From Janthinobacterium sp. (GTDB lineage Bacteria; Pseudomonadota; Gammaproteobacteria; Burkholderiales; Chitinibacteraceae), in NCBI GenBank assembly GCA_025360045.1, contig JANYCY010000026.1, forward strand, positions 1 through 61,817: a DNA stretch of 61,817 bases, read 5' to 3'. Each line of letters starts with the position of its first letter. The stretch's first letter is position 1. Of this stretch, positions 1-61,817 are shown in pieces. A program made the translations under genes and the position numbers. The notes under the pieces are model-generated. The model did no database searches and was not told the origin of the DNA. It was given only the letters and a program-made list of their open reading frames with translations.

Positions 1-1
1 C

Positions 2-115
2 GGTGTGGTTCTGGCTAGCGGATGGATTGTGCTCATGTTGATGCCTTGGTTGAAAGTGATTGAATCAGATCATGCAGTAGATCTCTGGCTTGGAAAAGTG
101 GCCAGCTGCGAATAG
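2..115 (+). CDS. C-terminal end of an unidentified membrane-associated protein (partial)
   Basis: An open frame enters from the left edge and stops at 113-115 (tag). The 37 visible residues include a hydrophobic stretch (GVVLASGWIVLMLMPWL) followed by a short charged tail ending KVASCE, as expected for the last membrane helix of an integral membrane protein. The family cannot be named from this fragment. The final codons lie inside a 33-bp sequence that recurs inverted at 45376-45408, so the end of the reading frame may have been supplied by a repeat. Confidence 0.4.
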   Translation, partial: GVVLASGWIVLMLMPWLKVIESDHAVDLWLGKVASCE

Positions 116-140
116 GAACAGAATGACCCGAAACCCGACA
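108..140 (+). repeat. 33-bp dispersed repeat, copy A
   Basis: The sequence starting GCGAATAGGAACAG and ending AAACCCGACA occurs here and, as its exact reverse complement, at 45376-45408. The match covers 33 bp without a mismatch; flanks are unrelated. It overlaps the stop codon of the partial gene at 2-115. Identity is unknown. Confidence 0.7.
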
Positions 141-279
141 TTTATTGTGTTTTTTGGGATATTGCCCTTGTGATATCGGCGTCAGATTGGTGGCTTACGC
201 CTTCAGCTAAGTCGCTCTATTGACTTATGCTGGTGTGCTTCGGCCGCGGTATGGAGCACGGTAGATACCGTCTTGCCGG

Positions 280-1263
280 TCAAGCATTTTGATACTCAGC
301 TTGATACTTTTTCTGTGTTTTCAGTACGCCAAAGCACAGGTGAACCAATTTGCGCATGCAAGCGCCCAAGGCAGACATTTTGCTCTTGCCTCGGGCAAGT
401 AAACGTTCAAATAAGGCTTTGACGTGCGGGTTATATTTTGTGGCAACAATAGCGGCCATATAAAGTACTGCACGTATTTGCGAAGGGCCTGCTTTGGACA
501 GTTTAGCGCGACCTAATAGTGACGAACCTGATTGTCGCTCGACCGGCACCAAGCCCAAATAGGCCGATAGTTGTTCGGCTGTATTGAACTGATGCATGTG
601 CATCACAGCCAACAATTGTGTACCACTTTGCGGTCCAATTGCAGGGATGCTTTGTAGTAAATCCAGGTCATTTTTCAGTCCTGGATGGCGGTCGATGTGA
701 TCGTCGATTTGGCTTTGCAGCTTTTTGAGTTGCGCGTTTAGAAAGGCGATGCTGTCGTTAATCGACTGATGAATCAGCGCTGGTGTAACAGTCGACTGTG
801 CTTTTTCTTGGCGATTTTGTTCGCGCAGCAAGTCTTGCAGAATCGCTTCTCGGCGGGCAAGAAACCCTTTCAAAATGCGGGCTTCGGGCGGTGGAGGCCG
901 CCACGCTGCAGGCTTAATCATGGCGCAGTAACGTGCCAGCACTTGGCTATCAACGCCATCGGTTTTGGTGCGAACAGCGAGGCCTTGGCCAAAGTGTTTG
1001 ACCTGCGCGGGATTGGCAATCGAAACGCACACGCCAGCATCATGTAGCAGCGTAGCGGCCAGTTCGTGATAGACGCCCGTGGCTTCCATGGTGACGTGCA
1101 ACTGGCCATGAGGGATGTGGTTTTTGCTCAGCCAAGCCAGTAAATCGGCGAGCCCTTTGGGAGTGTTGGCAACGACTTTAGCCTTACCTTTGAAGGGGTC
1201 AAGCTGGGTCAGCAAGTAACAATCGAGTTTGGCTTTAGCCACATCCATACCGAGATAAAACAT
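280..1263 (-). mobile_element. IS110-family transposase (DEDD recombinase)
   Basis: The protein of about 327 residues has both IS110 domains. The N-terminal RuvC-like DEDD domain shows D7 (LGMDVAKAKLD), E60 (MEATGVYH) and D102/D105 (KTDGVDSQVLARY). The C-terminal Transposase_20 domain carries the serine motif near residue 245 (RQSGSSLLGRAKLSKAGP). I chose the ATG at 1263 because family proteins begin MxxLGMDVxK; an upstream in-frame start at 1299 adds 12 residues. The gene looks intact. Element ends are not resolved, as is usual for this family, which lacks long terminal inverted repeats. A 7-bp inverted ACGGTAG pair (258-264 and 1332-1338) is the only candidate I see. The flanking non-coding DNA could encode the bridge RNA known for IS110 elements. 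Confidence 0.93.
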
Positions 1264-1472
1264 GAGAATTCTTCCTGTAAAAAAGCCTAATTCGCCCACT
1301 TGCCTTGTGCATACAGGGTCAGCGCCCTTGGCTACCGTTCAGTGTCTGATTTGGCGAAAAAAGTGAGGCGAAGGGTTTGATCTACAAGAGAAGGTCAATG
1401 CCTTAAGGTTGGGCCCAAACTCACTTTGCCTCGTGTGGTAGTAGCTAACCACCACAGTGGACAAGATACAAG

Positions 1473-1499
1473 GTTGGGCTAAAGCCTTATCAGCCCAAC
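1473..1499. repeat. GTTGGGCT hairpin repeat
   Basis: GTTGGGCT and AGCCCAAC face each other around the spacer AAAGCCTTATC. Near-identical hairpins recur at 40896-40922 and, inverted, at 41667-41693, so this is a dispersed REP-like unit. It lies upstream of the IS110 transposase in a 460-bp gene-free stretch. Confidence 0.7.
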
Positions 1500-1532
1500 A
1501 CCTCAGCCATTTAAAGAGATTAGCGGAGATTA

Positions 1533-1616
1533 GGGTCAGTCCTTGTCTTTTGCAAAATGCCATTTTGTAGTGTTGACTATTTTTTTGATTACAAGGCAAA
1601 AGACAAGGACTGACCC
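1533..1616. repeat. Long inverted repeat, REP/MITE-like
   Basis: Perfect 21-bp arms (1533-1553 and 1596-1616) built on GGTCAGTCCTTGTC face each other across a 42-bp AT-rich spacer that itself holds a small palindrome (CAAAATGCCATTTTG). No coding potential. The shape resembles the small inverted-repeat elements mobilised by IS200/RAYT-type transposases. Confidence 0.6.
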
Positions 1617-1645
1617 CGTTTTTGCGTTTTTGCAAAATAGCAAGT

Positions 1646-1672
1646 AAAAAGCCAGCCAATGCTGGCTTTTTT
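1646..1672. terminator. Rho-independent terminator upstream of the ParD/ParE-like module
   Basis: AAAAAGCCAGC-CAAT-GCTGGCTTTTTT forms a 10-11 bp stem with A- and T-tracts on either side, so it can act in both directions. A near-identical hairpin lies at 2279-2306, so the toxin-antitoxin pair is bracketed by twin terminators. Confidence 0.75.
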
Positions 1673-1761
1673 GACTTTATGGCAAGATAAAATGCCTGCG
1701 TTTGGTTGCAAAAGGTTTCTTTTTGAGTCATTATAAAACCTCCCTACATAGGAGTAGTGAT

Positions 1762-1983
1762 ATGTCCATTGCATTGAAGTTATCGGATGAACTGGTCGAT
1801 TTGGCGCGGGCGCATGCCATTGTGATGCATCGCTCTGTGCCTAAACAGATTGAGTATTGGGCGCGCTTGGGCAAAATGGTGGAAGAAAACCCTGATTTGC
1901 CGCTGCCATTTATTCAAGAAACATTGCTTGGCAAAGCGCAAGCCGAAGCTGGGCAGACTGCTGAATATCAATTCGGGGTTTAG
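1762..1983 (+). CDS. ParD-like antitoxin
   Basis: A 73-residue protein (MSIALKLSDELVDLARAHAIVMHRSVPKQIEYWARLG...) matching the short ParD-like antitoxin family. Its N-terminal half has the strand-helix-helix pattern of a ribbon-helix-helix DNA-binding fold (RSVPKQIEYWARLG), and the C-terminal tail would cover the toxin. The ATG at 1762 has a GGAG ribosome site at 1751-1754; a longer upstream frame lacks one. The partner toxin starts 5 bp after the stop. Such antitoxins normally repress their own operon together with the toxin, but I see no clear operator. Family assignment is by pattern recognition. Confidence 0.8.
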   Translation: MSIALKLSDELVDLARAHAIVMHRSVPKQIEYWARLGKMVEENPDLPLPFIQETLLGKAQAEAGQTAEYQFGV

Positions 1984-1988
1984 TAAGG

Positions 1989-2264
1989 ATGCGTATTCGT
2001 ACTACCCCGACGTTTGATAAAGTAGCTAAAAAATTACACGCCCAAGAGAAAGCCAGCTTGGATGATGCTGTGCGGGCGATTGTGGCCGACCCTAGTGTGG
2101 GGGAGGTGAAGAAGGGCGATTTGCTGGGTGTGTTTGTGTATAAATTTAAAATAAACCGCCAAGAAACGCTCTTGTCCTACAGCGTATCTGGGGAGGATTT
2201 ATTGCTTTTGGCCTTGGGGACGCATGAAAACTATTACCGCGATTTAAAGCGCTTAAATAGCTAA
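1989..2264 (+). CDS. RelE/ParE-family toxin
   Basis: A 91-residue basic protein (MRIRTTPTFDKVAKKLHAQEKASLDDAVRAIVADP...) with the alpha-alpha-beta layout of the RelE/ParE superfamily. The C-terminal strands (YKFKINRQETLLSYSVSGEDLLLLALGTHENYYRDLKR) match the ParE/RelE core. It follows the ParD-like antitoxin by 5 bp with an overlapping TAAGGA ribosome site, so the two are translationally coupled. Whether it acts on gyrase or on ribosome-bound mRNA cannot be told from sequence. A terminator follows directly. Confidence 0.82.
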   Translation: MRIRTTPTFDKVAKKLHAQEKASLDDAVRAIVADPSVGEVKKGDLLGVFVYKFKINRQETLLSYSVSGEDLLLLALGTHENYYRDLKRLNS

Positions 2265-2278
2265 GAGATTATGAGAAT

Positions 2279-2306
2279 AAAAAAGCCAGCTCATGCTGGC
2301 TTTTTG
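2279..2306. terminator. Rho-independent terminator after the RelE/ParE-like toxin
   Basis: AAAAGCCAGC-TCAT-GCTGGCTTTTT hairpin 14 bp after the toxin stop. It shares its whole stem with the hairpin at 1646-1672. Confidence 0.8.
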
Positions 2307-2337
2307 CATGTCTGGAGCTTGTGCGTGGTGGCGTTAA

Positions 2338-2592
2338 TTAGTAATGGTATCGACACTGCGCAATCACCAGTGCTTTATCGTGTATGCAATACACCAGCCG
2401 ATGCTCGTCAGTGATGCGGCGTGACCAAAAGCCGCTGTATTGGTGTTTTAGCGGCTCTGGTTTGCCTATTCCCGCTAAGGGTTGGCGTTGGGTTTCTTTT
2501 ATTAGTAGGTTAATTCGTTTAAGTACCGCTTTATCCGTGCTTTGCCAGTACAGATAATCATCCCATGCTGCTTCATCCCATCTAATCTGCAT
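2338..2592 (-). CDS. yoeB: YoeB-type mRNA interferase toxin
   Basis: An 84-residue protein (MQIRWDEAAWDDYLYWQSTDKAVLKRINLLIKE...) that matches the Txe/YoeB family over its full length. The characteristic C-terminal signature is present: GKPEPLKHQYSGFWSRRIT, DEHRLVY and the terminal C-R-Y-H-Y with the catalytic His. YoeB dimers cleave mRNA at the ribosomal A site. The start lies inside the last 11 bp of the antitoxin gene. This is the second toxin-antitoxin pair within 1.1 kb and is convergent with the first. Confidence 0.92.
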   Translation of the reverse strand: MQIRWDEAAWDDYLYWQSTDKAVLKRINLLIKETQRQPLAGIGKPEPLKHQYSGFWSRRITDEHRLVYCIHDKALVIAQCRYHY

Positions 2593-2839
2593 CGATCAGA
2601 TTCCGCTCTTGGCTGATTCCTGCCCGAATTCGTGTAATAGATTCGTTGAGGCGCTGAGCATTGGCGGGGCTGCGTGCTAGATAGGCGGTTTCTTCCATCG
2701 CTTCGTAGTCTTCTAGTGCCATGATTACCACGGGTTTGCCGCGCTGTGTAGTCACAACAACGGGGCTGCGGTCATCGTTGACTTGGCGCATGACGTCGGC
2801 GAGGTGTTGGCGGGTGTAGCTGTAGGTAAGGGCGTGCAT
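2582..2839 (-). CDS. yefM: YefM-type antitoxin (Phd/YefM family)
   Basis: An 85-residue protein with the Phd/YefM N-terminal DNA-binding fold: MHALTYSYTRQHLADVMRQVNDDRSPVVVTTQRGKPVVIMALEDYEAMEETAYL. The C-terminal 30 residues would bind YoeB. It overlaps yoeB by 11 bp in the usual antitoxin-first order. Upstream, at 2857-2885, the AT-rich stretch with TGTAC and GTACA half-sites (CTATGTACAAAAGATAGTACAT) resembles the YefM operator core TGTACA and is a candidate autoregulatory site. Confidence 0.92.
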   Translation of the reverse strand: MHALTYSYTRQHLADVMRQVNDDRSPVVVTTQRGKPVVIMALEDYEAMEETAYLARSPANAQRLNESITRIRAGISQERNLIDAD

Positions 2840-2857
2840 GATGTTTCCTGAGCTTGC

Positions 2858-2883
2858 TATCTATGTACAAAAGATAGTACATC
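2858..2883 (-). promoter_or_regulatory. Candidate YefM/YoeB operator
   Basis: Just upstream of yefM, TGTACA (within CTATGTACAAAAG) is followed by a second GTACA-like half (ATAGTACAT). Known YefM operators contain TGTACA-centred palindromes. Inference from the motif only. Confidence 0.45.
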
Positions 2884-2971
2884 ATGGCGCAGAAGTAAAA
2901 TCAGCGCAAGGTGAACTTATTGTTTTTTAAGGGAATATGTGTTGATGTGGTATGCAATATGCGGCGTGGTA

Positions 2972-2999
2972 CGGCGTAATTGCCGGAGGCATTACGCCG
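2972..2999. repeat. CGGCGTAAT hairpin
   Basis: CGGCGTAAT and ATTACGCCG form a 9-bp stem around TGCCGGAGGC. Related pieces of the motif continue to about 3090 (GTAATTGGCGTATTGCCG). A similar CGGCGTAAC/GTTACGCCG hairpin lies at 31782-31808. Position 3' of both yefM's promoter and the radical SAM gene allows a terminator role, but T-tracts are absent. Confidence 0.5.
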
Positions 3000-3106
3000 C
3001 ATGTCATGTAATGAGCGTATGCCGCAATTTCAAGCTGCACGCTTTATCTCTACGGGTAATTGGCGTATTGCCGCTCCGCGTCGAATACGCCCGACATCGT
3101 CCGCTG

Positions 3107-5008
3107 CTAGCCCTTAGCCGCCAGCGCTCTGGCAATCTTGTTTCTTGGCACGGTGGTGCGCGGTACTTTTCCGCTAAACCACACCCGCACATCATCATCC
3201 AGACCAATGCCGTGCATATAGTTGTACAGCGCTTTATTCAGCGCTACGCCAAGGGCGTCGTGGTCGACTCCGGTTGGGTCGATAAAGCCGACGTCGTTTT
3301 TAGCGAAGGTGACTTCGGGTAGCGGCAGCAGTGTGATGCCGTATTCTTCCGGGTTTTGGCCAACTGGCGAGTGCACAGTGCAGGCGAAGCGGTGGAAGAA
3401 GCCGGATTGGATGCAGCCCTCGGCAAAGAGCTGACGCACGTATTCCAAAGCATCTACCGTATCTTGCACGGTTTGCGTGGGGAAGCCATACATTAGGTAA
3501 GCGTGCACCAGAATACCGGCGTCGGTAAACGAGCGGGTAACTCGGGCGACCTGATCAATCGATACGCCTTTTTTCATCAGCGTCAGCAATCGATCTGAGG
3601 CGACTTCTAGCCCGCCAGAGATCGCAATACAGCCGCTATCGGCCAGTGATTGGCATAGCTCGGCGCTGAATGATTTTTCAAAGCGGATATTGCCCCACCA
3701 TGAAATCGCCAGATTGCGTTTTTGTAATTCGGCCGCCAGTGTTTTCAGTGCTTTGGGCGGGGCGGCTTCGTCAACAAAGTGAAAGCCGGTCTGGCCGGTC
3801 TCTAGAATGATTTCTTCGATGCGATCGACCAAGGTAGCGGCCGATGCGCCGTCGTAGCGTGAGATATAGTCGAGGCTCACATCGCAAAAGCTGCATTTTT
3901 TCCAGTAGCAACCATGGGCCACCGTCAGCTTATTCCAGCGCCCATCTGACCACAGCCTGTGCATGGGGTTCAGCATATCCAGCAGCGACAGGTAGCGATC
4001 AATCGGCAAGCCATCCCAGGTTGGCGTGCCGACTTCGGCAAAGGCGATATCGGGCTCTACAAAGTTAATATATTTGACTGCCCCATCGTTTCTAACAAAG
4101 GTGCGGACCAAGCGCTGTTGGCTGCGTTTGCCTGCCAGATGGTCGAGTAGGGCGAGAAGCGGGCGTTCGCCATCATCCAGCGTTACATAGTCAAAATAAT
4201 CAAATACGCGCGGATCAGACATTTCACGCAGCTCGGTATTCACAAAGCCACCACCCAGCGCCAGCACGATGCTTGGATCGTGCGCCTTAATCGCTTGGGC
4301 AATTCTAAACGCTGCATACACCGCGCCGGGGAAGGGTACAGATACCAGAACAATGGTGGGGGCGTGCTTTTTAACCGATGCCAGTGTGAGTTCCAGCAGC
4401 GTGGCATCGACCAGATTGAGTGGCTCGCCTAGCGCTTGAGCCAGAGGATCAAAGCTTGGTTGGCTGGATGCCAGTGATTCTGCGTAGCGCACAAATTCAA
4501 AACGCGGGTCGACCGCATCGCGCAATACATCCGAAATATCGTTTAAGTAAAGCGTGGCTAAATGCCGCGCCCGGTCTTGCATGCCCAGCGCACCAAAAGC
4601 CCAGGCCAGCGGATCGCCGCCTTCGTCGTCCACATACACATCCAAGGATTCAAAGCGCGAACCTTCAGGCAAAAACTGGCGCGAGCAAATCCGGTGGCCG
4701 ACGGTGGAATCTCTGCCTTGCAAAAAGGCAATGGCGGGGCTGATGGTGGCTAGGTAGAGATCAAATTGGTCAACAAAGGCCTGTACTTGAAAAGTGCGTT
4801 GATGTTCGGGCAAGGCGTCAATACAGGCTTTGACGGCCAGCAAGCCTGCTTTAGAAAACAACTTGAGTACCAGCGCCAGCGCTAAGTCTTCCTGCACCGC
4901 ATCGATATTTCTCGAGCGCAAAAAACCCGTGATATAGGCGGTGGAAGGGTAGGGGGTGTTGAGCTGAGTCATCGGCGGGATAACAGACAGCACGCGGGGC
5001 GTTAGCAT
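3107..5008 (-). CDS. B12-binding-domain radical SAM protein
   Basis: A protein of about 633 residues. The middle third carries a cobalamin-binding-like Rossmann segment (APTIVLVSVPFPGAVYAAFRIAQAIKAHDPSIVLALGGGFVNTELRE), followed by the radical SAM cluster motif HGCYWKKCSFCD at about residues 365-376. The cluster spacing is C-x4-C-x2-C rather than the canonical C-x3-C-x2-C. Downstream come typical TIM-barrel elements (ISGGLEVASDRLLTLMKKG, YLMYGFPTQT). The substrate is unknown. I prefer the ATG at 5008 (MLTPRVLSVIPPMTQLNTPYPST), the conserved beginning of such proteins; a further in-frame ATG at 5068 adds 20 residues. The gene stands alone between repeats, so the context gives no clue to function. 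Confidence 0.8.
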   Translation of the reverse strand: MLTPRVLSVIPPMTQLNTPYPSTAYITGFLRSRNIDAVQEDLALALVLKLFSKAGLLAVKACIDALPEHQRTFQVQAFVDQFDLYLATISPAIAFLQGRDSTVGHRICSRQFLPEGSRFESLDVYVDDEGGDPLAWAFGALGMQDRARHLATLYLNDISDVLRDAVDPRFEFVRYAESLASSQPSFDPLAQALGEPLNLVDATLLELTLASVKKHAPTIVLVSVPFPGAVYAAFRIAQAIKAHDPSIVLALGGGFVNTELREMSDPRVFDYFDYVTLDDGERPLLALLDHLAGKRSQQRLVRTFVRNDGAVKYINFVEPDIAFAEVGTPTWDGLPIDRYLSLLDMLNPMHRLWSDGRWNKLTVAHGCYWKKCSFCDVSLDYISRYDGASAATLVDRIEEIILETGQTGFHFVDEAAPPKALKTLAAELQKRNLAISWWGNIRFEKSFSAELCQSLADSGCIAISGGLEVASDRLLTLMKKGVSIDQVARVTRSFTDAGILVHAYLMYGFPTQTVQDTVDALEYVRQLFAEGCIQSGFFHRFACTVHSPVGQNPEEYGITLLPLPEVTFAKNDVGFIDPTGVDHDALGVALNKALYNYMHGIGLDDDVRVWFSGKVPRTTVPRNKIARALAAKG

Positions 5009-5198
5009 AACAAGATCCAGATAGGGGTCAATCGGCGGCCAGAATAGGGGGCCGCCACAACCCGCCATTGTAACCCGCCAAGGCCTCGCTATCGATGTGG
5101 ATTAGTAAAAGCCAAAAAGGATGGTGGATCTTAGGGGGGGCAAGGTTTCGTGCCCGCTTCGTGATTCACAGCTACCCCTGCGGTTTGTCACTAAGGGC

Positions 5199-5364
5199 TA
5201 GCAGCCTGTTGGACTTAGGGCTGATCTACTGCGGAAAAGCCGGATTTGGCCATATTTCACGCATTTTTTCGTTGAATAGCCAGCTATTCGCCTCAAAAAC
5301 GCATGAAGTCTGTCTCAAACCGGTCTTTCCCTCGCTACGATCGCCTAAGTCCGACAGGCTGCTA
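5199..5364. repeat. 166-bp MITE-like element with 21-bp terminal inverted repeats
   Basis: The left end TAGCAGCCTGTTGGACTTAG is matched at the right end (5344-5364) by its reverse complement with one mismatch. The interior holds a large imperfect palindrome (around GAATAGCCAGCTATTC, 5274-5289), so the whole unit could fold on itself. No open frame of interest. It fills most of the gap between the radical SAM gene and the iron-uptake operon. The right end overlaps the last codons of the DUF2218 gene. Confidence 0.7.
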
Positions 5365-5679
5365 GGTGGACTGGGCGAATTTGATCTCATTCCAAACTAA
5401 TTCAGGGTTTGTAGCGCGGCGCATTAATTGCAGGTGGTCTTCAATCACCGCTTTCAAATGCGTCAGCGCTGCGGCATCGCTGGCCTGAATGGTAAATTCA
5501 ATGTGCTGCGGATCTGCGCGTAGTTCAACAGACCCTAGTACTTGTTCGCCAAACTGAAAATAGGCAATGCCGTAATCGGTATCGAAATCGACGCGAATCT
5601 TGCGCGCAAAGTGTTTACAGAGTTTAAAAAGGTATTGTTTGCCCAGTGTTGTTTCAACTTGGCTGGTGATCGTTTGCAT
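5362..5679 (-). CDS. DUF2218 family protein, siderophore-locus associated
   Basis: A 105-residue protein (MQTITSQVETTLGKQYLFKLCKHFARKIRVDFDTDYGIAYFQFG...) that I recognise as DUF2218, a small cytoplasmic family often encoded beside siderophore transport genes. The ATG at 5679 is chosen because AAGGAG sits 8 nt upstream; a GTG three codons earlier overlaps that site. It is the last gene of the fec-like operon, 12 bp after the ATPase. Its stop falls at the edge of the MITE-like repeat, so the last residues may derive from the insertion. Biochemical role unknown. Confidence 0.75.
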   Translation of the reverse strand: MQTITSQVETTLGKQYLFKLCKHFARKIRVDFDTDYGIAYFQFGEQVLGSVELRADPQHIEFTIQASDAAALTHLKAVIEDHLQLMRRATNPELVWNEIKFAQST

Positions 5680-5691
5680 GCTGGGCACTCC

Positions 5692-6462
5692 TTAGGCTGC
5701 GATTAGCTGGTCAAGCACAAAAATAGGCCGTCCTTGGCTGCATTGCTCGATGCGTGCAACGACACCATAGACTTCGGCCAATAATCTTGAATCAAGAACG
5801 TTCAGCGGAGCGCCTTCTGCAATACAAGCGCCATCAGTGAGCACGACAATTCGATCGCAACAGCGCAATGCCAGATTCAAATCATGGAGCGCCACGAGTG
5901 CGATGCTGTCGCGTTCCCGAACATCTGCTCGTATGGCTTCAACCAATGCGAGCTGCCAGTGCAGATCAAGTGCGCTGCTGGGCTCGTCAAGTAAGAGCAG
6001 TTGGGGCTGACGCGCCAATAATTGCGCGAGCGCTACCATTTGCCGCTGCCCGCCAGACAAGGTCGCCATGGAGCGCATTGCTAATTCGCTCAGCCGCAAG
6101 CTCGCCAGATAGTGCTCGATCCGCGCTTCTGCTTCGGATTTTCTTAGGCCTATCATTAACAAACCGGCCAGCATCAATTCATACACGGTTAAACCTGCTG
6201 CCTGTGGTATGCCTTGTGGCAAGAGGCCAACTCGGCGGCAGCGCTCGTCGTGCGACATTTTTGCCAAGGGTTGATCATGCAGTGTCATCTGTCCGCTCGC
6301 AGCCACCAGGCCCGCCAGCGCGTGGATCAGCGTTGATTTTCCTGCTCCATTGGGGCCGATCAAAGCGGTGACACTGCCTGCTGCCAGTGGCTCTAAATTC
6401 AGCCCATGCAGAATGGATTTTTTCCCGTAAGTCACTTGCAAATTAGTGATTGTTAGGCTCAT
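5692..6462 (-). CDS. Iron-siderophore ABC transporter ATP-binding protein (FecE/FepC type)
   Basis: A 256-residue ABC ATPase. Walker A GPNGAGKST, Q-loop region (LLPQGIPQ), signature LSGGQRQ, Walker B LLLLDEPSSALD and the switch His (ALHDLNLALRCCD) are all present and in order. It energises import of a ferric siderophore through the FecCD-type permease encoded 3 bp upstream. Its order, binding protein then permease then ATPase then DUF2218, indicates one operon. Confidence 0.93.
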   Translation of the reverse strand: MSLTITNLQVTYGKKSILHGLNLEPLAAGSVTALIGPNGAGKSTLIHALAGLVAASGQMTLHDQPLAKMSHDERCRRVGLLPQGIPQAAGLTVYELMLAGLLMIGLRKSEAEARIEHYLASLRLSELAMRSMATLSGGQRQMVALAQLLARQPQLLLLDEPSSALDLHWQLALVEAIRADVRERDSIALVALHDLNLALRCCDRIVVLTDGACIAEGAPLNVLDSRLLAEVYGVVARIEQCSQGRPIFVLDQLIAA

Positions 6463-6465
6463 TTT

Positions 6466-7554
6466 TTAAGCCCTCCGACGCAATATCAAGACCAGCAATA
6501 CGGGCACACCCACCAAGGCCGTCACAATGCCGATGGGAATAAGTAAGCCAGGGATCAGGCTTTTGCTGGCAATGGACGCGAGTGACAACATGAGCGCACC
6601 ACACATCACGCTAGCAGGTAAGAAATAGCGATGCTGCTCGCCCACTAATAGTCGTGCAATATGTGGCCCGACTAAGCCAACAAAACCAATCGTGCCGACA
6701 AAAGCCAAGGCCACCGCGGTCAGAAAACTCACTTCAATTAAAACGCGGCGGCTTAATTTATCGACTGGCACACCGAGGCTAGCCGCATGCATCGCCCCGC
6801 TACGCAGCAGAGTGAGCGCCCAAGCACGGCGCATTGCCCACACAAAACACAGCAGTAATGCGCTACTTACAATGGCGACGTGTAGCAGGGTGGCGCGGCT
6901 TAAATTACCCATAGACCAAAACACAATCTGCTCTAGTGCATTGGCATCGGCCATAAATTGCAGCAGCCAAACCAAGGCCTCAAGCGCGAATAAGAGTGCA
7001 ATACCAAATAGCACCAGCGTATCGCTCCCCCCGCCATGCACTCGGCTAAGTAGCAGAATCAAACTGGTGGTGATCAGGGCAAAGGTAAATGCCCCCAGTG
7101 GCAATAAGGCATCCTGTGCGAGCACTGCCCAAGCAGGTAAAAAATGTGAAAACACAATCACCAAAGAAGCGCCCAGCGTGGCCGCTGCGGCTACCCCCAG
7201 CGTAAACGGGCTGGCCAGTGGATTATTCAGTACGGTTTGTAGCTGCGCGCCGCCCAAGCCCAAAGCGCCACCCACGGCCAAGGCCATCAGTGCATAGGGC
7301 AATCGAACATCGAAGATGATGACTTTTAAACTGGCATCTAGCGCGGCAGGGTTCCAAATACCCGCAATCACGGTGGCTAAGGGATAGTTGGCGCTACCGG
7401 TCGCCAAATCTGCACACACGCTGAGCAGCAGGGCCAATAGCAGTGCACAAAGGCAGAGCAGACGGCCACGGTTTTTACGTCGATATTGCTGTGCTAATTC
7501 AGATTGGGCTGGCGCGTCATTAAAAGCGCCGCTGTGCATTATTTCAGCGTGCAT
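6466..7554 (-). CDS. FecCD-family siderophore ABC transporter permease
   Basis: A 362-residue integral membrane protein with about 9-10 hydrophobic helices. It carries the FecCD hallmarks: RLPYALMALAVGGALGLGGAQLQTVLNNPLASPFTLGVAAAATLGAS and, near the end, GTIGFVGLVGPHIARLLVG. Typical family length is about 330; the extra residues form a cytoplasmic N-terminal tail of about 30 residues. Its start overlaps the binding-protein stop by one base (TAATG), so translation is coupled. Confidence 0.93.
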   Translation of the reverse strand: MHAEIMHSGAFNDAPAQSELAQQYRRKNRGRLLCLCALLLALLLSVCADLATGSANYPLATVIAGIWNPAALDASLKVIIFDVRLPYALMALAVGGALGLGGAQLQTVLNNPLASPFTLGVAAAATLGASLVIVFSHFLPAWAVLAQDALLPLGAFTFALITTSLILLLSRVHGGGSDTLVLFGIALLFALEALVWLLQFMADANALEQIVFWSMGNLSRATLLHVAIVSSALLLCFVWAMRRAWALTLLRSGAMHAASLGVPVDKLSRRVLIEVSFLTAVALAFVGTIGFVGLVGPHIARLLVGEQHRYFLPASVMCGALMLSLASIASKSLIPGLLIPIGIVTALVGVPVLLVLILRRRA

Positions 7555-8675
7555 TAGGGCGCCTCAATCCAGAAAGTACCCGCCAGTGGGACAGGTTGAA
7601 AGCGTTGATAAAAACGCTGCAAAGTGGCTTGTGGGTCGAGTGCAGCAAACTGCTGTGGATAGAGCCATTTGGCCATGGCCTGCACGGCCACCACATTGGC
7701 TGCGCTGTAATTGAATTGATGCGAAATGGCATAGGCGCGACCATTTTGCACCGCTTTGAATTGGGCAAAACCGGTGCGGCTCAGTGCGCGCTTGAATGAT
7801 TTTTGCGCATGGGCAAGATCTACTCCAGCACCGAGTGCAATGCGCGGATTACGCTCATCTTGGGCGGTTTGCGGGTTGCCTATCCCTGTTGCGATGTAAA
7901 CTTCGGGCTGTTTTTGCAGTAAGAATTCCAAACTCACCGTGCCGTGACTACCAGGCACCAGCTCATTGGCGATATTGTCGCCACCCGCGGTGCTAATAAA
8001 GCTGCCCAGCATGCCATGCGTCAAGGTTTCGCAGCAGCTATTGCCCAAGCCAACGCGGCTCTCCAGAAACACCGTCGTTTTGCGTTGGATGTTCCCTAAC
8101 CCCTGCGTGACCTTCGCCATTTCTTCACGATAAAACGCGATGTATTGCTCGGCTTCTTTTTCCTTAGCGAGCACCTTCGCCAAGACCCGCATGCTTGCCT
8201 CGGTGTTTTTCAGCGGATCTTTACTAAAGTCGACATAAACGACGGCAATTCCCGCCTTAGATAATCGTTGCATGGTGGCCTGATCGTTCATATCTGGCCC
8301 ATGCCCACGCAGGCTAAAAATAGCCAGTTGCGGCTTCAGGCTGATGGCTTCTTCCACACTAAAGCTTTGGCCACTACGCCCCAATCGTGCGACTCGATCC
8401 AGATTGGGGTAGACCTTAAGGTATTGCGCATAAGCACCGGGATCGACCTGCTCCATATCGCCCAGCATGCCCACTAAGCGATCCTTAGGCAGATCTCTAT
8501 CCAAAATGGCTAATGTAGAAAGCATCCGACCTTCGCCGAGAATAATTCGCTCTACTTTTGCGGGTATTTGCACCGTGCGACCGGCCAAATCAACGACCGT
8601 GGCAGCCTGCACATGGCTAGCCATACCGAGTAGGCCCAGCCATAAACCCCACATCATCAGCACGATGCTTCTCAT
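7554..8675 (-). CDS. Siderophore ABC transporter periplasmic binding protein
   Basis: About 373 residues starting MRSIVLMMWGLWLGLLGMASHVQA, a Sec signal peptide without a lipobox. The mature part has the class III binding-protein pattern (VVDLAGRTVQIPAKVERIILGEGRMLSTLAILD ... LKPQLAIFSL ... VYVDFSKDPLKNTEASMRVLAKVLAKE). The ATG at 8675 has AAGGTG 9 nt upstream; the longer frame to 8717 has no signal peptide at its N-terminus. First gene of the operon; a Fur-box-like site lies about 110 bp upstream. Confidence 0.88.
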   Translation of the reverse strand: MRSIVLMMWGLWLGLLGMASHVQAATVVDLAGRTVQIPAKVERIILGEGRMLSTLAILDRDLPKDRLVGMLGDMEQVDPGAYAQYLKVYPNLDRVARLGRSGQSFSVEEAISLKPQLAIFSLRGHGPDMNDQATMQRLSKAGIAVVYVDFSKDPLKNTEASMRVLAKVLAKEKEAEQYIAFYREEMAKVTQGLGNIQRKTTVFLESRVGLGNSCCETLTHGMLGSFISTAGGDNIANELVPGSHGTVSLEFLLQKQPEVYIATGIGNPQTAQDERNPRIALGAGVDLAHAQKSFKRALSRTGFAQFKAVQNGRAYAISHQFNYSAANVVAVQAMAKWLYPQQFAALDPQATLQRFYQRFQPVPLAGTFWIEAP

Positions 8676-8778
8676 TTTTCTTTCACCTTGATTTATTAAC
8701 ACATACGAATAGGCCACTGCCTCCTTGGATAAATAAAGAAGGCGCGGCGTTGCTAGGGGCCGAAATCAACCCATTCTA

Positions 8779-8797
8779 GGTAATGAGAATTAGACTC
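8779..8797 (-). promoter_or_regulatory. Fur-box-like site upstream of the siderophore ABC operon
   Basis: GGTAATGAGAATTAGACTC agrees with the 19-bp Fur consensus GATAATGATAATCATTATC at 13 positions. It lies between the ABC operon and the AraC regulator, where iron-dependent repression of the importer would be expected. Confidence 0.6.
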
Positions 8798-8884
8798 GTT
8801 TCTTTACTGGTATTCTGCCTGTGCCCACGTCAGTAAGCATTTGTGGGCACAGTGATTTTGTTTGCCAAAGCAGCAAAACAAGCG

Positions 8885-9745
8885 CTATTTGCATTCGCTA
8901 GGAGAGATACCAAAGGCGCGGCGAAAGGCGGTCGCAAAATTGGCAGGGGAGTTGTAACCGGCCTCCAGCGCCGCCGTGGTGATGGATTCTTGGCCTCGGC
9001 ACAATTTATCCCGCGCCCGCTCCAGTTTTTTTTGCCGCAAATAATCAAACACGCTGCTGCCAAACTGGCGGCGGAAATGGCGTTGCAAAGTCGTTGGGCT
9101 CATGCAGGCCTGAGCGGCTATCTCCGCCAAACTCCATTCGTCGGCGGTGCCATGATCAAGTAGGTCACGGATTTCCAGTAGGCGGCGGCAAATGTGGGCG
9201 GGCACGTTGGGGCTGGTTTGCTGCAAGCGTGTTAGCACGCTTGCAAGTAGCTCAAAAGCAAGGCTTTCACGCCGTAAGCGTTCGATCAAGGGTGAGCTAC
9301 TGATGGGCGCGAGCAAACGCTCGGCAAGGCCAGTGAGCTGCGGATCGGCGTGCCACTGCGCGTCTGCTAAATGCTGCTGGGTAAAACGCTGTAGTGAAAC
9401 ATCTTCTTGGCTTTCGTGCAGACCATATTCTTGTAGCCAGCCGGCCGGAATATGCAGGCATATTTTTTTCTCAAGCTCTGTGGCGACGGCGCGGCGCTGA
9501 AATTCTTCCTGCTCGGTTAAGTTCAGCAATAAAACGTCAGCCCCTCGGCTGGCATGCTGAGTTAAAGCATAGTTTTTGCATCCAAAGCCCAGATTAAGCT
9601 CACCTTGCAACAACAAAACTAAGCGTAAACCCGTTTCACTCGCGCCACTGTGTGCGTGTGAGCTACTGATGGCGCTGGCAAAAATGCTGCAGCCGCCGGC
9701 AAGCTCAAGTTGCCATTTTGCTGGTGGAAAAATCGGGAACTGCAT
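8885..9745 (-). CDS. AraC-family transcriptional regulator of iron uptake (PchR-like)
   Basis: A 286-residue protein. The C-terminal 100 residues contain two helix-turn-helix motifs: WSLAEIAAQACMSPTTLQRHFRRQFG and ITTAALEAGYNSPANFATAFRRAFGISPSE. The N-terminal half (LVLLLQGELNLGFGCKNYALTQHASRGADVLLLNL) looks like the effector-binding part of PchR-type regulators, which respond to a ferric siderophore. The start at 9745 has AGGAG 9 nt upstream. It sits between the importer operon and the divergent esterase/receptor pair, the classic place for their activator. Confidence 0.88.
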   Translation of the reverse strand: MQFPIFPPAKWQLELAGGCSIFASAISSSHAHSGASETGLRLVLLLQGELNLGFGCKNYALTQHASRGADVLLLNLTEQEEFQRRAVATELEKKICLHIPAGWLQEYGLHESQEDVSLQRFTQQHLADAQWHADPQLTGLAERLLAPISSSPLIERLRRESLAFELLASVLTRLQQTSPNVPAHICRRLLEIRDLLDHGTADEWSLAEIAAQACMSPTTLQRHFRRQFGSSVFDYLRQKKLERARDKLCRGQESITTAALEAGYNSPANFATAFRRAFGISPSECK

Positions 9746-9846
9746 GATTTAAAACTCCTGCAGCAAGGCTGCGTGTTGCGCAAACGCTTTTGGCGGCTTA
9801 GCAAAGATAGACAAATAACATGTATGTAATACTACCATTCATACAT

Positions 9847-9865
9847 GCTATTGAGAATCGTTTGC
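9847..9865 (+). promoter_or_regulatory. Fur-box-like site upstream of the esterase/receptor operon
   Basis: GCTATTGAGAATCGTTTGC matches the Fur consensus at 13 of 19 positions and lies 27 bp before the esterase start. It supports iron repression of both divergent arms of the locus. Confidence 0.6.
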
Positions 9866-9891
9866 GTTTAAAGTCAAAGGAAAGCCTAATT

Positions 9892-10851
9892 ATGATCAAA
9901 TTACGCAGCATGCTGACTGCTTTGATTGCACTACCCATTTGCGCATCTTCGCTTGCCGCCACACTGCCTCCCGAGCCGGTGCAACTTCATGGCGCGGAGC
10001 AGTTCACGCTGCAATCGGTGCACACCAAAAAAACCTATCGGGTGTATATCTCTAAGCCTGCTACCGCTGCGCCCAAGGGCGGCTTCCCCGTGCTCTACGC
10101 ACTCGATGGTGATTTTAGCTTTCCGATCTTGCATCTGAATAACCCGCGAGCGGCGAGCGTTTTTCAGCGTATGGCGCAACGTAGCGGTATTCAAGCCGAG
10201 CCCGGCATCGTCGTCGGTATTGGCTATGGCGTGGATTATGCCGACACCACGGATTTGCGAGCCAGCGACTACACCGTTCCCGCCGCTTGCCAGCCTTGCG
10301 ATAAATTGTCACCCGAGCATGGTGGTGCAGAAAAATTTGCTCAATTTATTGATGAAGAATTACGCCCCGCGATTGCCGCACGACTGAATATCAACCCTAA
10401 GCGTGAAAGCCTGCTGGGCCATTCCTACGGTGGCCTATTTACGCTTTATCACTTCTTTACACGTCAGCAGCAAGCCAAGCGCTTTGCGCAGTATTTTGCC
10501 ATCAGCCCTTCGATTTGGTTTGGTGAACGTGCCATTCTTGCTGAACTGAATAAGGATCATTTCCTTACCCCGCTTAGCCCTGAACAAAAAGCCCATCCAA
10601 CGCTGTTGGCGCTTTGGGTTGGCAGTGAAGAAGAACAACTTAGGCTGAGCCCTAATCGCACCCGACTCCAGTTGCTGCAGAAAAACCGCATGGTCAGCAA
10701 TGTGGTCGACTTAGTCGATCAATTACAGGGCAGGCCCGGCATTGTGCTCGATCATCGAATTATTGCTGATCACGATCATGGCCAAGCCCATGTGTACGCA
10801 CTGGATCGCATCACCGAGCTGGCCTTTCAGCCTGTTTGGCAAGCTCCTTAA
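9892..10851 (+). CDS. Ferric-siderophore esterase, alpha/beta hydrolase (Fes/IroE/BesA type)
   Basis: A 319-residue protein with signal peptide MIKLRSMLTALIALPICASSLAA, so periplasmic. The fold is that of the esterase-D/IroE group: VLYALDGDFSF, the nucleophile elbow LLGHSYGGLF (Ser near residue 178), and a late catalytic His region (DHDHGQAH near residue 295). Such enzymes hydrolyse the triester backbone of catecholate siderophores to release iron. The ATG at 9892 is preceded by AAAGGAAA; the in-frame start at 9820 would bury the signal peptide and overlap the Fur-like site. The TonB-dependent receptor follows after 52 bp. Confidence 0.88.
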   Translation: MIKLRSMLTALIALPICASSLAATLPPEPVQLHGAEQFTLQSVHTKKTYRVYISKPATAAPKGGFPVLYALDGDFSFPILHLNNPRAASVFQRMAQRSGIQAEPGIVVGIGYGVDYADTTDLRASDYTVPAACQPCDKLSPEHGGAEKFAQFIDEELRPAIAARLNINPKRESLLGHSYGGLFTLYHFFTRQQQAKRFAQYFAISPSIWFGERAILAELNKDHFLTPLSPEQKAHPTLLALWVGSEEEQLRLSPNRTRLQLLQKNRMVSNVVDLVDQLQGRPGIVLDHRIIADHDHGQAHVYALDRITELAFQPVWQAP

Positions 10852-10903
10852 TTCACGATAAGTCTTAATTAAAACCGTTATTTTTAGTTGCAAGGAAATT
10901 GAA

Positions 10904-12955
10904 ATGAAGTTTTATGATTGCGCTGCCCATTCTAATCAGGCCACAAAGATTCTGCTCTTACTGCTGAGCGGCACTGCGCTCTACAGCACGTCCAGCCACG
11001 CCGCCGAGCCGCCTGTTGTCCAGCTGGAAGCCATGACGGTGACCGGTGAAAAAACCAAGCGATCCATCATCGATACCGCCACCGCCGTAACGATTTTGGT
11101 CGGTGACGATGTTGATCTGGGCCAGCATGAATCGATCAATGAATTATCTGCCCGCGCGCCCAATGTGGTGACCAATCCAACCGGCGGCGTAAACATCCGT
11201 GGTGTTGAGGGCACGGGCCCAGCAATTGGTGTGCAGTCCTTTGTTTCTGGCGGACGCCCACGCGTGAGCACCGTGATTGATGGTGCAGGTGAAGTCTGGG
11301 GCGGCCAGCAATATCTGGATGCCGGTCTGTGGGATGTTGAACAGGTTGAAATATTGCGCGGCCCGCAATCAACCACGCTGGGTCGCAATGCGATTGGCGG
11401 CGCAGTAGTGATGAACACCAAGAATCCAACTTTTCATCGCGAGGGCGCGGTGCGCCTAGGCTGGGCCAATCAAGATGGCCGTGCCAACGTAGCAGCCATG
11501 ATCTCTGCGCCTATCGTTGAAAATGAGCTGGCTTTCCGCCTTGCCGCTGATCTGGTGCGTGGTAATAGCCCAATCGACTACGCCGGAAAATGGCCATGGA
11601 ATCCTTCCGAAATTAATCACAGCACCGTACGCGGCAAGTTATTGTGGAAGCCTGAGGCCATCGCTGGTTTAGAAGCCAAACTCACGCTCTCGCATCGAGA
11701 TTATGTGGGGCAATATATGAGCGTGATTAACAGCGCCGATCCGCACGATATGCTGTACACCCAAAATAAAGCCTCGAATGTGCGCCGTCAGGATTCAAAC
11801 AACTCCACCGCCACGCTGGAATCAAGCTACGTCCTGAACGAGAATTTCACTGCTCACGTCTCTTATAGCTATGCAGACAATCAGATTAGTTTCGAGCAGC
11901 GCACCGGTTTTATGCGCCTAAAGCTCGATGAGCAAAGCCATACTGTTGAAGGCCGAATGGTGTTTAATTTGCCCCAACAACGCCTCGAAGGGGTAGCTGG
12001 CTTGTATTTCTATCAACGCGATCAATTGCTCAAGGCCGGTAGTAAAGAAGGCAGCGCCGTCAATAATGTATTTGATGGCACTGATAAACTCGGCACGCTG
12101 GCGATGTATAGCGATTTATCGTGGGGGCTTAGCGATACACTCCGCGTCTTGCTGGGGGCGCGTGTCGAGCGAGAAAGCCAAGATCGCAATGTGATGGGCT
12201 GGGGAAACGTCCCAATTAACGCTGATATTAGCAAAACAGTATTTCTGCCTAAACTGGGCCTAGCTTGGGAATTTGCGCCAAAAAGTAGCCTAGCTTTTAC
12301 CGTGCGTGAGGGCTACAACCCTGGCGCAGGTGCGCTTGATGAGGATGATCACTTCTATCAATACGCGAGCGAATCGGTATGGACTTACGAATTGAGCGCT
12401 AAATCCCTAGTGCAGCCCGGCTTATTGGTGTCAGGTAACCTGTTTTATAACGATTACACCGATTACCAAGTCTTGCATGGCGGTCGGCTGCAAAACTTAC
12501 CTGAAGGCCGCACCTACGGGCTTGAGCTCAGTGCCGATATGTCGCTCGCCGATGGCTGGCAGCTATATGGCTCACTTGGATTACTCAATAGTGAAGTGCA
12601 ACAAACAGGCGCTTGGGGCAGCAAAGTGGCCGGGAATCAGTTCAGCTACGCACCCAAAACCACCGCAGGCTTGGGTGTACGCAAGCAATGGGGCGCTTGG
12701 CAATTTGGCGTGGATACAAATTATGTAGCCGAGTATTTCACTGATTTAGACAATACCGAAAAAGGGGCTGCGGGTAATTATGTCCTGACTCATCTGCAGG
12801 CAAGTTATGCCTTGGGCAATGCGACAGTACGCGCTTATGTGAAAAACCTATTTGACGATGATGTGGTGACTCGCCGTTTTAGCGGGGCGCGCAGTAATGA
12901 CTATTACGTTGGCAGCCCACGCACGGTAGGCATGAATGTTGAATATCGGTTTTAA
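10904..12955 (+). CDS. TonB-dependent siderophore receptor
   Basis: A 683-residue outer-membrane protein: signal peptide (to about residue 33, SSHAA), TonB box-like LEAMTVTG, plug domain with VNIRGVEGTGPAIGV and VEILRGPQSTTLGRNAIGGAVVMNTKNP, then a beta-barrel ending in the typical aromatic ...VGMNVEYRF. It would take up the ferric siderophore that the neighbouring esterase and FecBCD-type importer process. AAGGAAA lies 7 nt before the start. A strong terminator follows at 13035. Confidence 0.95.
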   Translation: MKFYDCAAHSNQATKILLLLLSGTALYSTSSHAAEPPVVQLEAMTVTGEKTKRSIIDTATAVTILVGDDVDLGQHESINELSARAPNVVTNPTGGVNIRGVEGTGPAIGVQSFVSGGRPRVSTVIDGAGEVWGGQQYLDAGLWDVEQVEILRGPQSTTLGRNAIGGAVVMNTKNPTFHREGAVRLGWANQDGRANVAAMISAPIVENELAFRLAADLVRGNSPIDYAGKWPWNPSEINHSTVRGKLLWKPEAIAGLEAKLTLSHRDYVGQYMSVINSADPHDMLYTQNKASNVRRQDSNNSTATLESSYVLNENFTAHVSYSYADNQISFEQRTGFMRLKLDEQSHTVEGRMVFNLPQQRLEGVAGLYFYQRDQLLKAGSKEGSAVNNVFDGTDKLGTLAMYSDLSWGLSDTLRVLLGARVERESQDRNVMGWGNVPINADISKTVFLPKLGLAWEFAPKSSLAFTVREGYNPGAGALDEDDHFYQYASESVWTYELSAKSLVQPGLLVSGNLFYNDYTDYQVLHGGRLQNLPEGRTYGLELSADMSLADGWQLYGSLGLLNSEVQQTGAWGSKVAGNQFSYAPKTTAGLGVRKQWGAWQFGVDTNYVAEYFTDLDNTEKGAAGNYVLTHLQASYALGNATVRAYVKNLFDDDVVTRRFSGARSNDYYVGSPRTVGMNVEYRF

Positions 12956-13034
12956 ATTGATTTTGCTGGCAAATAGTCGATAGCCTTCCTTGTAGGCTAA
13001 GCAAAGCATGGGGCGAGTGATCGCTTAGCCATAT

Positions 13035-13079
13035 AAAATCAAAGACCGCTCCCTAATGGATGGCGGTCTTTGATTTTTT
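13035..13079 (+). terminator. Terminator after the TonB-dependent receptor
   Basis: AAAATCAAAGACCGC and GCGGTCTTTGATTTTTT form a 14-15 bp stem with a 13-nt loop and a T-run, 80 bp after the receptor stop. Confidence 0.85.
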
Positions 13080-13108
13080 AATCTTGAGTATTGAGTGCGC
13101 TTCTGCCC

Positions 13109-13261
13109 CAATCCTATCAATTTAAGCGAAATGATTTTCGTAGGGCGGGTGCAACCCGCGAGCAATGTTGAAAAATACGCGGGTTGCACCCGCCCTACGA
13201 TGATTCAATGCTTGTTATTGTGTGGCATGCCATGGCGCATTGCTTAAGTTGATAGGATTGC
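13109..13261. repeat. Short inverted-repeat element, family CAATCCTATC, uninterrupted copy
   Basis: The left end CAATCCTATCAATTTAAGC pairs with GCTTAAGTTGATAGGATTG at the right end. The 9-bp sequence CTTCTGCCC occurs on both sides (13100-13108 and 13262-13270), the mark of a target-site duplication. Inside lies a complete inverted REP pair (13139-13199). No gene is present. A larger copy with nested insertions lies at 44769-45341, and a solo end at 31066-31084. This 450-bp gap between receptor and rarD otherwise holds only the terminator. Confidence 0.82.
13139..13199. repeat. Inverted REP pair (BIME), GTAG type
   Basis: CGTAGGGCGGGTGCAACCC, a 17-nt spacer starting AGCAATGTTG, then the exact reverse complement. 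Each half begins with GTAG before a GGCGGGTGNAACCCGC palindrome, the known signature of REPs used by RAYT transposases. Confidence 0.85.
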
Positions 13262-13410
13262 CTTCTGCCCACCCTAAGATTGGGGCCGCGTATTTTAAGT
13301 ATTTAATTCCCAAAGCTACAGTTTGTTGCTTAATTATCCTTGAGCACGCCATCTACTATCCATTAAAGTAGCTCTTTGCTGCAATTCTGGCTCCTTCCTC
13401 TGGTTTTTCT

Positions 13411-14319
13411 ATGTCTACTCCCAATACTTCGCGCGGCGTTTTGTTTACTGTGCTGGCCTTTATTATTTGGGGCTTGTTTCCGCTTTACTGGAAATCTTTG
13501 CATGGCATTGATGCCTTGCAGATTATCTCGCACCGTATTGTTTGGTCTGGTGTTTTTGTGGCGGTGATTTTGATGCTGCAAAAAAATTGGAGCTGGCTGC
13601 TGCCGAGTATTAAAAACCCTCGCGTGTTGGGCGTATTTGCGCTGTCTTCTTTTTTGCTGTCTGTAAATTGGCTGCTGTATATCTGGGCGGTGAATGAGAA
13701 CCGCGTGGTGGATGCCAGCTTGGGCTATTTTATTAATCCGCTGATTAATGTTTTGCTCGGCAGATTGTTTTTGGGTGAGCGCTTAACTGGCCCGCAAAGC
13801 TTTGCCGTAGGATTAGCGGCCATCGGCGTGCTGTGGATTACCATTGCCGCTGGCACTTTGCCGTGGATTGCGCTGTGTTTGGGTTTGAGTTTTGGTATTT
13901 ACGGCTTGCTGCGTAAAAGAGCCAGCTTGCCATCTTTAGAGGGCTTGGCCTTAGAGACGTTTTTGATGGCCCCTTTTGCACTGGCTGCCTTGCTTTGGTT
14001 TCATTCAAAAGGGCTGGGCGCGCTAGGCAATATCAGTTGGAATATTGATGCTTTATTGATGGGTGCAGGTGTGGTGACCGCCTTGCCACTGTTGATGTTT
14101 GCTTCTGGTGCCAGAACGCTGAAGCTGGCTACTGTGGGCGTCATTCAATACATCGGCCCAACCCTGCAATTATTGCTAGGCGTATGGCTGTATCAAGAGC
14201 CTTTTGGCATGGATCGCATCATCGGCTTCTCACTCATCTGGGCCGCGTTGATTATTTATTCTGCAGCGGGTTTGATGAGCTATTGGAAGGCGAGCCGCTT
14301 GGCTGATCAAGCGGCTTGA
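13411..14319 (+). CDS. rarD: RarD, EamA-family transporter
   Basis: A 302-residue protein with ten hydrophobic helices in two EamA repeats. The start MSTPNTSRGVLFTVLAFIIWGLFPLYWKSL and the segments ALQIISHRIVWSGVF and NWLLYIWAVNENRVVDASLGYFINPLINVLLG are diagnostic for RarD, a predicted chloramphenicol-sensitivity/metabolite exporter. Monocistronic between repeats. Confidence 0.93.
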   Translation: MSTPNTSRGVLFTVLAFIIWGLFPLYWKSLHGIDALQIISHRIVWSGVFVAVILMLQKNWSWLLPSIKNPRVLGVFALSSFLLSVNWLLYIWAVNENRVVDASLGYFINPLINVLLGRLFLGERLTGPQSFAVGLAAIGVLWITIAAGTLPWIALCLGLSFGIYGLLRKRASLPSLEGLALETFLMAPFALAALLWFHSKGLGALGNISWNIDALLMGAGVVTALPLLMFASGARTLKLATVGVIQYIGPTLQLLLGVWLYQEPFGMDRIIGFSLIWAALIIYSAAGLMSYWKASRLADQAA

Positions 14320-14332
14320 TTTTGCTGCATTC

Positions 14333-14403
14333 GCAGGGCGGGTGAAACCCGCCAGATTTATGTCTCAAAAGCTCATAAACGGCGGGTTTCACCCGCCCTA
14401 CGC
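14333..14403. repeat. Inverted REP pair (BIME)
   Basis: GCAGGGCGGGTGAAACCCGCC and GGCGGGTTTCACCCGCCCTAC flank a 27-nt spacer. Same family as 13139-13199 but with A in place of C in the loop (TGAAACCC). Confidence 0.85.
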
Positions 14404-14431
14404 GATTTACTTGGCATTGGCTTAATGGCGC

Positions 14432-14470
14432 GGTGCGCAAGAAAAACGACTCGCACATCCTATGAAAATT
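14432..14470 (+). repeat. GGTGCGCAAGAAAAA repeat, copy 1
   Basis: GGTGCGCAAGAAAAACGAC followed by TCGCACATCCTATGAAAAT. Close copies occur at 20774-20808, 22692-22723 (inverted), 41284-41320 and 45272-45309. Confidence 0.7.
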
Positions 14471-14507
14471 GCCCCATGTGCGACTTATTGCTTGAGTGAT
14501 GCTTCGC

Positions 14508-15539
14508 CTAGCTTCCCTTCATCAGCAGCTTTCTCACCGGTGTAGGCAGGCCCAATTCCAGTGCTTCCGCCTTGCTAAACCAGCCCAGATGATCTTCGTG
14601 GGTGAGGGCGATCTGGCTGATTACGCTGCCAGGGAGTGGGGTGATGGTGAGGCGAAAGTGGGTGAAGACGTGGACAAAGTCTTCTCCAGCACTATCAAAC
14701 TCTACATTGAGGCCAAAGCGCTGCTGGCAGGCGCTGCTGGCATCCAGCGTGGATGTCGTTTCTGGTAGGCTCCACAGTCCTCCCCAAATGCCGCTAGGTG
14801 GTCGACGCTCGAGTAGGATTTTGCTGTTACGCTCTACCATCATCAACACGGTTTGCCGCTCTGGCGATGTCTTCTTTGGTTTGGGTGTGGGTAGCTCGGC
14901 TTGGCGGCCTTGTTGGCGGGCGATGCAATCTGCTTGCACTGGGCAGGCCATACAGGCTGGTTTTTTGGGGGTGCAAATGGTGGCGCCCAAATCCATCAGG
15001 CTTTGGGTATAGCGCTCAATGCCACTATCGGGCAGCAGCTTTGTTGCAAGCTGCCATAGCTCTCTTTCAACCACCTTGGTGCCCGGATAGCCGCTGATGC
15101 CGGCCCAGCGGGCTAGCACGCGTTTTACATTGCCATCCAAAATGGCGGCTTGTGCGCCAAAGCTAAATGCGGCAATGGCTGCTGCAGTGGATGGCCCCAC
15201 ACCGGGGAGTTCGGCGAGTAGTGCTGGTGTACAGGGAAACTGGCCTTCAAAGCGCTCCATCACCATTTGTGCGGCTTTATGCAGATTGCGGGCGCGGCTG
15301 TAGTAGCCAAGGCCGCTCCATCTGGCGAGCACATCGTCTGAGCTGGCCGCTGCTAGGCTGGCCACATCAGGAAAGCGCTCTAAAAATTGCTGGTAATAGG
15401 GGATGACCGTGGCGACTTGTGTTTGCTGTAGCATAATTTCGCTCAGCCAAACGCGGTAGGGGTCAGACACTTGCCAAGGTAGATTGTGGCGGCCGTGTAC
15501 GGCCTGCCAAGCGATTAAACGCTGGGAAAAATCGCTCAT
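14508..15539 (-). CDS. mutY: Adenine DNA glycosylase MutY
   Basis: A 343-residue protein of standard length that removes adenine mispaired with 8-oxoguanine. The catalytic Glu lies in WLSEIMLQQTQV (E34), the helix-hairpin-helix in LPGVGPSTAAAIAAFSFG, and the catalytic Asp in LDGNVKRVLAR. The 4Fe-4S ligands follow the pattern C-x6-C-x2-C-x5-C (ICTPKKPACMACPVQADC). The C-terminal third is the NUDIX-like domain that recognises 8-oxoG (GIWGGLWSLPE). The start overlaps the asmA stop by 4 bp (ATGA), so the two genes form an operon, a common arrangement in betaproteobacteria. Confidence 0.96.
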   Translation of the reverse strand: MSDFSQRLIAWQAVHGRHNLPWQVSDPYRVWLSEIMLQQTQVATVIPYYQQFLERFPDVASLAAASSDDVLARWSGLGYYSRARNLHKAAQMVMERFEGQFPCTPALLAELPGVGPSTAAAIAAFSFGAQAAILDGNVKRVLARWAGISGYPGTKVVERELWQLATKLLPDSGIERYTQSLMDLGATICTPKKPACMACPVQADCIARQQGRQAELPTPKPKKTSPERQTVLMMVERNSKILLERRPPSGIWGGLWSLPETTSTLDASSACQQRFGLNVEFDSAGEDFVHVFTHFRLTITPLPGSVISQIALTHEDHLGWFSKAEALELGLPTPVRKLLMKGS

Positions 15540-17887
15540 TTATGGGGTTTATCTGTCTTTTTAGGTGGGGATTTATTGGTCTTTTTCGCAGCCGCATCAG
15601 CGGCCTTTTTATCTGCAGCAGCCTTTGCGGCGGCGGCTTTTTCTACGGCGGCCGCTTTTTGGGCGATGGCTTTACGTTTGGCGACTGCTGCTGCGGCTTG
15701 GGCTTCAGCGGTGGCTTTTTGCTTGAGTAAAACTTGCTCTTTTAAGCTGCTGTAATCGATATGGTATTCAGGGGCGTTGAGCAGGCCTGAAAGCTTAATT
15801 GGCAAGCTTAGCCCGGATAAGCCTTTAAGTTCAGGTACTTTAGGATTAGCACTGGCATTCATATTGTAATCAATGGCATTGGTGTTTAGATCAAATATAC
15901 CGCCGCCATTTAATTTAAGAATCCCTGCGGTAAGGGCTAAGTCATTATTACTAGCAATGCCGTGTTTTAGCGTTAAAGTGGAGCGCAATTCACTAAAGCT
16001 AGTTTTAGCATCTAGATTAAGTGGCTGGCTGGTATCGCCATTCATTAAGCTAATTTGGTGGCTAGCTGTACGTAGCAATGCTTCTAAATCAATACCACGC
16101 ACCGCGCCTTGATTTAATAGCAAGCGTACATTGCCGCCAGCAGTGCGGCGTAAATCGCTGATCTGATTGCCTACGGCGGAGATATCTAAATCAACATGCC
16201 CACGGCCTTCAAAGCGGCGGGTATCAAATACATCGGCCAGCAGCGCATTGATATTCATATTGGCGAGTTTTTGCTGCACGTGAAAATAAGTATTTTTCTT
16301 GCTGGCGTCGACTTCTAAGCTACCTGTGAGCTGACCTTCATAAAGATTGGCGGCCAAAGGGTTTAGATTTAATTTTCGATCTTTAGCCGCAAATTCTAGC
16401 GAGATATCATTGATATGCAGTTTTTGCATCGCCAGCTCACCAATTTTTAATTTGCCACTGGCATCCAGATTATTCAGCCACCAAAAATCAAAAGGCTTAT
16501 CGGGATTTACTGCTTTTGCACCAGCCGCAACGACGGGCAAATAGGGCGATAGATCGAGTTTATTCAGATCAATATCGACAGCGTAATGGGGGCGAACAAA
16601 GTCTTTTACTTCGACCTGTGCTTTAACGGGGGATTTATCTAGCTGGCCTTGGCTGTTGAGGTTGAGTGATTCTGCTTGCAAATTAAGTGTGCCCGCACCG
16701 GTTAAATCAAGGCTAATCGCGCCTCGGGGCAAATTGCGGTTGGTGTAATTGCCAATTAGGCGATAGGCGGGCAGCCTGGCCACGCTGCCATTGAGTAATT
16801 CTAAGGGGCTGGCAAAAGACAGGGCTAGGTTTTGCTCAGGGCTGTTTAGTTTGACTTCAAAGCGGGCTGTTTCGGTGCGCAGCAAGCCTTGTTTTAAGCC
16901 AGCCAAGGTTGGGATGGTGGCTTTAGCGCTGAGCTGGCCGCTTGGGCTTTGCATATCCACATTGAGCTTGAGGCGGTTAAGGCTGATCGCTTCTTTAGAA
17001 AACAGAATTTCTGGTACATCAAGCTCGCCTTTCCAGCGCTGGCCTGCTCGTTGGCCGGACACGGTGAGTTTTAGCTCACCGCCATTAAATCGCAGCGGTT
17101 GCCAGCCATAAACCAAATTTCCTACGGTACTGACTTTTACATCTTGCAGACGTAGTTCGGGTGAGCTGCCGCCTTTTTGTTCTAACTCAAGCAGTAAATC
17201 AGCCACAAGTAAGCGATGATCTGCCTCGTGATAGCGCATAGCGGCGCTGGCATTTAAGCTGCCCTGCCATTGTACGGGCCGATCACCATCACCAATGAGT
17301 AGCATGCCATCCAAATCTAATCGGCCCGCTTTGGGGTCAGATAGATTTTTCATGGTCAGATTAAGTCGAGAAAGGCGAATACTTTCGCCTAGAAACTCGT
17401 CAGAAAGCTTAAATGAAGCTTCGCTAAAATGAACGGTATCTAGTGAGAAGCTGAGCTCTTTGGTTTGTGATTTAGGTGTCAGTAAATCTTCAAAATTATA
17501 AGTACCATCTTCACGGCGAATCACATTGAGCTCAGGCTTTTCAAAATCGAGTGCTTTAATTTTACCTTTGCCGAGCAGCAAGGGCCAAAGGCTAAGCTCT
17601 ACCCGCACCCGATCTGCATGCGAGAAAATAGTGGCCTCGCTAGGCTCGGTGAGCGTGACATTATCTAAAAGGAGCGCGGGCTGGGGCAGCAAGACAAAGC
17701 GTGCATCTCCCCGAATGGTGAGTTGCCGTTTGGTGTCTTTTTCCAGCATGCTGGAAAGCTCACTTTTGATCAGATCAAAAGAAATAAAGTACGGCAGCGT
17801 GCCTAGCAGCGTCACAAGCATGACGAGCAAAAGCAGGCAAATTCGGAAAGGGCGAGAGTGTCGCCAATCTATGGTAGGACGATGCAT
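15536..17887 (-). CDS. AsmA-family protein
   Basis: A 783-residue protein with one N-terminal membrane helix (RICLLLLVMLVTLLGTLPYFISF) and a large periplasmic body of the AsmA type: DTKRQLTIRGDARFVLLPQPALLLDNVTL near the start and a C-terminal AsmA_2-like segment (RGIDLEALLRTASHQISLMN, LKLNGGGIFDLNTNAIDYNM). AsmA-like proteins bridge the periplasm and are implicated in outer-membrane lipid transport. The last 60 residues are an alanine- and lysine-rich low-complexity tail (AAAKAAADKKAADAAAKK), unusual relative to the E. coli protein. It is the first gene of the asmA-mutY operon. Confidence 0.88.
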   Translation of the reverse strand: MHRPTIDWRHSRPFRICLLLLVMLVTLLGTLPYFISFDLIKSELSSMLEKDTKRQLTIRGDARFVLLPQPALLLDNVTLTEPSEATIFSHADRVRVELSLWPLLLGKGKIKALDFEKPELNVIRREDGTYNFEDLLTPKSQTKELSFSLDTVHFSEASFKLSDEFLGESIRLSRLNLTMKNLSDPKAGRLDLDGMLLIGDGDRPVQWQGSLNASAAMRYHEADHRLLVADLLLELEQKGGSSPELRLQDVKVSTVGNLVYGWQPLRFNGGELKLTVSGQRAGQRWKGELDVPEILFSKEAISLNRLKLNVDMQSPSGQLSAKATIPTLAGLKQGLLRTETARFEVKLNSPEQNLALSFASPLELLNGSVARLPAYRLIGNYTNRNLPRGAISLDLTGAGTLNLQAESLNLNSQGQLDKSPVKAQVEVKDFVRPHYAVDIDLNKLDLSPYLPVVAAGAKAVNPDKPFDFWWLNNLDASGKLKIGELAMQKLHINDISLEFAAKDRKLNLNPLAANLYEGQLTGSLEVDASKKNTYFHVQQKLANMNINALLADVFDTRRFEGRGHVDLDISAVGNQISDLRRTAGGNVRLLLNQGAVRGIDLEALLRTASHQISLMNGDTSQPLNLDAKTSFSELRSTLTLKHGIASNNDLALTAGILKLNGGGIFDLNTNAIDYNMNASANPKVPELKGLSGLSLPIKLSGLLNAPEYHIDYSSLKEQVLLKQKATAEAQAAAAVAKRKAIAQKAAAVEKAAAAKAAADKKAADAAAKKTNKSPPKKTDKPHK

Positions 17888-18083
17888 GCGGGGATTATCC
17901 CGAAGACTTGGAGTAATTTCAAAGTTAAGATTGATTAAATAGCAAATAAAAGTGCTTACTAAGCAGAATTTGGGCTGGTTTTATGGCCGTTTTAAATCGA
18001 AAGAATGGCTTTGAAACGCTATTTTTGGTTTGTAATCAGTGCTGTTATTGGGCTTCTTCGCAAGGATTGCTGGAGGGCATTCA

Positions 18084-18524
18084 ATGGATAATAAATTTTC
18101 ACATAAAGGGATTGATATGGCGCAGGCTACTGAAATTAAAGTTCGCGGTTACCATTTAGATTTGTATGGGCATGTGAATAACGCACGCTATTTAGAGTTT
18201 CTAGAAGAAGCGCGTTGGGCATTGGTGGATGAAAGTGGTGGCTTAGAATGGTTTACTCAAGAGCGTTTAGCCTTGGTGATTAGCCGAATTGATATCCGTT
18301 ATAAGCGCCCAGCCACCATGGGTGACGTGCTTAAAATTGAAACGCGTATGGCGCATCTTGGTGAAAAAGAAGGCGTGATTCACCAGCGTATTTTGCGGGT
18401 GGATAACGATAAAGTAGTGGCCGAAGCCGATGTGAGCTTTGCGGTTATTCATGCCACAACGCCGGGCGCAATGCCTTTAGAAGGTGAATTAGGCCGCCGC
18501 TTACAAGAGATGATGAATGTTTAA
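18084..18524 (+). CDS. Acyl-CoA thioesterase, hotdog fold (4HBT/YbgC type)
   Basis: A 146-residue protein with the 4-hydroxybenzoyl-CoA thioesterase signature VRGYHLDLYGHVNNARYLEFLEEARW, including the catalytic-type Asp before the GHVNN loop. Cytoplasmic, probably hydrolysing acyl-CoA. Two starts are possible. ATG 18084 has an excellent GGAGGG site 7 nt upstream; ATG 18117 (MAQATEIKV) has AAAGGG 6 nt upstream and matches the usual beginning of the family. Its end overlaps the lipoprotein gene by 8 bp. Confidence 0.85.
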   Translation: MDNKFSHKGIDMAQATEIKVRGYHLDLYGHVNNARYLEFLEEARWALVDESGGLEWFTQERLALVISRIDIRYKRPATMGDVLKIETRMAHLGEKEGVIHQRILRVDNDKVVAEADVSFAVIHATTPGAMPLEGELGRRLQEMMNV

Positions 18525-18972
18525 AATTTTATCCCGCTTAAGTGGCTGGGCCTTGCTGGTTTTTTTGGCGGGCTGCAGCAGCATTCCCGCTGATTTTGAA
18601 AAACCGACCGTCACGTTGGCAGGAGTGAGCGTGGGGGCTATTGGCTTACTTGAGCAGCAATTCGTGCTTAATTTACGTGTGGCAAATCCTAATAATATTG
18701 ATATTTCTTTGAATGGGCTGAATTTGAGCTTGGATATCAATGACAAGCCATTTGCAAATGGGGTGTCGAGTGAAGCGACCACCTTGCCGCGCTTAGGATC
18801 GGCAATTATTAAATTGCATGTCAGCACATCGTTGAATACTTTCATCCAACAATTTAACGCTCTGCAAGCAAGTGGCAAGCCAATCGCCTATCGTATTAAA
18901 GGTAAACTGTTTCTACCATTACGCCCTGATGGTGTAAGCTTTGAGCGTCAGGGAGAAGTAAACTTACCTTAA
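18517..18972 (+). CDS. LEA type 2 (WHy-domain) lipoprotein
   Basis: A 151-residue protein with lipobox LVFLAGC (Cys20), so a membrane-anchored lipoprotein. The body (FEKPTVTLAGVSVGAIGLLEQQFVLNLRVANPNNIDISLNGLNLSLDINDKPFANGVSS) is a clear LEA_2/WHy domain, a family linked to desiccation and stress tolerance in plants and found as lipoproteins in proteobacteria. Translationally coupled to the thioesterase gene upstream. Function in bacteria not established. Confidence 0.85.
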   Translation: MFKILSRLSGWALLVFLAGCSSIPADFEKPTVTLAGVSVGAIGLLEQQFVLNLRVANPNNIDISLNGLNLSLDINDKPFANGVSSEATTLPRLGSAIIKLHVSTSLNTFIQQFNALQASGKPIAYRIKGKLFLPLRPDGVSFERQGEVNLP

Positions 18973-18988
18973 TTTGGAAAAAAATACG

Positions 18989-19591
18989 ATGAGTGACCAT
19001 GCCGCAGCACCAGCGCATCCACACGATGATCATGCCGATGATGGCTCGCCTAGCCCTTCGTTTATGCAAAAAAACCGCCTAAAGCTCATGATGGCTGGTG
19101 GTTTTTTTGGTTTTCTGTTTGTGCTGATCATTGGTATTGCAATTGGCATGACCAAGCGTAATTTTGAGCGAGGGCAATATGTTGAGCAAATTGCTCGCCT
19201 AAAAGTTTCTTTTGAAGAAACGATCGAAACACGTAAAGAGTTAGAAGAAAAAATTACCGAGCTTAAAAAAGAAGTAAAAGAAAAGAAAATAGAAGTCGAA
19301 GAGCTTGAGGTTAAAGTCGAAGACTTAGAGCGCCGTGGTGGGGGCAAAGCGACCGGCAGCAGCGAGCACGCCGCACCTGCCGCTCATGGTGAAGCGCCCA
19401 AAGAAGGCGCAGATATTAAGCCAGCCGGTGGCGGCTATGTGAAGTTTGGCGGGGGTGACTGCGTACTACCCGCTGGCGGTGGCAAGGGCAGCGCGGCTTG
19501 GAAAGAATGTATGAAGCAAAATAGCGGCGGCGCTAAGCCCGAAGGCTCGGCCAAAGCCGCCGAGTCTGAAAAAGCGCCAAGCGGACATTAG
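18989..19591 (+). CDS. Single-pass membrane protein with periplasmic coiled coil, unknown function
   Basis: About 200 residues. A His/Asp-rich cytoplasmic N-terminus (HAAAPAHPHDDHADDG) is followed by one membrane helix (LMMAGGFFGFLFVLIIGIAIGM). Then comes a strongly charged coiled coil (about residues 60-115, EKITELKKEVKEKKIEVEE). The Gly/Ala-rich tail has two cysteines (GGDCVLPAGG ... WKECMKQN). The ATG at 18989 is preferred over an in-frame TTG five codons upstream. It follows the LEA lipoprotein by 16 bp and is probably co-transcribed. I do not recognise a family. Confidence 0.7.
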   Translation: MSDHAAAPAHPHDDHADDGSPSPSFMQKNRLKLMMAGGFFGFLFVLIIGIAIGMTKRNFERGQYVEQIARLKVSFEETIETRKELEEKITELKKEVKEKKIEVEELEVKVEDLERRGGGKATGSSEHAAPAAHGEAPKEGADIKPAGGGYVKFGGGDCVLPAGGGKGSAAWKECMKQNSGGAKPEGSAKAAESEKAPSGH

Positions 19592-19675
19592 TTTTGTTAA
19601 TGTTTTTTTTAAGTGGCGCTTAGTCGTTTTCCAGCTCAGCACAGGTGCGAAACTAGGGGCAGTCTCGCCGAGATG

Positions 19676-20599
19676 CTAAGCCTGTGAATAGAGTGTAATA
19701 ACGGTTTCTAAGCTGGGTGGTGTTGCGCCGTGATGCATGCAGGCGGCAGCGCCGCTGGCGATGGCAAAGCGCAGATGCTCTTGTGCGCTCCGCTCTGGCC
19801 AAGTCATCAAGCTATAAATCAAGCCACCTATCGATGCATCCCCAGCACCCACGCTATCGGCGATTTTGATTTGTATCGCCGAGGCATTGGCGACGTCATT
19901 GGGTGTATGCAGCGATGCGCCATCGGCTCCACGGGTATATAGAATGCTTGCTTGCGGATTCCAGCTTTGCAGGGTTTTAAAGGCAAGCTCTATATCTGTG
20001 CTACGGAATAATCCTGCAAGATCTTCATCAGATACCTTAATTACATCGGCCAGCTGACTCATGGTTTTGAAAGTCTCGTCGTAGCGCTCATCCATCAAAT
20101 TTCTGAAATTGGGGTCGTAGCTGATTTTCACCCCTTGAGTTTTTAGGCTTTGCGCTAGCGCCACTAATTTGCCGGCCAAAGGCTGGCGAGCCAAGCTGAT
20201 CCCGCCAAAATGTACCCAACGCACCGCACTTTTCCAGCCGGAAGGCAGTGCTTGCGGGTCAAAATATAAATCGGCTGAATTATCCCCAACAAAGAAATAT
20301 TGTGGTGGATTTGCAGAGGTCACCATCGCCAATAGCGGGGATTTATCGAGCTGCTGTAAAAAACGTAAATCCAGCCCCGCAGCGAGCGATGCCTGATACA
20401 AATTATCACCAAAGCAATCTTTGCTGATGGCTCCGGCAAATGCACTGGGCAGACCAAAGCTCGCCAATACCCGCGCCACATTCCACGTTGAGCCACCCAC
20501 TTTACTGACCCAGTTTTCGCCATCAGCGCGGATCATATCGGTGAGCGCCTCACCGGCGGCTATAAAAATAGGAAAAGTACGTGGGGTGGAGGAGGGCAT
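19676..20599 (-). CDS. PfkB-family sugar kinase, probable fructokinase
   Basis: A 307-residue ribokinase/PfkB-fold kinase. The N-terminal AAGEALTDMI and KVGGSTWNVARVLASFG (substrate site) and the C-terminal DSVGAGDASIGGLIYSL (anion hole and catalytic Asp in GAGD) are both intact. The sugar would be phosphorylated after import by the ABC transporter encoded at 23094-25919. Fructose is the best guess, because PfkB fructokinases have this GGxxxN variant; ribose cannot be excluded. It is separated from the ROK regulator by a 337-bp repeat-filled gap. Confidence 0.85.
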   Translation of the reverse strand: MPSSTPRTFPIFIAAGEALTDMIRADGENWVSKVGGSTWNVARVLASFGLPSAFAGAISKDCFGDNLYQASLAAGLDLRFLQQLDKSPLLAMVTSANPPQYFFVGDNSADLYFDPQALPSGWKSAVRWVHFGGISLARQPLAGKLVALAQSLKTQGVKISYDPNFRNLMDERYDETFKTMSQLADVIKVSDEDLAGLFRSTDIELAFKTLQSWNPQASILYTRGADGASLHTPNDVANASAIQIKIADSVGAGDASIGGLIYSLMTWPERSAQEHLRFAIASGAAACMHHGATPPSLETVITLYSQA

Positions 20600-20701
20600 G
20601 TGCAGGCCTTGTAATCATTAGAAGTAGTAGGGTAAGTGGAGCAATAGCTGGGTTTGATCATATTTAATATCTGAAGCAAGCCGCTTAATTTAGATCTAGT
20701 T

Positions 20702-20737
20702 TTTCTCTGTTTTCTCTGTTTTCTCTGTTTTCTCTGT
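20702..20737. repeat. Period-9 tandem repeat TTTCTCTGT x4
   Basis: Four exact copies of TTTCTCTGT, followed by GGCTCAAGG. Part of the CTCTGTG minisatellite family also at 20855-20899, 30312-30356 and, in palindromic form, 55388-55576. It lies in the gap between kinase and ROK genes. Confidence 0.85.
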
Positions 20738-20773
20738 GGCTCAAGGTTTGGGTTTTGTTAAGCCATCAAGGGT

Positions 20774-20808
20774 GGTTCGCAAGAAAAACACTTGCACACC
20801 CTATAAAA
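20774..20808 (+). repeat. GGTGCGCAAGAAAAA repeat, copy 2
   Basis: GGTTCGCAAGAAAAACAC then TTGCACACCCTATAAAA. Member of the dispersed family listed at 14432-14470. Confidence 0.65.
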
Positions 20809-20846
20809 CCAGTTTTTTCATGACATGAAGCCTCGGTTTTCTCCGT

Positions 20847-20906
20847 GAACCACCGTGTCCTCTGTGTCCTCTGTGTCCTCTGTGTCCTCTGTGTACTCGG
20901 TGGTTC
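20847..20906. repeat. Period-9 tandem repeat GTGTCCTCT with inverted-repeat borders
   Basis: Five 9-bp units (20855-20899), four exact GTGTCCTCT and a last GTGTACTCG, bordered by GAACCACC and GGTGGTTC, so the array sits in the arm of a palindrome. No spacer-repeat alternation, hence not CRISPR. Confidence 0.85.
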
Positions 20907-20936
20907 AATATGTGGGTTCTGCTCCGTAATCTTGAC

Positions 20937-22166
20937 TCAGCCATCTAGTTTTAAAAACAAATCGCGGTCGGGGGCGAAGTTGGCGTAGAGCGGCAGTAGT
21001 GCTCCGCCTAAGGCACGCGCGTCAGATCCTATTGTCCCCGCTAAGACCTGCGGCGGTACGACGCCTTCCCAGTTGAAATCTTGCATGGACGTGATCACGG
21101 CTTGAATCAGCGCTTCTTTGACTGTGCTACAAAAGCAGCCGTCTAAAATTACGCCTTCTAAATCCAGTAGGCAGCTGCTGTTTAGCATGGCAAAGGCAAT
21201 GGGCGGGGCGGTTTCGGCGATCCAAGCTTGGGTATGTGGCCAATAGGCGGCGCTGGCGGCGCGCTCATCGCTGGTGGCTCTGCCATCCAACCCTGCCGCG
21301 ATAAAGCGGCTTTCTAGTTTGTAAAGCGAGGCCACATTGAGCAGCTGAGGGCTATTACTGCCGCTGCCAGCCAGCCCTAAGGGTAACGATCCTAAAGCAC
21401 CGGCATTGCCGTGTTTGCCGATATGTAAATGGCTGTCGAGCACTAAGCCGCCGCCGATAAAAGTATCGACAAATACATAGATAAAATTACGCACATCGCG
21501 CCCACGCCCAGCCACTAGCTCGGCCACGCAGGCGGCGGTGGTGTCTTTTATTGATTGAACCGGCAGACCGGTGAGGGCGGCTATTTCTTCATTGAGCTGA
21601 AAACGCTCCCAGCGGGCAACGACTTCAGCATCCAGCCCAAGCAGTTGTTGCCAGCCGCCGATATGTAGTGGTGCTGCAATGCCGATACCTTGCACACGCT
21701 CCCACAGATGAGGGCTGAGCTTGGCTTTGATTTTGGTTAGGCAATCGGCAAGATGCGTCAGAATTTGTTCAGGATCGGCAAAGTCATAGCTTAGATTCCA
21801 GCGCTCACGCACCGTGCAAGTGAAATCGACCAGTAAGATATCTAAGCTGCGGCGGCCTACTTTTACGCCGATGGCAAACGCACCATCCGGGTTGAGCGCC
21901 AGCGGCACCGAGGGCTGGCCGACTTTGCCGCGCTGCGGTGTTTCTTTGATGAGTAACTCGTCTTCGAGCAGCCGCTTGGTAATTAGCGAGATCGATTGCG
22001 CCGTTAAGCGGGTAAGCCGAGCAATCTCTGCACCTGGCAGACGGCCATTGAGGCGAATGGCTTGCAGCACAACCCGCTCGTTGTACTGGCGCATGCCGCC
22101 CTGAGACGAGCCCCTAGGCTTGAGATTACTGGCTGCGGCGGATGCTTTATCCGGCGAGAGGCTCAC
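20937..22166 (-). CDS. ROK-family transcriptional regulator
   Basis: A 409-residue protein. The N-terminal winged helix (MRQYNERVVLQAIRLNGRLPGAEIARLTRLTAQSISLITKRLLEDELL) is followed by a ROK sugar-kinase-like domain (FAIGVKVGRRSLDILLVDF ... GIGIAAPLHIGGWQQLLG ... YVFVDTFIGGGLVLD ... GAGLGSLPL-like). It lies inside the sugar-transport cluster and overlaps the mutarotase gene by 20 bp. It is therefore very likely the local repressor that senses the imported sugar, like FrcR or XylR. A candidate operator is at 25983-26003. Confidence 0.88.
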   Translation of the reverse strand: MSLSPDKASAAASNLKPRGSSQGGMRQYNERVVLQAIRLNGRLPGAEIARLTRLTAQSISLITKRLLEDELLIKETPQRGKVGQPSVPLALNPDGAFAIGVKVGRRSLDILLVDFTCTVRERWNLSYDFADPEQILTHLADCLTKIKAKLSPHLWERVQGIGIAAPLHIGGWQQLLGLDAEVVARWERFQLNEEIAALTGLPVQSIKDTTAACVAELVAGRGRDVRNFIYVFVDTFIGGGLVLDSHLHIGKHGNAGALGSLPLGLAGSGSNSPQLLNVASLYKLESRFIAAGLDGRATSDERAASAAYWPHTQAWIAETAPPIAFAMLNSSCLLDLEGVILDGCFCSTVKEALIQAVITSMQDFNWEGVVPPQVLAGTIGSDARALGGALLPLYANFAPDRDLFLKLDG

Positions 22167-22602
22167 AAATCACTCCTTTTTTTAGTATGAAATTGCCGTA
22201 AGGTTGTAATTCGCCCGTTAGCACAATCGCGTAAGCTTGCTTCACGCGTTCATAGAAAGCAAATCGCTCGATGGCTTTACATTGGCTTTCTTCTGCATGG
22301 CCGTCTGCTTGCAGCTCGTCGATAACATGTTTTTGCAGTGCGCTGCACCATCCGGCGGGTTGATGGCTGACTTGCATAAAAACAATCGGCTGGCTGACAT
22401 CTTGATCAAGGGGCAGCAAGCTCATCACCGCTTTTACCGTACGGGCAATACCAACGCCAGAAAGGTGGATCAGGGGCTTGCCCGCTGCCAGCGAGGCCGC
22501 CGTAAAATTGGCATCGGCAATCACAATCTCATTACCGTGGCCCATTTCAGCCAGTACCTTGAGTAATTCAGGGGTGAGGAGGGGGTCTATTCCTTTTAGC
22601 AT
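22147..22602 (-). CDS. RbsD/FucU-family sugar mutarotase
   Basis: A 151-residue protein with the RbsD/FucU core MLKGIDPLLTPELLKVLAEMGHGNEIVIADANF (catalytic-type His in GHG) and ERFAFYERVKQAYAIVLTGELQPYGNFILKKGV at the C-terminus. These enzymes interconvert sugar anomers before phosphorylation. It resembles FucU slightly more than RbsD. Overlap with the ROK gene downstream (20 bp) shows coupling; upstream it is cut off from the ABC genes by a repeat block. Confidence 0.88.
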   Translation of the reverse strand: MLKGIDPLLTPELLKVLAEMGHGNEIVIADANFTAASLAAGKPLIHLSGVGIARTVKAVMSLLPLDQDVSQPIVFMQVSHQPAGWCSALQKHVIDELQADGHAEESQCKAIERFAFYERVKQAYAIVLTGELQPYGNFILKKGVICEPLAG

Positions 22603-22642
22603 CGTGTTCTCCTTGGGTTTTTCTGGCTGGGGCTGGTCCTAC

Positions 22643-22663
22643 GTAGGTCGGGTGAAACCCGCC
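22643..22663 (+). repeat. Single REP (GTAG type)
   Basis: GTAGGTCGGGTGAAACCCGCC, one unpaired member of the REP family, 40 bp upstream of the mutarotase gene. Confidence 0.75.
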
Positions 22664-22691
22664 GTGTTTAGCGTTTTATCGGCAGTTTTAC

Positions 22692-22723
22692 ATAGGGTGT
22701 GCAAGTCGTTTTTCTTGCGCACC
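22692..22723 (-). repeat. GGTGCGCAAGAAAAA repeat, copy 3 (inverted)
   Basis: Reads ATAGGGTGTGCAAGTCG on the plus strand and ends in TTTTTCTTGCGCACC. It abuts the left end of the structured element at 22727-23052. Confidence 0.7.
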
Positions 22724-22726
22724 GCC

Positions 22727-23052
22727 TCAAAGTAAATTCACAAAGATCTTTTTAGTGCCTTCGGCACGTTGATTTTGGTGCGGCATCCCCGCTGGGGACT
22801 CCCTTTCTTGAACGGCCAAGAAAGGAAGCAAAGAAGGCCGCCCCGACCAGCACGAAGGCCCCTCACTGCGGACAATCGAGTCGGCGGCTGCGGAACTCGC
22901 TTCGCTCAGACAGTCCTCGCCGAAACCCCGCCCCGCTTGTTCCTCGTTTCGGCCTGCTTCAAGGGGACTCCTAAGCCCCGTGCAGAGAGCATGGTCAGTG
23001 CATTTTTCCGTTGTTTGCTAATGCAAAAGAAAACTAGTTAGTACACACGGGC
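22727..23052 (-). repeat. Structured non-coding element, CCCCATGTGCGCTAA family, copy 1 (divergent)
   Basis: On the minus strand it starts GCCCGTGTGTACTAAC and shares successive blocks with 44815-45151 and 61597-61817. These blocks are TTAGCAAAC, AGTCCCCTTGAA, CAAGCGGGGCGGGG, CTCGATTGTCCGCAG and AATCAACGTGCCGAAGG. A conserved stem pairs CCGC-N5-GGGG with CCCCAGCGG. It separates the ABC transporter genes from the mutarotase/ROK genes. Open frames across it are not conserved between copies, so I regard it as non-coding. Confidence 0.75.
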
Positions 23053-23093
23053 TAAAACCGCTTTTTCCCGTTTTTTTCATCCTCATCATTTAC

Positions 23094-23891
23094 CTAATTC
23101 GCCAGCCACTCCGCCGGTATATCTTCCGGCTTCATCGCCCCCGTCATCACCGCTACAGCATCGCTCATGGTGATGGCTTTGGGGTTGAGGATGGCGGCGC
23201 GGCGGCCTAGGCGGGCGACGTGGATGCGGTCGGCTATTTCAAATACATGCGGCATATTGTGGCTGATCAATACCACCGGCAGGCCACGGTCGCGCACATT
23301 GCGGATGAGCTGTAGCACCATATTGCCTTCTTTGACACCGAGTGCTGCGGTGGGCTCGTCCATGATCACTACATGGCGGGCAAAGGCGGCGGCTCGGGCA
23401 ACGGCAACGCCTTGGCGCTGGCCACCAGACAGCGTTTCTACGGCTTGTGTCATTGAGCGGATGCCGATTTTAAGCGCTTGCATATAGGCAATGCTGTCTT
23501 TAAGCATGCGTTTTTTATCCAGAAAACCAAGGCTGCCTAAGAGGCCGGATCGGTGAATTTCGCGGCCCATAAATAAGTTTTCGGCGATGGTCATGGCGGG
23601 GGCCACGGCTAAATCTTGGTAAACGGTTTCGATACCTGCACGGCGCGCTTCGATCGGGCTTTTAAAGCAAACGCTTTGGCCGTCGAGCAAAATTTCGCCG
23701 CTGTCTGGCGTGGTCGCGCCGGATAGGGCTTTGATTAAGGAAGATTTACCCGCACCATTGTCGCCAATCACGGCCAGAATTTCTCCTGCGCGCAGCTCGA
23801 AATCAGCGCCATCTAAGGCGACGACTTGTCCATAGTGTTTGACTAGGCCTTTGGCTTCGATGACGAGGCGGTGTGCTGTGGGCTGGCTCAT
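23094..23891 (-). CDS. Sugar ABC transporter ATP-binding protein (FrcA-like, single domain)
   Basis: A 265-residue ATPase of the carbohydrate uptake transporter-2 class. Walker A is GDNGAGKSS, signature LSGGQRQGVAVARA, Walker B HVVIMDEPTAALG. Unlike RbsA or XylG, which are duplicated at about 500 residues, it has one ABC domain, as in FrcA. Its start overlaps the permease stop by one base (TAATG). Confidence 0.92.
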   Translation of the reverse strand: MSQPTAHRLVIEAKGLVKHYGQVVALDGADFELRAGEILAVIGDNGAGKSSLIKALSGATTPDSGEILLDGQSVCFKSPIEARRAGIETVYQDLAVAPAMTIAENLFMGREIHRSGLLGSLGFLDKKRMLKDSIAYMQALKIGIRSMTQAVETLSGGQRQGVAVARAAAFARHVVIMDEPTAALGVKEGNMVLQLIRNVRDRGLPVVLISHNMPHVFEIADRIHVARLGRRAAILNPKAITMSDAVAVMTGAMKPEDIPAEWLAN

Positions 23892-24850
23892 TAGCGGCCT
23901 CCTTTGCGGGACAGTTGATCGGTGGCCACAGCCAGAATAACCAAAATACCGGTGATTAAAATTTGGTAAACCGAGGACACGCCCATCAGCGTCAGGCCAT
24001 TACGAAATACGCCCACAATCATCGCGCCAATTAAAGATCCAACAATCACGCCGCGCCCGCCAAACAAACTGGTGCCGCCCAGTACAACAGCAGTAATTGC
24101 ATCAAGGTTTTCTGTTTGCCCCGCATTTGGGTCACCCACACCGGTGCGTGCTACTGAAAGCAGCGATGCCACGCCGTAGCACAGCCCTGCCAGTACATAC
24201 ACCATGAGGATGACGCGGTGGGTGGCAATGCCGGTGAGCCGAGTGGCTTCTGGGTTATTGCCGACTGCATAAATATGGCGGCCCTGTGCGGTTTCGCGTA
24301 GCCATATCCAGCTCAGTGCATAGCAGGCCAGCATCAGCACCGTGCCATAGGCGACTTGGGTTTGGCCGATGCCAAAGGTGTTGCCAAAAAAGGTCATGGC
24401 GGCGGGTAAATCGGTAATGGTTTGCGAGCCTGAATAGAGCTGGGTAATGGCAAACGCGATATTCATTGTGCCAAGTGTCACAATAAAAGGCGGCAATTTA
24501 ATACGGGTGACCAGCAGGCCATTGAGTAAGCCAAAGCCTGCGGTAACAGCAAGGCCGATTGAAATGGCAAGGATGGGATGCAGGCCATAATCATTAGCCA
24601 CTTTGGTCATCACTACGCCGCCGAGCGCCATCACCATGCCACAGGACAGATCGATGCCAGCGGTTAAAATAATCAGTGTCTGGCCAATTGCAATCAGCCC
24701 TACCACCATAATCTGCTGCAAAATCAGCGAAAAATTCGCGCCAGTTAAAAACTGCTCGCTTTGAAACGAGAAAAAACCGCAGGCCAGCAGCAGGGCCAAA
24801 AATGGCCCCAGAGTGCCGATAGACGGGATGTGATCTTTCCAACTCGGCAT
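23891..24850 (-). CDS. Sugar ABC transporter permease (BPD_transp_2, FrcC/RbsC type)
   Basis: A 319-residue membrane protein with about ten helices. The family signature is clear: LIAIGQTLIILTAGIDLSCGMVMALGGVVM near the N-terminus and LDAITAVVLGGTSLFGGRGVIVGSLIGAMIVGVFRNGLTLMGVSS near the end. It forms the channel for the sugar delivered by the binding protein encoded 79 bp upstream. Confidence 0.93.
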   Translation of the reverse strand: MPSWKDHIPSIGTLGPFLALLLACGFFSFQSEQFLTGANFSLILQQIMVVGLIAIGQTLIILTAGIDLSCGMVMALGGVVMTKVANDYGLHPILAISIGLAVTAGFGLLNGLLVTRIKLPPFIVTLGTMNIAFAITQLYSGSQTITDLPAAMTFFGNTFGIGQTQVAYGTVLMLACYALSWIWLRETAQGRHIYAVGNNPEATRLTGIATHRVILMVYVLAGLCYGVASLLSVARTGVGDPNAGQTENLDAITAVVLGGTSLFGGRGVIVGSLIGAMIVGVFRNGLTLMGVSSVYQILITGILVILAVATDQLSRKGGR

Positions 24851-24929
24851 AGATAACCTCTTTTTTTGATAAAAGTGCGGCAGGCACGCAGATCAGTTGC
24901 GCTTGACCTTTGTGCCTGCAGATGGCTGC

Positions 24930-25919
24930 TTACTTATTACCCCAGCACAAATCCATACCGGTTTTACTGTCTTTGCTGTCTACGCCAGCAACCGCTTTAT
25001 TGGCGATCAGGGTGACGCCGGTGTCGGTGTAACCCGATGGTTTTTTGCCTGTTTTGGCATATTCAACACCAGCAGCTACGCCCATTGCGGCCATTTTTAG
25101 CGGGTATTGTTGTGATGTGGCGGCGATCTTGCCGTTTTTAAGATCTTTAATCCCCTGGCATCCGCCATCTACCGAAACAATCAGCACGCCTTTTTCTTTG
25201 CCGGCTTTTTTCAGTGCATTAAATGCACCGGCGGCGGCTGGCTCGTTAATGGTGTAGACCAAATTGATATCAGGGTTCTTTTGCAGACAGTTTTCCATGG
25301 CAGTCTGGCCCTTGGCCTGATCGCCAAAGCTGTCTGCCATGCAAACTACATTGGCGGGTTTGGCTAATTCATTGTTTTTTGCATCAAAGGATTGCAGGCC
25401 AAAGCCTTGTAAAAAGCCATTGTGGCGTTGCGCGCCAACGGGGTGGCCGGGGAATAAATCCAGCGTGGCGATTTTTGCGGGCTTGCCTGCGAAGGTGGCC
25501 TTGGCGTATTCGCCGATCAGCACACCCGCTTTAAAGTTGTCGGTGGCAAAGAGCGCATCGGTGGCGTCAGCCGGATCAGTCGGGCTATCGAGCGCAATAA
25601 TCAGCACGCCTTTTTCGCGGGCTTTTTTAATGGTGGGCACAATCGCTTTGGAATCACTTGGGGTAATCAAAATGGTTTTGGCCCCCGCAGCAATCATGTT
25701 TTCGATGGCGGTCACCTGGCCTGCGTTATCGCCATCGGCCTTGCCCGAGGCAGAAAGCAGCTTGGCGCCCTTGGCTTTAGCCTCAGCGGTCGCACCTTCT
25801 TTCATTTTTACAAAGAAAGGATTGGTTTCAGTTTTAGTAATCAGGCCAATGACAGGCTCGCTGGCAAAAACAGGGGCAGCGATAAAGGCAAGGGCAATAC
25901 AGATACGGGTTTGCAGCAT
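24930..25919 (-). CDS. Sugar ABC transporter substrate-binding protein (FrcB-like)
   Basis: A 329-residue periplasmic protein with signal peptide MLQTRICIALAFIAAPVFA and a type I periplasmic-binding fold: VIGLITKTETNPFFVKMKEGA, ILITPSDSKAIVPTIKKA, VYTINEPAAAGAFNALKKAG, SVDGGCQGIKDLKNG. The pattern fits the fructose/ribose subgroup. First gene of the cluster; the order binding protein, permease, single-domain ATPase with a kinase and ROK regulator nearby parallels rhizobial frcBCAK. Substrate is inferred, not shown. Confidence 0.9.
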   Translation of the reverse strand: MLQTRICIALAFIAAPVFASEPVIGLITKTETNPFFVKMKEGATAEAKAKGAKLLSASGKADGDNAGQVTAIENMIAAGAKTILITPSDSKAIVPTIKKAREKGVLIIALDSPTDPADATDALFATDNFKAGVLIGEYAKATFAGKPAKIATLDLFPGHPVGAQRHNGFLQGFGLQSFDAKNNELAKPANVVCMADSFGDQAKGQTAMENCLQKNPDINLVYTINEPAAAGAFNALKKAGKEKGVLIVSVDGGCQGIKDLKNGKIAATSQQYPLKMAAMGVAAGVEYAKTGKKPSGYTDTGVTLIANKAVAGVDSKDSKTGMDLCWGNK

Positions 25920-25982
25920 TTCTCTTCTCCAAAGAATAGGCAGTCTGGCCTGAGGGTTACCCCATCAAATCGGCGTTTTTAA

Positions 25983-26003
25983 TAAATCACTCGGTTTGAT
26001 TTA
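25983..26003 (-). promoter_or_regulatory. Candidate ROK-regulator operator
   Basis: TAAATCA-CTCGGTT-TGATTTA is a perfect 7-bp inverted repeat 64 bp upstream of the binding-protein gene, with a further half-site TAAATCA at 26029-26035. AT-rich palindromes of this kind are typical ROK operators. Inference. Confidence 0.5.
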
Positions 26004-26161
26004 ATCGATATTAGGCTGAGGGTTTTAATAAATCAATAGGGTTTACTTATGTAAAAACCCTTATTAAACAGTTGTTTAGTTGTGTGTTTTGGATGGATTG
26101 ATTCTGTTTAAATAGTAGATAAACTCAGGCGGGCCGCGGCTTTCACGACGAATTGCATGCA

Positions 26162-26197
26162 ATTGCTGCTCACTAGAGTGAGAAGCAATATTTTTTT
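26162..26197 (+). terminator. Orphan terminator-like hairpin in the sugar-operon upstream region
   Basis: ATTGCTGCTCACT and AGTGAGAAGCAAT pair with one mismatch, followed by TATTTTTTT. No gene reads into it from the left, so it may end a small RNA starting in the 25920-26160 region or an upstream antisense transcript. A small palindrome GAATTGCATGCAATT-type precedes it. The rest of the 476-bp gap shows nothing else. Confidence 0.4.
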
Positions 26198-26395
26198 GCT
26201 TAGAGGGGATAAACGGCAAAATACTGTGGTTTATTTAGCGAAGGAGCGAGAGCCAATGGCCCTGCTTCATGCGTTTTTTACTTGAAAAATGAAAGGCAAT
26301 TTAGCGTTTACAGGATGATTGGCTGAATGAGCCAAGAGGTGCAGCTATAATGTATTGCTTATGAATGAGCAGATGAGTTTGTTTAAGGTTTATGT

Positions 26396-26863
26396 ATGAA
26401 AATTTCACTTTTAGTATTGGCTTTCTTCCTCTCTATGCCCACATTTGCCGCCAAGGTTTATCAATGGCGCGATGCCGATGGCCGAGTGTTTTACTCTGAT
26501 CAGCCAGCGCCCGGCCAAAATGCAAGGGAAAGAAATATCCGCGTGCAGAGTAGCACTGCAAGCCAAGTGCAAGATCAAGCATCTATGGTGCTGTATGTTT
26601 CGCCCGAATGCGGCCAGCCTTGCAGCGATGCGGTAGAGCTGCTTGATAGTCGCAAAATCAATTACGAGTTAAAAAACCCCAATCGTTCAGAGCCACAAAT
26701 GATTGAGTTTATCAATCTGGTTGGTAGCCTTTCGGTGCGCACCCCCGTGCTGGTAATGGGCAAAAAAGTGCTTAGCCCTTGGGATAAGTTGATTTGGGGC
26801 GCAACGTTAAATAAAGCGGGCTACCCCGTGCAAGACAAGAAAAACGCCTCGCAAGCAAAATAA
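26396..26863 (+). CDS. Exported DUF4124/glutaredoxin-like protein
   Basis: A 155-residue protein. Signal peptide MKISLLVLAFFLSMPTFA, then DUF4124 (KVYQWRDADGRVFYSDQPAPGQNA), then a glutaredoxin-like domain from about residue 63 (MVLYVSPECGQPCSDAVELLDSRKINYELKNPN ... RTPVLVMG). The redox motif reads C-G-Q-P-C, one residue longer than the usual C-x2-C, so oxidoreductase chemistry is not assured. Periplasmic. Single gene. Confidence 0.8.
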   Translation: MKISLLVLAFFLSMPTFAAKVYQWRDADGRVFYSDQPAPGQNARERNIRVQSSTASQVQDQASMVLYVSPECGQPCSDAVELLDSRKINYELKNPNRSEPQMIEFINLVGSLSVRTPVLVMGKKVLSPWDKLIWGATLNKAGYPVQDKKNASQAK

Positions 26864-26871
26864 AGCCTTTT

Positions 26872-26908
26872 TTAGGCCATCTTTCGCTATACCAATCAGA
26901 TGGCCTAA
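26872..26908. other. Hairpin between the glutaredoxin-like gene and the cyclase
   Basis: TTAGGCCATCT and AGATGGCCTAA form an 11-bp perfect stem around a 15-nt loop, 13 bp before the cyclase start. It may terminate the upstream transcript or influence cyclase translation. Confidence 0.5.
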
Positions 26909-26920
26909 TAGGATCGAGGT

Positions 26921-28786
26921 ATGCACAAATCAATCCGCATTGTGTTGGCAAGCTGCGTGGTGATTGGGGCGAGCTGGCTTGGTTTGCATTTTTTTGCTGG
27001 AGCCGATGAAATATATCGTGATGTATTTCATCGGCTGGCTGGGGCGCGTGCCCCCGCAACACACGTGGTTTTGCTGGCGGTGGATGACGCCACGCTGGCG
27101 CAATATCCCGATACACCCCTCGCATTTTTTTCCCCTTTATTTGCCCATGCCGCTCAAACCGCCATCGATGCGGGGGCCAAAGTGATTGCGCTCGACTTTA
27201 TGCTCGGCATCAGCGCTGAGCAGTGGTTGGCCGAGCATGAAAGCCCTAGAGCGGGGGATTTTGATCAGCCCTTACGCGCCCTAGTCGGGCAGCAATCACT
27301 CTTGCTGCCTGCGCTGAAACAGGCGGATCGCTTACAACTGCCTGCCGCCGCCTATACCATTGCCGTGCCTGATTTTGATCTGGCCCATCATCTAGGAAGG
27401 GTTGATTTGCCCGCGGATGGTGATGGCATTGTGCGGCGTATTCCCTTGGTTTGGCATGACGAGGCAGAAGGAAACCCTGTGCTTTCTATGCCCCTGCTTT
27501 TGGCTTTGCGCCATAGCAATCAGCAGGCGCAGGCTAAAAAATGGCGCTTAGGCGGGCAGGCTATCGATCGGGATTCGCCACCGCAACGTATTGCATGGCT
27601 GGGGCCGCCCGGCACTGTGCCGCAAATTGCCATGCAGCGCTTATTAGCCAAGCAAGCCTTGCAAGACCCGCAAGTTTTAGCACTTGCAGGCAAGGCCTTA
27701 GTGCTGGGTGGCGCTTATACCGGCATGCAAGATTGGCATCTCACGCCTTACGGCATGGGCAGGGGGCATGCCTTGATGAGCGGCCCAGAAATACTGGCCC
27801 AGAGTGTGGAAATGTTGCTCTCAGGCAGGCGGCTGATCGCGCCCGCAATGCATTGGCAATATTTAAGCTTACTCTTGATCGGCTTAAGCCTTTTGTATGC
27901 TTTTATTTTGCTGAATCATCGATGGCTACTGCCTGCCGGAATACTGATTTTACTGCTACCAATTGCTGTGGCTTATCTGGCGTTTTTGCAAGATTTGCTC
28001 TGGCCGGTTTTCCCCGTGCAAATCGCCATTGCCAGCGCCATTTTGGCGGCTCTGCTATTAAAGCTAAATAGAGCCGCGCGTAAACAGCGTTATTTAACTG
28101 AATTATTTGGCCGTTTTGTGTCTCCTGCGATTGTGAAGCAAATGGCCGAGAGCGATACCATGCCGGTGATGGGCGGGGAGCGTGTGGTGGCGACGGTGCT
28201 GTTTTGCGATATTCGCAGCTTTACCAGCTTGTCAGAACTCTTAAAGCCTGAAGATGTGGTGGAACTACTCAACGCCTGGTTTGAGCGCGCCTGCGCCATT
28301 GCTTGGCAATACGGTGGCACGGTAGACAAGCTGATTGGCGACGCCATGATGGTGGAATTCGGCACACCGCTGCGCCATCCAGATCATGCCCAGCGAGCAG
28401 TCGCCGCGGGCTTGGCTTTGGAGACTGCGGCGCGTGAGATGTCGGCTTGGGTGGATCAGCGTTTTCCCTCGCATTCCTTTCCTGATTTTGCGGTTGGGGT
28501 GGGCTTACATACCGGCCCCTTAGTGATTGGCAATATTGGATCCAGCTTAAAAACTGATTACACCGCCATCGGCGATACGGTCAATGTGGCGGCGCGTTTA
28601 GAGGGCTTAGGTAAGACGCTAGGCTGTGTGGTGGTGGCTAGCCAAGAAACGGTGCAGGCCGTGGCGGGGATCGTCACGGGCGATGCGACTTCTTTATTAG
28701 TAAAGGGCCGAGCCGAGCCGGTGGTGGTTTACGCCGTGCATGGTTTGAGCGTCATTAAGGAGCAAGAAAATGAAATGGATTCCTAG
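26921..28786 (+). CDS. CHASE2-domain adenylate/guanylate cyclase
   Basis: A 621-residue membrane protein. An N-terminal helix is followed by a periplasmic CHASE2 sensor domain (to about residue 300), then three helices (about 312-378) and a cytoplasmic class III cyclase domain (about 415-605). Both metal-binding Asp residues are present (LFCDIRSFTS and KLIGDAMMVEFG), and the Lys in VDKLIGD together with YTAIGDTVNVAARLEG suggests ATP as substrate. CHASE2 proteins sense unknown extracellular signals. The stop overlaps the next gene by 17 bp, so the two form an operon. Confidence 0.93.
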   Translation: MHKSIRIVLASCVVIGASWLGLHFFAGADEIYRDVFHRLAGARAPATHVVLLAVDDATLAQYPDTPLAFFSPLFAHAAQTAIDAGAKVIALDFMLGISAEQWLAEHESPRAGDFDQPLRALVGQQSLLLPALKQADRLQLPAAAYTIAVPDFDLAHHLGRVDLPADGDGIVRRIPLVWHDEAEGNPVLSMPLLLALRHSNQQAQAKKWRLGGQAIDRDSPPQRIAWLGPPGTVPQIAMQRLLAKQALQDPQVLALAGKALVLGGAYTGMQDWHLTPYGMGRGHALMSGPEILAQSVEMLLSGRRLIAPAMHWQYLSLLLIGLSLLYAFILLNHRWLLPAGILILLLPIAVAYLAFLQDLLWPVFPVQIAIASAILAALLLKLNRAARKQRYLTELFGRFVSPAIVKQMAESDTMPVMGGERVVATVLFCDIRSFTSLSELLKPEDVVELLNAWFERACAIAWQYGGTVDKLIGDAMMVEFGTPLRHPDHAQRAVAAGLALETAAREMSAWVDQRFPSHSFPDFAVGVGLHTGPLVIGNIGSSLKTDYTAIGDTVNVAARLEGLGKTLGCVVVASQETVQAVAGIVTGDATSLLVKGRAEPVVVYAVHGLSVIKEQENEMDS

Positions 28787-29378
28787 TGTGCTATTAGGGC
28801 TGGCTATGACGAGCTTTGCGGCAGAAAATATCGTGGTGTTAAAAACTATGAAAGCCTTACAATTTAATAGTAAGGGTGAGGCGAAAGTATTAAAGCCCTA
28901 TGTCAAGCTACTGGCAGGCGATCAGCTACTCCTGCCCGATGCTGCCGAAGTGCAACTGGTATGGATCGATTCTGGTCGCCATGAAATCTGGAAAGGCCCC
29001 GCCCGCTTAAAGCTACTAAATGACGCCGCTGAAGAGAGCAATCACAAGCCTGCAGCGCAAATCAAAACCCTGCCCGCCGCCCTACGTAGCCAGCTGGGGC
29101 TGGTGGGGAGCACGCTCACGTCGATTAAACAAATGGGCGGGATTATTAATGTGCGGGCAATTAGCGAATCCAATGAAAGCCAAGCGATTGCCGATCAAGC
29201 GCGTCAGGAATTAGCCGCCGATGATCTCGCGCCTGATTTATTTTTACTGCAAGAGCAGTGGCAAGCGCAAAACTGGAAAGCAGTGCGGCAAACATTTAAA
29301 CGCTTGCAGTTGCTCGACCCTAGTAATACAGAGCTGGCTGCGGTGGCTGCGGCGCTGGATAAAAAAATGAAACCCTAA
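28770..29378 (+). CDS. Periplasmic FecR-like partner of the CHASE2 cyclase
   Basis: A 202-residue protein with signal peptide MKWIPSVLLGLAMTSFAA. The first half (VKLLAGDQLLLPDAAEVQLVWIDSGRHEIWKGPARLKL) resembles a FecR-type beta domain as often encoded next to CHASE2 cyclases. The second half is helical (DLFLLQEQWQAQNWKAVRQTFKRLQLLDPSN), TPR-like. It overlaps the cyclase gene by 17 bp, so it is a likely periplasmic modulator of the CHASE2 domain. Inference from context. Confidence 0.7.
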   Translation: MKWIPSVLLGLAMTSFAAENIVVLKTMKALQFNSKGEAKVLKPYVKLLAGDQLLLPDAAEVQLVWIDSGRHEIWKGPARLKLLNDAAEESNHKPAAQIKTLPAALRSQLGLVGSTLTSIKQMGGIINVRAISESNESQAIADQARQELAADDLAPDLFLLQEQWQAQNWKAVRQTFKRLQLLDPSNTELAAVAAALDKKMKP

Positions 29379-29439
29379 GCATGCGCAGCTTGGCTTGGCA
29401 GTTAGAGCGATAGGTTTACTTCTCTTTGCGATAGATCGC

Positions 29440-30123
29440 CTAATCCTCTGTTTTAGCAAATACATAACCCACACCGCGCACGGTGATGATGCGCTTGGGG
29501 GCTTTGGAATCGTCGCCAATCGCTGCGCGAAGTTTGGAGATGTGTACGTCGATGCTGCGATCAAAGGCTTCCAGCGTTTCCCCGCGTACCTGATCTAAAA
29601 TCTGCTCTCGGCTCAACACCTTACCGGCGTGGCGGGCGAGGCAAAGTAATAAATCAAATTGGTAGCTGGTGATGCTGCACGTTTGCCCCGCAACCATGAC
29701 GCTGCGGGCATCGGCGTCGATTTCTATCTTGCCAAAGGTAAGTGAGCTGCTGTCAGCGCTGTTTTTGCGGCGCAAGATGGCGCGTAATCGGGCGAGTAAT
29801 TCTCTGGCATCAAAGGGCTTGGCGAGATAATCGTCGGCGCCTAATTCCAGCCCTACAATTCGGTCGGTCACATCGCCTCGGGCGGTCAGCATCAGAATGG
29901 GCAGCGGGTTGGTTTGTCTAATTTGCCGGCATAAATCAAGGCCGTCAGCATCGGGCAGCATTAAATCCAAAATCAGCGCATCAAAGCTGCGGCTGGCGAG
30001 TGCCGCTAAGCCGCGTTTACCGTCGTGCGCTACTTCCACCGCAAAGCCTTGCAGCCGCAAGTATTCGGCCAACATCGCGGTAAGTCGTTCGTCGTCATCG
30101 ATCAGTAAGAGCTGCTTGGACAT
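29440..30123 (-). CDS. OmpR/CpxR-type response regulator
   Basis: A 227-residue protein: receiver domain with acidic pocket (LLIDDDERL), phosphoacceptor Asp (LILDLMLPDADGLDL), Thr (MLTARGD) and Lys (YLAKPFD), then a winged-helix Trans_reg_C domain (VLSREQILDQVRG ... DVHISKLRAAIGDD ... GVGYVF). A CpxP/Spy-type gene lies upstream on the same strand, pointing to a Cpx-like envelope stress response. No histidine kinase follows; the gene converges on the cyclase operon, so the partner kinase lies elsewhere or is lost. Confidence 0.92.
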   Translation of the reverse strand: MSKQLLLIDDDERLTAMLAEYLRLQGFAVEVAHDGKRGLAALASRSFDALILDLMLPDADGLDLCRQIRQTNPLPILMLTARGDVTDRIVGLELGADDYLAKPFDARELLARLRAILRRKNSADSSSLTFGKIEIDADARSVMVAGQTCSITSYQFDLLLCLARHAGKVLSREQILDQVRGETLEAFDRSIDVHISKLRAAIGDDSKAPKRIITVRGVGYVFAKTED

Positions 30124-30237
30124 GCGATTCCTATGGCGGGTTTAGCCGCGACTTTAGCCACGATGCGATTCGTGGCTGAAATTATGGTGGTTCCTAGCAA
30201 GATATTTTAGTTAGTCTTGATCGAGTGCTAAACCTTA

Positions 30238-30360
30238 AACCACAGAGTAAAACGAGGACACAGAGTCCACAGAGAAAACCATCGAACCTGTCTTCCTCTG
30301 TGAAACTCTGTGTTCTCTGCGTTCTCTGCGTTCTCTGCGTTCTCTGCGTTCTCTGTGGTT
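30238..30360. repeat. CTCTGTG palindrome with period-9 tandem array GTTCTCTGC
   Basis: AACCACAGAG (30238) and CTCTGTGGTT (30351-30360) are inverted borders. The right arm contains five 9-bp units (30312-30356), four exact GTTCTCTGC and a last GTTCTCTGT; the left arm has degenerate ACACAGAG copies. It occupies most of the 306-bp gap between the response regulator and the CpxP-like gene. Confidence 0.85.
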
Positions 30361-30429
30361 CGAGATTTTGCGACCTCAGCTTTAAGCTGAAGCATTTTTA
30401 TAAGCAGGTTTCATTTTAAAAAAACCTGT

Positions 30430-30933
30430 TTAACCGTGCTTACGGCCTTTTCTATCCATTTTTTCCACTAGCTTAAGCCTTTGCTCTGGCGTTAGGATTT
30501 TGCTAGCTTCGGCGAGAATGGCGGTTAGTTTACGGGATGATTCATCCATTGCCTTGATCTTGGCAGCGCGCAGTGTTTCAAGCTGTGCGGCATCTACCGT
30601 CGTTTGGCTTAAGGCTTTACGCAGCTCATCTCTATCATCATGCATGGCTTCTCTTTGCGTTTTCATTTCTTTAAACGCTTGTTCAGCAAGCTGATTGAGC
30701 TGGGCTTTTTGCGCATCTGTTGCGCCTACTTCTTGCAGCGCTTTATCTAAGCGGCCCTGCATCATTTTATGCATTTGCTCAGGATTGCCGTGGCGCATAC
30801 CCGGCCCGCCGCCGCAGTGCTCGGGCGAGACTGCATAAGCGATGCCACCTAAAGAAAGCCCCATTACAGCAATCATAGCTGCACGGCGTTTCATATGGCG
30901 ATGTTGAAATTTGGCTTTAAGTGCGCTGAACAT
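30430..30933 (-). CDS. CpxP/Spy-family periplasmic stress protein
   Basis: A 167-residue protein beginning MFSALKAKFQHRHMKRRAAMIAVMGLSLGGIAYA, a long positively charged signal peptide. The body is all-helical with an LTxxQ-type motif (ILTPEQRLKLVEKM) and a region GATDAQKAQLNQLAEQAFKEMK, as in CpxP and Spy, which buffer envelope protein misfolding. ATG 30933 has AAGGAA 8 nt upstream; the longer frame to 31092 is not supported. It ends in a basic tail DRKGRKHG. Likely regulated by the adjacent CpxR-like protein. Confidence 0.82.
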   Translation of the reverse strand: MFSALKAKFQHRHMKRRAAMIAVMGLSLGGIAYAVSPEHCGGGPGMRHGNPEQMHKMMQGRLDKALQEVGATDAQKAQLNQLAEQAFKEMKTQREAMHDDRDELRKALSQTTVDAAQLETLRAAKIKAMDESSRKLTAILAEASKILTPEQRLKLVEKMDRKGRKHG

Positions 30934-31065
30934 GGTGTTTTCCTTGGGAGTAGTTTGGTTTTGCAGCTTTGTTTTGTAAAACAAGCTGCAACAACTGCAG
31001 AATAGCCGCCCGAAGTAAAGCGTATGTGTTGCTTGTGTAAAGTTATGTGTAGTGGGGCTGATATC

Positions 31066-31084
31066 CAATCCTATCAACTTAAGC
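31066..31084 (+). repeat. Solo end of the CAATCCTATC element
   Basis: CAATCCTATCAACTTAAGC is identical to the consensus terminal repeat of 13109-13261 and 44769-45341. No right end is recognisable before ridA, so this is a truncated or decayed copy. Confidence 0.65.
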
Positions 31085-31124
31085 AAAGCCAAGGAAAAAT
31101 GATGCCTTTGTAGCTTGGGTTAGT

Positions 31125-31159
31125 TGGTTTATTCGCCTATTTAAAGGGCGAATAAACCA
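31125..31159. repeat. TGGTTTATTCGCC hairpin
   Basis: TGGTTTATTCGCC and GGCGAATAAACCA form a 13-bp stem around TATTTAAAG. Related fragments (GTTGGGTTACGC, AAATAGGCGAGGG) continue to about 31255. Repeat debris between the CpxP-like gene and ridA. Confidence 0.55.
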
Positions 31160-31361
31160 GCGTAACCCAACACGTATGGGCAAAAGAATGTTGGGTTACG
31201 CGAGAAAGCTGCAAACCCAGTTACGCAAAGCACCACGTCGTTTTAAATAGGCGAGGGTGAATAAGGGGAGGCGGCACATGCGGGTAAGCTTCACTTAAAC
31301 CCCATCGCTTGGGGTGTTATCATTGTCTATACATAGTTGATTTATTCACAAGGACACCCCC

Positions 31362-31742
31362 ATGAAAGACCTAAACACCAGCAATGCCCCAGCCGCTATC
31401 GGCCCTTATGTACAAGCTAAAGATATTGGTCAGCTAGTTTTTACTTCTGGTCAATTGCCAATTGATCCAGCCACAGGTGAAATGCCAGCAGCGGCAGGCG
31501 CGCAAACGACTCAGTGCCTAGCCAATGTAGCGGCCATCTTGCTGGAAGCGGGCCTGAACGCATCAAACATCATCAAAACTACCGTGTTTGTAAAAGACTT
31601 AAACCATTTTGCCGAAGTCAACGAAGCCTATAGTCGCTTCTTTGAAGGCACAGGCAGCTACCCAGCACGCAGCTGCGTAGAAGTCGCGCGTCTACCTAAA
31701 GACGCAATGGTTGAAATCGAAGTGATCGCACTGCGCGCTTAA
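31362..31742 (+). CDS. ridA: RidA-family reactive enamine/imine deaminase
   Basis: A 126-residue protein of the RidA (YjgF/YER057c/UK114) family: APAAIGPYVQAKDIGQLVFTSGQLPIDPATGE, then PARSCVEVARLPKDAMVEIEVIAL with the conserved substrate-binding Arg. It hydrolyses reactive 2-aminoacrylate-type enamines made by PLP enzymes, protecting the cell. Cytoplasmic trimer. Stands alone, with a hairpin at 31782-31808 after it. Confidence 0.95.
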   Translation: MKDLNTSNAPAAIGPYVQAKDIGQLVFTSGQLPIDPATGEMPAAAGAQTTQCLANVAAILLEAGLNASNIIKTTVFVKDLNHFAEVNEAYSRFFEGTGSYPARSCVEVARLPKDAMVEIEVIALRA

Positions 31743-31781
31743 GGTTTGAGTTTGTAAATGCATTTGGCTCTATGTGGTTTT

Positions 31782-31808
31782 CGGCGTAACTATTGCTTAG
31801 TTACGCCG
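31782..31808 (+). terminator. Hairpin after ridA
   Basis: CGGCGTAAC-TATTGCTTA-GTTACGCCG, a 9-bp stem followed by TATTTC. Possible terminator, and also related to the hairpin at 2972-2999. Confidence 0.5.
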
Positions 31809-31931
31809 TATTTCATTAGAGGGGAGCTTTTTTTTAGGATGGGTATTGAGTTTTGTCTTGTTTGAGCTTTGAAGAGGTTCTTTGCACTCAATGCATATTT
31901 TTACCTAGTCTTTAGTAGCTTTTAAGCTACA

Positions 31932-32261
31932 ATGCCATCTATGATTGAAATTTTTCGATATCAACGCGAAGACGGGCGAGAACCTTTTACTGAGCGGTTG
32001 GAGTCGGTGCGCGACAAAATGGCTCAAGCGCGTATTCGTATTCGATTGCGCCAAGTCGAGGCAGGTAACTTTGGCGATTGTGAGACGGTTGGCGAAGGCG
32101 TGATTGAGTTACGAATTCACATCGGCGCGGGCTACCGTGTGTATTGCGCTAAGCATGGAAAAACGGTCGTTCTCTTACTTAATGGTGGAGATAAAAGTGG
32201 CCAATCTGCAGATATTAAACGCGCTAAAGAAATGTGGTCAGACTGGAAACGGAGACAATAA
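31932..32261 (+). CDS. HigB-like RelE-superfamily toxin
   Basis: A 109-residue protein matching the Gp49/HigB-like RelE superfamily: IEIFRYQREDGREPFTERLESVRDKMAQARIRIRLRQVEAGNFGDCETVGEGVIELRIHIGAGYRVYCAKHG, ending KRAKEMWSDWKRR. These toxins are ribosome-dependent mRNases. It precedes its antitoxin, the reversed order typical of HigBA, and its stop overlaps the antitoxin start (TAATG). The in-frame ATG at 31941 is an alternative start. Confidence 0.87.
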   Translation: MPSMIEIFRYQREDGREPFTERLESVRDKMAQARIRIRLRQVEAGNFGDCETVGEGVIELRIHIGAGYRVYCAKHGKTVVLLLNGGDKSGQSADIKRAKEMWSDWKRRQ

Positions 32262-32590
32262 TGCGTAAATTAAAGGGTGTAGTTTCACATCACGACCAAG
32301 AAGTCATTGAACTTCGTGCTGATCGTGAGCTGGCAGTTGAGTATTTGAAAGCTGCAATGGAGTCACTCGATAACCCTGATGATAGAGCCGCGGGATTACT
32401 GGCTTTACGCACGGTAGCGGAGGCCTATGGTGGTTTGGCTGCTGTAGCGGCGGAGGCGGGAATTAGCCGCGAATCACTTTATCGCGCACTTTCGCCCAAA
32501 GGGAACCCGACTCTAAAAACATTGCTAGCCGTCTTAAAAACGGTCGGTATGCGGCTTTCTGTTGAGCCAGAGCAGCATGCCCACGCTTAA
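32261..32590 (+). CDS. HigA-like helix-turn-helix antitoxin
   Basis: A 109-residue protein with a Cro/C1-type helix-turn-helix (YGGLAAVAAEAGISRESLYRALSPKGNPTLKTLLAVLKTVGMRL), as in addiction-module antidote proteins paired with this toxin family. The ATG at 32261 is preceded by GGAG 7 nt upstream and overlaps the toxin stop by one base. It probably represses the module. Confidence 0.87.
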   Translation: MRKLKGVVSHHDQEVIELRADRELAVEYLKAAMESLDNPDDRAAGLLALRTVAEAYGGLAAVAAEAGISRESLYRALSPKGNPTLKTLLAVLKTVGMRLSVEPEQHAHA

Positions 32591-32650
32591 TGTCCAAGCA
32601 AAGATAATGGTTTTGGATGCATGACGCCGCAGGGTGGTTTGCATACATAC

Positions 32651-32690
32651 GGCGCAATGCGTCTGGATAAAGCCTCAGACTTATTGCGCC
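32651..32690. repeat. GGCGCAAT hairpin
   Basis: GGCGCAAT-GCGTCTGG and the facing CCTCAGAC-TTATTGCGCC form an imperfect stem around ATAAAG. REP-like; it separates the convergent antitoxin gene and efflux operon and may end both. Confidence 0.5.
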
Positions 32691-32719
32691 CTACCGTTTG
32701 CTGTAGACGTTGATTTCCC

Positions 32720-34126
32720 CTATTCCTCCCATCCCCCGCCTAAAGCCATAAATACCGCAATCTGATTGCTAGTGAGTGCGGCGTTCGAGCTGGCGAGGGC
32801 GCTTTCTGCGCTGGCTAGGCTGCGATTGGCGTCGAGCACCGTTAGGTAAGTTGTTTTCCCCGATTTATAGAGTTGCTGTGCTTGTTTGGCCGCTTCGGTG
32901 CTGGCCGCTTTGGCGTTGGTGAGCGCCGCATTGCGGTCTAGCTCCCTTGCGTAAACGGTGAGGGCGCTTTCTACTTCTCTGAGTGCCGTGAGCACGGTGG
33001 AGTCGAATTTCGCCAATGCACCCTCTGCACCTGCCGTGGCCGCTGCAATTCTGGCGCGGGTTGCGCCGGTGTTCGGTATCGTCCAAGAAATCAGCGGGCC
33101 GATACCCCAGCGCATGGTGTTGCTATCGCCAAATTGATCTAAAGCGCCGGTGGATCCGGCGCTTAATCCTAGGCTGATGCTGGGGTAGAGATCGGCGGTG
33201 ACAACGCCAATACGGGCGGTGGCAGCCGCTAAGCTGCGTTCGGCTTGGCGGATATCTGGGCGGCGGCGCAGTAAATCGCTGCCTTTGCCGCTAGGAATCG
33301 TGCTGGCCAGCTGCGGTGTGGTATTGCACTGCAAAACCGACGTAGGTAAGACTGATTCGATGGCCTCGGGCACATGGCCGGTGAGTACGGCAAGGCGATA
33401 CATCGCAATACGGCGCTGTGCTTGCAGGGGCGGCATGGCGGCTTGCAACTGAGCCAATTGCCCGCGTGAACGAACGACATCTAAGGATGTGCCTCGGCCC
33501 GCTTTAAAGAGTTTTTCGTCCAATCCCAAACTTTGCTTTTGCAAGCTAACCGATTGCTGGGCGACTTGCAGCTGCCTGCCTGATGAGCAGATATCGGCAA
33601 AGGCGCGGGTGGTCTCGCCAGCAACAGAAACGCGGACTAAATCATAAGCGGCCTTTGCGGCTTCGCTATCGGCTTCTGATGCTTCAATGCCACGGCTGAT
33701 TTTGCCGACTAAATCAAATTGGTAAGATACGCTTACGCCGGTGTCGTAGCTAAAATCGTCATCCAACGCTTTGGGTAAGCCTTTGGCCGCTGCGGAAGGG
33801 CGACCATAGCCAGGAGCAAGGCTCATGCCAATATTGGGCGATTGCAAGCTCTGTGCTTCACCCAATAAGGCGCGGGTACGGGCGAGATTGGCGGCGGCTT
33901 GGCGTAAATCGGTGTTGGCGGTAAAGGCCTGCTCAACTAGCTTGTTGAGTGCAGGTTCACGGTACAGCTGCCACCAGTTTTTAGGCAGAGCCTGCTCGCT
34001 TTTTGCATCTAAAAACCGGCCTTGCGCAGCACTGCTATCAATTTTACTTTCCTTTGGGCCTTGGTAATCAGGGCCAACAGCGGCACAACCAGCCAAGCCA
34101 ATCATGGCGAGTAAAGGTATTTTCAT
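32720..34126 (-). CDS. Outer-membrane efflux lipoprotein (NodT/OprM type)
   Basis: A 468-residue protein with lipobox LLAMIGLAGC, so a lipid-anchored TolC-like channel. Family motifs include NWWQLYREPALNKLVEQAF, TDLRQAAANLARTRALLGEAQ and the second repeat DIRQAERSLAAATARIGVVTADLYPSISL. It would form the outer-membrane exit of the four-gene efflux system upstream. Last gene of the operon. Starts at the second ATG (34126), which fits the short lipoprotein signal. Confidence 0.93.
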   Translation of the reverse strand: MKIPLLAMIGLAGCAAVGPDYQGPKESKIDSSAAQGRFLDAKSEQALPKNWWQLYREPALNKLVEQAFTANTDLRQAAANLARTRALLGEAQSLQSPNIGMSLAPGYGRPSAAAKGLPKALDDDFSYDTGVSVSYQFDLVGKISRGIEASEADSEAAKAAYDLVRVSVAGETTRAFADICSSGRQLQVAQQSVSLQKQSLGLDEKLFKAGRGTSLDVVRSRGQLAQLQAAMPPLQAQRRIAMYRLAVLTGHVPEAIESVLPTSVLQCNTTPQLASTIPSGKGSDLLRRRPDIRQAERSLAAATARIGVVTADLYPSISLGLSAGSTGALDQFGDSNTMRWGIGPLISWTIPNTGATRARIAAATAGAEGALAKFDSTVLTALREVESALTVYARELDRNAALTNAKAASTEAAKQAQQLYKSGKTTYLTVLDANRSLASAESALASSNAALTSNQIAVFMALGGGWEE

Positions 34127-34135
34127 GATCATCTC

Positions 34136-34999
34136 TTATTTCTTTGCCGCAGGCTGGACTTTAACCGTCACCGTTTGCCCCGCCACTAGATGGATTTCGC
34201 TTGGGACTTTATCGATCGCTACGCGCACCGGAATGCGCTGGGCTAAACGTACCCAGTTAAAGGTGGGGTTAATATTGGGCAGAAGATTGCTGCTCGCTCC
34301 ACGATCACGATCGGCAATCCCAGCGGCGATGCTTTCTACATGGCCGTTAATTTCGGTTTTTTGCCCCATGATATTCATGATGACGGGGGCGTTAATTTGC
34401 ACTTTACCTAGCTTGGTTTCTTCAAAATATCCTTCTACATAGAAGGAGTCTCGATCGACCAGCGCCAGCATGGGTCTGCCAGCGGTCGCAAAGCCCCCTT
34501 TTTGTAAATCTAAGTTGGTGATCACCCCATTCACCGAGGCGTAAACCCGTGAGCGTGCCAAATTAAGCTGGGCCACATCATGGTTCACAATGGCTTGGGC
34601 CAGTGCGGCTTGCAGTGATTCAACTTTGGCTAGTGTTTGCTCAATGCTTTCTTGAGAAATCACACCGCTGAGCGATTTATTACGGCTGGCTTCACGCTCT
34701 GCTTGTTTTAAAGCGCTGCGCTGAGCTTGTACGGCGGCTTCGGCTTGGCGTAACGACAACGCAAAGCGTTCTCTATCAATTTCAAATAAGAGCTGACCTG
34801 TTTTTACTTCTTGATTGTCCCTTACTGCCACCGCGGTAACTTGGCCACTGACATCAGGGGCGACTTGGATGACCTGTGCGCGTACACGGCCATCGCGTGT
34901 CCAAGGCTCTACTTCATAGTGATTCCACAGACGCATGCCGGTGAAAATAGCGGCCGCCACTACGGTTAAGGTAATCAGAATTTGAATTATTTTTTTCAT
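34136..34999 (-). CDS. HlyD-family periplasmic adaptor (AaeA/EmrA type)
   Basis: A 287-residue protein with one N-terminal membrane anchor (IIQILITLTVVAAAIFTGMRLW). A biotinyl-lipoyl-like segment (VIQVAPDVSGQVTAVAVRDNQEVKTGQLLFEID), a short helical hairpin and a barrel region (INAPVIMNIMGQKTEINGHVESI) follow. It links the FUSC inner-membrane protein to the outer-membrane lipoprotein. 3 bp separate it from the DUF1656 gene upstream. Confidence 0.92.
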   Translation of the reverse strand: MKKIIQILITLTVVAAAIFTGMRLWNHYEVEPWTRDGRVRAQVIQVAPDVSGQVTAVAVRDNQEVKTGQLLFEIDRERFALSLRQAEAAVQAQRSALKQAEREASRNKSLSGVISQESIEQTLAKVESLQAALAQAIVNHDVAQLNLARSRVYASVNGVITNLDLQKGGFATAGRPMLALVDRDSFYVEGYFEETKLGKVQINAPVIMNIMGQKTEINGHVESIAAGIADRDRGASSNLLPNINPTFNWVRLAQRIPVRVAIDKVPSEIHLVAGQTVTVKVQPAAKK

Positions 35000-35002
35000 T
35001 TT

Positions 35003-35200
35003 TTAACTCGACGCAAGCGTGTTGAGAAAGCCTAAAAGGACTACAAAAAGCGCAGTATCAAATAGAGCTGGGTGCCAGACCCATTGATAAAATCCAATGC
35101 GCTGTAAAATCCAGCGGCTTAGCCAGTAAGGTAAAAAGGTAAGCATGCTGAGCACTAACAGCTGTGGCATAAACAGGCCAAATAATTCGATTTCCATCAT
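35003..35200 (-). CDS. DUF1656 (AaeX-like) small membrane protein
   Basis: A 65-residue protein (MMEIELFGLFMPQLLVLSMLTFLPYWLSRWILQRIGFYQWVWHPALFDTALFVVLLGFLN) with two hydrophobic helices, the DUF1656 family that accompanies FUSC/HlyD efflux pumps. The first of two tandem ATGs (35200) has AGGAG 8 nt upstream. Its beginning lies in one copy of a 59-bp tandem duplication, and a 20-codon frame from the other copy ends at its start codon. Confidence 0.88.
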   Translation of the reverse strand: MMEIELFGLFMPQLLVLSMLTFLPYWLSRWILQRIGFYQWVWHPALFDTALFVVLLGFLNTLASS

Positions 35201-35301
35201 TGCTGCGGCTCCTGAGCGAACCCAAAACAAGCAAGGCGAATCAATTCGATTCCCATCATTGCTGTGGCCCCTGAGTGAGCCGAAAAAAAGCAGGGTTGAT
35301 C
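35184..35301. repeat. 59-bp tandem duplication spanning the DUF1656 start
   Basis: 35184-35242 and 35243-35301 align at about 80 percent identity (both contain CATCATTGCTG and CTGAG). Each copy carries a Shine-Dalgarno sequence and tandem ATGs. The differences are mainly transitions, so the duplication is not recent. Confidence 0.75.
35197..35259 (-). CDS. Possible 20-residue leader peptide before DUF1656
   Basis: ATG-ATG-GGA at 35259 opens a frame encoding MMGIELIRLACFGFAQEPQQ that stops with TGA at 35199-35197, overlapping the DUF1656 ATG (ATGA). It has its own AGGGG ribosome site. It arises from the second copy of the 59-bp duplication. It may only couple translation from FUSC to DUF1656. 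Expression is unproven. Confidence 0.35.
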   Translation of the reverse strand: MMGIELIRLACFGFAQEPQQ

Positions 35302-37336
35302 ATGGTTTTTCGTCCTGATGATTGGGCAGGGCTATGGCTTGTTGCGATAAGTCTGCGATGGGTTGATGAGATAAATCTGCTACGGTATTTGGGAATAAAT
35401 CGCGGCGTATACCGACTAAGGCGGCAATCAAGGCCAGTTGTGCGCTTGAGGCTGTTTCTTGAATGGCGCTACGCAAGGTAAGGTCTAGCTGGCTGAGTAG
35501 GCCGCTAGGAGGGATGGCTTGTTTGGCGCGCTCTGTAAAATATTGCGATAGCTGGGTGAGGAGTGGTTGAATATGCAAGGGAAGCAGATCTTTGTGCTGA
35601 ATCAAGATGGTCATTTCGTGACCAATGCGTAAATCATTGAGCACACTGGCTGCAGGCTTAGAGTCGCTCAGGGTGGCTAATCGCGGCGCAAGCAAACCTA
35701 ATCTATCGATCATTCGTGAGGCAAAGGCGAGGTCTGGCGTAGCTGCTTTGCCTAGCTTGGCTAAATCTTGCCAACCCGCACGTAAGAGGCGATCAATAAT
35801 CCACTCGCCAGAGAGGGAGCGAATCATCCCTGTTACGATAAGTGCACTCGCGATACCTGCTAATTCACCGAATTTATTATTTAAAAATGTGTTCATATCC
35901 GCCATGGCGGTATCTTGCAAAGCCAGCGTACTGGCCAGCACTAAAGTCGTCATCAGCGCAGGAAAAGCGCTGGCTGGCCGCATCATAAAAATGCCTAAAA
36001 TAAAAAATACAGGGAACATCAGCATCGCCAGCATGCCAAAGCTATGCGTGGCGGGTAGCGCCACCAAGAGGTAAAAAGCGGAAAGGGGGATGGTGACCAC
36101 CGATAAAATAAAGGTGGCTTTAATGGCGGGAGCAGGATTATCTAGTGTGGCAAAAAGCGAGCAGGCGACGGCCGCCATTACGGGGGCCATCATGCCCGAA
36201 GGCCAAGCAGAGGCAATCCAAAAAGCACCACTAAGGGTAATGGCAAAAAAGGCGGTGAGTGCAGATCTAAAAGCCACGCTTCGGTCTTGATGCAGTTTCT
36301 CTGTGCCGGTTTTAATCAGAATTTTTTCTACATCAGTGGAGAGGACTGAGGATGACTGATCCATCGCTCGGCGAATCTCTGCGGCATTAGAGCAGCACTT
36401 AATGAGCGCAGTCAGGCGCGTGCCCAAATTAATCAGCAGTACATCTTGCCACGTGCTTTGTGCGTTGGCTTTGGGCGTGATGGCCGTGATTTCTGCATAG
36501 AGCGCATCGGCTTGTGCGGCATGGGTTCCTGCTTCAAGCCAAGCGGCGATGCGATTGAGCAGCGCCTGCCATTCTGGTGGCAACTCCCCCAAGGCCAGCT
36601 TGCGGTCTTCAATAGCATAAAGCAGCGGTAGCGCAAGGGCCAGTTGGTCGCATAAGCCATTCACTAGCCCCGATGCCCAGCGTAGACGCGAGGTATCAAA
36701 GGGTAGGTGGGTGGCTAAAAGGCGCAGCTCAGAAATTGTACCGGCCATTTTGCGTCGATCGTTATCGCTATCTTTGGTACTGGTTAAAACATCGAGTATC
36801 CATGTTTTGGCTTTATTTCGAGCATCATCAATTCGCGTTAGTAGATTGGGGCCAACGGGCACAGGCAGGATCAGGCTGTGAATGAGCGTGGCACAGACAA
36901 TACCTAGGGTGATTTCTTCTACACGGGCAAGGGCCACATCAAAAATAGCCCCTGGCATGCTGACACTGGGAAAGCCGATTAAGGCGCAGGTATAGCCAGC
37001 TAGCAAAAAGGTGTAGCTGCGCGGGGTGCGATCAAGCAAAGATAAATAGATGCAAAGGCTGATCCATAAGGCGAGTGCCAGCAGGAGTAACTCGGGTGAA
37101 TTGACTAAATTGGGTACCAGCAGCAGCGTAACAACCGAGCCGAGCACGGTGCCCATCACACGGTAAATCGCTTTAGAGCGCACTGCCCCCGAAAAAGGGT
37201 GGGCGACGATATACGCTGTGAGCATTGCCCAAAATGGCCGAGGTAAATCCATGCTAAAAGCGATATAGAGGGCCAGCATGGCTGCGGCAAAGCTCTTGAG
37301 TGAGAAGGATATTTCACCAAAAGAAGGAAGCTTCAC
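35300..37336 (-). CDS. FUSC-family efflux protein (AaeB/fusaric-acid-resistance type)
   Basis: A 678-residue inner-membrane protein with two sets of about five to six helices, the first from residue 12 (FSLKSFAAAMLALYIAFSMDLPRPFWAMLTAYIVAHPFSGAVRSKAIYRVMGTVLGS) and the second from about 350 (AFRSALTAFFAITLSGAFWIASAWPSGMMAPVMAAVACSLFA). This is the FUSC/p-hydroxybenzoate exporter family. Its start overlaps the marR stop by 4 bp (ATGA). With the adaptor, the DUF1656 protein and the outer-membrane lipoprotein it forms a complete export route, probably for aromatic acids. Confidence 0.93.
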   Translation of the reverse strand: MKLPSFGEISFSLKSFAAAMLALYIAFSMDLPRPFWAMLTAYIVAHPFSGAVRSKAIYRVMGTVLGSVVTLLLVPNLVNSPELLLLALALWISLCIYLSLLDRTPRSYTFLLAGYTCALIGFPSVSMPGAIFDVALARVEEITLGIVCATLIHSLILPVPVGPNLLTRIDDARNKAKTWILDVLTSTKDSDNDRRKMAGTISELRLLATHLPFDTSRLRWASGLVNGLCDQLALALPLLYAIEDRKLALGELPPEWQALLNRIAAWLEAGTHAAQADALYAEITAITPKANAQSTWQDVLLINLGTRLTALIKCCSNAAEIRRAMDQSSSVLSTDVEKILIKTGTEKLHQDRSVAFRSALTAFFAITLSGAFWIASAWPSGMMAPVMAAVACSLFATLDNPAPAIKATFILSVVTIPLSAFYLLVALPATHSFGMLAMLMFPVFFILGIFMMRPASAFPALMTTLVLASTLALQDTAMADMNTFLNNKFGELAGIASALIVTGMIRSLSGEWIIDRLLRAGWQDLAKLGKAATPDLAFASRMIDRLGLLAPRLATLSDSKPAASVLNDLRIGHEMTILIQHKDLLPLHIQPLLTQLSQYFTERAKQAIPPSGLLSQLDLTLRSAIQETASSAQLALIAALVGIRRDLFPNTVADLSHQPIADLSQQAIALPNHQDEKP

Positions 37337-37791
37337 GGGTGCTCGCTTAAGTATTGTTCTAAGGTCAGGCGGATATGGCTAAAAACACGGCCGCAGGCTT
37401 CAAGGTCTTCGATCGCTAGCTCAGCAAAAACTTGCTCTCTTAGGCTTGCTAGTAAAATTTCCACTTTGTCTGCGTGAATCGTGCCCTCCTCGGTCAAACA
37501 GAGGATTTTAGCGCGGCGGTCTTGCGGATCTTCGGTACGTAAAACGAGTTCATCAGCAACAAGACGATCAATCACCCGAATCAAAGAGGCTGCTTCAATA
37601 CCCACCATCTCAGCTAATACGCCGTGGCGAATGCCTGTGCTGCTGCGGCCAATGAGTACCAAAGGCAAGGTGCTCGCCATGCTTAAATCGCAGCGATGGG
37701 CGCATTGATCGATGGCGCTGCGATATAGGCGCGACAGCTGAGTAATTTCGTGAGGAAGCGAAATACTCAGCTGGTTTTTAATGGGGTCCAT
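37333..37791 (-). CDS. MarR-family regulator of the efflux operon
   Basis: A 152-residue protein with the MarR winged helix: HGVLAEMVGIEAASLIRVIDRLVADELVLRTEDPQDRRAKILCLTEEG. First gene of the operon and overlapping the FUSC gene, so it almost certainly represses its own promoter and is released by an exported aromatic compound. A candidate operator precedes it. Confidence 0.92.
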   Translation of the reverse strand: MDPIKNQLSISLPHEITQLSRLYRSAIDQCAHRCDLSMASTLPLVLIGRSSTGIRHGVLAEMVGIEAASLIRVIDRLVADELVLRTEDPQDRRAKILCLTEEGTIHADKVEILLASLREQVFAELAIEDLEACGRVFSHIRLTLEQYLSEHP

Positions 37792-37804
37792 AGGTTTATC
37801 TCTC

Positions 37805-37830
37805 TAGCTAATAGTTAGTATGGTAGCTAA
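37805..37830 (-). promoter_or_regulatory. Candidate MarR operator
   Basis: TAGCTAATAGTTAGTATGG followed by TAGCTAA. It contains the palindrome CTAA-TAG-TTAG and a second TAGCTAA half-site, 14-40 bp upstream of the marR start, where it would overlap the promoter. MarR proteins bind palindromes of this size. Confidence 0.5.
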
Positions 37831-37992
37831 TTTTATGGCGTTTGGCTTTCCCACTATTGCCACCCCCTTAAGCGCTACATTAAATATACTAAAAAAGAGC
37901 CTATATGCTTTCAATTACAGCTGGAGTATGAGCATAATCGAGTAAGTAATTGACATTGCATGCCACTTCTTTTCCCTAACAAGATGGAAACT

Positions 37993-40779
37993 ATGAAGCC
38001 TTCTCGCCTGACGTTTTTAAGCTTAGCGCTTGCCCTCGCTTTTTTGCCTACAATTAGCCCCGCAGCCACAAAATCACCAGCGAGCAGCAGCGCCACTGCT
38101 TCAGGGATAAAGCTCATCCGCACGGTTGAAGGGATGAATGAATATGAGCTAAGTAATGGCTTAAAGGTATTGCTGGTGCCGGATGCCAGTAAGCCGGTGA
38201 CCACGGTGAATATCACTTACCGCGTGGGCTCTAAGCATGAAAACTACGGTGAAACGGGCATGGCCCACCTTTTAGAGCATTTGATGTTTAAGGGTAGCAA
38301 GGCGCATCCAAGGCTGTGGGAAGAAATGAGCCAACGCGGTGTGCAATTTAACGGCACCACTTGGCTTGATCGAACCAATTACTACGAGACTTTTGCCGCC
38401 AAGCCAGAAACGCTGGAATGGGCCTTGGCGATGGAAGCCGATCGAATGGTGAATTCGCGTATCTCCGGTGACGATTTAAAAACTGAGTTTTCTGTTGTTC
38501 GTAATGAAATGGAAAAAAATGAAAACTCAGCCTCGCGTATTTTAATTCAGCGTATTTTATCGGCAGCTTATCAATGGCATAACTACGGTAAAGACACGAT
38601 TGGCGCGCGCACCGATGTAGAAAACGTCAGCATTCCGCGCCTGCAAGATTTTTGGCGAAAATACTATCAGCCCGATAATGCAGTATTGGTGGTAGCGGGT
38701 TCTTTTGATACTGCGCAAACGCTAAAATTAATTGAAAAGAATTTCGGTGCAATTGCCCGCCCTAAACGCATTATTGAAAACACTTATACTTTGGACCCTG
38801 TGCAAGACGGTGAGCGCAGTGTGGTGGTGCGCCGAGTGGGCGATAGCCAATTTGTCGGCGCGGCCTACCATACTGTGCCCGCAGCGCATCCTGATTACGC
38901 CGCTTTTGAAGCACTTTCGGTGATTTTGGGCGATACGCCCAATGGCCGCTTATATAAATCATTGGTAGAAAGTAAATTAGGCACGGGTGTGTTTTCATGG
39001 TCGGCTAATTTAGAAGAACCGGGCTTTATTTTGTTTGGCGTGGAATTACGTAGCGAGCAAAATTCAATTGTGCCGGTTGAGAAAAACGATCAAAGCATCG
39101 TGATGGCAAAAAAAGTATTACTCAATACGATCGAAGATTTAGCTAATAACCCAATTAGCGATGAAGAGCTCGCAAGGGCCAAAGCCAAAATAGATAGCGA
39201 TATGAGTAAAGTATTTAATAGCCCAGAACAATTGGGCGTGGCTTTATCTGATCATATTGGCAATGGCGATTGGCGCTTATTATTCTTATTAAGAGATCGA
39301 ATTAAAGCATTAAGCAAAGCCGATGTGCAGCGCGTGGCGCAAACTTGGTTAAAAGCCAGCAACCGAACGAGCGGTGAGTTTATTCCCGAAGCCGATCCAC
39401 AGCGCGCGCCCAAGCCAGCCAAAGTCGATATCGCCGAGCAAATTAAGCAATTTAAACCCGGTGTGGCCGTGGCCGCTGGTGAAAGCTTTGTCGCCTCACC
39501 AGAAAACATTGATCAGCGCACGCATAGCGGCCAGTTTGCCAATGGCATGAAATACGCTTTCCTGCCTAAATCAACGCGCGGCAATACCGTATCGGCCAGT
39601 CTGTCTTTTAACTTAGGCAATGAGAAAAATCTGCAAGGCAAGGCGATTACCGCCAGCCTGACGGCGGAGATGCTAGACCGTGGTACTAAAAAACTCACGA
39701 GCAAGCAATTTTCTGAGCAATTAGATCAATTACAAGCCAAATTACAAATCAGCGGTGATGTGAATCGGGTATCGGTCTATTTAGAAACCGTGAAAGATAA
39801 ATTACCTAAAGTATTAGATTTAGTAAACGACGCTTTGCGTGAGCCTGCTTTTGATGACGCAGAGTTTTTATTGCTGATTAATCAAAACTTGGCACAGCTA
39901 GAATCCAGCCGCAAGGAGCCGCAGCCGATTGCCTCCGATTTGCTTAGAAGTCATTTAAATACTTGGCCAGTTGGGGACCCTCGCGCCTATATCAGCCTTG
40001 AACAGCAAATTACCCAAGTGAAAGCCGCTAAACTCGCTGATCTTAAAGCCTTTTGGGCCGATTTTTACGGCGCAAGCCACGCCGAAGTGGCCGTGGTGGG
40101 GGATTTTGATGAAGCGACGATTAAAAACCAATTGGCCAAGCAATACGGCAATTGGCATGCCAAACAAGATTACGCTCGGTTGATCAGGCCATTTCAGCCG
40201 AATAAACCATTAGATATTAAACAGGCAACGCCGGATAAAGCCAATGCCTTCTTCGTTGGTCGCTTAGCTTTACCTCTTGGTGATCAGCACGCCGATTATC
40301 CTGCACTGGTCTTTGCTAATTATTTATTGGGCGGCAGTATGAATTCCAGAATTTTGGAGCGTATTCGCCAAAAAGACGGCATTAGCTACGGCGGCGGCTC
40401 CAATGTGCAAGTATCCAGCACCGATGAATCGGGTAGCTTTGTAACCTACGCAATTTACGCACCAGAAAATCGCGCTAAATTAGAAGCGGGTATTCGTGAA
40501 GAAATCGAGCGGGTACGTAAAGATGGTTTTGCTGAGTCAGAAGTCAAGCTGGGTAAAGAAAGCTTTTTGCAGCAAATCCAATTATCCCGCACTCAAGATG
40601 GCAGCTTGGCCGGGGCATTAAGCAGCAATTTATATCTGGGGCGTACAATGCAATTTAGCGCTGATTTTGAAGCTAAAATTAAAACCCTTAGCCCCGCGCA
40701 AATTAAAGCCGTGATGGTGAAATACATCGACCCAGCCCAATTGTCCGTGGTGTATGCGGGGGATTTTAATAAAAAATAA
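37993..40779 (+). CDS. M16-family zinc peptidase, two-domain (pitrilysin/PqqL type)
   Basis: About 928 residues. Signal peptide MKPSRLTFLSLALALAFLPTISPAA places it in the periplasm. The N-terminal M16 domain has the inverted zinc motif HLLEH (in TGMAHLLEHLMFKGS) with the distal Glu in VVRNEMEKNEN. A second, inactive M16-like half follows (HADYPALVFANYLLGGSMNSRILERIRQKDGISYGGGS). A start at 37993 gives a clean signal peptide; 37984 and 37960 are in-frame alternatives. Terminator follows. Such proteins degrade peptides trapped in the periplasm. Confidence 0.92.
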   Translation: MKPSRLTFLSLALALAFLPTISPAATKSPASSSATASGIKLIRTVEGMNEYELSNGLKVLLVPDASKPVTTVNITYRVGSKHENYGETGMAHLLEHLMFKGSKAHPRLWEEMSQRGVQFNGTTWLDRTNYYETFAAKPETLEWALAMEADRMVNSRISGDDLKTEFSVVRNEMEKNENSASRILIQRILSAAYQWHNYGKDTIGARTDVENVSIPRLQDFWRKYYQPDNAVLVVAGSFDTAQTLKLIEKNFGAIARPKRIIENTYTLDPVQDGERSVVVRRVGDSQFVGAAYHTVPAAHPDYAAFEALSVILGDTPNGRLYKSLVESKLGTGVFSWSANLEEPGFILFGVELRSEQNSIVPVEKNDQSIVMAKKVLLNTIEDLANNPISDEELARAKAKIDSDMSKVFNSPEQLGVALSDHIGNGDWRLLFLLRDRIKALSKADVQRVAQTWLKASNRTSGEFIPEADPQRAPKPAKVDIAEQIKQFKPGVAVAAGESFVASPENIDQRTHSGQFANGMKYAFLPKSTRGNTVSASLSFNLGNEKNLQGKAITASLTAEMLDRGTKKLTSKQFSEQLDQLQAKLQISGDVNRVSVYLETVKDKLPKVLDLVNDALREPAFDDAEFLLLINQNLAQLESSRKEPQPIASDLLRSHLNTWPVGDPRAYISLEQQITQVKAAKLADLKAFWADFYGASHAEVAVVGDFDEATIKNQLAKQYGNWHAKQDYARLIRPFQPNKPLDIKQATPDKANAFFVGRLALPLGDQHADYPALVFANYLLGGSMNSRILERIRQKDGISYGGGSNVQVSSTDESGSFVTYAIYAPENRAKLEAGIREEIERVRKDGFAESEVKLGKESFLQQIQLSRTQDGSLAGALSSNLYLGRTMQFSADFEAKIKTLSPAQIKAVMVKYIDPAQLSVVYAGDFNKK

Positions 40780-40797
40780 GTTATCGATTAGATGAAC

Positions 40798-40828
40798 AAA
40801 AACCGACGCATCATGCGTCGGTTTTTTA
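40798..40828 (+). terminator. Terminator after the M16 peptidase
   Basis: AAAACCGACGCA-TCA-TGCGTCGGTTTTTT, a 12-bp stem with T-run, 20 bp past the stop. Confidence 0.9.
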
Positions 40829-40895
40829 TTAAATAAATATAATGGGAGCACACCATAGCGAATTCACTGTGGTTTTGCTTGGGGTTTTTTTGTAG

Positions 40896-40922
40896 GTTGG
40901 GCTAATGCTTTATCAGCCCAAC
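40896..40922. repeat. GTTGGGCT hairpin repeat
   Basis: GTTGGGCTAATGCTTTATC followed by AGCCCAAC. Same unit as at 1473-1499. It lies in the 240-bp stretch between the peptidase terminator and the RAYT remnant, which shows nothing else. Confidence 0.7.
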
Positions 40923-41021
40923 ATTTTATCGAATATCAAAAACCTAAACACACTACCATAATGGTTTTTATTAAAATTGCTACACGCCCCATTTTTCATC
41001 TATATCACCTAATCTAATTGC

Positions 41022-41657
41022 TCAATGGATGGATGAATAAGGCCAATCAACAGCCTTGGTGACATAACCATGCTTTACTGGATTGAAATATATGTAAGCA
41101 ATATGTTTTTCTAAATCTTCATCATCCCTAATTAAGTGTTCCCAATAACGTCGTTGCCAAATTCCACGCTCACGTTTTGATTTTCTGCTTTTTATAAGTA
41201 CCCAAGCATAAATTATCCAATCTTTTTAAATCATGCATTTTTCGTAGGGTGCAAAACGCCGTAGGCGTTACGCACCAAGGGCTGGTGCGCAAGAAAGGCA
41301 CTTTCACACCCTACGAAAATCACATGTTTTTTCCTTTAAAAATACGTGATAACTTATGTCGAACTACTTAATGACTTCGGTTTTTTTAATCGAGCGAGAA
41401 AATGTGGCTTTAATCAAGGCCCAGCGTAATGGAAAATCAGCATCGCCAATAGGTAAGCGCCAAATGGCATGCAAATGATCGGGTAATACTACGATGGCAA
41501 TAATCTCGAAAGGATGAGAATGTCGGACTTTCCGGATTGCTTCACGCAGTAAGTCAATTTGCTCAAGCAATAGAGTACTTTTTCGATTGGCAAGGTTTAC
41601 GGTAAAAAATAAATAGCGCCCGCTATATTTGCTCTTCGATACCGCATGAGGCGACCT
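41022..41657 (-). pseudogene. Disrupted RAYT (REP-associated tyrosine transposase) gene
   Basis: The 5' part (41364 to about 41657) encodes SGRYLFFTVNLANRKSTLLL and then IAIVVLPDHLHAIWRLPIGDADFPLRWALIKATFSRSI, the histidine-motif region of Y1/IS200-type RAYTs. The 3' part (41022-41217) encodes YAWVLIKSRKSKRERGIW and ends HIAYIYFNPVKHGYV... WPYSSIH, the RAYT C-terminus. Between them lies a 77-bp palindromic insertion (41241-41317), which breaks the frame. The N-terminus has no start codon and runs into another repeat at 41667. Clearly inactive as it stands. Confidence 0.85.
41241..41317. repeat. REP-like palindromic insertion inside the RAYT gene
   Basis: The ends TTCGTAGGGTG and CACCCTACGAA are exact inverted repeats. 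The interior contains a hairpin (GCGTTACGCACC/GGTGCGCAAG) and the GGTGCGCAAGAAA repeat (41284-41320). Each arm has GTAG at its outer end, like the REPs. A relative lies at 45234-45302. Confidence 0.8.
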
Positions 41658-41666
41658 TGATAAAAT

Positions 41667-41693
41667 GTTGGGCTGATAAAACTTTAGCCCAAC
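41667..41693. repeat. GTTGGGCT hairpin repeat (inverted)
   Basis: GTTGGGCTGATAAAACTTTAG followed by CCCAAC-type end; reverse orientation of the units at 1473 and 40896. Abuts the 5' end of the broken RAYT gene. Confidence 0.65.
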
Positions 41694-41769
41694 CTACGGT
41701 ATTTACGCAGTTTTCCTCTATTTTTCTCTGTGTTTCAAGAATGGGTTTTACTTTTCCGAAAAATCCCCA

Positions 41770-43068
41770 TCAACTCTGCGCCATCCTCGTTTTCGCCAGC
41801 GGTGGATTTTTGGCGAAGTAGCGTTTGATGCCTTTGTGTAAGGCGCCGGCCATTTTGTGTTGGTAGGCTTCGTCGATCAGTTTTTGCTCTTCCTGCGGAT
41901 TAGAGATAAACGCGGTTTCGACTAGGATCGAAGGGATGTCGGGGGCTTTAAGGACGGCGAAGCCCGCTTGTTCGATGCCTTGTTTGTGCAGGCGGTTAAT
42001 ATTGCCGATCTCGCCCAGCATCGATTTGGCGAGTTTCATGCTGTCGTTATTGGTGGCGGTTTGGGTTAAATCCATCAGCGTGTGCGCCAGCGCTTTGTCT
42101 TTCACGTCGATTTTTACCCCGCCAATCAAATCAGCATCATTTTGTGTTTGCGCCAGCCAGCGTGCGGCGGTGCTGGATGCGCCTTTTTCGGACAGCATAA
42201 ATACCGACGAGCCATTGGCGTCTGGCCGAGTAAAGGCATCGGCATGGATGGAGACAAATAAATCGGCCTGCACGGCGCGGGCTTTTTTAACGCGTACGCC
42301 AAGCGGCACAAAGAAGTCGCCATCTCTGGTGAGCACGACGCGCATATTGGGCTCGTTCTCTAAGAGGGCTTTTAGCTTTTTGGCAATCGCCAGCACCACG
42401 GTTTTTTCGTGATTGCCGCCAGGGCCCACTGCGCCGGGGTCTTCTCCGCCGTGGCCAGGGTCGAGCACGATGGTAATCAGCCGATCGACTTTCATTTTGC
42501 TGCGATCAACTGGGCTGTCTTCTGCGGGCTTGGCAGCGGGCGCAGGTGGGGCGGGTTTGCTGTCTGTGGTTTGATCGTCCAAAAACGCCAGTAGCGGGTC
42601 ATTTTGTGAAGCAGGGTAGAGATCAATTACCAAGCGATGCTTGTATTCGCCAACAGGATTGAGCGTAAAAATTTGCGGTTTGATTTCGGTTTTTAAATCC
42701 AGTACCAAGCGCACCGTGCCGGGCTTATTGCGGGCGGCGCGCAGCTGCTGGATATAAGGGTCATCACCGCCCACTTTGCTGGCTAGGCTTTGCAATTCAT
42801 TGTTGATATCAATGCCTTCCAAGTCGACCACCAGCCGTTCAGGGTCTTTAAGCGAGAATTGCTTAAAGGTGAGTGGAACGGTGGATTCGATGGTGACACG
42901 GGTGTAAGCCTGCGCAGGCCAAACACGCACGGCCACTACGCTGGCGGCAGGCGCAGCAAAGCCAAAGGGCGTTACGGCCAGTAGCAGGCTAGCGCTCGCG
43001 CCGCGCAAAATGTCGCGGCGAGCTAGCTGGGGCAGGTTTTCTAAACCTGTTGAAGACGATTGAGGCAT
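41770..43068 (-). CDS. amiC: N-acetylmuramoyl-L-alanine amidase AmiC
   Basis: A 432-residue protein. A twin-arginine signal (RRDILRGASASLLLAVTPFGFAAPA) directs it to the periplasm in folded form. AMIN domain at about 45-150 (VRVWPAQAYTRVTIESTVPLTFKQFSLKDPERLVVDLEGI), Pro/Ala linker, then Amidase_3 at about 200-418. The zinc ligands are in VLDPGHGGEDPG, HEKTVVL and SIHAD, and the catalytic Glu in VETAFISN. It splits septal peptidoglycan during cell separation. It overlaps tsaE by 28 bp, a conserved tsaE-amiC arrangement. Confidence 0.95.
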   Translation of the reverse strand: MPQSSSTGLENLPQLARRDILRGASASLLLAVTPFGFAAPAASVVAVRVWPAQAYTRVTIESTVPLTFKQFSLKDPERLVVDLEGIDINNELQSLASKVGGDDPYIQQLRAARNKPGTVRLVLDLKTEIKPQIFTLNPVGEYKHRLVIDLYPASQNDPLLAFLDDQTTDSKPAPPAPAAKPAEDSPVDRSKMKVDRLITIVLDPGHGGEDPGAVGPGGNHEKTVVLAIAKKLKALLENEPNMRVVLTRDGDFFVPLGVRVKKARAVQADLFVSIHADAFTRPDANGSSVFMLSEKGASSTAARWLAQTQNDADLIGGVKIDVKDKALAHTLMDLTQTATNNDSMKLAKSMLGEIGNINRLHKQGIEQAGFAVLKAPDIPSILVETAFISNPQEEQKLIDEAYQHKMAGALHKGIKRYFAKNPPLAKTRMAQS

Positions 43069-43532
43069 GTTTGGCCTTGCTCACTAAATGCTTGGATATG
43101 GGCCATGCGGCTCGTTTGATCGGAAACTAAAGAAGCTTCGGGCGTTAATGTAATGATCCAGTCGGGAGTGGGTAAAAGACCTTCCGCCTTATCTGCCCAT
43201 TCGATCAGGCAAATAGATTCGGGGTTAAAGTAGTCTCTAAAGCCTGCATCTTCCCATTCGCTGGCATCATTAAATCTATACAAATCAAAGTGATATAAGT
43301 ATAAGTTAGAAACAGTATAAGGTTCAACCAGCGTATAGGTGGGGCTTTTTACTCGGCCGGTAAAACCTAGCCCGCGAAGCAAGCCTCGGCTGAGCGTGGT
43401 TTTGCCTGCACCTAGGTTGCCTTCCAAAAAAATCACCATGCCTGCCGCTACGCTTTGCGATAAACGCGCGCCCAGCGCCAGCGTGGCATCTTCATCGGCT
43501 AAAAAACATTTGAAATCAGTATTGTGTGGCAT
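43041..43532 (-). CDS. tsaE: TsaE, tRNA N6-threonylcarbamoyladenosine ATPase subunit
   Basis: A 163-residue P-loop ATPase: LEGNLGAGKTTLSRGLLRGLGFTGRVKSPTYTLVEPY (Walker A plus the SPTYTL signature), YHFDLYRF and ICLIEWADKAEGLLP. Essential for the t6A modification of ANN-decoding tRNAs with TsaB and TsaD. Divergent from queG. Confidence 0.96.
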   Translation of the reverse strand: MPHNTDFKCFLADEDATLALGARLSQSVAAGMVIFLEGNLGAGKTTLSRGLLRGLGFTGRVKSPTYTLVEPYTVSNLYLYHFDLYRFNDASEWEDAGFRDYFNPESICLIEWADKAEGLLPTPDWIITLTPEASLVSDQTSRMAHIQAFSEQGQTCLNRLQQV

Positions 43533-43619
43533 GGGCTATGACATCCATTGGCTTAACGCTCATACGGTGAATTGGGGCCTATCAGGCAAAAAACGCATGA
43601 AGTCGGTATCATCGCGGCT

Positions 43620-44702
43620 ATGCATACGTCTCTACCTTCATTAGATTATCAAAAACTCGCTCAGCAAATTAAAGGCTGGGCGCAAGAATTGGGTTTTGCT
43701 CGGGCCGGGATTACCGGCATCGATTTAAGCCACGCAGAAGCCGGTTTGCAAGAATGGCTAGATGCGGGCTTTCACGGTGAGATGGATTATATGGCAAGGC
43801 ACGGCATGAAACGTGCCAGACCTGCAGAATTACACCCCGGCACTATTTCACTTATTTCGGTTTTCTTGCCTTATTTGCCGCCTGCCGCCGCAAATTCAGA
43901 AGAAATTCTGGCGAACGGCAGTAAGGCCTATCTTTCCCGCTACGCGCTGGGACGTGATTATCACAAGGTATTAAAGGGCCGTTTGCAGCAATTAGCAGAT
44001 CGGCTCGCTAAAGAAATTGGCCCTTTTGGCCATCGGGTGTTTGTGGATTCGGCACCGGTGCTTGAGGTAGAAATCGCTCAGCAGGCAGGGCAAGGCTGGC
44101 GGGGCAAACATACTTTGCTGATTAATCGCGAATATGGCTCTTACTTTTTTATTGGCGAGTTATTTACCGATTTGCCGCTGCCGCCCGATCCACCGCAGCA
44201 AGAAGAGCATTGCGGGCGCTGCACCCGTTGCATTACGGCTTGCCCAACGGGGGCGATTGTCGCGCCGTATAAAGTCGATGCGCGGCGCTGTATTTCTTAT
44301 TTAACCATCGAGCTAAAAGGCAGTATTCCGCTGGAGTTTCGCCCCATGCTGGGCAATCGCGTGTATGGCTGCGACGATTGTCAAATGGTCTGCCCGTGGA
44401 ATCGTTTTGCGGTGGATACTAAAGAAGCTGATTTTCATGTGCGCCATGGCCTTGATGATGTCACGCTGGTTGAGCTATTTGCTTGGTCAGAGGCCGATTT
44501 CAAACAAAAAATGGCCGGCAGCGCCATTTACCGCATTGGCTACGAGCAGTGGCTTAGAAATATGGCCGTGGGCCTTGGCAACGCGCCGACTTCACCCGAG
44601 GTGATTGCTGCACTGGCCACCAGAGCAGATGACGCTAGCGATATTGTCAAAGAGCATGTGCTGTGGGCTTTAGTGCAGCATGCTATACCTGACCACTTCT
44701 GA
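43620..44702 (+). CDS. queG: Epoxyqueuosine reductase QueG
   Basis: A 360-residue cobalamin-dependent enzyme that makes queuosine from epoxyqueuosine in tRNA. The ferredoxin-like part has two 4Fe-4S motifs: HCGRCTRCITACPTGAI and YGCDDCQMVCPWN. The N-terminal half (FARAGITGIDLSHAEAGLQEWLDAGFHGEMDYM) and VFVDSAPVLE are typical. The ATG at 43620 lies after a longer in-frame start (43572) that is not conserved. A C-terminal HEAT-like segment is present. Confidence 0.95.
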   Translation: MHTSLPSLDYQKLAQQIKGWAQELGFARAGITGIDLSHAEAGLQEWLDAGFHGEMDYMARHGMKRARPAELHPGTISLISVFLPYLPPAAANSEEILANGSKAYLSRYALGRDYHKVLKGRLQQLADRLAKEIGPFGHRVFVDSAPVLEVEIAQQAGQGWRGKHTLLINREYGSYFFIGELFTDLPLPPDPPQQEEHCGRCTRCITACPTGAIVAPYKVDARRCISYLTIELKGSIPLEFRPMLGNRVYGCDDCQMVCPWNRFAVDTKEADFHVRHGLDDVTLVELFAWSEADFKQKMAGSAIYRIGYEQWLRNMAVGLGNAPTSPEVIAALATRADDASDIVKEHVLWALVQHAIPDHF

Positions 44703-44814
44703 TGGTTGGTTTTAGTCCGCTGGCTTACGCCGTATTCTGGTCTGAATTGGTCAAGTCTCCTCCAATATCAATCCTATCAACTTAAACGAAATGTTTTTTG
44801 TAGGGCGGGTGCAA

Positions 44815-45151
44815 CCCCATGTGAGCTAAGCAAATGTTTTCTCATTAGCAAACATCGAAAAAACACTATGCCCACACTCTCGGCATGGGGCTTAAATCCC
44901 CCTGAAGCACGCCGAAGCGAGGAATAAGCGGGGCGGGGTCGTCGTCAATTCGTGTTTGAGCGAAGCGAGTTGAATTGACGCCACCTCGATTGTCCGCAGT
45001 GAGGGGCCTTCGTGCTGTTTGGGGCGGCCTTCTTTGGCTTCGTTTCTTGGCTGCTCAAGAAAGGAAGGCCCCTGCGGTGGCCAACCGCTCCAAAATCAAC
45101 GTGCCGAAGGCACTAAAAAGGTCTTTTTGATTTTGGTTAGCGCATATGGGG
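44815..45151 (+). repeat. Structured non-coding element, CCCCATGTGCGCTAA family, complete copy 2
   Basis: It starts CCCCATGTGAGCTAAGCAAA and ends TTAGCGCATATGGGG, an imperfect inverted repeat of about 20 bp. GCAACCC of the target REP is present at both junctions (44811-44817 and 45153-45159). The interior has a stem GTCAATTC/GAATTGAC (44944-44979), a long-range stem from CCGCAG/GGGGCCTTC to GAAGGCCCC/TGCGG (44994-45077), and GTGCC-GAA-GGCAC. No conserved protein. Confidence 0.8.
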
Positions 45152-45233
45152 AGCAACCCGCGAGCCATACTGAAAAATACGCGGGTTGCACCCACCCTAC
45201 GATGATTCAATGCTTGCCATTGTGCGGCAGTTT

Positions 45234-45302
45234 TAGGGTGTACAACGACGAAGTCGTTGCTACGACAAGGCGGTGCGTAAGAAAAGCAATTTGCACACCC
45301 TA
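45234..45302. repeat. TAGGGTG palindromic repeat
   Basis: TAGGGTGTACAACGACG at one end and ACACCCTA at the other; includes the GGTGCGCAAGAAAA unit (45272-45309). Related to the insertion in the RAYT gene at 41241-41317. Confidence 0.65.
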
Positions 45303-45375
45303 TAAAAATCAAACCCAATCTTGTTAAGTTGACAGGATTTTCTCCAATATCCCCTTTCATTTAAAGCTTCTCGCC

Positions 45376-45408
45376 TGTCGGGTTTCGGGTCATTCTGTTC
45401 CTATTCGC
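45376..45408 (-). repeat. 33-bp dispersed repeat, copy B
   Basis: Exact reverse complement of 108-140. It lies 180 bp upstream of the chemoreceptor, in otherwise unremarkable promoter-side DNA. Confidence 0.7.
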
Positions 45409-45588
45409 CTATTGGGTAAGCACACTTTTCTATTAGCGTGCATACCATTTGAGATGTACTAAAGTTAGTACGTTGACTGTCCGCATTCATTGACGATGGT
45501 TACTATCTGCCGCTAATTAAAAATCGATTTAATTGCCTTTCTAGATCGAAAAATAATTTGAGTTGTTAAATGATAAAGAGAGTGTGAT

Positions 45589-47217
45589 ATGGGCTTGCTA
45601 ATGACTTATCGGGTGAGAACTCGTTTATTACTGCTTTGCGTTTTTGCCTTATGCGGCATGGTGATATTAAGCCTTGCCAATATGAAAGCGCTGCGGGACA
45701 CCATGCTGCAAGATCGAATGGATAAAGTAAGAGGCCAGACCGAAACGGCAGCAGGGGTGATTGAGCGCTTTCATACTTTAAGCCAAAAAGGGCAGATGAG
45801 TAGTGCCGATGCGCAGCAGGCGGCGCTGAGCACTTTGCGGGATGTGCGCTATTCCAAAACTGAATATTTCTTTATTTTTGATACAAATTATATTGTGCGC
45901 CTGCTACCAACTAAGCCCGAATTTGAGGGGCAAAATAAGGGCGATTTAAAAGATGCTAATGGCAAGTTAATTTATGTGGAGCTGGCTAAAGCCGCGCAGC
46001 AGGGGGGCGGCTATGTTGATTATTTCTTTCCGAAGAAAGGATCAGATAAGGCTGAGCCTAAGGTTTCTTATGCACTACTGATTCCCGATTGGAATTGGGT
46101 GGTGGGTACAGGCATTTATGTCGATGATGTGGATGCCGAGTTCAAAAAAAATCTGCTGTATGGCCTAGCGAAACTCTTGGTATTAGCGGTCTTGGTGGCG
46201 GGTGTGGCTGGAGTGATTGCGCAAAGTATTTTACGTCAGCTCGGTGGCGAGCCACAGGAGGGCATTGCGGTGATGCGGCGGGTGGCCGATGGCGATTTGC
46301 AAATTAATGTGTCATCGGCAAGCCATGGCAGCATGTTGGCTTCCTTAGGGGAAATGGTTGGGGGCTTAAATAAGGTGATGCGCAATGTGCGCACGGATGC
46401 CGATTTACTTAATGATAGAGCGGCGCAAATTGCCAATTCCAGCCGAGAAATTTCGATTGCGGCCACGCGCCAATCGGATGCCACCACCAATATGGCGGCG
46501 GCAATGGAGGAGCTAACCGTCAGCATCAACCATATTTCAGAAGGCTCAGGCGTGGCCGAGCATGCTTCGCGCCAAGCCACAGAGCTTGCCAAAAATGGGG
46601 TAACGCAGGTGGCTGAAGTGACCACTACCATGGAGCTGATCGCGAGCAATGTGAGCGACGCGACAACGCAAATCCGCCAGCTAGATGCCAAAGCGCGTGA
46701 GATTTCTGGCGTGGCTTCTGAAATCAAAGATATTGCCGATCAAACTAATTTATTGGCGCTCAACGCCGCCATCGAGGCAGCGAGGGCGGGCGAGCAAGGC
46801 CGCGGTTTTGCGGTGGTGGCGGATGAGGTGAGAAAACTGGCAGAAAGAACCTCGCTAGCCACGGTGAATATCTCGCAAATGTTGGCCACTATTCAGAGCG
46901 AAACGGTGAGTGTGGTGAATGTCATGAGCGCCGCTATTCCACAGGTAGAGCGGGGTGTGGCGTTGTCGCGCCATGTGGCTGACTCTTTAAGCAGTATTCA
47001 TTCGGGAGCGGAATCCAGCCTCTATAGCTTGCAAGAAATGGCGTCAGCCATCAGGGAGCAAAGCCAAGCCAGCAATAGCATTGCTACACGGGTTGAGGAT
47101 ATTTCACAAATGGTGGAAGAAACCAGCACCTCCATTTTGCATGCCGCAGAAAATGCCGCGCAGGTCGAGCAGATTGCTCATCAGCTTAATCAAGGTGTGA
47201 GTCATTTTAAAGTTTAG
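45589..47217 (+). CDS. Methyl-accepting chemotaxis protein with single Cache sensor
   Basis: A 542-residue chemoreceptor. Helix 1 ([20 protein letters not shown]) is followed by a periplasmic single-Cache domain ([40 protein letters not shown] ... [15 protein letters not shown]). After a second helix comes a HAMP-like stretch ([14 protein letters not shown]) and the cytoplasmic signalling hairpin with the conserved tip [38 protein letters not shown]. Ligand unknown; sCache_2 receptors often sense small organic acids. It ends without a CheR-binding pentapeptide. Confidence 0.95.
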
Positions 47218-47282
47218 TTTGGAAGGGGGGCGGTGCTGTACGAGTAAGTTGTTTTGAAAGGATTGAGCCTGAAGGATGAATA

Positions 47283-50200
47283 ATGACGATAGATCGCATA
47301 AAGCTAGCCATAGAAAATGCACTTGGATTAGTTAGGCATCTGAATGCTTATCATGCTGACGGGCATTTTCATGGTGCCATCACTCAAGCTAGCTTACGTT
47401 TTAATCAGGGGCGATTGATTGGTTTGCTTGCACCTCCTACGGTACGCTCAGAGCTGATTACGATTGAGGATTTGCGCTATGCCTCGCCAGAGCAAGCGGG
47501 GCGAATGTGGGATCGATTAAGCCCGCGTAGTGATTTTTATGCGGTAGGTTGCCTGCTGTACGAGTGGTTGAGCGGCGAGCCGCCTTTTGCCTCAGATGAT
47601 TTACTTGAGCTAGTGCATGCGCATCTGGCGCTGATGCCACAGCCTTTGCTTGCAGATGATGTGTCTCCTGTGCTGGCTCGTTTGGTGATGAAGTTACTTG
47701 AAAAACCAGCAACAGGGCGTTATGCCATGTCTGCAGGATTGAGTTCGGATTTGCAAGCGTGTTTGAATAGAGCGCAAGAAGGTGATCAAGAAGATTTTTT
47801 TCTGGGCCTGCATGATGAGTCTGGGCGTTTTGTGATTTCAGATTGTTTATATGGCCGTGATGATGATGTTTTATTGTTGCAGCAATTGTTTGCGCGGGTG
47901 TGTCAAGGTGAGGCGTTGCTCTGCACCATTAGTGGTTATTCGGGCATCGGCAAAACCAGCTTGGTACGCAGCTTGCGCCCTTTTGTGGCTAGCTGTGGAG
48001 CGATGGCGGAGGGCAAGCATGACCCGTTTCGTCGGCAGATTCCTTATTCGGCGCTGATCGAAACCTTCGCTGTGCTGATTCGGCGCATTCTTTCGGGAAA
48101 TAAAGCCCATCTTGTGCTTTGGCGCGAAAAACTCTCCGTGGCTCTTGGGGATAATAGCCCCGTGATTGCCGAGCTATTCCCCGATATTACCCGCATTATT
48201 GGCCCCCGTGAAAAGCCAGAAGTCTTAGAGGGTAGCGCGGGTCAGCATCGCTTTAACCGTGCCTTTACTTCGCTTTTTATGGCGTTTGCCAATAGCGAGC
48301 ACCCCCTCGTGCTGTTTTTAGACGATATGCAATGGGCTGATTTTGCGTCCTTGGCGCTGATCCAAAGCTTTCTGACCGAAGGGAGGGTGGGGCATTTACT
48401 GGTGTTGTGTGCCTATCGAGATAATGAGGTAGACGAGTCTCATCCCCTGATGCTGATGTTTGCCGAGTTACAGAAAAAAAAGGTGCAAATCGAGAACGTC
48501 AGCGTTGGGCCTCTGACGAGCACGGATTTAAGCAAGCTGGTCAACGATGCTTGTCCAGGCTTAGAGGAATTGCCGCTTTTTTACGATATGTTGATGCGTA
48601 AAACGCAGGGCAATCCCTTCTTTTTACGGCAATTTTTGCAAGAACTCTATGATGAAAAAATTCTAACCTTTAGCCAGAAATGTCTTACTTGGGGCTGGTC
48701 TAAAGAGGCGGCTGCCAGCCTCAGCCATACCGAAAATGTGATTGATTTAATGGTAAGGCGAATCCGCCGTCTGCCCGCTGAGACGCGTAGCATTCTTAAT
48801 CTAGCCGCCAGTGTTGGCAATCGCTTTGACTTACAGACGCTGGCAATTGTGGGCGAGCTAGATGCATCTGCGATTTTGTCTATGCTGGCCCCAGCGATTC
48901 AGGAAGACATGCTGCAGCCAGTGAACGAAGGCAAAGGTTTACATGAATTTAAGTTTTTGCACGATAGAGTGCAGCAGGGTGCTTATGCTTTAGAGTCTGA
49001 AGATTTTATGCAGCAGCTGCATTTGCGTATTGGTCGCCTGATGCTTAATGAGCAAGATGCGGCTGATTTCGAGCCCAAATTATTTGAAATCGTTGATCAT
49101 CTCAATGCAGCCCAGCGCCTGATCAGCGATGGGGCCGAGCGTATTAGGCTAGCGCATTTAAATTTTTATGCAGGGATGAAAGCTCGCCAAGCTATGGCAT
49201 ATCAGGGGGCAGTGGCTTACTTTGAAACGGGTATTGCCATGCTCGACGAGCCCTTTAGCGAACATTGTTTTGATCTGTCTTTTTCTCTTTATTTAAACGC
49301 GGCACAGGTGTTTGAGCTGGCGGGATCTTACGCACGTTTTGATGATTACATCAGCCTCTTGGAGCAGCATGCTCGCAGCTTATTGCAACAGGCTGAAGTG
49401 TGCTTTTTAAAAATTGCCCACCTTAATCACGATGGTCGCCTTGCTGATATCAATGCACTCGGGCGGGACACGCTGGCCGTATTTGGAATTGACATTCCGC
49501 CGCTTGATGATGCCGATGCGCTGATGCAGACCTATCAGCAGGAGCTGGATTTATTCCATAGCCTGATGTCTACCCGCAGCTATGAAGCGCTTGATGATTT
49601 GCCCATTAGCGAAGACGCTGAGCACGATGCGGTGCTCAAGCTGCTCTCGCAAATCTCAGAACCCGCTATTTTTGTGAACTTCCCGTTTTTTTCAGTGATT
49701 GCCGTGATGGGAGTAAATCGTTCGATTCGCCATGGCTATTCACGCCTGTCGCCGATGTTTTTTACCCTACTGGGCATCGCGCTGATCGCCCATCATCGCC
49801 GTTATCAAGACGCCTGCAAAATTGCCGATGTGGGCATCCGTCTGCTGAATACGAATAGCTATGATCTCTATGGCTATGAGCGCTGCTTGGCTTATCACGG
49901 CTGGAATATCACCCATTGGACCGAGCCTGCACAGCGGGCTGTGCCGCTGTTGAATGAGGGCTATTCGGTGGCGTTGCGGGCACATGATCCGCTCTATGGT
50001 GGCTATATGTTGGTCGCTTTACCGTGGATTAGTTTCTTTTTATGCCGCGATATAACCGAGCTACAGATGGCGGCTGCCAGAACGCTCAATTTTTGTGCGA
50101 GTAATGAGCTGCCTTTTGTGAGCAGCTTAAGCGAGCCTTTTGCTGCTACGGCAGCAGCACTGCATGGCGATACTGCGGGTTTAGGCATACTGGATCATCA

Positions 50201-53200
50201 GGGCTTTTCTGAGGCTGCCTTTATTGAAACATGGAAGGCCGTGCCGATTACCATTGCAGGGCTGAATATTTGCCGAATGATGTTGTATACGGTTGAAGGC
50301 CGTTATGACGATGCGATTGTGCTTTATCCCAGTGTGGCTGCGGCATGGCCAGCGACTTATTTATTGAGCCTGCATCATCCTTTTTGGCATGGGGTGGCAT
50401 TGGCAGGCAAGGCACGGCGGGCGGATACCCGTAGCCGGCTTGAGCTATTGGGCGAGCTAAAGAAAATTGAAGTGTTTTATCAAGCCGTTTATGAGGCAGG
50501 TTGCCCTGATAATGTTGAAGATAAATGGCTATTTTTACGCGCTCTATTAGCCGATCTAGATGCCGAGAGCGATGAGGCGATTGTGCTTTGCCAGCAGGCG
50601 ATTGATTGCGCTAAGCGGCATGGTTTTATTTTGAATCGAGGTTTTTTTAATGAAGCGCTGGCGCAAATGCAAACGCGTCGCCGCAAAACCAAGGAGAGCC
50701 GCGACGCCTTAGAAGACGCTGCGGCTGCCTATGTAGAATGCCATGCCCTTGCTTTGGAGAAACGAGTCCGGCAGCGCCTTGCTCCAAAAGGAATTGTGAG
50801 TCAGGCCAAAACCGCATCGGATGAATTTGGCTTAGATGCAATTGATGTATTAGCTATTTTGCGTGCGGTACAAACGATATCGAGTGAACATAGTTTGGAA
50901 GGCCTGCTGTCTAGGCTGCTCAAAATCATTTTGGAGTCCTCTGGTGCAGAGCGAGGCTGCATTGTGTTTGAAGAGGGAAATCAGCTCCGAGTAGAGGAAT
51001 CCGCTGGATCGGGTTCAGATGATGCGGTGGCCGCGTCCGTGGTGCGCTTGGTGAACAACACGCGTGAGGCCATTGTGCTAGATGACGCTAGTAGCGCGGT
51101 TGATTTTGCCGAGGACCCGCATATTGCCCACCAAAGCATCAAATCTTTACTCTGCATCCCCATTGGCCGCCACGGCAAAAATCAGCGTGTACTGTATCTA
51201 GAGCACCGTTCGGTGCTAGGGATTTTTTCAGATAAACGTCGCCAAGCGATCAGCTGGCTGGCGGCTCAAGCGGCTATTTCGATTGAGAATCTGACCGCTT
51301 ATGCGGAGCTGGATGCTTATAAAAATCACCTAGAAGCGCTTGTGGATGAGCGTACTCAAGAGCTAGAAATCGCCAAAGATATTGCTGAGGAAGCCACCCG
51401 AGCCAAAAGTGATTTTCTGGCCAATATAAGCCATGAAATTCGCACCCCGATGAATGCCATTGTTGAGATGTCGCAATTGGCGCTCGAGCTGGAGCTGGAT
51501 CAAAAGGCAAGAAACTACGTCAGCAAGGTGAATCGTGCAGCTGAGAATTTACTGGGCATTATCAACGATATTTTGGACTTTTCTAAAATTGAGGCAGACA
51601 AGCTGAATATGGAGGCTGAGGATTTTTGGCTAGAAGATGTGTTAGATCTCCTCGCTAATTTAGTTGCGGCTAAGGCGGCTGAAAAAGGGGTCGAGTTATT
51701 ATTCGAGATTCCCGTACAGCTGCCTATGGCCTTGGTGGGGGATGCGCTGCGCTTAGGGCAGATTCTGGTGAATTTGGGTAATAACGCCGTTAAATTCACA
51801 GAAAAAGGCAATATCATCGTCGGTATGGAAAGTATCGCGGTTGATGAAGAGCAGATTGAGCTGCATTTCTGGGTGAGCGATTCGGGGATCGGCATGACGC
51901 CTGAGCAGTGCGGCAAGATGTTTCACTCTTTTAGTCAGGCCGATAGCTCAACCAGCCGTAAATACGGCGGCACGGGGCGAGGGTTGGCGATTTCTAAAAA
52001 GCTGGTTGAATTAATGCAGGGTAAAATTTGGGTAGAAAGCACGGCAGGAGTCGGCTCGACTTTCCATTTTCATGCCTGTTTTGGTTTGCAGGCAAACCCC
52101 GCTAAGGCCAGACGAATGTTCCTTGCTGATGAGCTAGCAGGGCAGCGTGTGCTTATTGCCGATGATAATGCGGTGGCAAGAGAGATTTTACTTCGTATGG
52201 TAAGCAGCTTTGGGATGGAGGTAGAAACTGCTAGTAATGGCCCGCTGGCAATGGGGATGATTGCCGATTCGGTTAATAACAAGCCCTATCAATTGGTTTT
52301 GATGGATTGGAAAATGCCAATGATGGATGGCATTGAGTGTGTGGTTCAGTTACAAAGTGCTTTTCCTACTGGCTTGCCGCCAATGGTTTTACTGACCGCA
52401 TATGGTGATGAGGCGGGGGTAATTGCTGAGCAGGGTGGTGCGCGTTTACGTGGCTTGCTCACCAAGCCTGTTTCGCCCTCTGCCCTGTTGGAAACTATAG
52501 GCCAAGCACTCGATAAAGGGCCTCTGACTGAAACCCGCTCGGTGCAGCAGGCCGAAATACAGAGCGAAGCGATGCAGAAGCTGAAAGGCACAAGGATCTT
52601 GCTGGTTGAAGACAATGAGTTAAATCAAGAATTGGCGATGGAGCTATTGGCTAAGGCAGAGATTAAAGTGGTGCTGGCCAATCATGGGCAAGAAGCACTG
52701 GATTTACTGGTATGGGATGGTCCTTTTGATTGTGTGCTGATGGATTGCCAGATGCCAGTGATGGATGGTTATGCTGCCACGGTAGAGATTCGTCGCAATC
52801 TTGCTTGGGCACATCTGCCTGTTATCGCCATGACCGCAAATGCCATGGCAGGGGATAGAGATAAGGTACTCGCGGTTGGCATGAATGATCATATTGCCAA
52901 GCCTTTGAATATAGGCGAAATGTTTGCCACCATCGCCCGTTGGGTTAGGCTCGGCGTAGTTGTTAGTCCAGCAGTGGTGCCCGTTGCTAAGCCTAGCACG
53001 CCTTATAATTTACCAGGCATCGATACCGTCGGTGGCCTAGCTCGCTGCATGGGGGATGAAGCCTTGTATCGCAAGCTCCTATTACGTTTTGCACAGGCCG
53101 CTGAACGTTTTTCCGATGATTTTGCATTGGCTCAAAAAAGCACTGACCTAACTGCAGCCACCCGCTCCGCTCATACCCTAAAAGGTATGGCGGCCAATCT

Positions 53201-53366
53201 AGGCATCAAAGGGGTACAGCAAGCCGCAGGAGAGTTAGAAGACGCCTGCGCAAAAAACGCCGTCCCTGCACAAATTGACCTGCTCCTTGATCGTGTAGTG
53301 CAGTCTTTACTACCGGTGCAAGCAGGCTTGTTGGGGCTAGAGGCGGCGGGTAATGGCTCGGTGTAA
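47283..53366 (+). CDS. Giant hybrid sensor kinase: pseudokinase fragment, AAA ATPase, GAF, HisKA, HATPase, two receivers, Hpt
   Basis: A 2027-residue protein. Residues 1-160 resemble only the C-lobe of a Ser/Thr kinase ([37 protein letters not shown]). The ATP-binding lobe is missing and the HRD motif is degenerate ([10 protein letters not shown]). An AAA/NACHT-like ATPase follows (P-loop [10 protein letters not shown] near 220, [10 protein letters not shown] near 350), then a long helical TPR-like region and a GAF domain (about 1193-1340). HisKA has its His in [10 protein letters not shown] near 1382; HATPase has [16 protein letters not shown] and [10 protein letters not shown]. Two receivers ([11 protein letters not shown] and [11 protein letters not shown]) and an Hpt domain ([12 protein letters not shown] near 1962) complete a phosphorelay. 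It follows the chemoreceptor by 65 bp. Confidence 0.92.
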
Positions 53367-53384
53367 GGGGACATCGCTTCATTT

Positions 53385-53405
53385 GTAGGGCGGGTGAAAT
53401 CCGCC
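53385..53405 (+). repeat. Single REP (GTAG type)
   Basis: GTAGGGCGGGTGAAATCCGCC, unpaired, 18 bp after the hybrid kinase stop. A further GTAGGGC lies at 53426-53432, next to the end of the amidohydrolase remnant. Confidence 0.7.
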
Positions 53406-53432
53406 GTTGTCCGAGCATGTCAGGTTGTAGGG

Positions 53433-53816
53433 CTACTCGATCGTGCCATTAGTGAAAATAGGCTTGCTGTTTTTTTCGCTGGTTTTACCAATAAACTCAA
53501 AAGCGGCATCTTCGCCTTTCATCGCAGCAGCTAGCGCCATTACGTCAGGCGTGAGGCGAACGTGAACGGGGGAATCTTCGCGATCAAAAGTGCGTTTGAG
53601 CGCGCCTGGCTCCAAATCCCAATTTACCCCGCCGGTATTCATATCCGCCACGGTGGTCACACCGTTAAAATTAAGATAATCACGCGTCTTGGCAAAGCTT
53701 TTATCGACGCGGGCAGGATCTCGCTGTGTATTGAAATAAGCTTCATGCGCTGAGCGATGCCAAACAAAAATGGAATCAGATAAAGGGTGCTGATATTTGT
53801 TGTAGCCCTGTTATTT
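53433..53816 (-). pseudogene. Internal fragment of an amidohydrolase (Amidohydrolase_3/YtcJ type)
   Basis: The frame reads QGYNKYQHPLSDSIFVWHRS, continues AHEAYFNTQ and later NFNGVTTVADMNTGGVNWDL... RLTPDVMALAAAMKGED. The HRSAHEAYFN segment and GVTTVADM match the middle of YtcJ-like amidohydrolases. Both the N-terminal metal site and the C-terminal half are missing. Upstream the frame is closed by a stop, and downstream it ends next to a GTAGGGC repeat. I read it as a decayed remnant rather than a functional 75-residue gene. Confidence 0.6.
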
Positions 53817-53871
53817 ATTAATACTTCTTGTGGTTAAAGCTTATGCCCAAGAGAGCTAGTCAGGGTTTACT

Positions 53872-54267
53872 TTAACGCCCCGGTGGCCATTCTGGGTGGT
53901 TAGGTAGCCCTTCATATTGCAGCCAAGGCACGTCATGTGAGGTCAAAATATGCGCCACAGGCAGCATGTTTGGGTCGTCATCTAAGCTAGCGACTCGCAC
54001 AATCAGCTGGGGCTGGTTCTCGCGATGAGCGACTAAATGGCAGCCACATTGAGAGCAAAACTGGCGCAGCTTACCTGGCGATGATTCAAAAGCAGCCAGT
54101 TTATCCTCGCCCTTAAGCCAACGAAAATCCTGCCGCATCACCCCACAAACTGAAGCAAAAGCTGCCGCATGGGATTTTCTACAGCTGCGGCAATGGCAAT
54201 GACTGATGGGCATGCTGATATGGTCGATCTCATATTCCACGGCACCACAGAGGCAGCTACCTTTCAT
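53872..54267 (-). CDS. GFA-family (CENP-V/GFA) zinc-binding protein
   Basis: A 131-residue protein with the complete GFA cysteine pattern: GSCLCGAVEYE, SHCHCRSCRKSHAAAFAS and FCSQCGCHL. The family is named for glutathione-dependent formaldehyde-activating enzyme, but most members have no proven activity. Monocistronic. Confidence 0.92.
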   Translation of the reverse strand: MKGSCLCGAVEYEIDHISMPISHCHCRSCRKSHAAAFASVCGVMRQDFRWLKGEDKLAAFESSPGKLRQFCSQCGCHLVAHRENQPQLIVRVASLDDDPNMLPVAHILTSHDVPWLQYEGLPNHPEWPPGR

Positions 54268-54511
54268 GGTTTGTCCTTTTTAGAGTGAGTATTTATCGAT
54301 AATGCTGACGTAATTTCTTGCTTGTAGCTTGTTTATTATGAGCTATTGTAGTTTTTAAGTTGCAAAGCAATAGGGTTTAGCGGGTGCTTTAATGCAATAA
54401 GAGGCGGCAAGCGTCACTGGTCCGTCTATGTTGAGGGTCTTGGTAATTAGACGCTGAGTATTTTTCTCTGCTTGTGTAAGCTTCTTTGCTCTTTAGATAA
54501 AGAAATTCCCG

Positions 54512-54694
54512 ATGCGAAAGTCTTCATTGATCTGTGTACTTGCCCTGCTACTAGCCAGTCCTGCCGTATTTGCTAGTTGTAAAGATTTGATCAAAGAAAC
54601 AAGGCAGGATATTGAGGATCATCGAGATGACTTCACCTTGGTGTCTCGTAGTAAAGCAAAAGTATATTTGGTGAAAGCTGGGCCGACCTTCTAA
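54512..54694 (+). CDS. Small exported protein, possibly frameshifted
   Basis: Sixty residues with a convincing signal peptide (MRKSSLICVLALLLASPAVFAS) followed by CKDLIKETRQDIEDHRDDFTLVSRSK. The frame ends in KAGPTF. The next frame over continues without stop from about 54697 to 54768 with a basic helix (DCRKMVLKAKSELRHGKK). A single-base shift would join the two into a roughly 85-residue protein. The family is not recognised; a resemblance to DUF1090-type small periplasmic proteins is weak. Confidence 0.45.
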   Translation: MRKSSLICVLALLLASPAVFASCKDLIKETRQDIEDHRDDFTLVSRSKAKVYLVKAGPTF

Positions 54695-54973
54695 ACCCTT
54701 TGCTCAGCTTGGATTGTAGAAAAATGGTGCTCAAGGCTAAATCTGAATTGCGTCATGGTAAAAAATAATTTTTTGTAAGTCTTTTTATAAGCGGAGCAGT
54801 TTTGCTGGAAAGCTTAGATGCTTTGTTTTAGTGGGTCGTTAAGCGGTCATTTTTATGAGAAAAATTTGTTGTAAATCATGACAAAAGCTTAAAAGTAAAC
54901 ACTCTGCGAATTTAGTTTGGATGACACCAGCCTATGCCAATATAATCTCGTCTTTCTATGCACTTTCTGCCCC

Positions 54974-55360
54974 ATGACAAGACGCTGCTATCAGCTCGGC
55001 ATACGCATTGCCTTTTTGGCGATCATGCTGCACGTCTTGATGCCCTTGCTGCATGCCACTTTGCCGCAGTCTGCTCTACGCAGCAGTGTATTTTGCGGCA
55101 CGCTTACACCGATTGTGGAATACCAGCTCAGCCAGCTGCCCGGCAGTAAATCCGAATCTGTTTTAGCAAAAGCCGCACCTGCCTGTGTGCTTTGCGCCCA
55201 TGCGGATCAAACGCAAGCGCCTGCTGTGGATATTGCTGCACCGTCCGTCGCTGCGACCATGTTGCCGCATACTTTTGGCATGCCCGCGCCGCCTCTGCTG
55301 CGCCTGCATTGCAATTCAGCTCTTCCTCCCCCCAGCCAAGCCCCGCCTGTTTTCTCCTAA
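54974..55360 (+). CDS. DUF2946-like exported protein of the copper locus
   Basis: A 128-residue protein starting MTRRCYQLGIRIAFLAIMLHVLMPLLHATLPQ (signal or anchor helix) with a C-x2-C pair (APACVLCAHADQTQ) and a proline-rich tail ending PPPSQAPPVFS. This arrangement is typical of DUF2946, small proteins frequently found next to copper genes. The ATG at 54974 is chosen for the position of the signal sequence. Separated from mbnP by a 320-bp repeat-bearing gap, so co-transcription is uncertain. Confidence 0.6.
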   Translation: MTRRCYQLGIRIAFLAIMLHVLMPLLHATLPQSALRSSVFCGTLTPIVEYQLSQLPGSKSESVLAKAAPACVLCAHADQTQAPAVDIAAPSVAATMLPHTFGMPAPPLLRLHCNSALPPPSQAPPVFS

Positions 55361-55387
55361 TAGATACTTGAATGCGTTGAAAAAAAT

Positions 55388-55576
55388 CTGTAGACACAAA
55401 GCTAAATAAGAACCCAGAGCACACTGAGAAAACCTAAGGTTTGTGTGCTGTACATGCTTTGCTGCTATTGATTTAAGGGAAAAAAACGGCTGAAACTTGA
55501 TGAATACAAGCCTGCGGGAAACCTTTAAAGGTTTTCTCCCTGAGCTCTGTGTTATCACCGATCTCTGTGTCTACAG
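55388..55576. repeat. CTCTGTG-family palindromic element
   Basis: CTGTAGACACA at 55388-55398 faces TGTGTCTACAG at 55566-55576. Inside, the left arm has AGAGCACACTGAGAAAACC and the right arm GGTTTTCTCCCTGAGCTCTG, again inverted. Same sequence flavour as the period-9 arrays at 20702, 20855 and 30312. It fills the gap between the DUF2946 gene and mbnP. Confidence 0.65.
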
Positions 55577-55682
55577 ATTTCAGGTTTTTTTCTTAAACAC
55601 CCACGCGTTTTCAAGGATCTATTCAGTCTTTTTTAGCACCCAGTTTAGCTGGCGTGCCCTTTTATGCTGTCTGGAGAAAACC

Positions 55683-56618
55683 ATGCGTTTATTTATCCTT
55701 ATATTTCTTGCTGCTTTGTCTGGCTGCAATAGTGATAACGAAGCCACTCCCATTCCTGCCGTGCCTTTGGCTGATCAAGCCGTTTCGGTGCAATTTGCGC
55801 TGAAAGCAGGTGGGCAGGCGGTGGAATGTAATGCCGCAATACCGGGTTTGGGATTGGCGGCAACGCCTGCCAAATTGCGCGATGCGCGGCTGTACGTGCA
55901 CGATATCAAGCTAATTAATGCGCTGGGCAAGGAAGTGCCTTTGGCGTTGACGCAAAACGATAATCAATATTTGAATGTGGCCCTGCTGGATTTTGAAAAT
56001 AAAACGGGTCAGTGCGTGGGCTCGGCGGGCTTAAATACTCAGGTCAGCGGCATTGTGCCCGGTGGTCAATATATTGGCTTGAGCTTTAAAGTGGGCGTGC
56101 CCGATACGGCCAAAGATGCCACGGGCAAAGACGTGGTGCTGAATCATTCCGACACCATGGCCGTGCCTGCGCCGCTGAATAATATGGCGCTGGGCTGGAG
56201 CTGGCAGGCGGGTCGCCGCTTTGTACAGCTAGAGCTGAATCCTGATGTGCCTGCGGTGGGGGGCAAGGCGGTGAACTGGTATTTCCATTTAGGCGCAACC
56301 GGCTGCACGGCCGATGCGCTGGATGCCAATCGCTTTAGCTGCAGCAATCCTAATCTGGTGCCGGTGCGCTTAAGCAGCTTTGATGTGGCTAAGCAGCAGG
56401 TGGTGCTGGATTTAGCGGCGCTCTTGCAAGGTGTAGATATCAGCAAGGATGCAGGTGGCGCGGTGGGTTGTATGAGCGGGCCAACCGATCCAGAGTGCGG
56501 GCAAATATTCGCTAATCTGGATTTAAATCTGAATGAATCGGCGGCAGGTAAAAAAGACGCAGGTCTGCCTAAGGGCGATGGCAGTTTCTCTAAAGTCTTT
56601 AAGGCTGCTTTGAAATGA
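55683..56618 (+). CDS. mbnP: MbnP-family copper-binding lipoprotein (four-Cys motif, metallo-mystery pair)
   Basis: A 311-residue protein with lipobox LAALSGC (Cys15). The body matches MbnP: VQFALKAGGQAVEC, LRDARLYVHDIKLI, YIGLSFKVGVP, LNNMALGWSWQAGRRFVQLEL, VNWYFHLGATGCTAD, NPNLVPVRL. Cysteines C49, C111, C208, C220, C263 and C272 can pair as disulfides. W172 and W174 lie in the segment equivalent to the family's tryptophan motif, one of which is oxidised to kynurenine by MbnH in the characterised pair. H73 and H202 are candidate copper ligands. GGAGA lies 6 nt before the start. Its stop overlaps mbnH by 4 bp. Confidence 0.88.
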   Translation: MRLFILIFLAALSGCNSDNEATPIPAVPLADQAVSVQFALKAGGQAVECNAAIPGLGLAATPAKLRDARLYVHDIKLINALGKEVPLALTQNDNQYLNVALLDFENKTGQCVGSAGLNTQVSGIVPGGQYIGLSFKVGVPDTAKDATGKDVVLNHSDTMAVPAPLNNMALGWSWQAGRRFVQLELNPDVPAVGGKAVNWYFHLGATGCTADALDANRFSCSNPNLVPVRLSSFDVAKQQVVLDLAALLQGVDISKDAGGAVGCMSGPTDPECGQIFANLDLNLNESAAGKKDAGLPKGDGSFSKVFKAALK

Positions 56619-57757
56619 TTAAACGCTGCCTTTTGGCAGCGTTAGTGCTCGGCGGCTGCGTGCAGTCGGGCACTTCCACCTCAGATCCAGTGCGTACAAG
56701 TGCAAGCTGGAGCTGGGAGCTGCCGTTTTATTTTCCTACCCCAAAAGTGCCTAGCGACAATCCAATGAGCGAGGCCAAGTTTCAGCTGGGCCGCAGCTTG
56801 TTTTACGATGCGCGGCTTTCAGGCAACGGTCAGCAAAGCTGCTCATCCTGCCATGATCAGAGTAAGGCATTCACCGATGGAAGAGCGGTTTCGCTGGGCT
56901 CTACCGGCGAGAGCACGCCAAGAAACGCGCAAGGTTTGGCCAATGTAGCTTGGCATAGCACTTATACATGGGCCAACCCTGCATTGGCGACGCTGGAGCG
57001 GCAAATGGAAGTGCCGCTCTTTGCCGAGCATCCGGTGGAAATGGGTGTCACCGATCAAAATAAGGCTGTGATTCTGGCGCGCTTTCAGGGCGATCGTGAT
57101 TATGTGCAGCGCTTTGCTGAAGCTTTTCCCAGTGAGCCACTGGGTTTTACACAGATTATTAAAGCCATTGCCACATTTGAGCGCGGTTTGATTTCTGCTT
57201 CGTCTAAATATGATCAGTATTTACAAGGCAAGGCGACGCTGACGTCGGCGGAGCTGCGCGGTAAAGATTTGTTTTTTGGCGAGCAGGCCGAGTGCTTTCA
57301 CTGCCACGGCAGCTTTAATTTTAATGATCAGGTACGTCACGCCGGCTCTAACACGGCAGAGACGCTGTTTCATAACACCGGTCTTTACAATATCGATGGC
57401 AAAGGGGGCTTTCCCGAGCCTAACCGAGGCTTGTTTGAGCTGAGCGGTGTGGCAGGTGATATGGGCATGTTTCGTGCACCTAGCTTACGCAATGTGGCGC
57501 TCACCGCACCCTATATGCACGATGGCAGTATCGCTACGCTGGAAGAAGTGCTGGGTTTTTATGCCGCAGGTGGGCGTGAAATCAAGACCGGCCCGCATGC
57601 TGGGGATGGCCGCCTTAATCCATTTAAAAGCGATTTGATTGTTCGTATTCAGCTTAACGAGCAAGACAAAGCCAATATCGTCGCCTTTTTGAAGACACTC
57701 ACCGATGAAAAATTTATTACTGATCAGCGCTTCGCTGATCCTCGCCGCAGCAAATAG
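56615..57757 (+). CDS. mbnH: MbnH-family di-haem cytochrome c peroxidase-like enzyme
   Basis: A 380-residue lipoprotein (lipobox LVLGGC, Cys15) of the bacterial cytochrome c peroxidase/MauG superfamily. Two haem-binding motifs: CSSCH (76-80) and CFHCH (227-231), plus the distal region FRAPSLRNVALTAPYMHDGS with Met301 as a likely axial ligand. MbnH uses a high-valent di-haem state to convert a Trp of its partner MbnP to kynurenine. The start overlaps the mbnP stop (ATGA), so the two are made together. Confidence 0.9.
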   Translation: MIKRCLLAALVLGGCVQSGTSTSDPVRTSASWSWELPFYFPTPKVPSDNPMSEAKFQLGRSLFYDARLSGNGQQSCSSCHDQSKAFTDGRAVSLGSTGESTPRNAQGLANVAWHSTYTWANPALATLERQMEVPLFAEHPVEMGVTDQNKAVILARFQGDRDYVQRFAEAFPSEPLGFTQIIKAIATFERGLISASSKYDQYLQGKATLTSAELRGKDLFFGEQAECFHCHGSFNFNDQVRHAGSNTAETLFHNTGLYNIDGKGGFPEPNRGLFELSGVAGDMGMFRAPSLRNVALTAPYMHDGSIATLEEVLGFYAAGGREIKTGPHAGDGRLNPFKSDLIVRIQLNEQDKANIVAFLKTLTDEKFITDQRFADPRRSK

Positions 57758-58835
57758 CGCGCTGGCCCACGATGGGCCGCATGATGATGAGACCACAAAC
57801 AATACGCAAATTAATCTGCTGACTCATGTGCGCTACCTAAGCGGCGATTCGGCATGGCCCAGTGCCTTGCCGGTATTGGGCGCCAGCACGGAAGACCGGC
57901 GTGGCGTGTGGTATGGCGGCTCTGGCATTGAATGGCGTCAGCGCTGGACAGCAGAGATTGACACGCTACTGATGGCCGCTTACGACGAACACGAACAAGG
58001 CGCAGCGCTGGATCATGCGGTGATTCGTTACCAGACGGAAAGCGCGCAGCTGGCTTTGGGGAGGCAGTCACCCGTGTTTGCCGCCGCCGGATTAAGCCCA
58101 TGGGCACTACCTGATTTATGGCTCTATACGGTATTGGGCGATGATCACTGGCACGAAGATGGCTTAGCCCTGCGTTATACCTCGGGTAATCTGACTGGCC
58201 ATGCTGGTGTTTTTAATGGCCATGGCTACCCAGGGGCAGAAAGCGCCATGTGGACGGCAGGCTTGGCATGGCAGGATGGCCCATGGTTTGTGGCAGGCCA
58301 TGCTGCGTATTTGCCGGATGTAAATCGCTCCTTTGCCACAGACCCGCATAGCGGGCATAGTCACGCTGGGCAAGCTGTGGGCTGCGGTAAGTTAACAGAT
58401 TGCCTAGCGGGAAAATCCACCCTGCTGCGCGTTAAGGCGGGCTGGCAAGGTGAGCAATACTGGCTGCAATCGGCATGGAGCTGGCAGCAGCAGGATGGCC
58501 AGCTTGATAGCACCTTGGGCCGCGTTAGCTACCAGGGAGAGCTGAACAGCCTGGCACTGGAGGGCGGGGTTAAGCTTACCGACAGTATTAAACTGGCGCT
58601 GCGTCATGAATGGATGGGCATTGCCCATGAATTAGCTGGCGTGAACGCTGCGCAAATTGCCAGCAAAAACGGCATTGCCAATAGCGATGAGCAGCCATAC
58701 CAGACCGGGCTGCGCCTTGCATGGCAAGCGCACCCCGCGCATTTGCTGGCGCTGGAACTGTATCAAACCCGGCGCAGTGGCGAGTCGAATTATCTGGCGA
58801 TGTTGCAATGGCAGATGAATATGCGGGTGTATTGA
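57705..58835 (+). CDS. Outer-membrane beta-barrel protein of the MbnP/MbnH locus, His-rich
   Basis: A 376-residue protein with signal peptide MKNLLLISASLILAAANSALA. Alternating amphipathic strands (WYGGSGIEWRQRWTAEIDTLLMAAY, HAVIRYQTESAQLALGRQ, LLALELYQTRRSGESNYLAML) end in an aromatic residue (QMNMRVY), the pattern of an outer-membrane barrel. An external-type loop is rich in His (DPHSGHSHAG) and two cysteines follow (GCGKLTDC). The gene starts 53 bp inside mbnH in another frame, so it is tightly coupled. A role in copper passage is inferred from context only. Confidence 0.78.
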   Translation: MKNLLLISASLILAAANSALAHDGPHDDETTNNTQINLLTHVRYLSGDSAWPSALPVLGASTEDRRGVWYGGSGIEWRQRWTAEIDTLLMAAYDEHEQGAALDHAVIRYQTESAQLALGRQSPVFAAAGLSPWALPDLWLYTVLGDDHWHEDGLALRYTSGNLTGHAGVFNGHGYPGAESAMWTAGLAWQDGPWFVAGHAAYLPDVNRSFATDPHSGHSHAGQAVGCGKLTDCLAGKSTLLRVKAGWQGEQYWLQSAWSWQQQDGQLDSTLGRVSYQGELNSLALEGGVKLTDSIKLALRHEWMGIAHELAGVNAAQIASKNGIANSDEQPYQTGLRLAWQAHPAHLLALELYQTRRSGESNYLAMLQWQMNMRVY

Positions 58836-58854
58836 TCGCGGATAGATATTTTCT

Positions 58855-58912
58855 GTAGGGCGGGTGAGACCCGCGAGCGATGCTGAAAAATACGCGGGTT
58901 TCACCCGCCCTA
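58855..58912. repeat. Inverted REP pair (BIME) within the copper locus
   Basis: GTAGGGCGGGTGAGACCCGCG and CGCGGGTTTCACCCGCCC surround an 18-nt spacer (AGCGATGCTGAAAAATA). It lies between the barrel gene and the PCu(A)C gene. Confidence 0.85.
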
Positions 58913-58941
58913 AGCATGATGCAATGTTTATGTTTTACTCC

Positions 58942-58966
58942 GGCAGGCCATGGGCCTGCCTCTTTT
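58942..58966 (+). terminator. GC-rich hairpin just before the PCu(A)C gene
   Basis: GGCAGGCC-ATG-GGCCTGCC is a perfect 8-bp stem followed by TCTTTT, ending 4 bp before the AAGGGA ribosome site. It could act as a terminator of the upstream operon or as an attenuator of the chaperone gene. Confidence 0.6.
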
Positions 58967-58979
58967 AAGGGAAATAAAA

Positions 58980-59453
58980 ATGAAAAAAATCGCTTTACTA
59001 CTGGCCGCAGTCTGCGTGTCTGCTACTGCTTTTGCCCATGAATACAAGGCAGGGGAGATTCGGGTGGTGCATCCTTTTTCGGTGCCTACGTTGCCGGGTA
59101 AGGATATGGGCGCGGTGTATATCGGGCTGGAAAACAAGGGCTCTGTGGATGATCAGTTGATTGCAGCGACGAGTGATCGGGCCGAGCATGTAGAAATTCA
59201 TTCCATGAGCATGGAGGGCGATGTGATGAAAATGCGCCAAGTGCCAGAGCTAGAAGTGAAGGGCGGTGAAACGGTGAAGATGAAGCCGGGCATGGGCTAT
59301 CACCTGATGATTTTTGGCGTGAAGCAGCCATTAAAAGCCGGCGATAAGTTTCCGCTTAAATTGCAGTTTAAAAAAGCAGGATCGGTAGAGGTATCGGTGA
59401 TGGTGCAAGAGCGGGATGTTGGGGCAAAAGCTGCTGAAGGGCATTTTCATTAG
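58980..59453 (+). CDS. PCu(A)C-family periplasmic copper chaperone
   Basis: A 157-residue protein with signal peptide MKKIALLLAAVCVSATAFA. The PCu(A)C pattern is clear: VVHPFSVPTLPGKDMGAVYIGLENKG, then the copper site residues in HVEIHSM, MKMRQV and GMGYHLMIFG, matching H/M-x10-M-x21-H-x-M. It delivers Cu(I) to periplasmic targets such as cytochrome oxidase. The C-terminus ends EGHFH. AAGGGA precedes the start by 6 nt. It completes the copper locus, though a hairpin separates it from the barrel gene. Confidence 0.9.
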   Translation: MKKIALLLAAVCVSATAFAHEYKAGEIRVVHPFSVPTLPGKDMGAVYIGLENKGSVDDQLIAATSDRAEHVEIHSMSMEGDVMKMRQVPELEVKGGETVKMKPGMGYHLMIFGVKQPLKAGDKFPLKLQFKKAGSVEVSVMVQERDVGAKAAEGHFH

Positions 59454-59526
59454 CCTTGTAGATTGAGATGAGGTGGTTAAGGAGGCGGCTCGAAATAATC
59501 TTTTAAATCACTCTCAACGCAAAATA

Positions 59527-59598
59527 GTCATTCCCGCGTGCCTTTGGTGGGAATCCAGCCGCGCTGCTGGATTCCCGATAAAAACACTCGGGAATGAC
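59527..59598. repeat. ATTCCC-type inverted repeat
   Basis: GTCATTCCCG and CGGGAATGAC are the outer arms; inside, GGGAATCCAG and CTGGATTCCC pair again, giving a cloverleaf-like fold. Similar ATTCCC...GGGAAT repeats are widespread in Neisseriales and other proteobacteria. In the 650-bp gap between PCu(A)C and the peptide transporter. Confidence 0.75.
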
Positions 59599-59664
59599 GA
59601 CGCTTCGAAAGTGGGAGATTTAGCCGCTTTGTAAACTTGCTTTCTTCCTGCTTAATTGTTTTCT

Positions 59665-59705
59665 ACTTAAGTAAGAATTTTATACTCATTCTTACTTAAG
59701 TTTTT
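59665..59705 (+). terminator. AT-rich hairpin with T-run
   Basis: ACTTAAGTAAGAAT and ATTCTTACTTAAGT form a perfect 14-bp stem around TTTATACTC, followed by TTTTT. It may terminate transcription from the PCu(A)C gene. The rest of the gap (59706-60106) shows no gene. Confidence 0.55.
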
Positions 59706-60106
59706 CTTCTGCCAATAGCAATTATTTGCCGTTCGTCATGCAAATATTCAAATTTATTTATGCTTATTGAATTGTCATAAGCACAAAAAGCCAATATATG
59801 CCCTAGATCAAGCAATCTTATGTCATTAAACGCCAAGCTCTTGGCTCGCTATCAGGGTATTGCCCTAGGATTAATCTCTTACATCAAAACGGCTAATGCT
59901 AAAAGTGAGTATTTACGCGGCATGGCGGGGATTTTGCACATTAAAAAGCTATAAAATTTACGTCGCGTTAGAGTTTGTTTTGAGAGTGTAGTTCATTTGC
60001 TGTGAAAATTACCCACCTAAAAATGGTTATTTTCAGTAACGCATCCGCCTGTTTGTAAGGTATTAATAGTAGCAACATAACACTGACACTTATTAAGGAT
60101 GCCCTG

Positions 60107-61486
60107 ATGGCAAATCAGTCTAGCCACCCTAAAGGCCTCTACCTTTTATTCGCCACTGAAATGTGGGAGCGCTTTTCTTACTACGGTAACCGTGCTTTAT
60201 TAGCACTGTTTATGATTTCGGCTTTGTCATTTGACAAGCACTTTACCTCCGCGCTGTATGGCCAATATACGGGTTTGGTGTATTTGGCCCCCTTAGTGGG
60301 GGGGTATGTTGCTGATCGATTCTGGGGCAATCGTCGCTCTATTGTGGTTGGCGGCATATTAATGGCCATCGGCCAGTTTTTCTTATTCTTTGCAGGTACT
60401 TGGTTTCAAGAAGCCAAAATTGCAATCCCGCTGTTTTATAGTGGCTTAGGTTTTATTATTGCGGGTAATGGCTTTTTCAAACCCAATATCTCGACCATGG
60501 TTGGCCAGCTTTATGAGCCAAACGATAGTCGCAAAGACACGGCCTATACCATTTTTTATATGGGGATTAACTTAGGCTCGTTTATGGCTCCGCTGATTTG
60601 TGGCGCTTTGGGCGACACCGGTAATCCCGCTGATTTCCGTTGGGGCTTCTTAACTGCGGGTGTGGGGATGCTGATCTCCTTGGTGATTTTTATTACTTTC
60701 CGCGATAAGTATCTGGTTGATCCTGCTGGTAAATTGATTGGCCTAGCGCCTGGTAAAATCAGTGCAGCAGAGCGTGCTAAGCGTGATACCCCGCTGACTC
60801 CCGTTGATATTGAACGCATTATCGTGATTGGCGTATTGTCATTCTTTGTGATTTTCTTTTGGTCTGCATTTGAGCAAGCAGGTGTATCGCTGACTTTCTT
60901 TGCAGCCGAATCGCTGGATCGCGAAGTGTTGGGCTTTGTCGTGCCCACATCATGGTTCCAATCGCTGAACCCCGTGTTTGTGCTGATTTTTGCGCCAGTG
61001 TTGGCTTCTCTTTGGACATTCTTGTCGAAAAGAGGCGCAGAGCCTAGCTCTCCGACCAAAATGGCTTGGGGTCTGTTATTCCTTGGCTTTGGTTATATCG
61101 TGATTGCGATGGCGGTAAAGCATATCGAGCCTGGTGTAAAAGTATCGATCATGTGGTTGGTGACCATGTACTGGCTGCACACCATGGGCGAGTTATGCCT
61201 TTCCCCGATTGGCTTGTCTTTGGTGAATAAGCTAGCGCCTGCACGCTTTGCATCGCTCTTGATGGCGGTTTGGTTTACCGCTAGTGCGGCCGCAAACTGG
61301 TTTGCCGGCATCTTGGCGGGTTTCTACCCAGAATCCGGCCAAGCCATACCAAGCTTTATGGGCTACCAAATCAATGGCATCTATGAATTCTTTATGCTGT
61401 TTGTAGGGATGGCGATGGCCGCTGCAGCACTCTTGCTCTTATCGACCAAGAAACTACAAAAAATGATGCACCCAGAAGTGGCTTAA
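60107..61486 (+). CDS. POT/PTR2-family proton-coupled di/tripeptide transporter
   Basis: A 459-residue membrane protein with about 14 helices. It starts with the POT signature ATEMWERFSYYGNRALLALFM (ExxERFxYYG) and has GFFKPNISTMVGQLYEPNDSRKDTAYTIFYMGINLGSFMAPLICG, the PTR2 second signature. Imports small peptides with protons. It is monocistronic and followed by a terminator. Confidence 0.95.
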   Translation: MANQSSHPKGLYLLFATEMWERFSYYGNRALLALFMISALSFDKHFTSALYGQYTGLVYLAPLVGGYVADRFWGNRRSIVVGGILMAIGQFFLFFAGTWFQEAKIAIPLFYSGLGFIIAGNGFFKPNISTMVGQLYEPNDSRKDTAYTIFYMGINLGSFMAPLICGALGDTGNPADFRWGFLTAGVGMLISLVIFITFRDKYLVDPAGKLIGLAPGKISAAERAKRDTPLTPVDIERIIVIGVLSFFVIFFWSAFEQAGVSLTFFAAESLDREVLGFVVPTSWFQSLNPVFVLIFAPVLASLWTFLSKRGAEPSSPTKMAWGLLFLGFGYIVIAMAVKHIEPGVKVSIMWLVTMYWLHTMGELCLSPIGLSLVNKLAPARFASLLMAVWFTASAAANWFAGILAGFYPESGQAIPSFMGYQINGIYEFFMLFVGMAMAAAALLLLSTKKLQKMMHPEVA

Positions 61487-61513
61487 GTTTCCTTAAGTAT
61501 TGATGTGCAAGTG

Positions 61514-61544
61514 ATGGTCCGTTTCAATGAAACGGGCCATTTTT
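61514..61544 (+). terminator. Terminator after the peptide transporter
   Basis: ATGGTCCGTTTC-AAT-GAAACGGGCCAT, a 12-bp stem with one G-T pair, followed by TTTTTG. Confidence 0.85.
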
Positions 61545-61581
61545 GCGTGAAACGCTGTCCTCAAATTTGGAGCAAAGTACC

Positions 61582-61596
61582 GTAGGGTGGGTGAAA
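61582..61596 (+). repeat. Left half of an interrupted REP
   Basis: GTAGGGTGGGTGAAA is the first half of a REP; the structured element at 61597 begins where the second half (CCCGCC) should follow. Confidence 0.65.
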
Positions 61597-61817
61597 CCCC
61601 ATGTGCGCTAACCAAATCGTTTTTTCATTAGCAAACAGCGAAAAACGTAATGACTACGCTCTCTGCGTAGGGCTTTAAGTCCCCTTGAAACACGCCGGAG
61701 CGAGGAACAAGCGGGGCGGGGTTTCGGCAAGGGAGCGAGGAACGAGCCAATCCCGCCCGCCGCCGACTCGATTGTCCGCAGCGCAGGGGCTTTCGTGTTT
61801 CGTGGGGTCGCCTTCTT
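61597..61817 (+). repeat. Structured non-coding element, CCCCATGTGCGCTAA family, copy 3 (cut by window edge)
   Basis: It starts CCCCATGTGCGCTAACCAAA and follows 44815-45151 through TCATTAGCAAACAGCG, AAGTCCCCTTGAAACACGCC, AGCGGGGCGGGG and ACTCGATTGTCCGCAG up to the window end. Like copy 2 it is inserted in a REP, at the same point after (G)AAACC/CAACC. Confidence 0.75.

Follow-up and report, generated by a model that had tools for sequence, protein, structure and literature searches.

How does a short sequence without a gene come to lie inside a REP palindrome, and what carries it there? The window, a stretch of 61,817 nucleotides, has such an arrangement at 44815-45151. The original prediction described there a 337-bp copy with inverted ends and REP sequence at both junctions; its coordinates, ends and junctions are right, and the REP that it interrupts is the first of a pair (Table 1).

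Table 1. The element, its REP target, its other copies in the window and its structured interior
Feature	Position	Strand	Remark
Complete MITE (envelope A), 337 bp	44815..45151	+	
Left terminal inverted repeat CCCCATGTGAGCTAAGCAAA, consensus CCCCATATGCGCTAACCAAA	44815..44834	+	
Right terminal inverted repeat CCCCATATGCGCTAACCAAA	45132..45151	-	
5' part of host REP (GTAGGGCGGGTGCAA)	44800..44814	+	empty form in L168
Left copy of presumed 5-bp target duplication, TGCAA (REP loop)	44810..44814	+	
Right copy of presumed target duplication, AGCAA (one mismatch)	45152..45156	+	
3' part of interrupted REP (CCCGCG)	45157..45162	+	
Second, intact REP of the pair	45181..45200	-	
Unoccupied paralogous REP pair	13140..13198	.	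REPs at 13140-13159 (+) and 13179-13198 (-)
Degenerate copy 2	22734..23034	-	
Copy 3, left junction in REP, cut by contig end	61597..61817	+	
Structured core common to envelope B and other genera	44883..45113 (limits approximate)	+	
Long core stem, arms 44921-44936 and 44981-44995	44921..44995	+	alignment, covariation
Core 3' hairpin (TTTCTTG/CAAGAAA type)	45036..45070	+	strongly covarying

Copies, junctions and the REP target

Three copies had been counted in the window. The main copy and copy 3 stand, the latter with its left junction inside a REP, as had been claimed, and its right side lost at the contig end; copy 2 is degenerate and has no intact REP core at its junctions, so the REP rule fails as a statement about all three. 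As a measure of abundance, three is an underestimate, because the own genome (4.02 Mb) has dozens of copies, 44815-45151 among them: at least 42 places match the element (the best 40 of 178 candidates were scored), at least 76 distinct matched stretches are found in the window and the first 72 fetched loci when fragments are counted, and the terminal motif, at up to two mismatches, occurs 113 times against 13 for a reversed control. The element is present in all nine searched genomes of the genus, which is probably Iodobacter to judge from matches on an I. fluviatilis plasmid and in Iodobacter MAGs, and the exact terminal 16-mers occur in 9/9 congeners (control 0 in each). Contigs of the own genome, the end of the window among them, break within the element at several ends; the element thus seems to fragment the assembly.

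To describe the family, 60 end-to-end elements (36 from the own genome and 24 from relatives) were gathered by their terminal repeats, with at most three mismatches per end and the ends 80-430 bp apart; the loci had been retrieved because they resembled the window copy or contained the terminal motif, so this sample is not random. The terminal inverted repeats are 15-20 bp long, and 58 elements measure 295-345 bp, too short for a transposase gene; the remaining two are 104 and 197 bp. The strong internal folding that had been predicted is borne out for 44790-45180, REP flanks included, which folds more stably than its shuffles (z -4.41).

Do insertions always fall in REPs? With one mismatch allowed, the REP core is found on the left of 49 elements and on the right of 43, on both sides of 39 and on at least one side of 53, and on neither side of 7; in a control, 57 of 20,000 random 8-mers match. 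The proposed rule therefore holds for most of the 60 and fails for these 7, and the evidence supports the broader claim of an element that is passive, structured and devoid of genes and whose insertion is directed to REPs. The elements enter at the axis of the REP palindrome, GGG-TGAAA-CCC, with the general pattern GGG-N5-CCC.

Is the target duplicated? At duplication columns 2, 3 and 4 the two flanks agree in 35, 32 and 41 of 60 elements, compared with 24.0, 21.8 and 29.8 when flanks are shuffled (p 0.001 each); at columns 1 and 5, where the REP loop variants have T and A in common, agreement (43 and 43 of 60) is not above shuffling (40.7 and 42.6; p 0.15 and 0.49). Over all loop columns 194 of 300 comparisons agree (shuffled mean 159, maximum 188), and 18 of the 60 elements have identical 5-mer flanks (shuffled mean 9.6, maximum 17). 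The target duplication characteristic of a MITE is thus observed as a statistical excess at loop columns 2-4. Palindromic arms matching at 6 or more of 7 positions surround the duplication in 13/60 elements versus 2/2000 random places; they are no commoner than after random exchange of right flanks between elements (mean 14.7) and so reflect REPs in general, not locus-by-locus pairing.

A length of 5 bp is not the sole reading of these junctions, because the C and G at the junction are offered by the REP and the element alike. The base beside the duplication is the element's in 7 of 8 informative right flanks and in 7 of 11 left flanks; in 7 of 8 cases with a base other than C after the duplication, the element starts with C all the same. 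That the junction base stays the element's favours the 5-bp length, and the data as a whole speak for a target duplication of 5 bp, located at the axis of the REP hairpin.

What does the site look like without its occupant? The pair at 13139-13199 had been put forward as an empty site for direct comparison; it is unoccupied, but it is paralogous. The orthologous empty site lies in a relative (G008), in which 3314-3917 of contig C8 corresponds to the left flank and 3907-4460 to the right; it came from a search of the genus genomes with 1.5 kb around the element as the query and is documented for one locus. Read directly, the G008 locus is an uninterrupted REP pair, GGGTGCAACCCGCGAGCC. By eye, the REP pair is itself nested in another unit with inverted ends AATCCTATCAACTTAAG and CTTAAGTTGATAGGATT (variants), at 13110-13259 and 44770-45339, so that the MITE sits in a REP which in turn lies in a second MITE-like unit. 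Other repeats in the window are a perfect 33-nt inverted repeat with its halves 45 kb apart (108-140 and 45376-45408) and a 59-bp tandem duplication, 83% alike, at 35175-35292.

A candidate transposase

If the element is too short for a transposase gene, which enzyme could move it? A transposase sharing the ends, one of the checks suggested at the outset, was found in the congener G001. A genus-wide scan yielded two inward exact motifs that bound a 1383-bp insertion sequence (IS; G001:C42:4211-5593, equal to L234 1012-2394) with REP sequence on both sides and perfect 20-bp terminal repeats, the same as the MITE ends. Between these ends lies a 382-residue frame, beginning MQITTQQLLDDDWATVLALLP, which matches DDE_Tnp_1 (PF01609; E 3.4e-16) and passes the cut-off of the NCBIfam IS4-family model NF033592 (148 vs 115 bits). 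At residue 303 it has YRHRWQVELAFKRLK, a motif of the YREK type; the YREK motif is a signature of the IS4 family. The MITE and the IS have only the terminal ~20 bp in common. Two more identical 124-bp left ends of the IS lie in REPs; its only complete copy has different flanking 5-mers (TTTCA and TGCAA), and the contig may join two copies. In the own genome, no inward pair at the IS distance occurs among the 44 exact motifs listed; two contig ends there, which reach only 9-11 bases beyond the 16-base motif, could hide an IS.

Similar ends occur farther away. Searching named genomes for the terminal repeat while leaving out the MITE interior gave 12 stretches: seven are contig ends of Pseudomonas grimontii and five, from Iodobacter or LacPavin MAG records, are MITE-like or remnants. 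The P. grimontii genome holds seven ends CCCCATATGCGCTAACCAAA and seven ends CCCCATATGCGCTAACCATA of an IS (7 left, 7 right), with 18-20 identical terminal bases. At least four G residues and then CTTG or CAAG, which we take to be the usual Pseudomonas REP, precede 13 of these 14 ends. Beside the CCCCATATGCGCTAACCATA ends starts an open frame reading (M)TDATQKLNEDWPKLLALLP; all 14 ends are cut off by a contig end after 108-127 bases of IS sequence. Neither the first 20 residues of this frame nor the DNA of the ends has a match in plasmids, phages, NCBIfam or Pfam, and among 398 genomes of its genus the end matches one, namely P. grimontii itself; the terminal repeats have no exact 18-base match in viral contigs. 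The occurrence of near-identical terminal repeats in two different REP families suggests that the palindrome is recognized, rather than one sequence.

Could the element instead be a long REPIN-like unit, with the REPs as its own ends, that a RAYT (a Y1 tyrosine transposase) moves as single-stranded DNA? REPs do flank the element, which folds strongly, and the own genome has one full Y1_Tnp gene (G000:C83:128392-128730, L031) and one fragment (C40), the full gene being near the REP-associated family yet under its cut-off (74 vs 80 bits). However, the element ends in 20-bp inverted repeats, beyond which lies a probable duplication; a whole REP remains where the element is absent, in G008, so the REPs are not ends of a moving unit; a DDE-type IS has identical ends; and no REP match, at up to four mismatches, is present in 2.3 kb around the RAYT gene or in the 12.3 kb of the Iodobacter locus L233. 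A RAYT-driven unit is therefore very improbable, and the original tie to RAYT gives way to an IS4-family DDE element which shares the 20-bp ends and itself sits in REPs: the mover is probably not a RAYT, and the MITE is very likely mobilised in trans by a REP-targeting IS4-family transposon. An IS4-family transposase would bind the MITE ends in trans and move the MITE into the REP axis through a cut staggered by 5 bp, which would duplicate the loop (TGAAA, TGCAA or their complements). Where the duplications are unequal, mutation and recombination between copies may be the cause, and the interior would ride along as a separate conserved structured module. ISs are known to land in REPs; such a scheme gives them a non-autonomous rider and names the likely transposase.

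The interior and its two envelopes

What is this passenger? Many matches within the genus cover only positions ~69-306 of the query, and outside the genus, where at least 13 of 52 genomes match, all of the matches listed fall within positions 72-303. A covariance model of this core, built from 31 sequences, has matches in 51 of the 150 genomes searched in the order, 46 of them outside the family, and these matches span 36 of 92 genera (E-values are rough, and up to 19 best candidates were scored per genome). Covariation, which had been proposed as a check, is strong in 69 matches from 40 loci, some of them used in model building: 96.8% of cells pair (71.0 after shuffling), double-sided changes number 444 (115 on average after shuffling), and such changes affect 29 of 32 pairs (23.0 after shuffling). 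With RNAalifold, the figure for this alignment is 22/24. The fit of the alignment to the model works in the structure's favour; when slid, the structure scores far lower (at most 0.100 vs 0.506). G-U occupies 78 cells and A-C 15 (shuffled 190 and 147), with 46 of the 78 G-U at three pairs, an excess as expected if one strand folds, whether as RNA or as single-stranded DNA. A candidate pseudoknot between the loop and upstream sequence is unsupported by column counts. Rfam has no match in the window at gathering score and, for the core of nine loci, none with an E-value of 5 or less.

The core is also found in another MITE, envelope B, with unrelated ends ACTGATGTTACGCA (22 end matches, control 0) and several core matches inside. 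Its ends are paired at 368-408 bp in three places and, without the core, at 96 bp in two; no REP core is seen by eye at the junctions inspected. Since the core also occurs in envelope B and in other genera, the interior is not tied to REP insertion. Conversely, the envelope A repeats bound forms without the core, one of 104 bp and others of ~200 bp with another filling: L208 and L217, from an Iodobacter MAG, have the same terminal repeats and a CACAGAG palindrome in place of the core. In the window, 9-bp periodic CCTCTGTGT/CACAGAG arrays (20850-20902 and 30235-30357) resemble the left part of envelope B. On contig C5, what looked like one long element (13939-15256) is one copy and a fragment.

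As for gene context, a simple open-frame rule applied to the 39 elements with long flanks puts tandem genes around 27, convergent genes around 10 and divergent genes around none, with 2 unclear; relative to the tandem genes the orientation of the elements is unbiased (13 ++, 14 --). Location in REPs alone may give such a context, which is thus no argument for a function of the core. Among 42 loci from other genera and the core-model search, a large shared-frame cluster (37 loci) overlies the core itself; beyond the core, shared-frame clusters comprise at most 6 loci, and no neighbour gene is common to many. One neighbour cluster (3 loci) resembles asparaginyl-tRNA synthetase by eye.

Is the core, then, the real mobile unit, with a mechanism of its own and terminal repeats acquired secondarily? 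Its spread over the order, mostly outside the family, would fit, as would the arrangement of neighbouring cores within 600 bp (15 head-to-head pairs, in 15 of 40 loci, with 7 tandem, 4 overlapping and 0 tail-to-tail); but in the genus REP junctions coincide with the terminal repeats, and same-ended forms lacking the core exist, so a self-moving core is unlikely. Compatible with mobilisation in trans, though doubtful, is a core that is a selected host RNA (e.g., a terminator, processing site or sRNA) and happens to lie in mobile elements: the strong covariation, the preponderance of G-U over A-C, even if three pairs supply much of it, and the lack of divergent neighbours in all 37 clear cases argue for such an RNA, while the unbiased orientation, the absence of a common neighbour gene, the high and variable copy number and the ability of REPs alone to produce the gene context argue against it. 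Equally compatible with mobilisation in trans is the view that the core reached both envelopes by nested insertion and homologous recombination between elements, with no function in cargo exchange. A hybrid with an envelope A left part and an envelope B right end, on Iodobacter fluviatilis plasmid NZ_CP025783.1 (L233 5980-6330), speaks for this view; it is the one clear hybrid, and structural conservation across genera is left unexplained, so the case is evenly balanced.

A further reading, slightly less likely than not, makes the core an undescribed structured nucleic-acid family that folds on one strand, is multi-copy across many genera of the order (probably the Burkholderiales of GTDB) and serves as exchangeable cargo of MITE envelopes that are unrelated to each other; carriers or host may owe to it a function at the level of RNA or single-stranded DNA. 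The core is a ready test case for the question of whether bacterial MITEs carry selected RNA.

Comparison with known systems

REPIN/RAYT systems are made of REP pairs and spread non-autonomously. The present element is like them in both respects; unlike in those systems, REPs here are the target and not the moving unit. The bacterial MITEs NEMIS, RUP and ERIC, as portrayed in the passages cited (PMC3733652), are likewise short, gene-less, bounded by terminal repeats and able to fold as RNA, whereas targeting of the REP axis and a conserved core common to two envelopes set the element described here apart from that portrayal. The core resembles BRE, the betaproteobacterial repeat element, in being a repeat spread through Betaproteobacteria; according to the excerpted account, BRE is ~90 bp long, often tandem, found in other families and, in a Bordetella region, transcribed (PMC3110155), a distinction drawn by description and not by sequence.

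For the nested architecture, the closest parallel is in Coxiella burnetii, in which QMITE2, a MITE, contains a GTAG REP targeted by IS1111, as the cited excerpt has it (PMC5896051). MITE, REP and IS are nested in both cases; there IS1111 enters the REP, whereas here a MITE and an IS4-family IS do. No MITE inserted in REPs appears among the titles and abstract openings listed for open-licence papers or in one passage of PMC3189936, and strings of the core sequence retrieve no paper that is on the subject by its title in the open-licence literature.

The nearest known behaviour, going by the excerpts cited, is that of ISRm22 of Sinorhizobium meliloti, an IS4-family element that inserts at the axis of a REP palindrome (PMC1525189). 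Like the partner IS, it combines IS4-family membership and the REP axis with short direct repeats, mixed in some copies; unlike the present element, it makes 6-bp rather than ~5-bp repeats and is a full IS, and the word MITE is absent from the excerpted text (PMC1525189). To the known systems the present case adds a non-autonomous member together with its partner, the use of two REP families, and a structured core common to the envelopes.
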